IMG/VR virus record: IMGVR_UViG_3300046004_001005
Location: 1 to 37,385 of that record
Strand: one strand, 5' to 3'
Source of the DNA: a virus
Length of the DNA stretch: 37,385 bases
Part shown: one piece after another, positions 1 through 37,385 of the stretch
Numbering within the stretch: the stretch's first letter is position 1
Layout of the letters: each line of letters starts with the position of its first letter
Position numbers and translations under genes: made by a program
Notes under the pieces: model-generated
What the model was told of the DNA's origin: nothing
The model's database searches: none
Seen by the model: the letters and a program-made list of their open reading frames with translations, nothing else

Positions 1-126
1 GTGAAGGCTCAACTATTGAATGCCCGCGCTGCAACGTAGAGAACAGCGACAAGGCTAGGCGCTGCATTGGCGTAGATAGCAAGGGCGTGCGCTGTGATCA
101 TTTTTGGATTAAGCAGGATTGCCGCA
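1..126. repeat. Left copy of terminal direct repeat
   Basis: Bases 1-126 are identical to 37259-37384; base 127 (a) differs from 37385 (t). The helicase reading frame runs across the join in phase. This is what a circular assembly graph or a circularly permuted phage genome gives when a contig is cut open. A short physical terminal repeat is possible but not needed to explain it. Confidence 0.95.
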
Positions 127-575
127 AGTGCGGTGCGCATAACGACGTAACTGCGCGCGACTGCCGGGTCTGCGGTGAGCAGTTGATTGACCCCAACGCG
201 AAGCTACTTCACAAGGCCTACACCGATAGCGAAATGGTTGCGCTTGCTGATATGCAAATCGAGCCAACCAAAAACGGCGGCATCTTGGTTCGCTATGTGC
301 TTGACATGGAAAAGCCGGAACACGGCTGGCCTGTTGAGTTTTACAGTCCGGGCGGATCACCTACCGCTAAGCGCGTTTGGTATAACCAGTTCGTGAAAGT
401 CCATGTGTCGTCAGTCGCTTGGCAGTCAAAGGCTTATAACATGGGCGCGCCTGCCATTCTCAAGATGAAAGCAATGTTTGATAAGCCGACGCACATTGCG
501 TACCGCATCAATGAAAAAGGGAAGTTCGTTATTGGCCGCAAGCGGTTTATCAGCGGGCGGGAGGAAGGGAAGTGA
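1..575 (+). CDS. SF2 DEAH-type helicase, C-terminal part (continues from the right end of the window)
   Basis: This is the 3' part of the gene that starts at 36052; the codon phase joins exactly across the terminal repeat, giving a protein of about 593 residues. This part carries the C-terminal zinc-ribbon region: Cys pairs of the type CPRC, CRKC and CRVC at about residues 410-460 of the joined protein. After that comes a roughly 130-residue tail with no motif I recognise. Cys-rich tails on phage SF2 helicases are usually DNA-binding or protein-binding, which is an inference here. The stop codon overlaps the GTG start of the nuclease gene (GTGA), so the two are translationally coupled. A strong purine-rich Shine-Dalgarno for the next gene lies inside this gene's last codons. 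Confidence 0.9.
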   Translation, partial: EGSTIECPRCNVENSDKARRCIGVDSKGVRCDHFWIKQDCRKCGAHNDVTARDCRVCGEQLIDPNAKLLHKAYTDSEMVALADMQIEPTKNGGILVRYVLDMEKPEHGWPVEFYSPGGSPTAKRVWYNQFVKVHVSSVAWQSKAYNMGAPAILKMKAMFDKPTHIAYRINEKGKFVIGRKRFISGREEGK

Positions 576-1003
576 TCGAGTGCATCCCCGGCAAATACTT
601 AACCTTTCGCCCGACCGAAAACCCGAAAGTCTGCCGCCTAGAATGGAATGAGCAGGTTGATTTTATCGCATGGCTGCGTGAGTTTTATCCGGCTTACGCG
701 GCGATGACGCTTCACCCTGCAAACGAGGGCGACATTCTGCCCCAGTACAGGCAGCAGCAGATAAAAGCGGGCCTGCTAAAGGGCGCTAGCGATGTGATCA
801 TTCTAAAAGCCGGTTCCAGTCACCCGACTGGATTGATTGAGCTAAAGCGCTGCTGGCGAAAGTCAAAGCCGACTCAAGAGCAGCGTGAATTGCTTGAGCT
901 GGCCGCTTCTGATGGTAAGTTTTCAGCGGTTGCGCATGGTGCGCAGGCTGCAAAAGTGGCTTTTCTTCTTTATGCAACTGGGTGCTTGCATGACCGAGTA
1001 TAG
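572..1003 (+). CDS. VRR-NUC domain nuclease
   Basis: A 143-residue protein that matches the small stand-alone VRR-NUC (PD-(D/E)XK superfamily) nucleases of phages. Visible core elements are HPANEG at residues 48-53, GASDVIIL at 71-78 (the catalytic Asp strand), IELKR at 89-93 (the ExK motif) and TQEQR at 101-105. These enzymes are thought to act on branched or replication-intermediate DNA. The GTG start overlaps the helicase stop (GTGA) and is preceded by GGGAGGAAGGGAA, which supports this start. Lying directly behind the helicase suggests the two act on the same DNA structures, as seen in many phages where the genes are adjacent. Confidence 0.88.
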   Translation: MIECIPGKYLTFRPTENPKVCRLEWNEQVDFIAWLREFYPAYAAMTLHPANEGDILPQYRQQQIKAGLLKGASDVIILKAGSSHPTGLIELKRCWRKSKPTQEQRELLELAASDGKFSAVAHGAQAAKVAFLLYATGCLHDRV

Positions 1004-1014
1004 GCTATTACACT
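986..1014 (+). promoter_or_regulatory. Sigma70-like promoter for the recombination operon
   Basis: TTGCAT, 17 bases, TACACT, lying at the end of the nuclease gene and the 40-base gap before the exonuclease. The leader that follows (ATTCAACGCGGGAG) is nearly identical to the leader of the helicase gene at 36035-36048. Confidence 0.5.
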
Positions 1015-1043
1015 AGACCAGCATTCAACGCGGGAGTAGAAAG

Positions 1044-1877
1044 ATGGAAGTTGGAATTTATACGCGGGATCATCTCAGTAATGAGCAATACCACCAAAGC
1101 GAAGGCATTAGCAAAAGCGGCCTTGATCTTATTGATCGAAGCCCAGCGCATTTCAAATCGTTTAAGCGAGAAAACACCAGGGCGAAAGAGGTTGGCAGCG
1201 CTATTCATTGCGCAATTCTTGAGCCTGAAATCTACCAGGCTGAATATGCCGTAATTGATTGCGAAGATCGTCGCAGCGCAATTTATAAAGCAGCATGCAA
1301 GGATCGTGCCAGCTCCAATGTTTTGACCCAGGCAGAGGGCGACCGAGTTAGCGGCATGTTTGACGCTGTTTATTCTTACAAGCCAGCGCGTGCAATTATG
1401 GACGCTCCAGGGCGCAACGAGTTGAGCGTTTATGCAAAAGACCCGGAAACCGGCCTGCTTGTTAAGTGCCGATTTGACCGCCTGCTTGATTGCGGCATTG
1501 CTGCTGACCTTAAAAAGACGCAAGACGCGCGCCCGGAAGCTTTTATGCGGTCAATCGACAATTACCGTTACTACGTGCAAGCCGCTTTTTACATGGACGT
1601 TTACAAGTGGGCGACCGGCGAAACCTTGCAGGCTTTCAAATTTATCCCGATTGAAGAAGCCGCTCCGCACGGCTGCCGGGTTTATCAGATTGACGACCTT
1701 TCAATAGAGTTCGGGCGCATGGCATACCGGGCAGCGCTGAACACTTACGCCGACTGCATCGCCAATGATAGCTGGCCAGCATACGCGGACGAAGAGCAGG
1801 AAATCGGCATCAGCAATTATCTTGCAAATAAGCTGCAAGGCGATTCGCTTGATCTTTCAGACTTAGAAGAGGTTTAA
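1044..1877 (+). CDS. RecE-like exonuclease (PD-(D/E)XK, exodeoxyribonuclease VIII C-terminal type)
   Basis: A 277-residue protein resembling the nuclease domain of RecE. It has the RecB-family pattern in order: GSAIH at 51-55, NELSVY at 125-130, KCRFDRL at 141-147, ADLKKT at 154-159 (the catalytic D...ExK equivalent) and YYVQAAFY at 176-183 (the Q/Y helix). RecE-type enzymes resect dsDNA 5' to 3' and leave 3' tails for an annealing protein. The ATG has a GGGAG Shine-Dalgarno and follows a candidate promoter. It is 2 bases upstream of the next gene, which sits where phages usually encode the annealing partner. Much shorter than E. coli RecE because it lacks the long N-terminal region, as is usual in phages. 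Confidence 0.85.
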   Translation: MEVGIYTRDHLSNEQYHQSEGISKSGLDLIDRSPAHFKSFKRENTRAKEVGSAIHCAILEPEIYQAEYAVIDCEDRRSAIYKAACKDRASSNVLTQAEGDRVSGMFDAVYSYKPARAIMDAPGRNELSVYAKDPETGLLVKCRFDRLLDCGIAADLKKTQDARPEAFMRSIDNYRYYVQAAFYMDVYKWATGETLQAFKFIPIEEAAPHGCRVYQIDDLSIEFGRMAYRAALNTYADCIANDSWPAYADEEQEIGISNYLANKLQGDSLDLSDLEEV

Positions 1878-1878
1878 A

Positions 1879-2472
1879 ATGGAAGAAATGAATATACGCG
1901 AGTTCGTAAAAATCAAGTCAGACCGGCTTAATTACGAAGACTTTATAATTGGGCCTAAAGAGTTCACCATTGCGAGGCTCGGCAAAAAAATTGACCAAGG
2001 AACACCGCGCCTGCTTATTTTTTTTGAGGGCTTTGAATCAACCCCGTATTGGCCGTCAAAGGGAATGATCAAGTGCTTGTCAAACCCTGACGGGTGGGGA
2101 GAGTCTCCATTCTCAGAATGGATTGGCCGACGCATCACTCTTTTTGGTGAGCCTACTGTCGTTTATGCTGGCAAAGAAATGGGCGGGATACAGATAAGCC
2201 ATATCAGCCACATAAAAAGCGCATTTACCACGAAGATTACACTTCGTCGCGGTTTGCGAATTGACTTTACGATAGAGCCGCTCGCCGAATTGCAGCAGCC
2301 TATTTATCCTGCCGATCAATTCGGCGGCAACCTGTCCGCGTGGCGCTCAGCCATTGCGGCTGGCAAGATGACCGCCGAACAAATAATCCAGCGCGCCGAA
2401 ACTAAAGGCAAGCTGACAACCGAGCAAAAGGCAGCAATCAGCGCGCCCATCACTGAGGAACCGCAACAATGA
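1879..2472 (+). CDS. Conserved phage protein of unknown function in the annealing-protein position
   Basis: A 197-residue soluble protein. I recognise the pattern (RLNYEDFIIGP near the start, YWPSKGMIKCL, IGRRITLFGEP, MGGIQISHISHI) as a family seen in many phages but without an assigned biochemical role. The N-terminal two thirds look like a beta-rich domain; the last 50 residues are helical and charged. It starts 2 bases after the exonuclease and its TGA overlaps the ATG of ssb. No RecT, Beta, Erf or Sak-like gene is visible elsewhere, so a role as a single-strand annealing protein or exonuclease partner is possible. That is inference from position only. Confidence 0.75.
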   Translation: MEEMNIREFVKIKSDRLNYEDFIIGPKEFTIARLGKKIDQGTPRLLIFFEGFESTPYWPSKGMIKCLSNPDGWGESPFSEWIGRRITLFGEPTVVYAGKEMGGIQISHISHIKSAFTTKITLRRGLRIDFTIEPLAELQQPIYPADQFGGNLSAWRSAIAAGKMTAEQIIQRAETKGKLTTEQKAAISAPITEEPQQ

Positions 2473-2858
2473 ACCTATTCGCAGCCACCGGAAACCTTGG
2501 CAAAGATTGCCGCAAGGGGGAAGCAAGCGGAACAGCCGTGCTGAATTTCAGCATTGGCGTAAAGTCCGGCTATGGCGACAAAGAACAGACCTTATGGGTC
2601 GATTGCGCGCTATGGGGTAAGCAGGCAGAAAGCAAGCTCGCTGATTATTTGGTGAAGGGTCAAAAGGTTGCCGTAACTGGCGAGCTTGGCCAGCGCGAAC
2701 ACGAAGGCAAAAACTATCTGACTCTGCGCGTGGCGAGCATTGATCTTTGCGGCGGGAAGGCTGAGGGCGGCTCGCAATCGGCACCGCAACAATCGGCACC
2801 GAAAGCACAGCAGCCAGCACCGGACGCTGACGCATTTGACGACGACATCCCGTTCTAA
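2469..2858 (+). CDS. ssb: Single-stranded DNA-binding protein
   Basis: A 129-residue SSB: an OB-fold of about 100 residues (NLFAATGNLGKDCR start, WVDCALWGKQAESKLADYL, GQKVAVTGELGQRE). A short Gln/Pro/Ala-rich linker follows, and then the acidic tip DDDIPF at 124-129, which recruits host replication and repair proteins. Shorter than the usual 170-180 residues of bacterial SSB, typical of phage versions. Coupled by ATGA to the preceding gene and followed directly by an intrinsic terminator, so it ends the recombination operon. Confidence 0.95.
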   Translation: MNLFAATGNLGKDCRKGEASGTAVLNFSIGVKSGYGDKEQTLWVDCALWGKQAESKLADYLVKGQKVAVTGELGQREHEGKNYLTLRVASIDLCGGKAEGGSQSAPQQSAPKAQQPAPDADAFDDDIPF

Positions 2859-2866
2859 CCACCACA

Positions 2867-2891
2867 GCCCGCCACAACGGCGGGCATTTTT
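2867..2891 (+). terminator. Rho-independent terminator after ssb
   Basis: GCCCGCC at 2867-2873 pairs with GGCGGGC at 2879-2885 around an ACAAC loop, followed by ATTTTTT. It closes the 1044-2858 operon; the next gene's Shine-Dalgarno starts right after it. Confidence 0.85.
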
Positions 2892-2903
2892 GGAGTGATA
2901 CGT

Positions 2904-3125
2904 ATGAGCGAATGGATTAAGTGCAGTGAGCGGATGCCGAATCCGGGAGAGCCGGTGGATTTATGGGTAGGCGGCAACAAAGGTTGCAGATTGGCAAATT
3001 ACAGGCTGGTTAAAAATTATGGTGGTAAAGCAGGAAACGATTTTTTTGAGCCTGTTGAATCTGGAATATCATGCGTGCGTAATTTTTCCCACTGGCAACC
3101 CCTCCCAGCACCGCCGGAGCTTTAA
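2904..3125 (+). CDS. DUF551 family protein
   Basis: A 73-residue protein with the DUF551 signature: it opens MSEWIKCSERMP and ends in FSHWQPLPAPP. DUF551 proteins are widespread small phage and prophage proteins of unknown function. I chose the ATG at 2904 over the GTG at 2895 because GGAG at 2892-2895 lies 8 bases upstream of it and the family begins with this sequence. A second DUF551-like module forms the C-terminus of the 32195-32932 gene. Confidence 0.85.
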   Translation: MSEWIKCSERMPNPGEPVDLWVGGNKGCRLANYRLVKNYGGKAGNDFFEPVESGISCVRNFSHWQPLPAPPEL

Positions 3126-3127
3126 CC

Positions 3128-3535
3128 GTGGCCCGCTCAAACAAAAACTGGCTGGCCAATCTGGCAAAGGAAATGCAGCGACCGGCCAATGACGTTATCC
3201 GTGAGCTGCTGACGACGTACAGCACGCAAGGTGCGGCTGACATACTCAACGTGTCACATCACACGCTTAGGCGGCACTGTGAGCGCGTAGGGATACCCTT
3301 GCAGCGTTACAAGCAAAGCCCAGGGCGCAAGAAAGTCGAAAGCGTGGCGCTTAACGTGCGATCTAGGCTTCTTGTGGTTGGCGGCGTGTCGCTGACAGTT
3401 GCGGAGTGGTCGCGCAAAACTGGCGTGCCATCGTCCACCATCCGAATGCGTGTTGATCGTTTCGGGTGGGATCATGAGCGGGCTGTAACGCAGGAACCGG
3501 GATTGCCTTACAAGCGTTCCGGGTGCATTAAGTGA
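3128..3535 (+). CDS. Helix-turn-helix DNA-binding protein
   Basis: A 135-residue basic protein with two helix-turn-helix candidates. The first is around residues 25-55 (TQGAADILNVSHHTLRRHCE), a typical recognition-helix arrangement. The second is around residues 85-115 (LTVAEWSRKTGVPSSTIRMR), followed by a WDHERAV tail common in phage HTH proteins. GTG start with GGAG 9 bases upstream. It probably binds DNA as a transcriptional regulator or replication accessory; no target is evident. Its stop overlaps the GTG of the next small gene. Confidence 0.75.
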   Translation: MARSNKNWLANLAKEMQRPANDVIRELLTTYSTQGAADILNVSHHTLRRHCERVGIPLQRYKQSPGRKKVESVALNVRSRLLVVGGVSLTVAEWSRKTGVPSSTIRMRVDRFGWDHERAVTQEPGLPYKRSGCIK

Positions 3536-3660
3536 AACGCAACTACCTAGTAAAAGTAAAAGGAGCCCCGCCGTTTTCGATGATTATCATGGAAGACGGC
3601 GATGATCCCGAGGCGATTTGCCGGGCGATTTTTGGGGATAGGTTGGAGTGGGTGAAATGA
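3532..3660 (+). CDS. Small conserved phage protein (42 aa)
   Basis: A 42-residue ORF coupled on both sides: its GTG overlaps the stop of the HTH gene and its TGA overlaps the ATG of the methyltransferase. The sequence (NYLVKVKGAPPFSMIIMED, then AICRAIFGDRLEWVK) shows a beta-beta-alpha-beta pattern ending in FGDRxxWV. I recall this pattern from short phage proteins of unknown function. No membrane segment or signal peptide. Confidence 0.7.
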   Translation: MKRNYLVKVKGAPPFSMIIMEDGDDPEAICRAIFGDRLEWVK

Positions 3661-4289
3661 GAAAAGAACAGTTTGGCAGCGTCACGATTTATCAGGGCGA
3701 TTGCATGGAATACATGGCGGGCCTGAAAGATAAAGAGTTTGATTTGGCCATTGTTGATCCACCGTATGGGCTAGGCGACAAGAAATTAACACAAGGCGGC
3801 ACATGGGCTTCAAAGTACAAAAAAGGAGATTGCGCATGGGACGTAGCGCCATCCTCTGATTATTTTTTAGAGCTTCAGCGGGCAACAAAGAACTGGATCG
3901 TATGGGGCGGAAATTACTTTTCGCACGAATTACCAGCGGCCCGTTGTTTTATCGTTTGGCGAAAGCTGCAAATGCTAGGAATGCACACGATGGCAGACTG
4001 TGAGCTGGCCCTTACGTCTTTCGATAAAAACGCAAAAATATGGGACGGGAACAACGCGCCAGACCGCATACATCCGACGCAAAAACCTAAAGAACTTTAC
4101 GAATGGCTTTTACACAACTACGCCAAGCCTGAGCAGCGTATTCTCGACACGCACCTCGGTAGCGGATCTAGCGCAATCGCAGCCTATTACTTCGGCTGCG
4201 AGTTCGTAGGCGTTGAGCTTGATCCTGATTATTTTGAAGCAGCCTGCAAGCGGCTAGACTTGGCAGCAAGGCAGGCCGCTATGTTTTAA
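3657..4289 (+). CDS. Beta-class DNA (adenine-N6 or cytosine-N4) methyltransferase
   Basis: A 210-residue enzyme. Catalytic motif IV (DPPYG, residues 34-38) lies before the SAM-binding motif I region near the C-terminus (LDTHLGSGSSAIAA, then VGVELDPDYF), the order that defines the beta class. DPPY is typical of N6-adenine methylation, although N4-cytosine enzymes of related type cannot be excluded. The target-recognition region between the motifs is short. No restriction enzyme is nearby, so it is an orphan, plausibly protecting phage DNA from host restriction. The ATG at 3657 has GGAG 8 bases upstream and an ATGA overlap. Convergent with the next gene, overlapping by 4 bases. Confidence 0.9.
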   Translation: MRKEQFGSVTIYQGDCMEYMAGLKDKEFDLAIVDPPYGLGDKKLTQGGTWASKYKKGDCAWDVAPSSDYFLELQRATKNWIVWGGNYFSHELPAARCFIVWRKLQMLGMHTMADCELALTSFDKNAKIWDGNNAPDRIHPTQKPKELYEWLLHNYAKPEQRILDTHLGSGSSAIAAYYFGCEFVGVELDPDYFEAACKRLDLAARQAAMF

Positions 4290-4675
4290 TCCACAAAATC
4301 CGCCTCACTAATCCCGCTGCGGCTGCTCCAATAAAGCCAGCCGCCAGCGCGCACACCGGTATACATTGCCCAGCGGCGCAGGAACCCAACGCCGCAACGC
4401 TCTAGCGCCTCAAGAAACAAGTCGTCGGCCTCTTTGCGGGCGCCATGCTTAATGCAATAGCGCGAATCGTGCAGCACTGCGGCTTTGCGCCCATCGTCGT
4501 TAGGATTGAACAGTGGGCGCAGGAATGCCGGTATCGACGCGAGGTCGGTAATAAAACCAGCCGGAATGCCGTATGTGCGCCCCGCTAGCGATTCATACAT
4601 CATCGGATTGAGCACCACCCATTCGCCCGACTTATGCGCGCGTAGATCTAGAGGCCCGCTGAATCCGTCATTCAT
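4286..4675 (-). CDS. DUF1353 family protein
   Basis: A 129-residue protein matching DUF1353: YGIPAGFITDLASIPAFLRPLF, then a LHDSRYCIKHGARKEADDLFLEAL segment. DUF1353 genes are common in tailed phages near lysis or tail genes; function unknown, with no assigned enzymatic activity. The conserved DLASIP and HD pairs suggest a structural or metal-linked role, but this is not established. Last gene of a three-gene minus-strand block after the endolysin and lipoprotein; its start overlaps the lipoprotein gene by 8 bases. Confidence 0.85.
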   Translation of the reverse strand: MNDGFSGPLDLRAHKSGEWVVLNPMMYESLAGRTYGIPAGFITDLASIPAFLRPLFNPNDDGRKAAVLHDSRYCIKHGARKEADDLFLEALERCGVGFLRRWAMYTGVRAGGWLYWSSRSGISEADFVD

Positions 4676-4868
4676 GGCAATGGATCTCCACGCGGTTTGG
4701 CGCGGTTGCCAGGGCCACAGCTTCGCGCGTAACGGCGCGAACCTCGTCAGGTGCTGAACAGTAGCGCGCTACGGCAAAATGCACTGACTGTACAGCCGTA
4801 CAGCCGGACGCGCCGGTAATGATTGCCATTGCTGCGGCGGCTAGTTTTGCGGTTGTGGTTTTTGTCAT
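4668..4868 (-). CDS. Small lipoprotein
   Basis: A 66-residue protein with a lipoprotein signal: a positively charged N-terminus, a hydrophobic run (LAAAAMAIITGASGC) and Cys in a lipobox-like ASGC context at residue 23. The mature part is about 43 residues with two further Cys. It overlaps the endolysin stop by ATGA, so it is co-translated with the lysis enzyme. An outer-membrane spanin role is conceivable from position, but it lacks the proline richness of Rz1 and no clear inner-membrane partner is adjacent, so I call it only a lipoprotein. Confidence 0.75.
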   Translation of the reverse strand: MTKTTTAKLAAAAMAIITGASGCTAVQSVHFAVARYCSAPDEVRAVTREAVALATAPNRVEIHCHE

Positions 4869-5248
4869 TTGTACACCTTCCGATCCAGCTCAAAATGAGG
4901 GCCGTCTTTAAACGTGCGCCAGTCGCCACCCCAAACAATAGGCACGCCAAGCGAGTTTGCCGCTCGCTTCATGGCGTCCGCGATCTTGTGATATAGCGGC
5001 CAATCCCAGCGCACTTCGCTGCCGACATACGCCACCAGGTCAACAGCGTGGCCGGTTAAATGGCGACTATTCATGGTCTTGCTCGCGCCTTTGGCGAATA
5101 GTTCGCGCTGTCGCTCAACAGTCCGCACGCCCTCAGTGACGCCGAAATCAACCTCGGTTAGCTCGATTGCCAGAAGCACAACCTTAACTAGATCCGGGTG
5201 AACTTTTTGCAACCGTTCAAGGCTGCGACGACTCAGCTTAAAACTCAT
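4865..5248 (-). CDS. Endolysin, M15 (VanY-type) L-alanyl-D-glutamate or D-Ala peptidase
   Basis: A 127-residue peptidase resembling the T5-type endolysin. It has VTEGVRT..QRELF, then SRHLTGHAVDLV with the two His and Asp that bind zinc, then WGGDWRTFKDGPHFEL with the last His ligand. It cleaves peptide bonds in host peptidoglycan at lysis. I start at 5248 (MSFKLSRR) because GAGG lies 8 bases upstream; the longer in-frame start at 5275 has no such site. No signal peptide, so a holin is required; candidates are the small membrane proteins elsewhere in the window. Confidence 0.92.
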   Translation of the reverse strand: MSFKLSRRSLERLQKVHPDLVKVVLLAIELTEVDFGVTEGVRTVERQRELFAKGASKTMNSRHLTGHAVDLVAYVGSEVRWDWPLYHKIADAMKRAANSLGVPIVWGGDWRTFKDGPHFELDRKVYK

Positions 5249-5295
5249 AAGCAAACCTCGTGCCATTTTTCGCAATCATACCGCAAATAAAGTTC

Positions 5296-5323
5296 TTGTG
5301 CGGTGTTGCGTGATGGCTATACT
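5296..5323 (+). promoter_or_regulatory. Sigma70-like promoter, divergent from the lysis block
   Basis: TTGTGC, 16 bases, TATACT in the 112-base gap between the divergent endolysin and the 5361 gene. The downstream leader contains ACCGGGAGTAA, resembling the CGCGGGAG leaders at 1027-1036 and 36040-36048. Confidence 0.6.
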
Positions 5324-5360
5324 AGACGCAACAGAGACGAATTAACCGGGAGTAACAAAC

Positions 5361-5774
5361 ATGAACAAACTACAATCCGCCCAGATCGCATACGACAACC
5401 GCACGCCTGACGAATCGCCTGAGCCGCTTGAGCTTATCGAGGTGCAGAACTGGATTGAGTCCGAAGCCGTCACGCTGCTAGCTGGTCGTGACGTAAAGCT
5501 GGGCAGCCGGATCATCGTTCACGCTTACGAGCTGGCGAGCATCGTCGCAGCCGAAGCCGTGCGCCGCTATACCGAAGGCGAAGACCAAGACGGTATGCTT
5601 GGCCAGCTTATCTTGGCCGCGCTCGACTATGAGCCTGCCAAGGCTTGCGGTTGCGCACTGTCACTGTTTGGCGCTGACAAAGAGTGGTGTGATCAGGCTG
5701 CAATCAAACTGCTTGAGCCGCACGCCGCTGAAATTCTGTCGCAGATTGTTGAGGATAACCGCGATGACTTTTAA
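5361..5774 (+). CDS. Hypothetical phage protein
   Basis: A 137-residue acidic, soluble, mainly helical protein with no domain I recognise. The first 25 residues are polar (RTPDESPEPLELIEVQNW). Further on is a Cys pair (KACGCALSLF) and a short acidic tail ending DNRDDF. First gene after a good promoter, with GGGAG upstream of its ATG. It leads a tightly packed plus-strand chain of small genes through 7114; function unknown. Confidence 0.7.
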   Translation: MNKLQSAQIAYDNRTPDESPEPLELIEVQNWIESEAVTLLAGRDVKLGSRIIVHAYELASIVAAEAVRRYTEGEDQDGMLGQLILAALDYEPAKACGCALSLFGADKEWCDQAAIKLLEPHAAEILSQIVEDNRDDF

Positions 5775-5943
5775 CCCCGCCCAATGGTGGCGCAACAAAC
5801 CGCAGCACAAGCGCCAGAACTGGTGCCTGCTGGCCTTGGCGGTCGTGATGATTGCAGGCACAACAGTCGAGGCTTTGAGTTACTGGGCGCTGATTGGTGC
5901 TGTGCCTGGTTTGGTTTTAGGTTGGTTGGAGGTTTTGAGATGA
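5764..5943 (+). CDS. Small membrane protein with two transmembrane segments
   Basis: A 59-residue protein: a polar, Trp-containing N-terminus (WWRNKPQHKRQNW), then hydrophobic segments at about residues 20-34 and 38-56 separated by a short turn with a Glu. It overlaps the end of the preceding gene by 11 bases and its TGA overlaps the next ATG. Size and topology fit a small holin or an inner-membrane superinfection-type protein. Neither role is shown by sequence. Confidence 0.7.
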   Translation: MTFNPAQWWRNKPQHKRQNWCLLALAVVMIAGTTVEALSYWALIGAVPGLVLGWLEVLR

Positions 5944-6248
5944 ATAAGTTTACGCCGGGGCCGTGGTTTGTCGTCGAGGATATGCGTGACGAAACTGACG
6001 GGGTTACGTTTATCGCTGGATACGATGTTCAATCAGATCGCTCTGAGATTATTGGCTGCGAGGGTATAAACGGGGATAGCGCAGAGAATCTAGCCAACGC
6101 CCAGCTTATCAGCGCCGCCCCTGATTTGCTTGAGGCGCTTGAGCTGTACATGGAAGCAGGGCATGGCAATTCAACACATTTCGGCGATCAAGCCGGAGCT
6201 TACTGCAAGGCAGTAGCCGCAATCGCCAAAGCGCGAGGTGAAGCATGA
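5940..6248 (+). CDS. Conserved phage protein (TPGPW type)
   Basis: A 102-residue protein starting MNKFTPGPWFVVED and carrying NAQLISAAPDLLEALEL. This is a familiar combination in many phage proteins of unknown function: a short beta-rich N-terminus followed by the NAxLIxAAPxLLEAL helix. No catalytic motif is visible. Start fixed by the ATGA overlap with the upstream membrane protein; its own stop overlaps the next ATG. Confidence 0.8.
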   Translation: MNKFTPGPWFVVEDMRDETDGVTFIAGYDVQSDRSEIIGCEGINGDSAENLANAQLISAAPDLLEALELYMEAGHGNSTHFGDQAGAYCKAVAAIAKARGEA

Positions 6249-6388
6249 AATGGATAGTTCAGGGTATTTTATTTGCAATGATCGGAGCATTTATGCGTTC
6301 AGCTGGTATAACACTTGAAGACTGGCAGCATTACGCAATCATTGTTTGCGCCGCAGCGGCTTGCGCTATGGAGTCTACCTTAAAATGA
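6245..6388 (+). CDS. Small membrane protein (47 aa)
   Basis: A 47-residue ORF with two hydrophobic segments: residues 3-16 (WIVQGILFAMIGAF) and about 29-42 (HYAIIVCAAAACAM), separated by a polar turn. It is coupled by ATGA overlaps on both sides, which is strong evidence that it is translated. Role unknown; like the 59-residue protein before it, it is a possible holin or antiholin, but the endolysin is on the other strand. Confidence 0.65.
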   Translation: MKWIVQGILFAMIGAFMRSAGITLEDWQHYAIIVCAAAACAMESTLK

Positions 6389-6696
6389 CCACACCACCAG
6401 TCGTATCAGTAACAGACGAGATGATTGCTGAGCTTGAAAAGAAGGCGCAATCAAAGCACCGCGACGGATTTAGGCTTGTTCACAACATCGAGTGCGTTGA
6501 AGTGATAGCCCTAACTAGAGAGCTTCGCCGCCTGCGCGCAGATGTTTGCGCCATACTGGCCGAGCGCGCAGCGCTAAAGCGTGATACTGAGCGCTTTGAA
6601 TGGTGGTTTAAGAGGACTAGAGATCGCACACCTGATGCGGTTGACGTAACTCTTGACCAGTGGCGCGCATCGCTAGACGCCGCAATGCAATCATGA
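6385..6696 (+). CDS. Hypothetical phage protein, helical
   Basis: A 103-residue, strongly helical, charged protein. The middle (IALTRELRRLRADVCAILAE) is coiled-coil-like. The C-terminal part has the pattern DTERFEWWFKR followed by DQWRASLDAAM, which recurs in small phage proteins of unknown role. Start chosen by ATGA overlap with the preceding gene; an in-frame upstream start would lie inside that gene. It ends by overlapping the next ATG. Confidence 0.75.
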   Translation: MTTPPVVSVTDEMIAELEKKAQSKHRDGFRLVHNIECVEVIALTRELRRLRADVCAILAERAALKRDTERFEWWFKRTRDRTPDAVDVTLDQWRASLDAAMQS

Positions 6697-6884
6697 CCTT
6701 CTGCGAATTCATCCTATGCTGCCAGCTAGCCCGCGCAATTCACGGCACTGACGACGCGATCCGCTACACCGCGCGCCAGTGTCGTGACCGGGTTTCTCGC
6801 GAGCATAGGCCGCTTCTTAGTAAAATAATGCGACACGAACAAGTCGGGAAATGGTTAGACCTTTATGAATCTGGAGAGTTATGA
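6693..6884 (+). CDS. Hypothetical small protein
   Basis: A 63-residue protein (starts MTFCEFILCCQLARAI), with three Cys near the N-terminus and a basic helical remainder (RQCRDRVSREHRPLLSK). No recognised domain. ATGA overlap with the upstream gene fixes the start, and its stop overlaps the ATG at 6881. Possibly a nucleic-acid-binding accessory given its basic character (inference). Confidence 0.65.
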   Translation: MTFCEFILCCQLARAIHGTDDAIRYTARQCRDRVSREHRPLLSKIMRHEQVGKWLDLYESGEL

Positions 6885-7110
6885 ACTCGGAAAACAACAC
6901 TACTGGGAAGGAATCGAAGTCACCGCAATGGATTGCGCTACGCCAGAGGCTAGAATCTCTTGGTTATGTGGATGGCTCGACGCCAGACTTGAACATCGAG
7001 TGCTTGCACGATCATCAGCTAATCGGAACAGGCGCAGTGTTTTACCAGTCAACCGGCCTATTGCAGTGCAACCACTGCAAAGGCTGGCAGTTGATACGGA
7101 AACCTATTAA
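6865..7110 (+). CDS. RMF/CrpP-fold-like small protein (overlapping frame)
   Basis: An 81-residue ORF whose first half follows the ribosome modulation factor pattern: YELGKQHYWEGIEV, then MDCATPEARISWLCGW, ending LDA. This resembles the RMF arrangement of a GxxxG helix, a CPY-like segment and RSxWLxGW. The C-terminal 35 residues are Arg-rich and featureless, and may be unselected sequence read across the other frame. RMF-fold proteins dimerise ribosomes in bacteria; the CrpP branch is found on mobile elements. The ATG lies 20 bases inside the preceding gene and has no strong Shine-Dalgarno. The ORF overlaps almost completely with 6881-7114, so only one may be functional. Confidence 0.5.
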   Translation: MNLESYELGKQHYWEGIEVTAMDCATPEARISWLCGWLDARLEHRVLARSSANRNRRSVLPVNRPIAVQPLQRLAVDTETY

Positions 7111-7114
7111 CTAG
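6881..7114 (+). CDS. Cys/His-rich small protein (possible zinc finger), overlapping the RMF-like frame
   Basis: A 77-residue ORF with a good start: the ATG overlaps the preceding stop (ATGA) and has GGAG 5 bases upstream. The C-terminal half looks conserved: ECLHDHQLIGTGAVFYQSTG followed by CNHCKGWQLIRKP, a possible C-x-x-H plus C-x-x-C metal site. The N-terminal half shares DNA with the RMF-like pattern of the other frame and looks less constrained. A shorter version from the GTG at 6968 would keep only the Cys/His part. Convergent with the tail-tip gene, overlapping it by 8 bases. Confidence 0.5.
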   Translation: MNSENNTTGKESKSPQWIALRQRLESLGYVDGSTPDLNIECLHDHQLIGTGAVFYQSTGLLQCNHCKGWQLIRKPIN

Positions 7115-9794
7115 GCGGCTCCGCATTGTCATACGTGTAAACCTCCGGCGCGTAGTTAATCGCAGTGATCGAAACCGAGTTATCACCACGCGGGCTGATT
7201 TCGGTCACTAGCGCCGGATATGCCCACCGCTGAGTGGTTCCGAACAGCAGGTGGGGTGGCTCAATCTCCCACGAAGTATCCGGCACAAAATCAAGCGCCG
7301 GGATAGTCAACCGGTAATCGTCAAACCGAGCAGCCGGGTAAGGCCCGGACACGGTTCCATCAGGCCGACGAATACCAACAACGTGATCTGCGCCGGGAAC
7401 CCATTCAAAAGGCTCGGACGATTTAAGCAGGAACCCACCGCCAAGCGCCGTATAAGCCTCAAGAATCGCAGACTTACCGTAGCCTGGCACATCGTCAGCC
7501 ATCACCACATAGGACAGGTAACGGCTGTTCAGCGCGTCCAGTTCGGTAGCTGTGCTGTATCTGTATCGGCGGTATTTCTGCGCCATACGTGCGCGCATAC
7601 CAATACGCCATGCTCGGGTTCGACTGGTCACGCCTTCCACTTGAATCTTTTCAACGCGACGGCCAAGGTCGCCCGGTAATCTGCACTCGACCGTCTCAAC
7701 CTGCCACGTTCTGCTGTCGGTATATTCAACGTCTACACCGTCGAAGTCATCAGGCGTAACCGTTGCAAACTCCCGGATCAGCACCTCGGTGCAGTTTTGC
7801 GGAGTGTACATCTGTTCTCTGACTGTGCGCGGCTCATCACGTACCGGGCGAATCTGGCCGCGATCAATGGTCATTTCGCTAAAACCGGCGCGAAGTGCTG
7901 AGTTAATAGCCTCCTTTGCCGTAGTAGTGCTCTCGAAAGACTGGTCAAAAGTATCACCACGCGCTTTCCAGATTGCATCTAGGCGGTCTAGCTCAGCTAG
8001 GTCTAGATCCGCATCGGTGTAGCCAAGCGAATTCGCCACATACGCAACAGCGGGCGCAATGTCGCGCGTAGCGACCGGCGCAGTCCACACGCCGCCAACA
8101 CGCACAGGCAGCTTGCGAGTTGCCAGCACCGATACAAGCTGTTCAGCTTGAGCGGCAAGCTTGCTACCACCCTTGACCTTTAGCGCCATGGTCGTGACGT
8201 TCGGGTAAACAGACTTGCCGGTTAGCCGCGCCTGTAGTCCGTACCATTGAATTGTGTCTTGCACGTTGGTGCGCGTTGACTTAGCCCCAATGCGGCGCAT
8301 ACGGCACTCAGGGCGATAAGCGGTGGGCAGGTCAATAGCTCGCGTGAACCCGATCTGATCAAGCGTGCGGTCGGTAATCGTTTCTTGGAAAGAAGTCCAT
8401 GCGCCAACAGTCGCAGCGTTGCGGTATTGAATTTCGTAAGTAACCGATCTGTTTAAAAGATTTCCGTTTTCAGGTTTAACAGTCGCCAGCCCGCCCGGAA
8501 AAAACACGCTGTATTCGAATTTGTTCGTGGTTTCGCCAATTGGGCAAGCCGCAAAAGGGCCGGCCCATCCGCCCTCAAGGTTTGACCCGTCAAGGCTGAT
8601 CGTGGCGTCATCCAGTGTGATGTCAGCAAAGCCCGGCCAGTCGGTATCCGTTGAGCCGTCGCTATTCAGTCGCTCAACCTCAAGGGACGATGTTGACGCC
8701 GTGACGATACGATAGCGGAACCCGCGATAGCCGATAGCCATCCGATGTGATCCGGTTACAAGCGACGTTGCAGGGTCGCCATTGTCGAAGTCTAGGGTAA
8801 GCGTGCCAGCCATACCGTCTACAGCATCAACCTTATACAGGCCAGCGTTGGAGCCTTGTATTTCAATCATCTCGCCTGCCGTGAAACCAAGTTGGGCGAT
8901 GTTTCCGCTGATTACGTCGCGCACGCCTACGCCTACGCCGTCTGTGATCGTGTACGGGTACTGGGCGACGATGTTGAGCAGGAAGCCCGCCTCCCATTCA
9001 ACAGGAAATTCGCCAGCGCCTGACGGGATCGTGATGTCAAACCCGCTAAACACGAACTGCGACGCCTCGGCAGCGGCTGGAATCTCGGAGGTGGCTTTAA
9101 GTTCTAGGCCAGGCGTGCCGGTTGAGGTTGAGCCAATCTCTGGCGCTGATTGCCACCACTCGCAACGCGGATCACCTGCAACGCTTTCGCCGGGGCCGTA
9201 TATCTCAAAGCTTGCGTCATCACCCAAGGCGATCAATGGCGTCTCGCCAACCTCGACAGACGATGGCGGAATGTCAAACTCGCCAACGCCAATTGAAAGA
9301 TGGGTTTCAACAATCTGTTCGCGCTTGTCTTGAAAGTAACGATGCAGCGGGATTAGGTAATCAGGGTAAACCTTGCGCCGCCCGAAGATCTGCCGGATTG
9401 GCGCGTTGATCTTTATCTTGTTACCCTTAATCGAGGCTTCGTTAAGGTTGTCGCCGCGCGAACTGTTGCTTGACCGTTGCTTTGGCAGGGATGGTTGCAA
9501 AAGCGTTGTAACCACTACAGCGGCCAAAACGCCGATTGTTGCCGCAAGGAATAAGCTTTCAACCCCTTTCGGCTCCGGGTAAATATCAACCACATCACTT
9601 GGCACGATTTTTGCCTCATGCCAGCAGGTAGGGTCAACCAATCCACCGTTAAGATGCACGGAAATCGGCGGAGATTCGCGCCACTCATACCCGCGCACGT
9701 TATCCGCAAGCCACTGATTAACAGTCGTCGCCTGTTTGATTTCGTGGCGCTCTAGCGGCTCGCCTTCAAGCTTGCTCGGGAATATCCGAATCAT
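7107..9794 (-). CDS. Tail tip / host specificity protein (TipJ / gpJ-like)
   Basis: An 895-residue central tail-tip protein of the TipJ/gpJ type. The N-terminal about 85 residues resemble the MoaD-like/ubiquitin-like start (RIFPSKLEGEPL, then CWHEAKIVPSDVVDIYPEP). A hydrophobic stretch follows at about 80-98 (LFLAATIGVLAAVVVTTLL), as in gpJ relatives, then APIRQIFGRRKVYPDY. Later parts carry fibronectin-like and tail-hub segments. It forms the distal tip hub that contacts the host. Start overlaps the peptidase gene by 29 bases. It is the last gene of the tail operon in the transcribed direction. Shorter than lambda gpJ (about 1130 residues), probably lacking C-terminal fibre repeats, while a separate tailspike gene supplies receptor activity. 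Confidence 0.88.
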   Translation of the reverse strand: MIRIFPSKLEGEPLERHEIKQATTVNQWLADNVRGYEWRESPPISVHLNGGLVDPTCWHEAKIVPSDVVDIYPEPKGVESLFLAATIGVLAAVVVTTLLQPSLPKQRSSNSSRGDNLNEASIKGNKIKINAPIRQIFGRRKVYPDYLIPLHRYFQDKREQIVETHLSIGVGEFDIPPSSVEVGETPLIALGDDASFEIYGPGESVAGDPRCEWWQSAPEIGSTSTGTPGLELKATSEIPAAAEASQFVFSGFDITIPSGAGEFPVEWEAGFLLNIVAQYPYTITDGVGVGVRDVISGNIAQLGFTAGEMIEIQGSNAGLYKVDAVDGMAGTLTLDFDNGDPATSLVTGSHRMAIGYRGFRYRIVTASTSSLEVERLNSDGSTDTDWPGFADITLDDATISLDGSNLEGGWAGPFAACPIGETTNKFEYSVFFPGGLATVKPENGNLLNRSVTYEIQYRNAATVGAWTSFQETITDRTLDQIGFTRAIDLPTAYRPECRMRRIGAKSTRTNVQDTIQWYGLQARLTGKSVYPNVTTMALKVKGGSKLAAQAEQLVSVLATRKLPVRVGGVWTAPVATRDIAPAVAYVANSLGYTDADLDLAELDRLDAIWKARGDTFDQSFESTTTAKEAINSALRAGFSEMTIDRGQIRPVRDEPRTVREQMYTPQNCTEVLIREFATVTPDDFDGVDVEYTDSRTWQVETVECRLPGDLGRRVEKIQVEGVTSRTRAWRIGMRARMAQKYRRYRYSTATELDALNSRYLSYVVMADDVPGYGKSAILEAYTALGGGFLLKSSEPFEWVPGADHVVGIRRPDGTVSGPYPAARFDDYRLTIPALDFVPDTSWEIEPPHLLFGTTQRWAYPALVTEISPRGDNSVSITAINYAPEVYTYDNAEPPS

Positions 9795-10182
9795 TGTAGT
9801 AAACCACCTTTAGATATTGGCGCTCGAAATCGTGCGGACGATGCCAGCCGACGCCCTTATGTGGGTTTATTTCCAGCACGGCTAGCGCGCCTTCAATCTC
9901 AACCACGACCCCTACGTGTATGCATATTTTGCCACGAAACACGGCGGCAATCGCGCCAATTTCAGGGCCGCAAACGCGCATGTGTTGCGACTCTGCCGTG
10001 TAGGCTCTCGTGAACTCACGCGGCATGGTGTTGCGCACATGACCCCATGAAGGCAGTAGACGCTTCCCGCATACAGCGTGGCGAACCTCACGACACAAGC
10101 CCCAGCAATCAATCCGATTAGGCCCGCGCTCGCCGTCTTCGTATTGCATAGCCTGGTAGCGTTCAAGCCAATGCGCAGTCAC
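9766..10182 (-). CDS. NlpC/P60-type tail assembly peptidase (gpK C-terminal-like)
   Basis: A 138-residue protein with the NlpC/P60 arrangement: catalytic Cys in NRIDCWGLC (about residue 26), then a His in CIHVGVVVEI (about residue 89) and a downstream polar site. Phage versions sit at the tail tip, help assembly and can locally open peptidoglycan during infection. GTG start overlapping the preceding TGA; neighbours are DUF1833 and TipJ-like genes, the standard order in this kind of tail module. Confidence 0.87.
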   Translation of the reverse strand: MTAHWLERYQAMQYEDGERGPNRIDCWGLCREVRHAVCGKRLLPSWGHVRNTMPREFTRAYTAESQHMRVCGPEIGAIAAVFRGKICIHVGVVVEIEGALAVLEINPHKGVGWHRPHDFERQYLKVVYYNDSDIPEQA

Positions 10183-10661
10183 TGATATTTTATTCCTGGG
10201 GCAAATTCGGTTGTGTACTCGTCACGCGGCCATGCGGTGCCAATGGCGTTAAAGAATCCCGCTGTAACCTGCACCGATGATCCAACCATGCGCCCGCTAA
10301 GCACCGTGAAAATAAACGGCGGTGCCGCTGGCGTGCTTTTGTCGCTAGCAAGGAACTCGCGATAGGTCAGGATTACCCTCTGCTCCGCCTCTAGCGCTTG
10401 GTCGATTAGCCGCTGAGCCTCGCCGGTCACGTTATCAATCGCGAAGTTCAGATTCTGCGCGCCACGGTTATCCTTAGCCGGTAAAGCTACGTCGATAGCG
10501 GACGCCAAGAAGGTCAGCGTCCGGTCATCCTCGGTCGTGCATGTGTGATCCTCATAGCCACGGCAAAGCAATAGCGGCGCATCCCACGCCGCGCAAGTCA
10601 GCTCAAGCGTGGGAATTATTACATCCCCGCCGCTTGCGTAGATTGTGTTTAGAATGGTCAT
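10179..10661 (-). CDS. DUF1833 minor tail protein
   Basis: A 160-residue protein that fits DUF1833 (gpL-like minor tail proteins). It opens with NTIYASGGDVIIPTLEL, then RGYEDHTCTTED and LNFAIDNVTGEA. It lies between the tailspike and the NlpC/P60 peptidase in the usual slot before the peptidase. It probably builds the tail tip complex. Start overlaps the stop of the tailspike gene by one base (TAATG). Confidence 0.85.
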   Translation of the reverse strand: MTILNTIYASGGDVIIPTLELTCAAWDAPLLLCRGYEDHTCTTEDDRTLTFLASAIDVALPAKDNRGAQNLNFAIDNVTGEAQRLIDQALEAEQRVILTYREFLASDKSTPAAPPFIFTVLSGRMVGSSVQVTAGFFNAIGTAWPRDEYTTEFAPGIKYQ

Positions 10662-12520
10662 TAACCAGCACCTGGCCCGGTAACGTTAGCCAGCGCGCCG
10701 GATGCGAGCTGACTCGCAACAAGATGGTCGGCGTTTGTGGCTAGCGAGTAGTTGCCCGCTGTATTCCCGACCATTAGCACGCCGGTACTCAGCGACACAG
10801 ACCCTGCGTTTGTTGTAATCCCGCGCCCGCCGTTTAGGGTAAGAATTCCGCCATTTATGACAACTCGAACAGATGCAGAAAGCAGTAAGATTCCGTCGCC
10901 AGTGGCGTTGATAGCCTCGGTGTTACCAAGCTGCACGCGAGTGCAGGCACTAACAAGCACAGCAGGGATTGAAGCGGTAGCACCAGCAATTCCGCGCCGA
11001 CCGCCTGAATAAAGGTTCGTAGATTGAACGTCTGTGGAGCTGATAAACGCTACGCCAGCGTCATCGCAGAGGCTTGTACTGCAAGTTGACAGCCTAACAT
11101 ATTGGCATGCATTGAAAATAAAGCCGCGCCCACCGCAGGCGTCCGCAAAGCTCCGGCGCAAATAAACAGCTTTACAGTTGGTAAAATTGAAACCAATCTG
11201 CGTTGCTGTAGTGCCTAAAACTATCCCAGTCGTTCCGGTAACTTCGCAATTGTCTAGCAAACAGCCTTCGTTGTTGCTGATGCTGTACCCGGTGAAGTTT
11301 TGCGGCGATGCGTTGCCGATGTAATCAACCGCCACGTCGCGCATTTCAAGAAAAGCGAAAACGTCACGCAGTAGAAAACCCGGCCCCTTTACAAGCCTGT
11401 TGCTTACGTTGCTCACACGAACGTTTGTGGCTACGTTTGTCGGGTGATCCTCGTCAGTAAGGAAACCCTTTGTGTGATAAGTCAAAACATCTTTGATTGT
11501 TACGTATTCAATGCCGCCAATGGACGTGGCTAAAGCAAATATAAAACCTGACGTATGGTTTACGCAGTCAATCAATAGCCCGCTAACATTTGAAAGATTG
11601 CTCAGAAAGAATACATAACCTGCGCCGGTAATTGACAGCGTAGAACCTGCGCCGGGAATGCCTGTTAGGGCTTTACCATATGGGAAGATGATAGGCGTGG
11701 CGGCACTGACAAGGTACGGGCCTTTACCTAGCTTGACCTCACGAATGCTTGTCACAGCCAAAGCGCGTATAAGGTCGGCGTTGATTGCTACCGAGCCGTC
11801 ATTCTTCGCGCCGGTTTGCTCGATGTTGATTGAGCCGTTATGCAACAACTTCCAGCGACCGGGACGCGGAATAGATGCAAAAATAGTAATTGCATCGCCA
11901 ATCGACGTTGTGTCGGTTGGATCAAATCTGTAAACGCCATGGCCGCCATCACCAGGAACGGCATAGCCTCGCGTCAGACAGATGTCGCCAGAATCCAGAT
12001 TCCGCATGTCTGATATGCTGTTTGCGAAAGCAACGCCAGAGCCGGTGCTGAGCTGCGAATAAATGTCCTCAATTGTGTCCGCTAGCGTAGCGCCATCGTA
12101 TCCAATAAGAGCCGCCCCTTTTGCTGGGTCAACTTGGTTTGCAAGATCTTGGCGTAGATCCTGATCAGCTCGCACAACTACGCGCAACTCATCGGTTGCC
12201 CATGTGCCGGTTAGCGTGGCTGGAAACGACTCTGACGGCTTGACGCTGTAAAGAATTCCATCACGCTCAATTAACTGCGTAGGCCGCGCAACTACGAGCG
12301 GCGAGCCGTCAACGTACTCAAGCGCAGGAAGCTCGAAACCAGACGCAGCAAGGAAGGCGGAAAAGTCCAACTCCATGCCTTTGTAAGACTTGCGCGAAAC
12401 GCCTAAGCGGTCAGCGTATGCAGGCAGCGCACCATTAACCAGATTGTCTAGATTCTGCGCGTTGTCGTACAAGTCGCGAACGTCAACCGATGGCACCGAG
12501 TTGTTTGTATTGTATGTCAT
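10661..12520 (-). CDS. Tailspike with right-handed beta-helix (pectate-lyase-like), probable depolymerase
   Basis: A 619-residue receptor-binding protein. Residues about 1-165 look like a virion-binding region: YDNAQNLDNLVNG, then RKSYKGMELDFSAFLAASGF and a TGTWATDELR strand, as in many tailspikes. From about 170 it has GDGGHGVYRFDPTD and a GAKNDGSVAINADLIRAL segment, the hallmark entry to a pectate-lyase-3 style beta-helix. About 300 residues of Asn/Val/Gly-rich coils follow. Such spikes bind and often cleave surface polysaccharides; the substrate is unknown. I use the ATG at 12520 (ATGA overlap, AGGAG upstream) rather than the GTG at 12532. Its position inside the tail-tip gene run is unusual. 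Confidence 0.85.
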   Translation of the reverse strand: MTYNTNNSVPSVDVRDLYDNAQNLDNLVNGALPAYADRLGVSRKSYKGMELDFSAFLAASGFELPALEYVDGSPLVVARPTQLIERDGILYSVKPSESFPATLTGTWATDELRVVVRADQDLRQDLANQVDPAKGAALIGYDGATLADTIEDIYSQLSTGSGVAFANSISDMRNLDSGDICLTRGYAVPGDGGHGVYRFDPTDTTSIGDAITIFASIPRPGRWKLLHNGSINIEQTGAKNDGSVAINADLIRALAVTSIREVKLGKGPYLVSAATPIIFPYGKALTGIPGAGSTLSITGAGYVFFLSNLSNVSGLLIDCVNHTSGFIFALATSIGGIEYVTIKDVLTYHTKGFLTDEDHPTNVATNVRVSNVSNRLVKGPGFLLRDVFAFLEMRDVAVDYIGNASPQNFTGYSISNNEGCLLDNCEVTGTTGIVLGTTATQIGFNFTNCKAVYLRRSFADACGGRGFIFNACQYVRLSTCSTSLCDDAGVAFISSTDVQSTNLYSGGRRGIAGATASIPAVLVSACTRVQLGNTEAINATGDGILLLSASVRVVINGGILTLNGGRGITTNAGSVSLSTGVLMVGNTAGNYSLATNADHLVASQLASGALANVTGPGAG

Positions 12521-12981
12521 GCGGCTGGCCACTCCTGATTCATGGCAATATCGAAAATTTCTGGTGCAAGTATAAAGGTTGGCATGATTGTTGCCCAGCC
12601 ATCTGGAAGAATTGGCCGCTCGCGAATCTCAAGCGTTGCGCTTACCTGCCACTTGTTAAACGCCACCAATTCCGGTCCGCTGTACATGTCAGCAAACCGG
12701 CATTCGTAGGGCTGAATGCCTAGCGGTGTTTGCAGCTCAATCGTGAACCAGTTTTCACCATCCTTAGCGCCTAGGTCGTCTCGGAACCAGCCTTCGAACA
12801 ACTGGCACTGAATATCACTCGTGAAAAACCAAGTTACACGCGCGCTAGATGGAACGCTCGTAAACGTGCGCCGCTGTCTTGCCCGGCCAGACTGCATGTC
12901 GGTGCGCGTAAACGGTGAAACATGCTGCAACGCATACCCGGATTGCAGCGGGCGCGGTAGTTGTGACGGATAGCTAGCCAT
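12517..12981 (-). CDS. Minor tail protein (gpM-like position)
   Basis: A 154-residue protein encoded directly after the tape measure gene. Beta-rich pattern (ARVTWFFTSDIQCQLFEGWF, then ENWFTIELQTPLG and ECRFADMYSG), consistent with a distal-tail-like beta-sandwich at the tube end. This slot is held by gpM-type proteins in lambda-like tails, but I cannot name a family with certainty. Starts immediately after the tape-measure stop and overlaps the tailspike start. Confidence 0.75.
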   Translation of the reverse strand: MASYPSQLPRPLQSGYALQHVSPFTRTDMQSGRARQRRTFTSVPSSARVTWFFTSDIQCQLFEGWFRDDLGAKDGENWFTIELQTPLGIQPYECRFADMYSGPELVAFNKWQVSATLEIRERPILPDGWATIMPTFILAPEIFDIAMNQEWPAA

Positions 12982-15339
12982 TTAGCGCCCCTGCCTTGAA
13001 AGTCCAAATGCTGATTGCATGGCGCGCGCGCGTGGCCCGTCGCCCATAATGTCCGCGACGAATACATCAACCGTCTCTTTGCCGTCTGCGCCTGTGCGTG
13101 TTTGCTGCGTGCCTGCCTTGTCGCGCGACTCAATGACGTTGACCGTGACGCCGCCGCCCATGCCTTGCCCTTTGGTGTGGTCTAGCACGGTTTCGTTAGG
13201 GTGAAGCATGGCCATAAAGCCGCCTTTACCATCCATACCGCCTGAACGCGATCCTGTGCCGGTGAAGCCGCCGCCGTCGAAGCTGGCCAAAGCCATAGCC
13301 TTAGAAAGCCCAACCGTTGAAGTAATACCCGCCATTGCTGGCGCGGCGTTTGCGCCCATTGTTGCAAGGCTTGCCAGCGCTGCTGGGGCCGCGTACATGG
13401 ATGCCAGCGCAACAGACGTTGAAGCGCCTAGGGCAATGCTCGCCGCCGCGCCTGCCGCCGCCGCTGACTGCCCCATGATTGCGCTCTTAACGTACTGAAT
13501 GCCCATCTGGACGACAGCGCCAACGGCCTCATTGAGAATGGCCCCCGCAAGCGCGCGCATTGCTTCCTCGCCGTTTGTCGCGCCAGTGATAAGCCCTGTG
13601 ACTACTTTAGTGGTTGCTTGGCCTAAGTGGTCAAGTGACGCCATCAACAGTTCGTTGCTCATTGACTGCGCGCGGAAATTTTCCTCTTGAAGCAGGCGCA
13701 TTTGTTCAGCGTGGGCGCGCTCGGCCTGGCCCTTCAAGTCGAGATAACGAACATCCTCAAGAAGCTTTGCTTCGTTCAGGACGCGCAGGTCTTCAAGTTC
13801 TTTTTGGAATCGCTGCTGCTCGCCAAACACCGGGTCAACTTGACCAAGTAGCTGCGTGTTTTCCTTGTTCTTTTCGTCGGCGCGTTTTGCATCTTCAAGG
13901 CGCTGCAACTCTGCGGACAACTGGCGAACGCTGGCGATCTGTTCGGGTGTTGCGTAAGGGTTCAGGCTTAGCTCAGACTGCCTCTGTGCCAGCTCAGACG
14001 CGCCAAGGCCAGCTTGGTAGATCTGTTCGGCTAGGTCGGTGATTACCTTGCCGTTAGATTGGTGCGCCCGGTCTAGGTCGTTCGCGGACTTAATCGAGGC
14101 CTTTTGATCTTCTGTTAGCTTGTTGGTCGCAGTGCTAAGCGCCACCACTTTTTGCGTGACAGTTTCGGTCGTGGTCGCGGATTTCTGCTGAACGTCTTGC
14201 GCTTGAGTCTGCACGCTCATCAAGTCGTAAGCCTGATTTAGGCGCTGCTCGTTTTCCTCAAAGCTACCTAGCAGGTTTTCAAAAATGGCAGTACCAGGGC
14301 CGTAGCCTTCGCCGCGCACCTTATCCATAAGGGCTTGCAGTCTTCCTGCTTCGGCTTCTAGGCGGTCAATGTCGTGAAGGCCAATGCCACCCATGGCTAC
14401 GGCTGCTTCCTCGGCCATCCAGCGAACACCGGTTACTACATCGCGCGCAGCCTCGATGATTGCCGTGAATGCTGTTGCAAGGCCAGCCGCTAGGCTGTTA
14501 GCGGCTTCAATGGTGCGCGGATCGGATAACACCGCTGCAAGCTTGCTGATTGCCTCCGAAGCATTAGCGCTCGCCCCCGTGGAGTCGTCCATCCTGCCGA
14601 TTAGCTGAATGAATGAGTTGTCAAGCTGGGTCAGTGCGCCTGATACGGTGGGGGCCATTGTTGCGAACTGGTCTTCAACTGCCGTCGCTTGGCTTTGCAG
14701 GGCTTGCACAACAGCATCAGCCGTTAACACGCCCTCCGCGCCAAGTGCGCGAAGCTGGCCAACAGTCACACCCATGCCTGCCGCGATTGCCTGCGCTAGC
14801 GCCGGGGCTTGCTCCAACACAGCGTTCAGTTCTTCGCCGCGCAGGGTGCCGGACGCGAACGCCTGCCCAAGCTGGACTAGCGCAGCCTCCGCGCCAGCGC
14901 CTGACGTGCCGGAGATAACCAAAGCTTGGTTAATGGTCTGGACAATATCGGCAGTTTCTTTGCCGGTAAGGCCTAGCTCTTTCTGATTGGTCGCGATGCG
15001 CTGATATAGCTCAGCAGTGGCGGTTAGGCCTTGCCGGGTTTCCTGCGCGATGCGGAATATGTTTTCTTGCGCACTGTTGAATGCCTCCGACGAATCAGTG
15101 ACAAGGCGCAAGCGGTTATTCAGCGTTGTCCAGCTTTCGGCGGCTTGCAGGATCTCGCGAGCGCTTAGCAGGCCAGCGGTTACGCCTAGCACCTTATTAA
15201 GCGCGCTAGATGCGCTAGTGACCCCGCCAACGGCTTTCTGTGCCTTGCTAGCAGCCGGTGCCATCTTGTTCATAGCATCGGCAGCGGTCTTAGCCTCTAG
15301 TGCGTCAACTCTGATTTTAAGCGATGCGATTTCAGTCAT
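12982..15339 (-). CDS. Tape measure protein
   Basis: A 785-residue protein with a tape-measure signature. The N-terminal domain has AESWTTLNNRLRLVTDS and TRQGLTATAELYQRIA, followed by GAEAALVQLGQAFASGTLRG and LNAVLEQAPALAQAIAAGMG. Long helical stretches follow, including a coiled-coil region around 420-540, then Ala/Gly-rich hydrophobic segments near the C-terminus. It sets tail length and is ejected ahead of the DNA. ATG at 15339 preferred (GAGG 8 bases upstream) over a TTG 6 bases earlier. Its start overlaps no stop but lies 3 bases past the frame of the GT chaperone extension. Confidence 0.93.
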   Translation of the reverse strand: MTEIASLKIRVDALEAKTAADAMNKMAPAASKAQKAVGGVTSASSALNKVLGVTAGLLSAREILQAAESWTTLNNRLRLVTDSSEAFNSAQENIFRIAQETRQGLTATAELYQRIATNQKELGLTGKETADIVQTINQALVISGTSGAGAEAALVQLGQAFASGTLRGEELNAVLEQAPALAQAIAAGMGVTVGQLRALGAEGVLTADAVVQALQSQATAVEDQFATMAPTVSGALTQLDNSFIQLIGRMDDSTGASANASEAISKLAAVLSDPRTIEAANSLAAGLATAFTAIIEAARDVVTGVRWMAEEAAVAMGGIGLHDIDRLEAEAGRLQALMDKVRGEGYGPGTAIFENLLGSFEENEQRLNQAYDLMSVQTQAQDVQQKSATTTETVTQKVVALSTATNKLTEDQKASIKSANDLDRAHQSNGKVITDLAEQIYQAGLGASELAQRQSELSLNPYATPEQIASVRQLSAELQRLEDAKRADEKNKENTQLLGQVDPVFGEQQRFQKELEDLRVLNEAKLLEDVRYLDLKGQAERAHAEQMRLLQEENFRAQSMSNELLMASLDHLGQATTKVVTGLITGATNGEEAMRALAGAILNEAVGAVVQMGIQYVKSAIMGQSAAAAGAAASIALGASTSVALASMYAAPAALASLATMGANAAPAMAGITSTVGLSKAMALASFDGGGFTGTGSRSGGMDGKGGFMAMLHPNETVLDHTKGQGMGGGVTVNVIESRDKAGTQQTRTGADGKETVDVFVADIMGDGPRARAMQSAFGLSRQGR

Positions 15340-15341
15340 TG

Positions 15342-16069
15342 TCAACGCCTCTTGCGCAACGCGCTTCTAACTTGGCTTGCTACTTTTTCGCGGTCAAATT
15401 CAACGGGCTGATAAGGCGCGGGAACTGTTGAGCCGCTGTATTCTGCTATTGCCTGTGTGTACGTCCTGCTGATTGAAAGCATTGCGCGCGCCTCCCATGA
15501 GTTAAGCGGCGTGCCGGTCAATTCAGCCCATGCGGACAAATCGCGCCACGTCAAATCATGCAGGCCGCATTCCATCAGCATCTCGATCAGGTATTCAGCG
15601 CCGTTAAGCGCTGGAACCTTTGCATCACTTCCCAGCTCTTTTGCTCTGCTGGTTTTTGCCTTTGCCCTGCTTGTATGCAGCCAGCCTAGTTGCTTCGCGT
15701 ATAGCTGCGCGGCCTCTAGGCTTTCGGCAAAAAATTAGAGCGCCGCATCACGAACTGATCGACCTGCTCGCGAATCCACGGGTAATCAGTCAGCATCCGC
15801 ACCGGGTCGGTGATTGGCTTGCCGTCTTCTTCAAGGCCGTGAATCTCTTTAACCAGTTTGGCAAGTCGCGCGGTTGTCTTTTCGTAAACGCCTTCAAGGT
15901 CGTTTTTCTTTTCGGCGTTCTCGCGAGCAACATCAATAATCATTGACCGATATGCTTTCGAGTCGCTGCCGTAGACCATAAGGAATGCATCTGGCATAAC
16001 CTCGAAAGTTACCGGGTGTTTGAGTTCAAGCTTGGCCGATTCAACTGGCGACAGGCCTTTAAGATCCAT
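15342..16069 (-). CDS. Tail assembly chaperone gpGT-like fusion, made by -1 ribosomal frameshift
   Basis: Reading 16069 down to 15728, then slipping back one base at TTTTTTG and continuing 15728 to 15342, gives a 242-residue fusion of the gpG-like protein with a T-like extension. The extension opens AESLEAAQLYAKQLGWLHTS and includes ECGLHDLTWRDLSAW. It has no ATG-initiated start covering its first 50 residues, which argues that it is expressed by frameshift. In lambda-like phages the G and GT chaperones coat the tape measure before tube polymerisation. Gene order (tube, G, GT, tape measure) is exactly that of the family. Confidence 0.82.
15716..16069 (-). CDS. Tail assembly chaperone gpG-like (zero-frame product)
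   Basis: A 117-residue protein between the tail tube and the frameshift site: MDLKGLSPVESAKLELKHP start, then KAYRSMIIDVARENAEKK and a helical C-terminus. Low-complexity-free, acidic and helical, as expected of the major chaperone. Zero-frame translation ends at the TAG at 15716-15718, 12 bases past the slippery heptamer. GGAG lies 9 bases before the ATG. An attenuator hairpin between it and the tail tube gene would lower its expression relative to the tube protein. Confidence 0.82.
   Translation of the reverse strand: MDLKGLSPVESAKLELKHPVTFEVMPDAFLMVYGSDSKAYRSMIIDVARENAEKKNDLEGVYEKTTARLAKLVKEIHGLEEDGKPITDPVRMLTDYPWIREQVDQFVMRRSNFLPKA
15728..15734 (-). other. Slippery heptamer for programmed -1 frameshift
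   Basis: On the minus strand the last codons of the gpG-like frame read AAT TTT TTG, giving the heptamer T-TTT-TTG in the correct X-XXY-YYZ phase. A slip of one base opens the GT frame, which stays open for 128 codons and ends just before the tape measure start. Confidence 0.85.
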
Positions 16070-16090
16070 GCGTACAACTCCAAATAAAGC

Positions 16091-16108
16091 GCCCCCATTG
16101 CTGGGGGC
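16091..16108 (-). terminator. Attenuator hairpin after the tail tube gene
   Basis: GCCCCC and GGGGGC arms of 6 bases with a 6-base loop, followed on the minus strand by GCTTTATTTGG. The poor T-run suggests partial termination, giving more tube protein than chaperone and tape measure. Confidence 0.55.
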
Positions 16109-16116
16109 TGATTGGT

Positions 16117-16569
16117 TTAAGGTGCGAGAACTTCGACGACGCCTTGACGGTCAATACGGATGTTGGCCGAAACGGTGCGGACGGTGTTCGCCTCGCCGCC
16201 AACGGTCACGAACGAGAAGACCTTACCGGCGAAATAGTCAATATCACCGTTCTGATAAGCGACCTTAAACGAATAGTCGTCGTCAGACTCGGACGCAGCC
16301 TTAACCAGAATCTGGCCAGCGTCGCCGCGATCCGCGATCATTTCAAAGGTGGTTTCCGGCTCGTCATAGGTGCCTTTAAGGTGAACAGTGCCGCGCTCGC
16401 CAAGGGTGTTATAAGACACGTCCTCATAGGTGCGGCCTGTGTCGCCAAGGTTGGACACTTCGCCAACTGCGGTGTAAGTCTTCGCGCCGAAGCCAGCCCC
16501 GTTATAAGTCGCCGGGACGCCAGCAGAGATACTGACGACTGTTCCGGCTAGTGTGATGCCGTTAGACAT
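16117..16569 (-). CDS. Major tail tube protein
   Basis: A 150-residue, beta-rich, small-residue-rich protein with the tail-tube pattern: TLAGTVVSISAGVPATYN, then VGEVSNLGDTGRTYEDVSYN and TFEMIADRGDAGQ. It polymerises as hexameric rings around the tape measure to form the tail lumen. It has its own upstream promoter motif and terminator behind it, consistent with high expression. Position directly before the G/GT chaperone pair supports the call. Confidence 0.92.
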   Translation of the reverse strand: MSNGITLAGTVVSISAGVPATYNGAGFGAKTYTAVGEVSNLGDTGRTYEDVSYNTLGERGTVHLKGTYDEPETTFEMIADRGDAGQILVKAASESDDDYSFKVAYQNGDIDYFAGKVFSFVTVGGEANTVRTVSANIRIDRQGVVEVLAP

Positions 16570-16612
16570 GGTGGTAATCCTCTAGCTAGTGGGTGCATGC
16601 ATATGCTTGAGG

Positions 16613-16640
16613 ATTATGGCACAGAACCTGCAAAGGCAAA
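16613..16640 (-). promoter_or_regulatory. Late promoter copy 1 (TTTGCC-N16-CATAAT)
   Basis: On the minus strand, TTTGCC at 16640-16635, 16 bases, CATAAT at 16618-16613, then TATGCATGCA. The same spaced motif precedes the neck block (18542) and the portal (23455). It serves the tail tube gene. Confidence 0.65.
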
Positions 16641-16672
16641 AGGCGTGCCAAGTTAAACGGTAGGCAAGAAAA

Positions 16673-16692
16673 AGCCCGCTGAGATGCGGGCT
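16673..16692 (-). terminator. Rho-independent terminator after the tail terminator gene
   Basis: AGCCCGC and GCGGGCT arms (7 bp) with a 6-base loop, followed on the minus strand by TTTTCTTG. It lies between the 16719 gene and the late promoter at 16640. Confidence 0.85.
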
Positions 16693-16718
16693 GTTCACTG
16701 GATGCACTGACGCGACAA

Positions 16719-17129
16719 CTATACCGCCACCATCGCCCGATACTCAACAGAAACCACGCCGCGATACCAGCCATCGACCGGCCCAAGCGGCGCATAGGAC
16801 GCAGTGCCTAGCTCCACATCGCCAGCCCGAGTGCCGCGCTTGAAGTGCGTGCGGATCTGGTCGGCCATTACTTGTGCTGCACCTGCGCCGCCGTTCAGAG
16901 GGTAGTTCAAGTCAATCTGGAACACGCCCGCCATTTCATCGGAGTCAGACAGCGACAACGCAGCAGTCTGCGCAGGGATCACGAATACGGACGCCCATGC
17001 CGCCGTTGTTGGAGGCTTAGGCTTGGTCGGGCTGAACGCCTCGTTAGCGTATAGCGTGCGCGCATCGGTAAAGAATGCGCCGGCTCGGTATTTGGCGATC
17101 AGTGCAGCGGGTATTGTGTTGAAGCTCAC
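16719..17129 (-). CDS. Tail terminator-like protein (DUF4128 type)
   Basis: A 136-residue protein fitting the DUF4128 tail-terminator group: NTIPAALIAKYRAGAF, later a strand-rich FQIDLNYPLNGGAGAAQVMA and GVVSVEYRAMVAV at the end. It caps the tube when the right length is reached and joins it to the head. GTG start overlapping the stop of the 47-residue ORF (GTGA). Last gene of the neck operon, followed by an intrinsic terminator. Confidence 0.82.
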   Translation of the reverse strand: MSFNTIPAALIAKYRAGAFFTDARTLYANEAFSPTKPKPPTTAAWASVFVIPAQTAALSLSDSDEMAGVFQIDLNYPLNGGAGAAQVMADQIRTHFKRGTRAGDVELGTASYAPLGPVDGWYRGVVSVEYRAMVAV

Positions 17130-17269
17130 TTGTCGCGCTCCAGATATGTAAACCGGCTAACGAATCGCGCGGCGGTATTGAGGCTGATAACGCGCAGGCG
17201 AACCAAGGCGCGGCATGTGTACAGCGCTAGCCAGTATGGCCATTTGTATTTGCTGACCATGCGCGCCAT
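17126..17269 (-). CDS. Small hypothetical protein in the neck operon (47 aa)
   Basis: A 47-residue basic ORF (MARMVSKYKWPYWLALYTCR start) with a short hydrophobic stretch around WPYWLALYTC and many Arg. Its ATG overlaps the previous stop by one base (TAATG) and its TGA overlaps the next GTG, so it is placed exactly to be translated. Not recognised; perhaps a small accessory of head-tail joining. Confidence 0.65.
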   Translation of the reverse strand: MARMVSKYKWPYWLALYTCRALVRLRVISLNTAARFVSRFTYLERDK

Positions 17270-17664
17270 TAGACTTTGTTCCCCGCTACTGCCTTGCGAA
17301 CGATTGATTGAATGCGGGCGACGTTTTTGCGGGCCATCCCGTCTGGTGATTGCTTAGACCAGCCTAGGTACTCGAGACGGTAAATGTAGGGCAAATTATT
17401 TGACAACCATACAAGCTTGCCCATACCGAATTTAGCCGTCTCACTTGCCGCCTCTGCCAGTGCCGGGCCTTCGCCGTCGCGCGTTACCTGGCCGTCCTTT
17501 GGCGTGCCTATGCTTGTCTGCCAGTTGCCACGAGCGCGCCCGGTATCTACAGGCGTATCTTTAATGATCGAAGAAAACAACTCCAGCACGATAGCGCGCC
17601 CTGTCTCATCTAAGCTGGAATTTGTCAGCTTGGCGAACTTGGCAACGTCGCTGGCGAAGCTCAT
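17269..17664 (-). CDS. HK97 gp10-like neck / tail completion protein
   Basis: A 131-residue protein with the gp10-like pattern: helical N-terminus (SDVAKFAKLTNSSLDETGRA), KDTPVDTGRARGNWQ, then LPYIYRLEYLGWSKQSPDGM. PVDTGRxRxNW followed by YxxxLExGWSxQxPxGM is typical of this family, which completes the head-tail interface. I start at ATG 17664 because it follows the upstream stop; a TTG 24 bases earlier is less likely. Confidence 0.87.
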   Translation of the reverse strand: MSFASDVAKFAKLTNSSLDETGRAIVLELFSSIIKDTPVDTGRARGNWQTSIGTPKDGQVTRDGEGPALAEAASETAKFGMGKLVWLSNNLPYIYRLEYLGWSKQSPDGMARKNVARIQSIVRKAVAGNKV

Positions 17665-17665
17665 G

Positions 17666-18040
17666 CTATTTCCGCCCCTGCAACTCAAACAACAGATTAA
17701 CGCCAGCGGGTGACAGTGCCTTGACGTTTTCTACAGTGTAAACATCGCCACCATCAACCACTAGCGCGCCAATAGTCGGGATTGGCGCGCTGGACACGCT
17801 AATCAACAGCTTTCGGTCATTGGTTTGAACCAGCGTACCACTCTCGCTAACCGACCCGCTGCGCTCTTTGTCGTAGTTCAGCACAAGCCCGCTCACTGGG
17901 TAATCAGTGTATGCAGGCACGTTTGTTTGGGTCACTGGGTCGTATGCCGCGCCGGATTGAATGCGCAGTGTCATAGGCTTGCCGAACTGGGTTAGCAGTC
18001 GGCTGGCTGTTGCTTGCCGGCCGGTGTAGAAATCAGGCAC
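17666..18040 (-). CDS. Head-tail joining protein (gp9-like)
   Basis: A 124-residue beta-rich protein (FYTGRQATASRLLTQFG, then YTDYPVSGLVLNYDKERSG and VVDGGDVYTVENVKAL). Size, position and the repeated strand pattern fit small head-tail adaptor proteins next to gp10-like genes. GTG start at 18040 chosen: GAGG lies 6 bases upstream and it overlaps the previous gene by 8 bases. The start at 18067 would overlap more with no ribosome site. Confidence 0.72.
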   Translation of the reverse strand: MPDFYTGRQATASRLLTQFGKPMTLRIQSGAAYDPVTQTNVPAYTDYPVSGLVLNYDKERSGSVSESGTLVQTNDRKLLISVSSAPIPTIGALVVDGGDVYTVENVKALSPAGVNLLFELQGRK

Positions 18041-18512
18041 GCCGCACCTCGAAATTAACGCCGCCACCTGCTTTCATCAGCGGTTTTAGCAGGCCATTGA
18101 CCGCCGTAAAGATTGGCAGCGCATTGTTGTAGCCTTCTGCGTACTTCACGCGAACCACGTCTACCTGTTCCTCAACTACCGACCCACGCCCACCAACCGG
18201 AACATTCGGCAGCAGCTCAATTCCTGAATCAGCATCAAGCGCTAACCGGCACTGCGCATCCAGCAGGCTTTGCGGGATTGCATCGTCTGCAAGCTCGGTG
18301 CCGTAGACATAAACGCCAGTGCGCGGCCATGCGAGCGGCTGGGTTGGTAGCGTGCGGATGCCTTGCCAGCGGTCTTCGAGGGTGGCGAGGTAGTCCATGG
18401 CTTGGGTCAGGATCACGGCTGGCGTGCCAGTCACGGTAATACCGCGCGCCGCTGCATAGGCTGCTAGCTGGGCTTCGGTGGCGTAGGTGTCAACGGATGG
18501 TGTAAGCGGCAT
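18033..18512 (-). CDS. Head-tail connector, DnaT-like family
   Basis: A 159-residue protein that matches the phage family often named putative DnaT-like ssDNA-binding protein: ATEAQLAAYAAARGITVTG start, AMDYLATLEDRWQGIRT, then QPLAWPRTGVYVYG and VKYAEGYNN. By position and length it is a gp6-like connector protein of the neck; ssDNA binding is doubtful. It follows a late promoter and heads the neck operon. Confidence 0.85.
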   Translation of the reverse strand: MPLTPSVDTYATEAQLAAYAAARGITVTGTPAVILTQAMDYLATLEDRWQGIRTLPTQPLAWPRTGVYVYGTELADDAIPQSLLDAQCRLALDADSGIELLPNVPVGGRGSVVEEQVDVVRVKYAEGYNNALPIFTAVNGLLKPLMKAGGGVNFEVRRA

Positions 18513-18541
18513 ATCGTCAGCCTCGGTTTAGACATGCACAG

Positions 18542-18569
18542 TTTATGCCAGAACTTGCGAGAGGGCAAA
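18542..18569 (-). promoter_or_regulatory. Late promoter copy 2 (TTTGCC-N16-CATAAA)
   Basis: On the minus strand, TTTGCC at 18569-18564, 16 bases, CATAAA at 18547-18542, then CTGTGCATG. It drives the neck operon beginning with the DnaT-like connector. Confidence 0.65.
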
Positions 18570-18574
18570 GAAAA

Positions 18575-18591
18575 GCCCGCATTGCGCGGGC
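18575..18591 (-). terminator. Rho-independent terminator after the 53-aa gene
   Basis: GCCCGC and GCGGGC arms with a 5-base loop, followed on the minus strand by TTTTCTTTG. Partly overlaps the -35 side of late promoter copy 2. Confidence 0.8.
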
Positions 18592-18596
18592 CTTGA

Positions 18597-18758
18597 TTAT
18601 TCCTTGTCAGCCTTGCGCACATACGGGCGCTTTGCTGGCTCTTCTGGCTCTGCGTCGGCTGGCTTGAATCGAACGTCAAGGACCTTAAAGCCGCCCGCGC
18701 GCAGTTCTTTTTTGCGCTCTGGCGATACCGGGTGTTTTTCGTAAGCGATCTTTTGCAT
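18597..18758 (-). CDS. Small basic hypothetical protein behind the capsid gene
   Basis: A 53-residue protein (MQKIAYEKHPVSPERKKELR, then GGFKVLDVRFKPADA), with an acidic/Pro linker and a basic end (KRPYVRKADKE). Similar short proteins that begin with a HPVSPExKxELRAxGF-type segment sit near capsid and connector genes in other phages. GAGG lies 8 bases before the ATG and a terminator follows its stop. Function unknown. Confidence 0.7.
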   Translation of the reverse strand: MQKIAYEKHPVSPERKKELRAGGFKVLDVRFKPADAEPEEPAKRPYVRKADKE

Positions 18759-18779
18759 GTTGCATTCCTCAGATAGTAA

Positions 18780-18803
18780 AAGGGGCGACCTAAGCCGCCC
18801 CTT
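18780..18803 (-). terminator. Terminator after the major capsid gene
   Basis: AAGGGGCG and CGCCCCTT pair over 8 bp around an 8-base loop, followed on the minus strand by TTACTATC. It separates the capsid gene from the 53-residue gene. Confidence 0.75.
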
Positions 18804-18818
18804 CTATTTTACGTCACG

Positions 18819-19790
18819 TTAAGCCTTGGCAGCGTCGCCAATGGTGATAACGCCGGCTGTGTGCTTAATGTCGGTGGCTACCTTGTCCCAATTCGAGCCG
18901 GTTGCAAGCTCAGCATCGGTAGGCGACTTGCCGCCGTTCGCCTCGTCCCATGTGTAGCCCTTCAGGCCAAGGCCGAAGGTGTAATCGACCTGCATGGTTG
19001 TCTCGATACGGGTCTGGCCGTTCTTGGTTTCGATGTTGCTGATAACGTCGCCAGCATTCGAAACGATTGCAGCATCCGGGGCCAAAGACAGTACGAAATC
19101 TTTGTTCGGAGTACCAGCCAGGTACAGGCCCGGAGCGTCAGTTACGATCACGGCCTTGCCCAGAATATCCACAACGCGCACGCCCTGAGCCTGGAACAGT
19201 TGCGGGGTGTTGGTCAGGTTAGCGCCGATCAGCTTGTGATAAACCGCGCCGGTCATGATCTGCGCAACCAGCTCGCCGGAACGATCACCAAACTTAGCGT
19301 GCGCGCCATTCATGGTTACGTAGTTGATGCCAGCGGTTGCCGAAACGTCATTGGTAGCGGCGGCTTGGTTAGAGATAGCAGCAACCAACGCAGCAATGGC
19401 GGTGTTGAGCTGATCTTTCATCAAGGCTTCTGCGAAGTTTTTGCTCGCCGCCTCGATACCTACAGCGGTAGGCTTCTCAAGCCAAGTCATTTGGCTAGGC
19501 TCGTAGCGGATCGGGCCGAAACCACCAGCAACTTTAACAGTGCTGTGCTTGAGCTGGGTCAGGTCGGTGGCGGCTGCTGCACCTTGCGCGGCGTAACGAT
19601 CAACGCGACGTTGGGCGCCGTGAATGGCTGCAAAGAACGACTCTTGCAGGAAGTCACCGGTAAAGCCTTCGGTGGTCAGGCGAATAGCGCCATTGGAAGC
19701 GCCGTTGAACTTCTCGACCATCTGGTCAAGAGTTTCAATGGTGGCGGGCATGATGTATTCGTTAAACACTTGCATTTGCGAAAGAGACAT
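18819..19790 (-). CDS. Major capsid protein
   Basis: A 323-residue protein with a major-capsid profile: MQVFNEYIMPATIETLDQMV start, then QESFFAAIHGAQRRVDRY, AAISNQAAATNDVSATAGIN, and a C-terminal FGLGLKGYTWDEANGGKSP. It follows a separate scaffold gene and precedes the connectors. No N-terminal delta-domain is visible within the protein, which agrees with the separate scaffold. The ATG has GAGAC-rich leader and starts 14 bases after the scaffold gene. Confidence 0.9.
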   Translation of the reverse strand: MSLSQMQVFNEYIMPATIETLDQMVEKFNGASNGAIRLTTEGFTGDFLQESFFAAIHGAQRRVDRYAAQGAAAATDLTQLKHSTVKVAGGFGPIRYEPSQMTWLEKPTAVGIEAASKNFAEALMKDQLNTAIAALVAAISNQAAATNDVSATAGINYVTMNGAHAKFGDRSGELVAQIMTGAVYHKLIGANLTNTPQLFQAQGVRVVDILGKAVIVTDAPGLYLAGTPNKDFVLSLAPDAAIVSNAGDVISNIETKNGQTRIETTMQVDYTFGLGLKGYTWDEANGGKSPTDAELATGSNWDKVATDIKHTAGVITIGDAAKA

Positions 19791-19803
19791 AGTGTGTCAC
19801 CTA

Positions 19804-20403
19804 TTAAGTTGGTAGATTGAACCGCTTGGCGATAGCCGCTTGGCGTTCCGATTTGGAGCCGCCCATGTTGCCGTTAGCAGCACCGCTGCCAGATTTACTA
19901 CCGGGTGCACTGCCCCCGCTTGCTTGGTTGCCGTCCACAAGGAACGGGAATTGCTTAGCCAGATGTGCAGACAGTTGCTCTGCTGTCATGTCGCCGTCCG
20001 GGCCTTGAATCTTTACGCCGTCTGGCGTGTGCTGGATATATGCCAGCGCTTCCTTTTTCAACAGCTCGGCCCGCGCATTGTCTCGAGTCAGACTAGCAGC
20101 TAGTTTCAGAGCCGTCTCGCTGCGGTCTTTGTCGGCAATGCTCTTGCGCAACGTGTCCAGCTCTTGGCTGGTCTTGGTGCGCTGGTCTTGCTCTTGACGC
20201 CACAGCTTCTCAAAGTCTTGTTTTTCCTCAAGCCGCTTCTGTTCGGCTTCGGCCTGCATTTGCTCAAGCTCAGCGGCTCGGCTCTGCACAGTCTTTTTCT
20301 CGCCTAGCAGTGTCGCGTTATGCTGTCGAAGGCGCTCAATCTCTGCCTTCAATGCTGCTGGGTCTTCTGCTGGCTGCTGGGTTGTTTCGGTTGCGTCTGT
20401 CAC
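19804..20403 (-). CDS. Scaffolding protein
   Basis: A 199-residue, highly charged protein. Residues about 15-105 are a Gln/Glu-rich coiled coil (LKAEIERLRQHNATLLGEKK and FEKLWRQEQDQRTKTSQEL). A helical section follows, then a Gly/Ser-rich flexible linker and a basic tip (SERQAAIAKRFNLPT) that would bind the capsid shell. No protease motif is visible. Immediately upstream of the capsid gene, in the classical order. Confidence 0.85.
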   Translation of the reverse strand: MTDATETTQQPAEDPAALKAEIERLRQHNATLLGEKKTVQSRAAELEQMQAEAEQKRLEEKQDFEKLWRQEQDQRTKTSQELDTLRKSIADKDRSETALKLAASLTRDNARAELLKKEALAYIQHTPDGVKIQGPDGDMTAEQLSAHLAKQFPFLVDGNQASGGSAPGSKSGSGAANGNMGGSKSERQAAIAKRFNLPT

Positions 20404-20446
20404 GGACAGGACTCCATTGCTTAGCCTACTAGGCGGTTATGCAAAG

Positions 20447-20474
20447 GATATGCCAAACCTGTTATCTGTGCAAG
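20447..20474 (-). promoter_or_regulatory. Late promoter copy 3 (degenerate)
   Basis: On the minus strand, CTTGCA, 16 bases, CATATC preceded by TTTGG and followed by CTTTGCATAAC. It resembles the other three late promoters but lacks the exact -35 box. Upstream of scaffold and capsid. Confidence 0.45.
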
Positions 20475-20503
20475 TAGCGTGCCAGTGTTTGCGGTGGGCG
20501 TAA

Positions 20504-20530
20504 AAAAGCCCGCGTGGTGGGCGGGCTTTT
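20504..20530. terminator. Bidirectional terminator
   Basis: AAAAGCCCGC and GCGGGCTTTT pair over 10 bp around GTGGTGG, with an A-run before and a T-run after. It ends the membrane-protein gene at 20549 on the minus strand and would also stop plus-strand transcripts. Confidence 0.9.
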
Positions 20531-20548
20531 GTGGTGCGTTGCGGATTG

Positions 20549-20944
20549 CTATTTGGCGAGGCTTGCGGCGTACTCGATAAGGTAGATCTTTGGGGCTATC
20601 CAGATTTTAAGTATTGTTGCTATGTTTACAAAAACAGCTATGAAGCAAAAAATAACCGCAATGCCTCCAATAATAAAACCCATAAAACCAGATAGGCTAA
20701 TGTTTGCAAGCCCGCAAGACTCGTAGAAGAACCCTTTTTTCTTGATGCTTTCATTTACCTTCTTTACAAACAGCGCGAATGCGACTATCAGCAAAATCAT
20801 TAAAATCGTCTCAAAAGACGCTGAGATGATTTTATAGGTCAGAAGCTGGCTTGCCACGTCGGGAAGCTCGCCACTAAGGAAATCAATTCCGTCTGAGGTT
20901 TTGCTGGCGATCTTTGCCAATTCTTGCTGTAGCTGTTCGTTCAT
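20549..20944 (-). CDS. Phage membrane protein (holin candidate)
   Basis: A 131-residue protein. A helical amphipathic start (MNEQLQQELAKIASKTSDGI) is followed by ELPDVASQLLTYK and a first membrane helix at about 44-60 (FETILMILLIVAFALFV). A KKVNESIKKK basic loop and a second hydrophobic region at about 82-115 (FIIGGIAVIFCFIAVFV) follow, ending WIAPKIYLIEYAASLAK. This end is familiar from conserved phage membrane proteins in structural operons. It has its own promoter and a terminator. A holin function is possible but unproven; its place next to capsid genes is unusual for a holin. Confidence 0.75.
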   Translation of the reverse strand: MNEQLQQELAKIASKTSDGIDFLSGELPDVASQLLTYKIISASFETILMILLIVAFALFVKKVNESIKKKGFFYESCGLANISLSGFMGFIIGGIAVIFCFIAVFVNIATILKIWIAPKIYLIEYAASLAK

Positions 20945-20980
20945 CGGTTTTACTCCATAAGCGCACTATTGCGCCTGCCT

Positions 20981-21008
20981 AGTATACACGCACGCAAGCC
21001 CTATTCAA
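20981..21008 (-). promoter_or_regulatory. Sigma70-like promoter for the membrane protein gene
   Basis: On the minus strand, TTGAAT at 21008-21003, 16 bases, TATACT at 20986-20981. It overlaps the last codons of the MuF-like gene. Confidence 0.6.
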
Positions 21009-22023
21009 GCGTTATCCCCTCACGCGCCCTCAACTCATCCAGCGTATACAGCCGCCCGCTATCGTCCGCGAACTTATCCAGCGACAAGCCGCCCGACCTG
21101 AACAGCTTGGCGCGCTCCGGGCCTAGTACCTCAACTTGAAACGCTTCAGGCTGATCACGCAGCCAGCCGCCATAGGTGCGCTGTGATGATACCGGGCCTT
21201 GGTAGCTTGCACGGGTAGCACCTTCGCGCAGGGCTGCAAAGCGGTCATCAACCACAGGCGCGCGAATGCAACGGCAGTTGTAACCGAGCGGCGTTTGCGG
21301 GCCTTGGCCAACTGGGTATTTGTTGCCATCAAGGGCGGCATGTGCTGGACGAGCGCGCCCGTCAAGCGTCGCCACATACTGCTCACCCTGCAACACATCC
21401 CGATTCGCCGCATACAATTCAGCCCGCGCAGCGCTGCCAGCCGCGTTTGCCGCAGTCCTTACTGCGGTCTCAGCCTGCGCCTTGGTGCGCGTATTCACCA
21501 AGCCCATAACCTGCCTTGTTATCTCGGCATTCGTCGCGCCTGCCGTGATTCCAGCTTGTACAGCGGTCATTACTTCGCGCGCAGCACCAGCGGCAAACGT
21601 ATCGAACACGCCCGCAAATGTGGTGCGGATAGTTTTCTGGCCAGATACCAGCACCAGCGGCGCAGTGGTCACAGCCTCACCAAGCGCCACGGTTGAAACG
21701 CCCGCAAGCTGCACAGTGACCGCGCCTTGCAATAGTTTCTGAGTGAATTGCGCTTCGTATTCAGCGAAATCCAGCATATTGCCAGTCATCAGCTCGCGCA
21801 GTGATAAGCCAGCCGCTGACGTGATGGTCTGAATATCAAGCTGTAGCGCGACAAGGCGTGCCGTCTGGAAGTCGGTTAGATCCTGCCGCTGCAATGCTGC
21901 GCGAATATCCCGCGCCATCTGGCGCAGGATTGGTAGCGATTCGCGGACTTGGCCGGATGCGAAGCGCTGAATGAATATCTGGTGCCTTGTGAGGCCGTCA
22001 ATCAAATAGCCGTTTGCGCTCAT
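21001..22023 (-). CDS. MuF-like minor capsid / head morphogenesis protein
   Basis: A 340-residue protein with the phage Mu gpF-type C-terminal signature: TLDGRARPAHAALDG, then PQTPLGYNCRCIRAPV with the conserved CRC. The N-terminal 200 residues are helical, rich in Ala and Thr. MuF proteins sit inside the head near the portal and are needed for head assembly. ATGA overlap with the portal gene. No toxin-like C-terminal extension is visible. Confidence 0.88.
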   Translation of the reverse strand: MSANGYLIDGLTRHQIFIQRFASGQVRESLPILRQMARDIRAALQRQDLTDFQTARLVALQLDIQTITSAAGLSLRELMTGNMLDFAEYEAQFTQKLLQGAVTVQLAGVSTVALGEAVTTAPLVLVSGQKTIRTTFAGVFDTFAAGAAREVMTAVQAGITAGATNAEITRQVMGLVNTRTKAQAETAVRTAANAAGSAARAELYAANRDVLQGEQYVATLDGRARPAHAALDGNKYPVGQGPQTPLGYNCRCIRAPVVDDRFAALREGATRASYQGPVSSQRTYGGWLRDQPEAFQVEVLGPERAKLFRSGGLSLDKFADDSGRLYTLDELRAREGITLE

Positions 22024-23423
22024 ACAGCAGGCACCAACGGCTCGACCTCGCCAACCTCCGCGTCAATATCCTCATCCGTGCGATTCTGCGCGATAAGGCC
22101 ACCGCCGCGCAGTTTCGTGCGAACGTCTTGCACGCCGATCACCTGGCGGTCCATCAACTGAATCATGGCCATCACGGTTTGCGCGTCCAGATTGTCCGGG
22201 TAGAACTGCTGGTTGAGCGAGTAACGCACGGCAGCGGGATCTGCACCCATGAATAGCGCGGCATCCTCTAGCGCGGCCTCAAGCCCTTCGCTGACGTTGC
22301 CAACAGCCGTAGACAGTGAGCTAGCCTTGCCGCTTGCATCAATGCGCGCCGCCTCTGCCGTCTCGGTGCGTGTTGCATCACTGATCAGGTGCGCGCCCAC
22401 TGCGACCATTTGCGCTTCCAGGCTGCGGAGTTTTTCCTCTACGGCGCTGGCTGGGTCAAGCTGCAACAGTGAGGCGCTGCCTTGGTCGCCAAGGAATAAG
22501 CCTTGATCAGCGCCAACGGTTACGCCTTGCGGGTTTGCTTCCTTCCACTGCTCATTGCTCATGCTTGAGCTAATAACCAGAGTGCCGCCCGAGTGGATGT
22601 GTAGATTTTTTGCAGAATCTGCACTCATCTGGTAATGCGCCGTGTTCAGATCCACGATCCCGCTGATTAGCGCCTCATCAACCTCCGGGCTGTTCGTGGT
22701 CGCGCCGATGAAGTGAAACGGGATGTGATTCCAAGGCAGGCTGTTAGCCTGGCGCGGAATCATCACGTCGCCGATCTGCTGTTCGTATTCATCGTAAACG
22801 GTCTGAGTGTAAACGCCGTCAACCAGCCTCAACACTCGATAGCGCTTGTCGTAGTCAATCAGGTAATCGTCTTTTTCGACTTCTGCCAGCTCGCACAGCT
22901 TGACCATCGTCAGCCGCATCACGCCGCCGATATTCTGAATGCGCCAATTGTCGATTGACTCGGCCCGGTATTGCGTCAGGCGCGCAGCCAAGCCAAGCGC
23001 TGCAACCTGTTCGGCAGACAATCCCGGCTCTGCTGCTGGGTAGTCCACCAGCACGCCAACGCGGCCAACTTCGATAACCTCGGCCAATGCCAGCTTGGCG
23101 ACTTGTTCAAGCGATAAGCCTGAGCCGTCTGCGTTCTCTAGGAGGTATTCGATTTGCGAGGGTAGCTCAACCTCAGGCGCACGGCGCATCACCATCCCGA
23201 TTAAGCCTTGCTTGGTGTAGCCAGAGACTGGCATCCACACGGCGCGCAGCAGGTAGCGCTTATACCGTGCGCGGGCTTCTTCTCGAATGTCGTTAGCGTT
23301 ATCGTCAGGCAGGAAGTCGGTAGCGTATCGCTTAACCTCGTCTTGTCCGCTGCAAGCCGCGCGATTCTTTGCCCACCGGGCTAGCTGGTCGGTGTAGCGT
23401 GGATGTGTAGTGGTGATAGGCAT
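22020..23423 (-). CDS. Portal protein (DUF4055 family)
   Basis: A 467-residue protein that fits DUF4055 portals: GYTKQGLIGMVMRRAPEVEL near residue 70, LALAEVIEVGRVGVLVDYP, WNHIPFHFIGATTNSPEVDE, then EKLRSLEAQMVAVGAHLI and a helical barrel region near the end. Portals form the dodecameric ring through which DNA enters; this one is somewhat shorter than many. Preceded by late promoter copy 4 and coupled to the MuF-like gene. Confidence 0.9.
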   Translation of the reverse strand: MPITTTHPRYTDQLARWAKNRAACSGQDEVKRYATDFLPDDNANDIREEARARYKRYLLRAVWMPVSGYTKQGLIGMVMRRAPEVELPSQIEYLLENADGSGLSLEQVAKLALAEVIEVGRVGVLVDYPAAEPGLSAEQVAALGLAARLTQYRAESIDNWRIQNIGGVMRLTMVKLCELAEVEKDDYLIDYDKRYRVLRLVDGVYTQTVYDEYEQQIGDVMIPRQANSLPWNHIPFHFIGATTNSPEVDEALISGIVDLNTAHYQMSADSAKNLHIHSGGTLVISSSMSNEQWKEANPQGVTVGADQGLFLGDQGSASLLQLDPASAVEEKLRSLEAQMVAVGAHLISDATRTETAEAARIDASGKASSLSTAVGNVSEGLEAALEDAALFMGADPAAVRYSLNQQFYPDNLDAQTVMAMIQLMDRQVIGVQDVRTKLRGGGLIAQNRTDEDIDAEVGEVEPLVPAV

Positions 23424-23454
23424 TCGTGCGGCCTCATGGCGTTAATATGCACAT

Positions 23455-23482
23455 ATTATGCCAAGTCAAGCAATGAGGCAAA
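23455..23482 (-). promoter_or_regulatory. Late promoter copy 4 (TTTGCC-N16-CATAAT)
   Basis: On the minus strand, TTTGCC at 23482-23477, 16 bases, CATAAT at 23460-23455, then ATGTGCATATT. Drives portal and MuF-like genes. Confidence 0.65.
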
Positions 23483-23486
23483 AGAA

Positions 23487-23504
23487 AGCCCCAATAAAGG
23501 GGCT
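23487..23504 (-). terminator. Terminator after the 83-aa gene
   Basis: AGCCCC and GGGGCT arms with a 6-base loop, followed on the minus strand by TTCTTTTGCC. The T-run merges with the -35 box of late promoter copy 4, so stop and restart are adjacent. Confidence 0.7.
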
Positions 23505-23510
23505 GATCAG

Positions 23511-23762
23511 CTAGAAGATCATTGATCCTATTGCTAGCCCCATCCCAAAATCTGTGCCGGATGATGAGATTGTAGAGGGTTCTGGTATTTGCCTTGCTGG
23601 GCTTTTGTGGTGATTGGCGAAAAACAGCAAATCAAGCTCTATAGCGTTTCTGTAAACCTGAGATGTTATTGAGACCTCGGCTAGTTCAGAGCGCCTAACA
23701 TCGTCCAGGCTTTTTAATCCGCAATCTGAAACCTTGACATTTTTCCCGAAAATTAGCATTTC
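23511..23762 (-). CDS. Hypothetical protein
   Basis: An 83-residue protein (MLIFGKNVKVSDCGLKSLDD, then EVSITSQVYRNAIELDLLFF), ending in a Ser/Gly-rich tail with GMGLAIGSMIF. Not recognised. The hydrophobic C-terminal tip could be a weak membrane contact. I start at 23762, because GGAG lies 7 bases upstream; the longer in-frame starts at 23771 and 23840 have no ribosome site and the latter would span a terminator hairpin. Confidence 0.6.
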   Translation of the reverse strand, partial: EMLIFGKNVKVSDCGLKSLDDVRRSELAEVSITSQVYRNAIELDLLFFANHHKSPARQIPEPSTISSSGTDFGMGLAIGSMIF

Positions 23763-23781
23763 AATCTCCATGGCTTGAAGA

Positions 23782-23802
23782 AAGCCCGCATTTAGCGGGC
23801 TT
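23782..23802 (-). terminator. Rho-independent terminator after the 54-aa membrane protein
   Basis: AAGCCCGC and GCGGGCTT arms (8 bp) with a 5-base loop, followed by TCTTCAAG on the minus strand. Separates the 23807 gene from the 23511 gene. Confidence 0.7.
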
Positions 23803-23806
23803 GGTG

Positions 23807-23971
23807 TTAGCGCGGCAGGCTTAAAAGAATGCAGACGCATAGAAGGTATATTGCATTTCCCTTTTCCCCTTTAAGGAAGTTAAAAACCGAGAGCCAAAGT
23901 AAAGCCTGCTCAAGAGCAAGGCTAACAATCCTGTCAACGGATGCTATTTCCAGCCATTCTAGGAGGCCCAT
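23807..23971 (-). CDS. Small membrane protein (54 aa)
   Basis: A 54-residue ORF (MGLLEWLEIASVDRIVSLAL start), with hydrophobic segments at about residues 10-30 (including ALEQALLWLSVFNFL) and 40-52 (AIYLLCVCILLSL) around a GEKGN turn. Its ATG overlaps the preceding stop (TGATG), suggesting coupling. Two-helix topology like a small holin; no other evidence for that role. Confidence 0.6.
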   Translation of the reverse strand: MGLLEWLEIASVDRIVSLALEQALLWLSVFNFLKGEKGNAIYLLCVCILLSLPR

Positions 23972-24522
23972 CAATTGCCCTCGGTCTTGCGGTAGCCTTC
24001 GTCAATCATGGCGCGAATAACCTTCACTGCGCTGTCAGTTATAACGCAGCCGGTCATCGCCTGCATAGCTTGGCTGATGTCAGCGCACGCCATAGCCACA
24101 GCCGCCTCCCGCTCCTCTGCCGCGATCTGCTCAGGGGTGCGGATAGGGCGTAGCTGGCCGCTACCCACAACCCCTACGACGCCTGAATCATCACAGCCGC
24201 AAACCATTTGGCCGTTAAATTGGCCAACATAAGTTCCGCCCTTCCACTCGTTGCCGTATGTCAAGTATTCAACCTTGCAGCCTGCTGGCGGCAAACCCTC
24301 GCCGCTCCATGCTGGCTGGGTGGGGGGGCGTGGGATCATAAATGCTAGAAAGCGCTCATAATCAACAGCCCAAGGCCTGAACCCGTCAGGCTCAAAGCCA
24401 AACCTACAAAAACCCAAACCATCTTTTTCAACTTTAACCCAATACTCGCGGCGCGGCGCATCTGGCTCTTTTAGGTAATGCGTAGCCCCTTCCGGCGCTT
24501 TACTCCAATCAATCGTTTCCAT
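23971..24522 (-). CDS. Conserved phage protein
   Basis: A 183-residue protein. The N-terminus (METIDWSKAPEGATHYLKEP) is a recurring phage module for unknown proteins with a WSKAPEGATHY start. A second module, LPPAGCKVEYLTYGNEWKGG, is followed by LRPIRTPEQIAAEEREAAV and a helical end. I know this composite arrangement from phage accessory proteins but no function is established. ATG with GGGGAG 6 bases upstream. Confidence 0.75.
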   Translation of the reverse strand: METIDWSKAPEGATHYLKEPDAPRREYWVKVEKDGLGFCRFGFEPDGFRPWAVDYERFLAFMIPRPPTQPAWSGEGLPPAGCKVEYLTYGNEWKGGTYVGQFNGQMVCGCDDSGVVGVVGSGQLRPIRTPEQIAAEEREAAVAMACADISQAMQAMTGCVITDSAVKVIRAMIDEGYRKTEGN

Positions 24523-24525
24523 GCT

Positions 24526-24855
24526 TTACTCCCCAATGCAGTTGTTTGCGTTTTGCTTAACCCAGGCGATAGCCTCGCCAAGCTTTTTAGCGCCAGAATA
24601 ACGAACGTCAAAGCCTCCAGACGCTAGCCAGAATTTGCCGTCTTTATCGCGGTAGCCGGTCTCAATGTCGCGCCAACCAAAGCCGGTCATGCGATCCAGT
24701 ACGGTCAGGCTGCCTATGTCGGTGTGCAATGCGAACTGCCGATCATCTTCACGCTTCGACATATCGACTTCGTAAAAAATGTCAGCCGTAAAGGCAGATT
24801 CATCCGTGCAGCCTACCCACACTTCCTTGCCGTGTTCGTTGATTGTCTTTTCCAC
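24526..24855 (-). CDS. Hypothetical protein
   Basis: A 109-residue acidic protein (EKTINEHGKEVWVGCTDESA), mixed alpha/beta with several aromatic residues (FGWRDIETGYRDKDGKFWLA). No recognised domain. GTG start with GGAG 9 bases upstream. It is the first gene after a candidate promoter in the gap behind the terminase and is followed closely by the 183-residue protein gene. Confidence 0.7.
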   Translation of the reverse strand: MEKTINEHGKEVWVGCTDESAFTADIFYEVDMSKREDDRQFALHTDIGSLTVLDRMTGFGWRDIETGYRDKDGKFWLASGGFDVRYSGAKKLGEAIAWVKQNANNCIGE

Positions 24856-24892
24856 TTTCTACCACTCCAAATACGCACCATTGCGCGGGCGT

Positions 24893-24923
24893 AGTATAGC
24901 GCTTTAATCGGGTTGGTGGTCAA
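24893..24923 (-). promoter_or_regulatory. Possible promoter behind terL
   Basis: On the minus strand, TTGACC at 24923-24918 and TATACT at 24898-24893 with a long 19-base spacer. The -10 is perfect but the spacing is poor; it would serve the 24526 and 23971 genes. Confidence 0.4.
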
Positions 24924-26242
24924 TACCCGAAGCGCACCGGCAAACTCATGACAGGCTGATGCAATGGCCATTCAACATGCACGCAATAACCGATGGCGGT
25001 CGTGATGTGCTGATACTTGTTTTTCTGGTCTTCTTGGAATGTAGAGCCTTCCTGTAGCTGCACGGTCGCCAAGCCCTTCTCGCACCACGGCGCAGTAACA
25101 GGGTTTACGTAAAGGCTGATATGGCCGTCCGCCGTCTTGATCTTGGCACGCACTGCGTTTTGGCGATCCTTGATAGCTGGCGCAGACTTCCTTACCTTTC
25201 GGTCAAACGTCCAGCCATTGGCGCGCAATACGTCTTCAATGTCGGTGTAGTCCGATGCGTGGCCGTGCTTCTCGCCTGCGCGCCCAGCTGGGTCGCCATA
25301 GATCAGAACGCGCTTGTTTTGGTGGTCTTTGTACCGCTCAACAAACTCTAGCGCAGACTGCTTTGAAACGGCGCTAGTCAGAACGATTTCGTCTAGCAGA
25401 TATAGAGCGTCACCACGACGAACACCGACCGCCGATGATAGCGGCGTGAAGTTCTGGTCGTGCATCCACATTAGCTGCTCGTGCGGCTCTATGGTCGCGT
25501 CCGTGTGGTTTGCTTTGCTGTAGTCTTCATAGATTCGCCCGCTCGCAGTCTCAAAGCTGGCTTCAAATTCTTGTTTGAACTGCTTTTCAGACATGCTGCG
25601 TTTCATTGCGGAGATTACGTCAGGCGGCAAGATTTCGGCAGACTTCCAATGGAATACTTCAAAGTCTGGGTTGTCGCCTATCTCGGCCTGACTGCACAGG
25701 TCGTAGTAGTGGTTCAAGCCATCTGGCACGCCTAGCAACCAGCACCACGCGCGGTAGTCTGGTCGCGTTGGGTTTACCGTGTTCAAGGCTGGCAGAATGT
25801 TGGCTTCCCATGCGTCCGCCTTAATGTCTGCGAACTCGTCAATGCCGCCTCCGTGCCAAGGGATACCCTCAATTCGCTGCGGCTTGTCCAGGCCAATGAC
25901 GTGGATCTCTGAGCCGTTCGGCATGTAGATTATGCGGTCTGACTCGGACGGTCGGCGCGGGTGAAGTGACGAAAGCGTGAACGCCTTCAAATCATCCCAA
26001 AAGATTTTTTTGGCCTGGTCGTGCGTTGGTGCTGCTGCAAAGTAAATACCTGGCACGGCATTTGCTTGATGCACTAGGAAGCGCTTAAACCGCTCGGTTT
26101 TGCCGCTCCGACGACCAGCAGGGACAAGGGGAAACCTGACGCCACGATGCACTGCGCCGATTAGCGATAGCTGTACATCGTGATCAATAAGCGGATACCA
26201 GCGCGCCAACTGGCGGTCTAGCAGGATATTGCCGGTAGTCAT
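24920..26242 (-). CDS. terL: Terminase large subunit
   Basis: A 440-residue packaging ATPase/nuclease. Walker A GRRSGKT at about residues 43-49; Walker B with IDEF at about residues 134-137 (GGGIDEFADIKADAWE); a coupling motif region WCWLLGVPDG. The C-terminal RNase H-like nuclease has YGDPAGRAGEKHGHASDY with its first catalytic Asp. It translocates DNA into the prohead and cuts concatemers. ATGA overlap with the small subunit. Confidence 0.93.
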   Translation of the reverse strand: MTTGNILLDRQLARWYPLIDHDVQLSLIGAVHRGVRFPLVPAGRRSGKTERFKRFLVHQANAVPGIYFAAAPTHDQAKKIFWDDLKAFTLSSLHPRRPSESDRIIYMPNGSEIHVIGLDKPQRIEGIPWHGGGIDEFADIKADAWEANILPALNTVNPTRPDYRAWCWLLGVPDGLNHYYDLCSQAEIGDNPDFEVFHWKSAEILPPDVISAMKRSMSEKQFKQEFEASFETASGRIYEDYSKANHTDATIEPHEQLMWMHDQNFTPLSSAVGVRRGDALYLLDEIVLTSAVSKQSALEFVERYKDHQNKRVLIYGDPAGRAGEKHGHASDYTDIEDVLRANGWTFDRKVRKSAPAIKDRQNAVRAKIKTADGHISLYVNPVTAPWCEKGLATVQLQEGSTFQEDQKNKYQHITTAIGYCVHVEWPLHQPVMSLPVRFGY

Positions 26243-26697
26243 CCAGGCAGCTTGCCAATGAGGTCTTGCAGGATGCCAGCCATATCCGGGCCTTTATGCT
26301 CAATAATCTGCTTATCGAGGCCGCACAGCTTTGCCTTTGACATAACGGCAGAAACCGCCGCGCTACATTGCGGGGTCTCAGCACCCAAAGCAACCGCCTT
26401 GATTTGGTTTAGCTCTTCAATCAACGATTCAACAGTAACCATAAATTCCTTCCTCACCTCTGCGCGCAGCTCTTCGACATACGCTTGCACAACAGGATTT
26501 CGCCATAGCCGCGAAGACATTTTGTTCAGATTGCTGCCAGTGGCTTTAGACCCGTAGATCTTCGCGTAGTGCTGGCCTTTGGTCATCTTGTGGTCTTTGT
26601 CCAGCACCACAGCGCGCGCAAAGGCCATGCTGCGTTCGTTCAGCTCTAGGGTGTCCGAATCGTGGCTATTTAGCTGGGCGTTTTGCTTAGTAGCCAT
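26239..26697 (-). CDS. terS: Terminase small subunit
   Basis: A 152-residue protein. A helix-turn-helix-like N-terminal region (ERSMAFARAVVLDKDHKMTK then GQHYAKIYGSKATGSNLNKM) carries the KIYGSKAxGSNxxxxSSRLxxNPxVxxYI pattern of phage terminase small subunits. A helical oligomerisation region follows. It recognises the packaging site, often located in or near its own gene. Its ATG overlaps the previous stop by one base and its stop overlaps terL. Confidence 0.9.
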   Translation of the reverse strand: MATKQNAQLNSHDSDTLELNERSMAFARAVVLDKDHKMTKGQHYAKIYGSKATGSNLNKMSSRLWRNPVVQAYVEELRAEVRKEFMVTVESLIEELNQIKAVALGAETPQCSAAVSAVMSKAKLCGLDKQIIEHKGPDMAGILQDLIGKLPG

Positions 26698-26897
26698 TAG
26701 AGCTGCTCGATATATACGCGCTTAGGCTTCTTGATCGGCTGGCAATTGAACCCGGTGCGCTTGTGAGTGAATGCGCCTGCCGTGCGGCACTCTCCCGCGA
26801 TGGTGGCGCGCTCTGTTGCTGAGCCGTGCTTATTGCCGTACCAAGCGCCAACACAAAGACCGATGACGACACAGAAACACAGCGCAAATTCTCTCAT
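26697..26897 (-). CDS. Small membrane-anchored protein
   Basis: A 66-residue protein: a hydrophobic N-terminal segment (FALCFCVVIGLCVGAWYG) that could be an anchor or uncleaved signal, then a basic Cys-containing periplasmic-type tail (CRTAGAFTHKRTGFNCQPI). ATGA overlap with the preceding gene and TAATG overlap with terS. Spanin-like topology is possible but the length and lack of coiled coil argue against an inner-membrane spanin. Confidence 0.7.
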   Translation of the reverse strand: MREFALCFCVVIGLCVGAWYGNKHGSATERATIAGECRTAGAFTHKRTGFNCQPIKKPKRVYIEQL

Positions 26898-27145
26898 CGG
26901 TCAGCCTTCCTTTCGACCTTGTCTTCAATCCTGTCCAGCTTCTTGAACAGTGTGTCCATCATGGCCGTGAACTCTTCGCGGCGCATGTATTCGCCTGCTA
27001 CGACCTTTTCAATCGAAGCCACCTTCTCGACAATCTTACTGTCAGTGCCCTGCAAGTCTTTCACGGATTGCCACAGTGCGTTCAGCAAGAAACCTCCCAA
27101 AAGGTTCGCTGCGCCTATGATCCAGATTATGAAGTTTTGATCCAT
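26894..27145 (-). CDS. Membrane-anchored coiled-coil protein
   Basis: An 83-residue protein: one N-terminal membrane helix (about 4-24, FIIWIIGAANLLGGFLLNAL), then a heptad-like coiled coil (DLQGTDSKIVEKVASIEKV; later FTAMMDTLFKKLDRIEDKVE). This topology is common in phage genes near lysis or terminase modules and resembles XhlA-type or similar accessory proteins. No function is fixed. Upstream Shine-Dalgarno is weak and may depend on reading through the short ORF at 27127-27225. Confidence 0.72.
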   Translation of the reverse strand: MDQNFIIWIIGAANLLGGFLLNALWQSVKDLQGTDSKIVEKVASIEKVVAGEYMRREEFTAMMDTLFKKLDRIEDKVERKADR

Positions 27146-27225
27146 TCGTAGGCGTCCGCTAGCCTTTTCAATACTGGCATATTAATTGCAAGAGCGATAA
27201 ACGGCAAGGCAATAAAAAACCCCAT
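27127..27225 (-). CDS. Possible 32-aa hydrophobic peptide
   Basis: A short ORF (MGFFIALPFIALAINMPVLK, then RLADAYEWIKTS) whose stop lies 18 bases inside the next gene, a spacing that could couple translation. But its ATG sits in the 3' arm of an intrinsic terminator and has no Shine-Dalgarno, so it may be chance. Confidence 0.3.
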   Translation of the reverse strand: MGFFIALPFIALAINMPVLKRLADAYEWIKTS

Positions 27226-27264
27226 CGCCGCGCTGTCAGGATCGCTGACGCTCTTCGTGTGGGG
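27214..27264 (-). terminator. Rho-independent terminator before the terminase block
   Basis: On the minus strand, CCCCA at 27264-27260 and TGGGG at 27224-27220 close a large stem with an inner GTCAG/CTGAC hairpin, followed by TTTTTT. It would end transcripts from the 27322-27486 gene and RNA region. A weak promoter follows (TTGCCG, 17 bases, TAATAT). Confidence 0.6.
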
Positions 27265-27321
27265 CCGTGTTGCATGTCGGCGCTGATTTGTGCATGCCAG
27301 TTTCGGCAGTGGCCTAGCGCC

Positions 27322-27486
27322 TTATTCTGTAACGTCTTTTACTACCTGCTTTACTTCCTTTGCGGCTTCCTGCGCAAGATCAGCAGCAGGCTTTGTGATG
27401 ATGCGCGCGGCATCAACTGCAATTTCAACCGGCGCTGCAACAACCTTCGCAACGTCACCGATAAGACCTACAAGCGAACCGAACAT
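27322..27486 (-). CDS. Small amphipathic protein (54 aa)
   Basis: A 54-residue protein (MFGSLVGLIGDVAKVVAAPV then EIAVDAARIITKPAADLAQE), Ala/Val-rich and amphipathic with a charged C-terminus (KEVKQVVKDVTE). Similar short MFGSLVG-type proteins occur in many phages with no assigned role; the helix could associate with membranes. Very good AAGGAG ribosome site 7-8 bases before the ATG. It is the first gene downstream of the structured region and is followed by a terminator. Confidence 0.75.
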   Translation of the reverse strand: MFGSLVGLIGDVAKVVAAPVEIAVDAARIITKPAADLAQEAAKEVKQVVKDVTE

Positions 27487-27510
27487 AGTTTAACTCCTTT
27501 GGTTTTTAGT

Positions 27511-27583
27511 AATGAATGGGCCTGATGCGAACCAGGCTCGGCTTCGCAGCTCGTTAGCGTATCGCCTACGCATTCCATTCATT
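27511..27583 (-). other. 73-nt four-armed, tRNA-like fold
   Basis: Closing stem AATGAATGG (27583-27575) with CCATTCATT (27519-27511), 9 perfect pairs. Inside: GCGTA-GGCGA-TACGC, GCT-GCGA-AGC and GCCTG-GTTCGCAT-CAGGC. The size and GG/TTC loops recall a tRNA, but the middle arm has no anticodon loop and no CCA follows. It ends 25 bases before the ATG at 27486. Confidence 0.6.
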
Positions 27584-27874
27584 CGGCTGGTGACTGATTC
27601 AGCGCGTCAACTAAGTGGCCGCTTCGGTCGTACCCTGCCCGCCTCGGGTCAATCACCATGCGAATAAATCCCCGTCTTTCCGGGGTGTCATGTCGTTTCG
27701 AGCCTTCTGACAGGAAGAGAAAGGGGTGTATGAACCCTGCTCTAGGCTACAGACCGTTACCAGTCTCAAATAATCGGAGCGGCTGTTACGGGGAGTATGC
27801 CGTACTTCGCTAAGCTTACCGACTCTGCGCGTTTGGCCTCACGCGGCGCATTAAAGCGCTTGGGTGTGTGAGGC
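27511..27874 (-). ncRNA. Candidate structured non-coding RNA or long structured leader
   Basis: The 404 bases from 27487 to 27890 hold no convincing gene on either strand. The minus strand can form a chain of stems (positions in the minus 5'-to-3' order): GCCTCAC/GTGAGGC at 27874-27836 with an inner GCGC stem; AGTCGG/CCGATT around 27823-27774 enclosing TACGG/CCGTA; AGACTG-GTAA-CGGTCT at 27766-27751; TGTCA/TGACA at 27712-27686; CCCCG/CGGGG at 27685-27670; a 9-bp closing stem at 27657-27649 with 27597-27589 enclosing CCCG-AGG-CGGG; and the four-armed element at 27583-27511. Several stems keep G-U pairs and GNRA loops only when read on the minus strand, matching operon direction. It may be a free RNA, a 5' leader or a packaging-related site. 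Not tested by folding software. Confidence 0.55.
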
Positions 27875-27890
27875 TGAGTTTAGCGCTAAT

Positions 27891-28079
27891 CTAGCCAGCC
27901 GCCAACAACTTCTGAATCTGCCTCTCAATCTTCCCGCGCTCAATCGCATTGCTGATCGTGAACAGAATCCACATGATCACCCACAGCCCGCCCGTCAAAA
28001 TGCTGGCGATAAAGTGCCAGCCGTGCGACGTGTCGTGCTTGTTGAGTTTGTTTAGCAGGATTTGCATGTTGTCGGTCAT
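27891..28079 (-). CDS. Small conserved membrane protein
   Basis: A 62-residue protein: a polar helix (DNMQILLNKLNKHDTSHG), then one membrane helix (FIASILTGGLWVIMWILFTI) and a basic end (AIERGKIERQIQKLLAAG). The LTGGLWxIxWIL plus SNAIERxKIE pattern recurs in short phage proteins of unknown role. I use the ATG at 28079, with GGAG about 10 bases upstream, rather than the start at 28133 inside the upstream gene. It ends the operon just before the structured RNA region. Confidence 0.72.
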   Translation of the reverse strand: MTDNMQILLNKLNKHDTSHGWHFIASILTGGLWVIMWILFTISNAIERGKIERQIQKLLAAG

Positions 28080-28126
28080 TCTCTGTATCTCCAGTAATGC
28101 GCCAGCATGGTGACTGGCGCGGGTAA

Positions 28127-28627
28127 TTAGCACATGCAGTTATCGTCAGTACACCCAACGCATCGGGTTAGCGGGCCGCCTGATACGCTGGATGATAAAC
28201 AGCCTTGACCGGTGAAGCCTCCCGACTTGAAGTCGCCCGACATAGCCTGTCCAGCCACTTTAATTTTATCGGCAATCGCTTGGAGCTGGTTTTCCTGACC
28301 GAAGTCGGCTGGCATATCGGCTATCGGGCGACCAATCATGAAGCGCTCTATAGTCTCCATGCGCTGACCGTAGAAGCTTGCCTTTTCTGCGTCATAAAGC
28401 CCGCCATCATGACCGCGCTTCCCCGGCTTAATTCGTGCGGCTCCTTTTCGCCAGATTGCCTTAAAGGCCTCGCCCTCTGAAAAGCTCAAGCCTAGCGCTT
28501 CGATAATGTCGTTGCATTCGGCTGTATAAGGTTCGCGCCCTTCTCGCGTAGGGTGAGCAATGTCAACCTCGTAGTAGTTGACCTTGCCGCCGCTGTACTC
28601 GGCTGTGCTGCCGTCACTGGCGCTCAT
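28127..28627 (-). CDS. Conserved phage protein with Cys-rich tail
   Basis: A 166-residue protein. The core (GGKVNYYEVDIAHPTREGRE, then IIEALGLSFSEGEAFKAIWR and LYDAEKASFYGQRM) belongs to a widespread phage family of unknown function with YYxVxI, AExxDIIEAL and FKAIWR blocks. The last 15 residues carry CVGCTDDNCMC, four Cys that could bind a metal and are often absent from the family. ATGA overlap with the HTH-like gene upstream. Confidence 0.8.
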   Translation of the reverse strand: MSASDGSTAEYSGGKVNYYEVDIAHPTREGREPYTAECNDIIEALGLSFSEGEAFKAIWRKGAARIKPGKRGHDGGLYDAEKASFYGQRMETIERFMIGRPIADMPADFGQENQLQAIADKIKVAGQAMSGDFKSGGFTGQGCLSSSVSGGPLTRCVGCTDDNCMC

Positions 28628-28800
28628 ACACTCACCTTCCCCGCCTTCTTCGCGTTATACCGCTTCTGGATCTCAGGGTTGAGAATCTGCCCAATTCGCG
28701 CAGGGCTTAGGCGGTACTCGATGATAAGCTCCATGCGTGACGTGCCAGCCGCGTGCTTGGCTCGGATCTCATCGTCACGTTCTTGATTCTTGCAATGCAT
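28624..28800 (-). CDS. Small HTH-like regulator
   Basis: A 58-residue protein: DDEIRAKHAAGTSRMELIIE then YRLSPARIGQILNPEIQKRY, a helix-turn-helix arrangement like the sigma-4/region of small resolvase-type DNA binders. AGGAG lies 6-7 bases before the ATG; TGA overlaps the next ATG. Probably DNA-binding, target unknown. Confidence 0.68.
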   Translation of the reverse strand: MHCKNQERDDEIRAKHAAGTSRMELIIEYRLSPARIGQILNPEIQKRYNAKKAGKVSV

Positions 28801-28939
28801 GTCTAACTCCTCTGCTGGTTTTATCTAGTATATCCGCGCTGAATCGTTTCTGTCTAGCTTTCGAGCAGGCCGCGTGATTACCTACGCCGCGCAGTTTTCC
28901 GCATTCGTCGCAGGTTGGGTCGGTGGTCAATTTCCGCAC
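28775..28939 (-). CDS. Small Cys-rich protein (54 aa, GTG start)
   Basis: An ORF starting at GTG 28939 (RKLTTDPTCDECGKLRGVGN, then HAACSKARQKRF) with C-x-x-C and H-x-x-C spacing like a small zinc finger. GGAGG lies about 10 bases upstream. It overlaps the end of the preceding gene and the start of the HTH-like gene by 26 bases, and holds the promoter at 28827-28856 inside it. Less sure than its neighbours. Confidence 0.45.
   Translation of the reverse strand: MRKLTTDPTCDECGKLRGVGNHAACSKARQKRFSADILDKTSRGVRHALQESRT
28827..28856 (-). promoter_or_regulatory. Sigma70-like promoter for the 28800 gene
   Basis: On the minus strand, TAGACA at 28856-28851, 18 bases, TATACT at 28832-28827, followed by AG. 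Its boxes match those at 32966-32993. Confidence 0.55.
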
Positions 28940-29124
28940 AAATCACGCACCTCCGTAAACGTCCGCAAATCCGCACCAATGCCATGCTTGATAACCGGGT
29001 AAGGGCAGATTGAGTGCATCGGTATAGGCTGGCGTCCTGCCTCTGCGACGATTGGCGCACCTACTGCCCAGCAGAGCCACAGTAGGCAATAGAAGGTTAG
29101 CCAGCCTGCTATACCGTTAGCCAT
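28927..29124 (-). CDS. Small protein with N-terminal membrane helix
   Basis: A 65-residue protein: hydrophobic residues about 5-24 (IAGWLTFYCLLWLCWAVGAP), then VAEAGRQPIPMHSICPYPVI and a polar end. Probably anchored or exported; no family recognised. GGAAGG lies 7 bases upstream; overlaps the preceding gene by 8 bases. Confidence 0.62.
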   Translation of the reverse strand: MANGIAGWLTFYCLLWLCWAVGAPIVAEAGRQPIPMHSICPYPVIKHGIGADLRTFTEVRDLCGN

Positions 29125-29284
29125 TGCGCGCGGCCTTCCTTGCGGCTCGGTAATCAGCCTGGTAGGCAGCCATGCACGCGCGGCACGCCGAATAAAGGCC
29201 ATCCTTATTGGCATGGCTTGGGTTAAATTCATGAAGTGGCTTTGAGTTGGCACACTTGCTGCATGTTTTTAATTGGCTAGGCAT
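29117..29284 (-). CDS. Small zinc-ribbon protein
   Basis: A 55-residue protein with [20 protein letters not shown] then DGLYSACRACMAAYQADYRA, two CxxC pairs 20 residues apart. This is the zinc-ribbon also found in front of HNH nucleases, but here it stands alone with no HNH domain. It could bind nucleic acid or host protein. ATG at 29284 with GAGGG 8 bases upstream; overlaps the HTH gene end by 16 bases. Confidence 0.78.
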   Translation of the reverse strand: MPSQLKTCSKCANSKPLHEFNPSHANKDGLYSACRACMAAYQADYRAARKAARNG

Positions 29285-29457
29285 GAAACACCCTCTTGTT
29301 CGCACTGCTTCAATCGCCAGTCCAGATACCAGACGCTAACCCCTAGCGCTCTGGCAATAATTTTGCGCCTGATACCTTCTTGGCGCAGTTCGTATGCCAA
29401 GACAAGCTCAGCAATGCCAAGCTTGCTGGCGCTGGTTGGTTTTTTGCTGTGGCTCAT
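29269..29457 (-). CDS. Small HTH protein
   Basis: A 62-residue protein with [20 protein letters not shown] then [20 protein letters not shown], a clear helix-turn-helix with ALGVS turn. Basic N-terminus ([10 protein letters not shown]). The ATG overlaps the stop of the broken DfrB-like gene (ATGA), which shows that the original frame of that gene ended here. Confidence 0.72.
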
Positions 29458-29652
29458 TCCTCACCATCCTGCGCCCAAGCCTCCAGCGCTCCAACCGGGT
29501 AAATCTGCACGCTGCCTGATTCTGTTGCTGATTCGACTGCGTAGCCTTCGGGCGTCAAGCTGGTGCTGTAGGTGCCGACTACGCGACCAATGCCATTGGC
29601 TGCCTGATTTCTTGCGTACCAGGTCGCCTGGTTTGTAGGTTGGTTGGGTCAT
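29454..29652 (-). pseudogene. DfrB (R67-type dihydrofolate reductase)-like gene, broken by one extra base
   Basis: Frame one from ATG 29652 reads [20 protein letters not shown]. The next frame continues [20 protein letters not shown], then [15 protein letters not shown] and stops at 29454 in an ATGA overlap with the next gene. Removing one T (one A of the AA at 29589-29590 on the plus strand) gives a single 65-residue SH3-like protein. It keeps DfrB landmarks: VRKKSG (the Lys that binds cofactor) and VQIYP (active-site Gln-Ile-Tyr). R67 is 78 residues, with the first 16 dispensable. Either a sequence error or a true one-base lesion. If intact, it could be a dihydrofolate reductase or a non-enzymatic SH3-like relative. 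Confidence 0.82.
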
Positions 29653-29876
29653 GGCTTGCACTCCGCAATCATCCGTTCTATTGCATCACGCAGAACTGGC
29701 CAGTCGCTAGGATCAATCCGAACTTGGCCCGGCCTGCATGACTCTTCAAGGCTTGTCAGTGCGACAAACTCGCCACCCGCTTCGTCGTCTATCTCAACCG
29801 AAAAAGCGGTCTCGCTGAAAATAGGCTCGCCGTCCGGGACAATGTGCAGGCGGGTCACCCTGGTTTGAGTAGTCAT
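29649..29876 (-). CDS. Hypothetical protein
   Basis: A 75-residue acidic protein (TRVTRLHIVPDGEPIFSETA then FSVEIDDEAGGEFVALTSLE) ending in a helix (DWPVLRDAIERMIAECKP). Beta-rich front and helical end; resembles conserved small phage proteins with a VxIxDExxGEFV segment and no known role. ATGA overlaps on both sides. Confidence 0.72.
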   Translation of the reverse strand: MTTQTRVTRLHIVPDGEPIFSETAFSVEIDDEAGGEFVALTSLEESCRPGQVRIDPSDWPVLRDAIERMIAECKP

Positions 29877-30058
29877 TTTCCCAGCCCTTTCTTAACCTTG
29901 CACCCCATCGCCAACGTTTCAAACGCCTCCGGCTTGGTTTTGAACCAATCAGCCAAAGTCCGGCGCGGCACACCTGAAAGCTCCTGCATTTCCTGCAAGC
30001 CTGTTAGGCCGTGGTTGATTGCGGACAGCGCCGCTTCGCTGCTGGGTTTTCCACTCAT
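29873..30058 (-). CDS. Small HTH protein
   Basis: A 61-residue protein (SEAALSAINHGLTGLQEMQE, then LSGVPRRTLADWFKTKPEAF) with a helix-turn-helix around LSGVPRRTLADW. Such YdaS/Cro-like mini-proteins in phages bind DNA. A GCGCCC/GGGCGC hairpin at 30078-30095 precedes the AGAGGGGTGAGGGT ribosome site. ATGA overlap with the following gene. Confidence 0.7.
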   Translation of the reverse strand: MSGKPSSEAALSAINHGLTGLQEMQELSGVPRRTLADWFKTKPEAFETLAMGCKVKKGLGK

Positions 30059-30102
30059 ACCCTCACCCCTCTTGATTGCGCCCGGCTAGGGGCGCGGTTG
30101 GA

Positions 30103-30285
30103 TTAGCTGACTTTTTTGACCCGCTGCGCAAAGTGCGGGTTACTCAACACTTCTTTAGAGATTGAACACTGGCCAACCGCTTTGCCGTTGTACTCGTAGT
30201 AGCCGTGATAGCAATCATCGCGCTCGCCAGTAATGACCATGATCATTTTGTTGGCTTCGATTTTGTCGCCTTTTTGAAGTTTCAT
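30103..30285 (-). CDS. Hypothetical protein
   Basis: A 60-residue protein (MKLQKGDKIEANKMIMVITG, then YYEYNGKAVGQCSISKEVLS) with beta-strand pattern and basic end. Small, possibly SH3-like fold (inference). Strong GAGGGG ribosome site 7 bases upstream and a promoter before it; heads a sub-operon to 27891. Confidence 0.68.
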   Translation of the reverse strand: MKLQKGDKIEANKMIMVITGERDDCYHGYYEYNGKAVGQCSISKEVLSNPHFAQRVKKVS

Positions 30286-30324
30286 TTCTGTTTCCCCTCG
30301 GTGTGTTTTGCTTCGATGGGGCTT

Positions 30325-30353
30325 ATTATGGCAACACCCGCCGCAATAGTCAA
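30325..30353 (-). promoter_or_regulatory. Sigma70-like promoter for the 30285 gene
   Basis: On the minus strand, TTGACT at 30353-30348, 17 bases, CATAAT at 30330-30325. It starts a sub-operon of small genes. Confidence 0.6.
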
Positions 30354-30372
30354 GCGGGCAGGAGATGAATGG

Positions 30373-31068
30373 TCATGGTTTGTTTACCTCGGCTAGTTTG
30401 GCGTCGATGCGAGCTTCAAGCAGCTTATCGTCGAATGGGTCAAGCGCGGCCTTGGCCTGTCGCAGCAACTCCACCAGCTCAGCGTCAGGCTTGGCCCTTG
30501 ATTGGCGCGCTTGGTTCAGCTTCTGTTTGAGGCTGGCAATCTCTTTGCGCTGCTCTTCGATCAGCTCTTGGTCACGATCCCATGCCGCTTGAAGTGTCTC
30601 GATTGTCTCCGGGCATTTTTCGCCCTTGGCAAAGTTGACGCTGTGCGCTCGCCAGTCAGGCTTGGCCGGTGAGGTGTAGAGCGTGTGACGGCCTGCGCTC
30701 AGACCATGGTTGTGCCACTCCTTGATATGCAAGCCGCCATACGTTGAGTTTTCCACCAGCTCAACCGTCAGGGATTCCTTGACAGTTGCCTCACCCTGCA
30801 CAGGCTCGGCGGATTGGGCGCGGGTGTTCCAATGCTTAATCGCCTGCGCCTTAGCCCGCTCAATAAATTCCTCGCCGTAGCGGGAGTCTTTAAACGTGTC
30901 GGCGCTTCGTTCCACAAGCGTCATCAGGTCGCATATCTGGACGCTGGCCATAGCTTGGCCGCAGCCGCTGCACTCGATTTCGTACTGAGTGCCGTCGCCG
31001 CTTGGCAGCTCTGGCGACTCACCACAAAACGGACACGGCAGTAGCTCGGTTTGCTTGGTTGCGGTCAT
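30373..31068 (-). CDS. Lar-like (restriction alleviation type) zinc-finger protein with coiled-coil tail
   Basis: A 231-residue protein. The first 85 residues have the Lar pattern: LLPCPFCGESPEL, then IECSGCGQAM and a KHWNTRA end. Lar proteins of Rac and lambda-like phages lessen type I restriction, but many proteins with this finger lack that proof. Residues 90-150 are a mixed region (GLHIKEWHNHGLSAG). The C-terminal 80 are coiled coil (EEQRKEIASLKQKLNQARQS). An orphan methyltransferase elsewhere also fits an anti-restriction theme. ATGA overlap with the preceding gene. Confidence 0.75.
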   Translation of the reverse strand: MTATKQTELLPCPFCGESPELPSGDGTQYEIECSGCGQAMASVQICDLMTLVERSADTFKDSRYGEEFIERAKAQAIKHWNTRAQSAEPVQGEATVKESLTVELVENSTYGGLHIKEWHNHGLSAGRHTLYTSPAKPDWRAHSVNFAKGEKCPETIETLQAAWDRDQELIEEQRKEIASLKQKLNQARQSRAKPDAELVELLRQAKAALDPFDDKLLEARIDAKLAEVNKP

Positions 31069-31241
31069 TTTCGGTGCCTCCGGTTGCGTGCTTTTTCGCC
31101 TTTGCTGCGTGGGCGCGGCGTATGAGGATCACCTGAGTCACTTTTGATAACCGGGTATCCCTCAATCTCAATTGGGTGTGCATGGATCGTCAAAGCAAGG
31201 GCGAAAGCTGACATGGCCAGCCGGTTACGTGTTGCGGTCAT
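31065..31241 (-). CDS. Small basic protein with hydrophobic N-terminus
   Basis: A 58-residue ORF: MTATRNRLAMSAFALALTIH looks like a short signal or anchor, then EIEGYPVIKSDSGDPHTP and an Arg/Lys-rich tail (RPRSKGEKARNRRHRK). Linked by ATGA overlaps to both neighbours and preceded by AGGGG. Role unknown. Confidence 0.6.
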   Translation of the reverse strand: MTATRNRLAMSAFALALTIHAHPIEIEGYPVIKSDSGDPHTPRPRSKGEKARNRRHRK

Positions 31242-31453
31242 ACATCACCCCTCTGTTTGTTGCGCTCAATGCGGCGCTGGCGTTTGGCTTCGGCGGCTTC
31301 GATCCGGTTAAGGTCGGCATCGGTTAGGCGTTTGGCTGGCTGGGGTGGTCTTTGGAATTTAAGCGCGGTTGCCCTTTTCTCTCCGGGGCTTTCCGCATCA
31401 AAGAATCCAGACGTAGCCAGCGCTAAAGCAATGGTTCTGGCGTTCACGGTCAT
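31238..31453 (-). CDS. Hypothetical basic protein
   Basis: A 71-residue protein (NARTIALALATSGFFDAESP, then LTDADLNRIEAAEAKRQRRI) whose C-terminal half is a strongly charged helix, probably nucleic-acid- or protein-binding. No recognised family. ATGA overlaps on both sides mark it as a real member of the chain. Confidence 0.68.
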   Translation of the reverse strand: MTVNARTIALALATSGFFDAESPGEKRATALKFQRPPQPAKRLTDADLNRIEAAEAKRQRRIERNKQRGDV

Positions 31454-31755
31454 GGGCGTGGCTCCAGTTGCGTCGGTGCGGTCTGCGGGGTGGCTGTTTC
31501 CATTTTGGAAATACCCACCCGGTTCGGATTTACAATTGTTCTCGGATGGCTCAATAGCCCATCCAGCGTCACGCCGTTTAACATTCGATCAACGCCAGCC
31601 AGCCGGCTTAGGGTGGTTGATTTATGGGTGATTTTTAGGCTTTTCGGCGCTGCATCTATCCGCGCGCTGTATACGCCGTCGGCAAATATCAGCGCGCAAT
31701 ATTCGGATGCATGACCAATGCCCTTGTACAGCTCGATTCTGGTTATTTCAGGCAT
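31450..31755 (-). CDS. Hypothetical protein
   Basis: A 101-residue protein: ITRIELYKGIGHASEYCALI then FADGVYSARIDAAPKSLKIT, with a beta-rich front, and a disordered Pro/Thr-rich end. Not recognised. It overlaps the preceding coiled-coil gene by 13 bases and the next by ATGA. Confidence 0.68.
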   Translation of the reverse strand: MPEITRIELYKGIGHASEYCALIFADGVYSARIDAAPKSLKITHKSTTLSRLAGVDRMLNGVTLDGLLSHPRTIVNPNRVGISKMETATPQTAPTQLEPRP

Positions 31756-32198
31756 TCACTCACCCCGTTGCCGCGCAGGGCGGCGCGTGTTTTAGCTACC
31801 CGCTCAGCAACATGCGGGAACGGTTCAAAATTCGGGCTCGCTGCCACTTCGTCATAGCCAGTCAGCCAAAGCTCCAAAGCCTCCCGCAGCCTAGCCACGT
31901 CCCCCTCTAGCCGCAGCCTTTCCGCGTCACTGGCACGAATACCAGCAGCTACCAAATCATCAATATGGCGCTGGTCATCATGGCCAACAAATTGGCGCGC
32001 AGACTGGTTAGCCATGACCGTCTTTAGCTTGCTGATTTCTTGCTCTAGCCGCTGGTTGGCGGTGCTTAGGGCAGAAATGTCTCGCTTAGCGTCAGCAATT
32101 GCGAATTGTATAGCGGCAGTGCTTTGCTCGGACGCCATGGTCTTCGGGTCGCACTTGTCCCATTGCTCTAAACTGCGCTGCAGCTTCACCCTGCTCAT
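31743..32198 (-). CDS. Coiled-coil hypothetical protein
   Basis: A 151-residue, helical, charged protein. Residues about 30-65 (QFAIADAKRDISALSTANQR then LEQEISKLKTVMA) and 85-112 (SDAERLRLEGDVARLREALE) look like coiled coils, with an LTGYDEVAASPNFEPFPHVA linker near the end. Similar hybrid helical proteins occur in phage early regions with unknown function. ATGA overlap with the DUF551-ended gene. Confidence 0.7.
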   Translation of the reverse strand: MSRVKLQRSLEQWDKCDPKTMASEQSTAAIQFAIADAKRDISALSTANQRLEQEISKLKTVMANQSARQFVGHDDQRHIDDLVAAGIRASDAERLRLEGDVARLREALELWLTGYDEVAASPNFEPFPHVAERVAKTRAALRGNGVSECLK

Positions 32199-32932
32199 AC
32201 CCGGCCACCATTCAGCAGGTCACCGGCAAGCATCCAATGGCTAACTTTGTAGGTCTGGTCCCGGCCTTTTCGCGAGCACCATGCGCCCAGCCAGTCTCCA
32301 TCACCTTTGTACTCCGCGCCCTCGACTTCAAAGCGCTTTGATACCGGTATTTTTATCAGGCACTTGTCACCGACACTTGGCAGGCCGTCCTGAACCGCTA
32401 CCCACTCACGCGGCACCTGCACCACGTCGCTGGCTGGCTCTGGGGGTGGGGCGGCTGCGAGCATGGCGGCGTAGGAAGTGCGTGTGATTTGGCTCCACGG
32501 CAGCAGGTCACCAAGTGGGTCAAAGCACGGCTTATCCAGAGCTGCCTGGATCATTTCTGGCGTCGGCTCAACCGGCACCAGTCGCCACCCATCAGACACC
32601 CCAGCCGGGGCAGACGATGGAGCGGCGAGCAGTTCAATTGCTTTCGAGATAAGCGCTTTGTTGCCGATTGAAACGCCTGACCAATCCGCTGACTTCAGGG
32701 CATCAGCAGTGCGTGCAGAAACCCCAGCCGGGGCGGCTAACTGGGCGCGGCAAGCTTTCCAGCCGACCCATGCGCCCTGAACACGGATTGAGGAATACCC
32801 GCCATTGGAGCCGCGTTCCATTACGCAATGCACTGAATTTGAATCGTAACCTTCTTGAATCAACACGCCGATTTGCCACGCCTCAAACGCCACCCGCTCT
32901 GCTTCCAGCGCTGCATTCTGTTCTTTGTTCAT
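32195..32932 (-). CDS. Multi-part protein with C-terminal DUF551 module
   Basis: A 245-residue mosaic. The first 65 residues (LEAERVAFEAWQIGVLIQEG then VGWKACRAQLA) are a phage module that ends in WxGWxAxRAQ. Then SDGWRLVPVEPTPEMIQAAL is the common TPEMIxA module. The last 75 (PREWVAVQDGLPSVGDKCLI ... KVSHWM) are DUF551. Such stitched accessory proteins are frequent in phages and evolve by module swapping. ATG with GGAG about 10 bases upstream, after its own promoter. Function unknown. Confidence 0.8.
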   Translation of the reverse strand: MNKEQNAALEAERVAFEAWQIGVLIQEGYDSNSVHCVMERGSNGGYSSIRVQGAWVGWKACRAQLAAPAGVSARTADALKSADWSGVSIGNKALISKAIELLAAPSSAPAGVSDGWRLVPVEPTPEMIQAALDKPCFDPLGDLLPWSQITRTSYAAMLAAAPPPEPASDVVQVPREWVAVQDGLPSVGDKCLIKIPVSKRFEVEGAEYKGDGDWLGAWCSRKGRDQTYKVSHWMLAGDLLNGGRV

Positions 32933-32965
32933 TCTTCCCGCTCCAATTAATTAACCCGCTCGCCT

Positions 32966-32993
32966 AGTATAGACAAAGCGGGCAGATTGTCTA
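32966..32993 (-). promoter_or_regulatory. Sigma70-like promoter for the 32932 gene
   Basis: On the minus strand, TAGACA at 32993-32988, 16 bases, TATACT at 32971-32966. The -35 box sits on the last codon of the 32991 gene. Confidence 0.65.
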
Positions 32994-33290
32994 GCGGATT
33001 TTTAGGCCAAGGTTGGTGGATTCGATGGCGGCGCGGCACTGCCTGCGATAGCGGCTCGCAGCCGTGTAGCCGTCTCGCCAGCTGTCATCGAATGCATATG
33101 CTGGCTCGCGCGGCTCAGCTAACTCTGGCAACTCAATAACAACAGCATCTAGCGCGGCGTTGAAGCCGATAAACGCCGCATCACCGTAGGTATTGCTGTA
33201 CTTATCGCCAAGCCACTGGCCTGGGTTCTTGCCAAGCGCTTCCATTTGCGCCTCAAACATCCCGCGCCGCGTTTCTTCGATTGTTTTCAT
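32991..33290 (-). CDS. Hypothetical phage protein
   Basis: A 99-residue protein (TIEETRRGMFEAQMEALGKN then NTYGDAAFIGFNAALDAVVI) with a WRDGYTAASRYRRQCRAAIE helix near the end. The RxxFE pattern near the start and a YxxxAxxxxFNAALDA block are known in small phage accessory proteins. No function assigned. ATGA overlap with the preceding gene. Confidence 0.72.
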   Translation of the reverse strand: MKTIEETRRGMFEAQMEALGKNPGQWLGDKYSNTYGDAAFIGFNAALDAVVIELPELAEPREPAYAFDDSWRDGYTAASRYRRQCRAAIESTNLGLKIR

Positions 33291-33646
33291 GCCATCTGCT
33301 CCCCGATTGCCGCCGCTGCTCGGACTATGGCGCGGCGGGTTGCTGCTTCGTCGCCTAGCTCTTCGTCAGGGTCGCCATACACCCAATCCTGATGGCCTTG
33401 ATTTAATCGCACGCCGCTAATTGCTGAGCAATCATAACCGCTAACGACAATCCCAAGCCTCACCGCCAACCGCAGCGCGTCGCCATCGTCGGTTAGTGGG
33501 TTCCACTCAATAGCCCTTTGCTCCGGGTGCTGGCTTGGGTCTCCGCTCCACTCCTCAACAATCATGTGAGGCATGTCACACAAGTATTCCAGATGGAAAC
33601 CCGCCGCCTTAGCAGCCAACTCCAACAACTCGCGATCTGTTTTCAT
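33287..33646 (-). CDS. Conserved phage protein
   Basis: A 119-residue protein beginning MKTDRELLELAAKAAGFHLE and carrying IEWNPLTDDGDALRLAVRLG, ending in an RRAIVRAAAAIGEQMA helix. The LLELAAKAAG and WNPLxDDGDALRLAV blocks are widespread in phage accessory proteins of unknown role. I choose the ATG at 33646 because GGAGGGTGG lies just upstream and the family starts here; the frame is open to 33721, but that part has no good ribosome site. Confidence 0.8.
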   Translation of the reverse strand: MKTDRELLELAAKAAGFHLEYLCDMPHMIVEEWSGDPSQHPEQRAIEWNPLTDDGDALRLAVRLGIVVSGYDCSAISGVRLNQGHQDWVYGDPDEELGDEAATRRAIVRAAAAIGEQMA

Positions 33647-33777
33647 TCCACCCTCCACCCGTTTAAACCCGAAAATTCCCATGAATGCGTCGGCGGAACT
33701 ACTCATCCCTTCAATCTCCATTCAGTGCACACTTGTATACTCAAATCCCCCCCATTTCGTGGGTGGGCTGAGTTGGT

Positions 33778-33805
33778 AGTATAGGCTGGTTAGTGGTGGG
33801 GTCAA
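33778..33805 (-). promoter_or_regulatory. Strong sigma70-like promoter for the 33646-32991 genes
   Basis: On the minus strand, TTGACC at 33805-33800, 16 bases, TATACT at 33783-33778. It lies between the repeat array and the first gene of the small-protein train and is the best-matching promoter in the window. Confidence 0.72.
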
Positions 33806-33906
33806 GCTATAACAGCGCCATAAACGAACGCGTTTTATAGCCTCTGAACACCGAACAAAACCCGGCACCGAAACAATCCCCCCACTCTATAGAGTGGTGG
33901 GGAGCA

Positions 33907-34218
33907 TGTTTCGCTAGTGCAAAAAAGGCATTTAGCGAAACACAGCGAAACAGACAATTTTTTGACAGTACTTTTTCTCCTTTAAAATCAAGCACTTCTA
34001 GCGAAACACGGAAAATTGACGCCGTGTTTCGCTGTGTTTCGGTAGCAAGCTAACGAAACAAAAAGCGTGTTTCGGTAGGTGTTTTTTGAGGTTTTCGTGT
34101 TTCGCTATTCTACCGAGCTTAACCTATTGATTTTGCTAGGTTTTCACATGATCGTTAGCAAGCTACCGAAACACGGCTTTTGGGGTGCGTGTTTCGCTTG
34201 TTTCGCTTGTTTCGGTTA
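33907..34218. repeat. Array of 13 TGTTTCG-type repeats (iteron-like), candidate origin or operator region
   Basis: The 628-base gap between 33646 and 34275 holds no convincing gene. Within it, TGTTTCG followed by C/G/T and T occurs 13 times in both orientations: plus orientation at 33907, 34025, 34035, 34068, 34098, 34190, 34199 and 34208; minus orientation ending at 33942, 33952, 34008, 34060 and 34173. Two copies form a 26-base inverted repeat at 34035-34060 with 11 of 12 arm matches; a half-degenerate second one is at 34148-34173. The region is AT-rich and next to a primase/helicase-like gene, as in iteron origins. It could equally be a multi-site operator. Confidence 0.75.
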
Positions 34219-34234
34219 TTTTTTGATCAATAAA

Positions 34235-34256
34235 AAGCCCGCGATTAAGCGGGCGT
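34235..34256 (-). terminator. Rho-independent terminator after the primase/helicase gene
   Basis: GCCCGC at 34237-34242 and GCGGGC at 34249-34254 pair around a 6-base loop, followed on the minus strand by TTTTTATTG. It isolates the repeat array from transcription of the 34275 gene. Confidence 0.88.
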
Positions 34257-34274
34257 TGTGTGCTGCTTTTGGAT

Positions 34275-35750
34275 CTAGAAAGGCGATCCGCGCGTGATCT
34301 TGCCGCTACTGTCTATCTCTATCCACTCATCATCAATCAGGCTTTTAAGTGCGCGCCCGAATTGCGTCCGTGAGGCGTCAGATTTGCCGCCCATGGCGTG
34401 ATAGAACGAATCTCGTACTAACTCCTTCATTACCCAATCATCGCCTGTGCGCGCCATTTCTCGCGCTATCAGGTTGTTAAGCGTTTGGTTGTGACCAGTC
34501 AAGTCCTGGCGATCTCCAGCTGCCGATTGGTCGTATTTCGGAACTAGGCTAACCATCGGCCTTCCTTTTGCGTCATTGCGGCCAATCTCTACCGACTCAA
34601 GCTTAAAACCCATGTCTTCAATCGGGTCGCTATCCTTTGCCTTGGTGCAGGTGAGCTTTGTCACCTTCTTGCCGCTGCTGGTTACCTTGAACTCAAAGTC
34701 ACAGGCGGCACGCAATGCGCTTGAGCCTCGCGCGCCTTTGTCCGCGTCTTTGCCGCTATGGTGGATCACTAGCACGGTTGCGCCGGTCACTTCGCGTATG
34801 CGGTCGCAGGATCTAACGAAAGCACCCATTTCAGCCGCGCTGTTTTCATCGCCAGCAAATGTACGCGCCAGGGTGTCGATTACCACAAGCTTAATGGGCG
34901 ATTGCAGCTCGTCGGCGGCGTCTAGGCATAGCTCAACCAAGTGCTGGCACTCTATCGCCTCGTTAATAGTCACGGCGCTACCAAGGATGCCAAGGTTTCG
35001 CAAGGGCTGCTGATAGCGGATCTCCCATGCCTTTTTGCGAAGATGCAAACCTGCCGCGCCCTCTGCGCCGATGTAGATAACGTGGCCTGATTGATCAACG
35101 TCACGACCATGCCAGCTCTTGGCCGCTGCAATGCTTGCCGCCATGTCTAGGCCTAGGAATGACTTATAAGCGCCAGATGGACCATAGATCATGCCGAAAG
35201 CGTCAGCCGGAATCACGCCATCTATCAGCCACTTTTGGTTGGCGATTGCGTCAAGAGCTGCGTCGGAGTCATACGCCAGTCGGCGTGCAAATGGGTTATC
35301 GCTTTTTTCTTCTGGTTCCAGTGCGTTTAGCTTGGCTAATTGCTCGTTAGCGCCGCGCAGCTTTTCATGTGCCTCGGCTAGCTGCGCAATGTCTTCTGAT
35401 GCCAAGTCGCCTTTGAGTGCTTGAGCCGCTGCAATGTCCACGATCATTTGTGCATGGTCGCGTGCAGATGATGCGGATTGAATCTGATACTCTCTGCGCC
35501 GCTCAGGGTTTAATGAGTCCGCGAACAGGTCAGAAAGGCGCAGGTCAACAGCGGCAACAACGTCGCTGGTTTCGCAGCCTGCAAAGCAGTGCACTAAAAC
35601 GCGGCCATCTTTCTCCGCAACCGTCAAGCAGTCATGCCCGCCATGCGCTGGACAGCTAGCCATCCAACCGTTGCCGGATTTTTTTACGTTAGCAAGGCGC
35701 GATAGCAACAGATCAGCAACGCCGCCGCCGTGCGTGAATTTGGTTCTCAT
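34275..35750 (-). CDS. Primase/helicase-like protein: CHC2-type zinc finger plus RecA-like (RepA/AAA_25) ATPase
   Basis: A 491-residue replication protein. The N-terminal about 75 residues are a CHC2-like finger as in DnaG/toprim-type proteins (WMASCPAHGGHDCLTV then VLVHCFAGCE). Residues 165-400 are a RecA-like ATPase: Walker A GPSGAYKS, a GAEGAAGLHLRKKAWEIR motif, Walker B KLVVIDTLAR with FAGDENSAAEMGAFV, VLVIHHSGKDADKGARGSSA (motif 3/sensor). The rest is a winged-helix-like tail (SRTQFGRALKSLIDDEWIEI). No clear TOPRIM/Prim-Pol catalytic core is visible between them, so it is best called a helicase with a zinc finger. The closest known type is RSF1010 RepA/AAA_25 helicase. Sits between the iteron array and the HTH regulator. 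Confidence 0.85.
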   Translation of the reverse strand: MRTKFTHGGGVADLLLSRLANVKKSGNGWMASCPAHGGHDCLTVAEKDGRVLVHCFAGCETSDVVAAVDLRLSDLFADSLNPERRREYQIQSASSARDHAQMIVDIAAAQALKGDLASEDIAQLAEAHEKLRGANEQLAKLNALEPEEKSDNPFARRLAYDSDAALDAIANQKWLIDGVIPADAFGMIYGPSGAYKSFLGLDMAASIAAAKSWHGRDVDQSGHVIYIGAEGAAGLHLRKKAWEIRYQQPLRNLGILGSAVTINEAIECQHLVELCLDAADELQSPIKLVVIDTLARTFAGDENSAAEMGAFVRSCDRIREVTGATVLVIHHSGKDADKGARGSSALRAACDFEFKVTSSGKKVTKLTCTKAKDSDPIEDMGFKLESVEIGRNDAKGRPMVSLVPKYDQSAAGDRQDLTGHNQTLNNLIAREMARTGDDWVMKELVRDSFYHAMGGKSDASRTQFGRALKSLIDDEWIEIDSSGKITRGSPF

Positions 35751-35776
35751 CCTTTAGCCCTCTATGGCTGGGCTTT

Positions 35777-35962
35777 TTATTGGTCTGCGTCCGCCTGCGA
35801 CTCTACCCAATCACTCAGCTTCTCAAGCGTTCGGTATTGCGGGTTCGTGTCGATGCCACTGGCGATTCGCCACACCTGCTGATAGTGGATACCTGCCTCT
35901 CGCGCTGCTGTCGAAAGGTTCGCGGCTTTGAGTGCTTCGCGGATCTGATGAATGTTAAGCAT
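35777..35962 (-). CDS. Small HTH regulator (Cro-like)
   Basis: A 61-residue protein: IHQIREALKAANLSTAAREA then GIHYQQVWRIASGIDTNPQY, a helix-turn-helix with AREAGIHYQQVWRI as turn and recognition helix, then RTLEKLSDWVES. Size and place (divergent from the helicase operon and upstream of the ATPase gene) fit an early repressor/switch regulator. GAGG lies 8 bases upstream of the ATG. No second repressor partner is seen. Confidence 0.8.
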   Translation of the reverse strand: MLNIHQIREALKAANLSTAAREAGIHYQQVWRIASGIDTNPQYRTLEKLSDWVESQADADQ

Positions 35963-35997
35963 GGGTTAGCCTCAATTTGTGCGGTTAAATTTACAGG

Positions 35998-36026
35998 TTG
36001 AGAGATTATGCGCGAAGGCCTATGAT
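35998..36026 (+). promoter_or_regulatory. Sigma70-like promoter for the helicase operon
   Basis: TTGAGA, 17 bases, TATGAT in the divergent gap between the HTH regulator and the helicase. A GTTAAATTTAC near-palindrome at about 35984-35994 could be an operator for the regulator. Confidence 0.68.
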
Positions 36027-36051
36027 TGCAAGCAATTCAACGCGGGAGGTT

Positions 36052-37385
36052 ATGAAAGTGGAAATAAAGCTGCGAGAGTATCAGCAAGAGGTTTATCAGA
36101 AGGTAATCGAGCATTTTCGCTCAAAGGATGGCGCTAATCCGGTGATTGCGGATATGAGCGTGGGCAGCGGAAAGACAGCACTAGCCGCTTTTTTGGCTAA
36201 GCACTCAGCCGACAAAGGTGGGCGCGTGATGATCCTTGCGCGACAAGGCGAGCTAGTGCAGCAAGATGGCGAGTTTGCCGAAATGATTGGTGTGAAAGTC
36301 AGCTATTACAGCGCATCGCTTGGCGCTAAAAGCGTTCGCCATAACGTGATTGCAGGCACCGAAGGCACAGTGGCTAGGCAACTAGACAAGGCCTTCGCTA
36401 GCTGGCTGCCTGACTTGGTGATCGTGGATGAATGCCACCAAGCCGACCACGAAGACGAAAGAACAATGATGATGCGGATCATGCTGCATTTTCAGCTACT
36501 TAATCCGAAGGTGCGAATCCTTGGCCTGACCGGCTCGCCTTTTCGCGGCACTGAAACAATTATCGGTGACTTCTGGTCTAAGTGCTTGGCGAGCATATCC
36601 ACCGACTATCTAGTGGGCGAAGGATGGTTAGTCCCGGTGCATTTCGGCTGGCCAGAACACGACGAAGACTCTTTTGATTTTAGCAAGCTAGAGCAAGAAA
36701 ACGGCGGGTTAGAGTTTACTGACGAACAGATGGACAGGTTCCGCGCTGGCGACCCGACCAAGACCGAGCGGATTACGGCGGAGGTTGTACAGCGCACCGC
36801 TGATGATCTTGGCGTTCTGATCTTTGCGCAAACCAAGAAGCATTGCGCGGAAATTGCTGGCGCTTTGCCGCTTGGTAGTTGGGCGATCATTACCGACGAA
36901 ACGCCGGACAAAGAGCGCGCTGAATCACTAGCGAAGGCAAAAACAGGCGAAATCAAATACATGATTAACGTTGCCGTGCTAACAACCGGCGTCGATGTGC
37001 CTTATTGGCAATCAATTGTGTACCTGCGCCCTGTTGGGTCGCTTGTGCTGCTGATTCAATCTATCGGGCGGATATTGAGGCTACTGATTGAGTCCGGCGT
37101 AGACATGGGCGAACTAGACGCCGATGGTCGCGCTGCTGAAATCGCCGCAAGCCGCAAGCCGTTCGGGCGTGTGTATGACTATGCGGGCGTGATGGATCGT
37201 CTCGGCCATCTTTACGAAAACCCAATGCTTGCCCAAGCGCAATATGAGCGCGCCAAGCGTGAAGGCTCAACTATTGAATGCCCGCGCTGCAACGTAGAGA
37301 ACAGCGACAAGGCTAGGCGCTGCATTGGCGTAGATAGCAAGGGCGTGCGCTGTGATCATTTTTGGATTAAGCAGGATTGCCGCAT
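36052..37385 (+). CDS. SF2 DEAH-type DNA helicase, 5' part
   Basis: Runs off the window and continues at base 1 (total about 593 residues). Motifs: REYQQEV (Q-like) at 8-14, Walker A GSGKT at 38-42, DECH at 126-129 (motif II), TGSPFR at 160-165 (motif III), TTGVDVPY around 311-318 (motif V) and QSIGRILR at 336-343 (motif VI, with the arginine finger). This RecQ-unrelated, RadD/Rad25-like type unwinds or translocates on DNA, possibly for recombination with the nuclease encoded next. Zn-ribbon Cys begin at residue 410. GGAGG lies just before the ATG. Confidence 0.92.
   Translation, partial: MKVEIKLREYQQEVYQKVIEHFRSKDGANPVIADMSVGSGKTALAAFLAKHSADKGGRVMILARQGELVQQDGEFAEMIGVKVSYYSASLGAKSVRHNVIAGTEGTVARQLDKAFASWLPDLVIVDECHQADHEDERTMMMRIMLHFQLLNPKVRILGLTGSPFRGTETIIGDFWSKCLASISTDYLVGEGWLVPVHFGWPEHDEDSFDFSKLEQENGGLEFTDEQMDRFRAGDPTKTERITAEVVQRTADDLGVLIFAQTKKHCAEIAGALPLGSWAIITDETPDKERAESLAKAKTGEIKYMINVAVLTTGVDVPYWQSIVYLRPVGSLVLLIQSIGRILRLLIESGVDMGELDADGRAAEIAASRKPFGRVYDYAGVMDRLGHLYENPMLAQAQYERAKREGSTIECPRCNVENSDKARRCIGVDSKGVRCDHFWIKQDCR
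37259..37384. repeat. Right copy of terminal direct repeat
   Basis: Repeats bases 1-126 exactly. The helicase reads through it in phase, so it should be collapsed to one copy when counting genome length (about 37,258 bases). Confidence 0.95.

Follow-up and report, generated by a model that had tools for sequence, protein, structure and literature searches.

The window analysed here is a virus record of 37,385 bases from a tailed phage. Its terminase large subunit, TerL, shares up to 88% identity with viral contigs and about 81% with Acinetobacter and Stenotrophomonas phages. On the minus strand, a stretch at 27487-27890 separates a small ORF from the genes leading to the terminase. The first-pass annotation had described this stretch as gene-free, and we agree, as it contains no annotated or conserved ORF and the short ORFs within it are not conserved in relatives. 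The genes around it are:

27891-28133, minus strand: small ORF upstream of the RNA stretch
27487-27890, minus strand: structured-RNA stretch, between the small ORF and the 54-residue ORF
27322-27486, minus strand: next gene downstream, a 54-residue ORF of PHROG 9123, to which PHROG assigns no function
26239-26697, minus strand: terS, terminase small subunit gene, downstream of the RNA stretch
24920-26242, minus strand: terL, terminase large subunit gene, downstream of the RNA stretch

A further gene of the window (30373-31068, minus strand) encodes a Lar-type restriction alleviation domain.

The main feature of the stretch is a 73-nt domain, module D, which ends 24 nt before the start codon of the PHROG 9123 ORF. 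It is preceded by modules C, B and, tentatively, A, and by a 5' part:

27751-27890, minus strand: 5' part with the first three stems of the first-pass annotation; local fold z -2.5
27699-27743, minus strand: module A (tentative), GAGC/GCTC around a GGGT...ACCC hairpin, conserved only between the window and locus L082
27670-27690, minus strand: module B, hairpin TGACA-CCCC-GGAAAGAC-GGGG with conserved pairing; z -3.0
27577-27669, minus strand: module C, in 28 loci in a fixed register, both stems covarying
27661-27669 with 27577-27585, minus strand: lower stem of module C, followed by the internal loop CATG/AGC
27649-27657 with 27589-27597, minus strand: upper stem of module C, with a variable apex; homologue GGTGACTTG/CAAGTCACC in L082
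27577-27583, minus strand: linker strand common to the module C lower stem and the module D closing stem, two mutually exclusive helices
27511-27583, minus strand: module D, probable tRNA-like domain, 73-nt cloverleaf, with support from a covariance model, the fold and covariation
27575-27583, minus strand: 5' strand of the 9-bp acceptor-like closing stem, AATGAATGG, pairing with 27511-27519
27557-27571, minus strand: hairpin 1, D-arm-like, GCGTA-GGCGA-TACGC; the stem covaries
27562-27565, minus strand: loop 1, GCGA, proposed kissing partner of 27527-27530; coordinated loop change
27538-27556, minus strand: short variable arm replacing the anticodon arm; length in relatives about 10-190 nt
27520-27537, minus strand: hairpin 3, T-arm-like, GCCTG-GTTCGCAT-CAGGC; the stem covaries
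27527-27530, minus strand: loop 3, TCGC, proposed kissing partner of 27562-27565; coordinated loop change
27511-27519, minus strand: closing stem, 3' strand, CCATTCATT; ACTA comes next

All seven minus-strand stems named in the first-pass annotation are present. Comparison with relatives firmly establishes three of them, CCCCG/CGGGG (module B), GGTGATTGA/TCAGTCACC (module C) and AATGAATGG/CCATTCATT (module D), while the first three stems, at 27751-27874, have no homologue. Absent from that list are the hairpins at 27557-27571 and 27520-27537 and their loop-loop pairing, which belong to the same domain as the module D closing stem.

A nucleotide search of phage and plasmid records, the route to homologues that the annotation had proposed, gave no match to the stretch, presumably because the modules diverge too fast. 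The first homologues came instead from loci collected through relatives of the terminase and of the neighbouring proteins. The closest, L082, is 72% identical to the window over 213 nt, and L083, L084 and L037 have short blocks in common with it. In L082 the CCCC/GGGG hairpin has become ACTC/GAGT and the GGTGATTGA/TCAGTCACC stem has become GGTGACTTG/CAAGTCACC, indicating that pairing is preserved while the sequence varies. The block GAATGCGTAGGC..GATRCG was then found in at least 120 stretches of viral contigs, against about 10 estimated by chance. Nearly all of these stretches show module D, and about 100 of them score highly against the full-length model. About 110 viral or prophage loci contain module D, and the genome matches with full-length scores are all from Proteobacteria where the organism is named.

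Across the family, module D keeps a common order. A closing stem, mostly of 7-9 bp, and the 3-nt spacer AAT lead into a first hairpin of 5 bp, whose loop has 5-6 nt. After a variable part of about 10-190 nt comes a second hairpin, again of 5 bp but with 8-9 nt in its loop, and the closing strand completes the module. Among 47 distinct D modules, 94.8% of the paired cells are complementary, compared with 79.9% after shuffling and 29-44% when the strands are slid, and seven of eight scored pairs of the closing stem show changes on both sides. As these 47 modules had been selected partly by pairing, the test was repeated with an anchor consisting of the loop motif only. With this anchor the closing positions are paired in 94% of cases, compared with 59% (maximum 65%) with shuffled partners.

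The two outer loops also match each other, GGCTGA occurring with TCAGC/T in 73 of 74 cases and GGCGA with TCGC in all 14. Three loci that were not chosen by the module D loop motif add to this evidence. L329, found through another motif, carries GATGA opposite TCATC, a compensatory loop change, and hairpin 1 is changed on both sides in the P1-like L283 and the prophage L284. In loci of this kind the hairpin 1 stem reads, for example, GCACA/TGTGC or ACGCA/TGCGT. Furthermore, a covariance model built from 49 sequences that did not include the window matches 27511-27583 with 34.1 bits (E 2.5e-8).

The covariation in modules D, C and B is strong and rules out chance hairpins as an explanation. The 404 nt taken as one fold are not unusually stable relative to shuffled controls (z -1.38 on the minus strand, -1.81 on the plus strand). 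Single domains on the minus strand give z -3.1 for 27511-27583, where module D alone folds as a four-armed cloverleaf, z -3.2 for 27575-27669, which spans module C, and z -3.0 for 27670-27690. The argument for the minus strand holds as well, since the family alignment contains many U-G pairs, each of which would become A-C on the opposite strand, and the neighbouring tRNAs lie on the same strand; a plus-strand RNA is the weaker candidate given these U-G pairs and the tRNA orientation. No known Rfam family matches the window, even at E 5. Together with the covariation and the independent covariance-model match, this supports the proposal of a new structured minus-strand RNA.

The modules upstream of D differ in how widely they are found. 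Module B takes the form GAC, a 4-5-bp stem and the loop GGAAAGAC across the family; 21 copies near module D, collected with no condition on pairing, are 97.6% paired against 56% when shuffled, and contain ten different stems. An intrinsic terminator at module B was considered and rejected, because the terminator scan flags it at a chance number and most copies have no T run. L037, a phage that otherwise differs, carries a lone module B (TGACACCCCGGAAAGACGGGG) at 160-190, directly ahead of a gene and with a T run behind it. A 12-codon frame, MTPRKDGDLFAW, runs over modules B and C (27652-27690, minus strand) and is also open in L082, as MTTRKDEYLFAW. It was rejected as coding, as no ribosome site precedes it and the differences between the two copies are of the kind that preserves pairing in the B stem. 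For the 5' part at 27751-27890 no homologue was found, and no relative covers it.

Modules C and D are linked through their sequences. The C lower stem and the D closing stem need the same strand, and both pairings are conserved, which indicates that the two helices compete. In L258 both competing pairings are kept despite sequence change (CACTCACACG - CGTGTGAGTG - CACTCACA). This strand exchange from C to D may act as a switch between two states or may be no more than a step in folding.

The variable parts of module C contain sequences resembling the T arm of tRNA (GGTTCRANTCC), enriched over the flanks, at L082 116-190, L276 2590-2640, L283 3960-4030 and L232 555-640. Arrays of B, C and D modules occur in L204, L233, L237, L262, L264 and L331, with near-identical boxes between variable parts, and look as if cassettes had been exchanged.

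The order of the elements in module D, acceptor, D arm, variable arm, T arm and acceptor, together with the contact between the outer loops, is the layout of a tRNA, suggesting a tRNA-like domain. The general features of tRNA-like RNAs, an acceptor and D and T arms with a D-loop/T-loop contact, are seen in the fold, the covariation and the loop change. On the other hand, module D is recognised neither by ARAGORN nor by the Rfam tRNA model (RF00005). Where a tRNA would carry a 5-bp anticodon arm with a 7-nt loop, the window has the short variable arm at 27538-27556, the loops of module D differ from the D and T loop consensus of tRNA, and the closing stem is followed by ACTA in the place of an encoded CCA; L082 and L083 have ACCA at this position. 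In the family, CCA stands at offset 0 or 1 past the closing helix in 25 of 125 modules against 3.5 expected (raw counts), a sevenfold enrichment.

The genomic neighbourhood also speaks for a tRNA-like domain. In raw counts across related phages, the nearest tRNA lies on the same strand as module D in 23 of the 24 tRNA-bearing loci, and is 0-6 nt away or overlapping in 10 of them. In L192, a 64-nt module D is sandwiched by tRNA-Cys and tRNA-Gly within a cluster of twelve tRNAs. Terminators follow within 220 nt downstream of 12 of 125 modules, compared with 2-4 in controls. Taken together, module D is likely a tRNA-like RNA. This layout, the loop-loop contact and the wide distribution go beyond what the first-pass annotation had proposed.

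Several known RNAs share parts of this design. Phage tRNA genes lie in the same clusters and on the same strand as module D, have a similar size and partly encode CCA, whereas module D is ARAGORN-negative, has no normal anticodon arm, an acceptor mostly of 7-9 bp and a Watson-Crick loop-loop pairing. The C4 RNA of P1 is a substrate of RNase P, and the C4 RNAs of phages P1 and P7 provide a precedent for a phage RNA released by this enzyme, though the window has no Rfam match to them. tmRNA has a tRNA-like layout as well; however, the window has no Rfam match to it, and ARAGORN found no tmRNA gene with a tag peptide. RNase P processes the tmRNA precursor and phage RNAs (PMC12710915). The bacterial Y RNA YrlA (RF02553), a precedent for a tRNA-like domain in bacteria (PMC8394870), has acceptor, D and T arms and, like module D, a different stretch of RNA where the anticodon arm would be, but its loop contact differs and its Rfam model has no match in the window.

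The nearest Rfam family to module D is STnc100 (RF02076), a prophage sRNA detected by Northern blot in EHEC (PMC5331693), whose function is unsettled (PMC12370729). It has the same layout, with a GGUGAAU closing stem, a 5-bp hairpin with a 6-nt loop, a variable middle and a CCGG..CCGG hairpin joined directly to the closing strand, and it shares a genomic niche with module D. In L246 (1507-3075), three STnc100 copies, three tRNAs and one module D lie in a row, supporting a common niche. Forms that look intermediate between STnc100 and module D are found in P1 (L348 23079-23202), in P1-like plasmids and in E. coli K-12 between dicF and dicB. The K-12 intermediate, in prophage Qin about 27 nt before dicB (NC_000913 1649454-1649581; L351 19455-19582), is STnc100-like and a weak match to the model (22 bits, E 5e-4).

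These intermediates raise a more specific form of a trans-acting role, in which module D would be a base-pairing sRNA or sponge of the Hfq or ProQ type, similar to STnc100 and PasD, and the variable arms would serve as its seeds. STnc100 and the structurally related PasD are both prophage sRNAs with different seeds (PMC13192938), and STnc100 is expressed in EHEC. However, STnc100 and PasD belong to enterobacterial prophages while D modules occur in many more hosts, and Hfq biology differs outside the enterobacteria. The window and most D modules fall below the STnc100 model (gathering score 47), which has no match in 27300-28000 at E up to 5, and the hairpin and loop sequences differ. Moreover, no terminator follows module D in the window. 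We regard a base-pairing role of this kind as somewhat unlikely for module D, although it remains one of the two main rivals.

Members of this RNA family occur in many proteobacterial phages, P1 among them, as well as in prophages and phage-plasmids. Neither in Rfam nor in searches of the open literature did we find a description of the core sequence or of such phage tRNA-like RNAs. The family is real and widespread, its structure has good support, and it appears to be undescribed, with a layout related to that of STnc100. Its genomic settings are diverse: in E. coli lambdoid prophages, module D has Q on one side and the holin gene on the other, and in P1 and P1-like plasmids it comes after tRNA-Thr; elsewhere, recombination genes and Q are found upstream and terminase, holin, lysozyme or methyltransferase genes downstream. 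Two family members are located on the plus strand of P1 (NC_005856 69817-69918 and 70078-70201, equal to L348 22818-22919 and 23079-23202), opposite or adjacent to the ORFs annotated as plp and upl, which may not be genes.

This diversity separates the three roles suggested by the first-pass annotation. A trans-acting RNA fits the varied settings best, whereas a packaging RNA or a leader of the terminase block is unlikely, because the downstream genes vary. No single downstream gene is constant among the relatives, as a leader would have it, and few are terminases; there are only 9 model matches among 81 loci, nearly all TerL relatives. An element that acts on RNA polymerase or terminase, in antitermination or packaging, would fit the frequent position after Q, where the late region starts, and here before terS and terL; with modules also in tRNA clusters and beside the P1 tRNA genes, and with no fixed link to terminase, we consider it highly improbable.

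The position of module D relative to the next gene also bears on the second main rival, punctuation in cis. Here the fold would mainly be a processing site or a 5' protection of the late mRNA, and the released RNA would be functionless. In agreement with this, a start codon with a Shine-Dalgarno sequence lies 14-40 nt beyond the end of 23 of 115 modules, including that of the window, and others are directly followed by a tRNA, much as tRNAs punctuate transcripts. Yet other modules precede a tRNA or a terminator, the arrays contain several different modules, the downstream genes differ among loci, and a cut site needs no long, fast-changing variable arms. A role purely in cis is thus unlikely in our view.

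The variable arms have a further possible explanation, in which the RNA is a decoy that titrates anticodon nucleases or similar enzymes of tRNA-directed host defence or toxins, the variable arm tracking these enzymes. The tRNA-like layout, the tRNA neighbourhood and the fast change of the arms would suit a decoy, as would genuine T-arm sequences, which are about ten to forty times commoner in the upstream variable parts than in the flanks. These T arms are present in only 7 of 121 loci, however, and some may be part of genuine tRNAs nearby; an anticodon-like loop is missing from the window copy, and no defence target is known. We therefore hold a decoy to be quite improbable.

The reading that we prefer, though with about as much doubt as confidence, is that module D is a tRNA-like RNA cut from the late transcript by the host tRNA-processing enzymes and acting in trans. 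The layout and the neighbourhood in the genomes suggest a pathway in which the module would be transcribed within the late operon and released by host RNase P at its 5' end and by RNase E/Z at its 3' end. The compact fold would then confer stability, and through its variable arms the RNA would act in trans, either in regulation or by mimicking a tRNA. In the window, the late mRNA would by this release also acquire a 5' end 24 nt ahead of the next start codon. The tRNA-like layout leaves modules B and C, which lie upstream, unexplained.

More tentatively, the family may represent an undescribed large class of phage RNAs, in which a tRNA-like scaffold with a Watson-Crick elbow would serve as a release and stability cassette for fast-changing payloads, using the host tRNA-processing enzymes, and in which the exchange between modules C and D may switch states. 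The family is common yet unannotated in classical genomes such as those of phage P1 and E. coli prophages, and is amenable to testing in standard laboratory phages. It offers one frame for the noncoding gaps adjacent to tRNA genes and for the poorly understood STnc100, and suggests a wide use of tRNA-like RNAs by phages outside translation.
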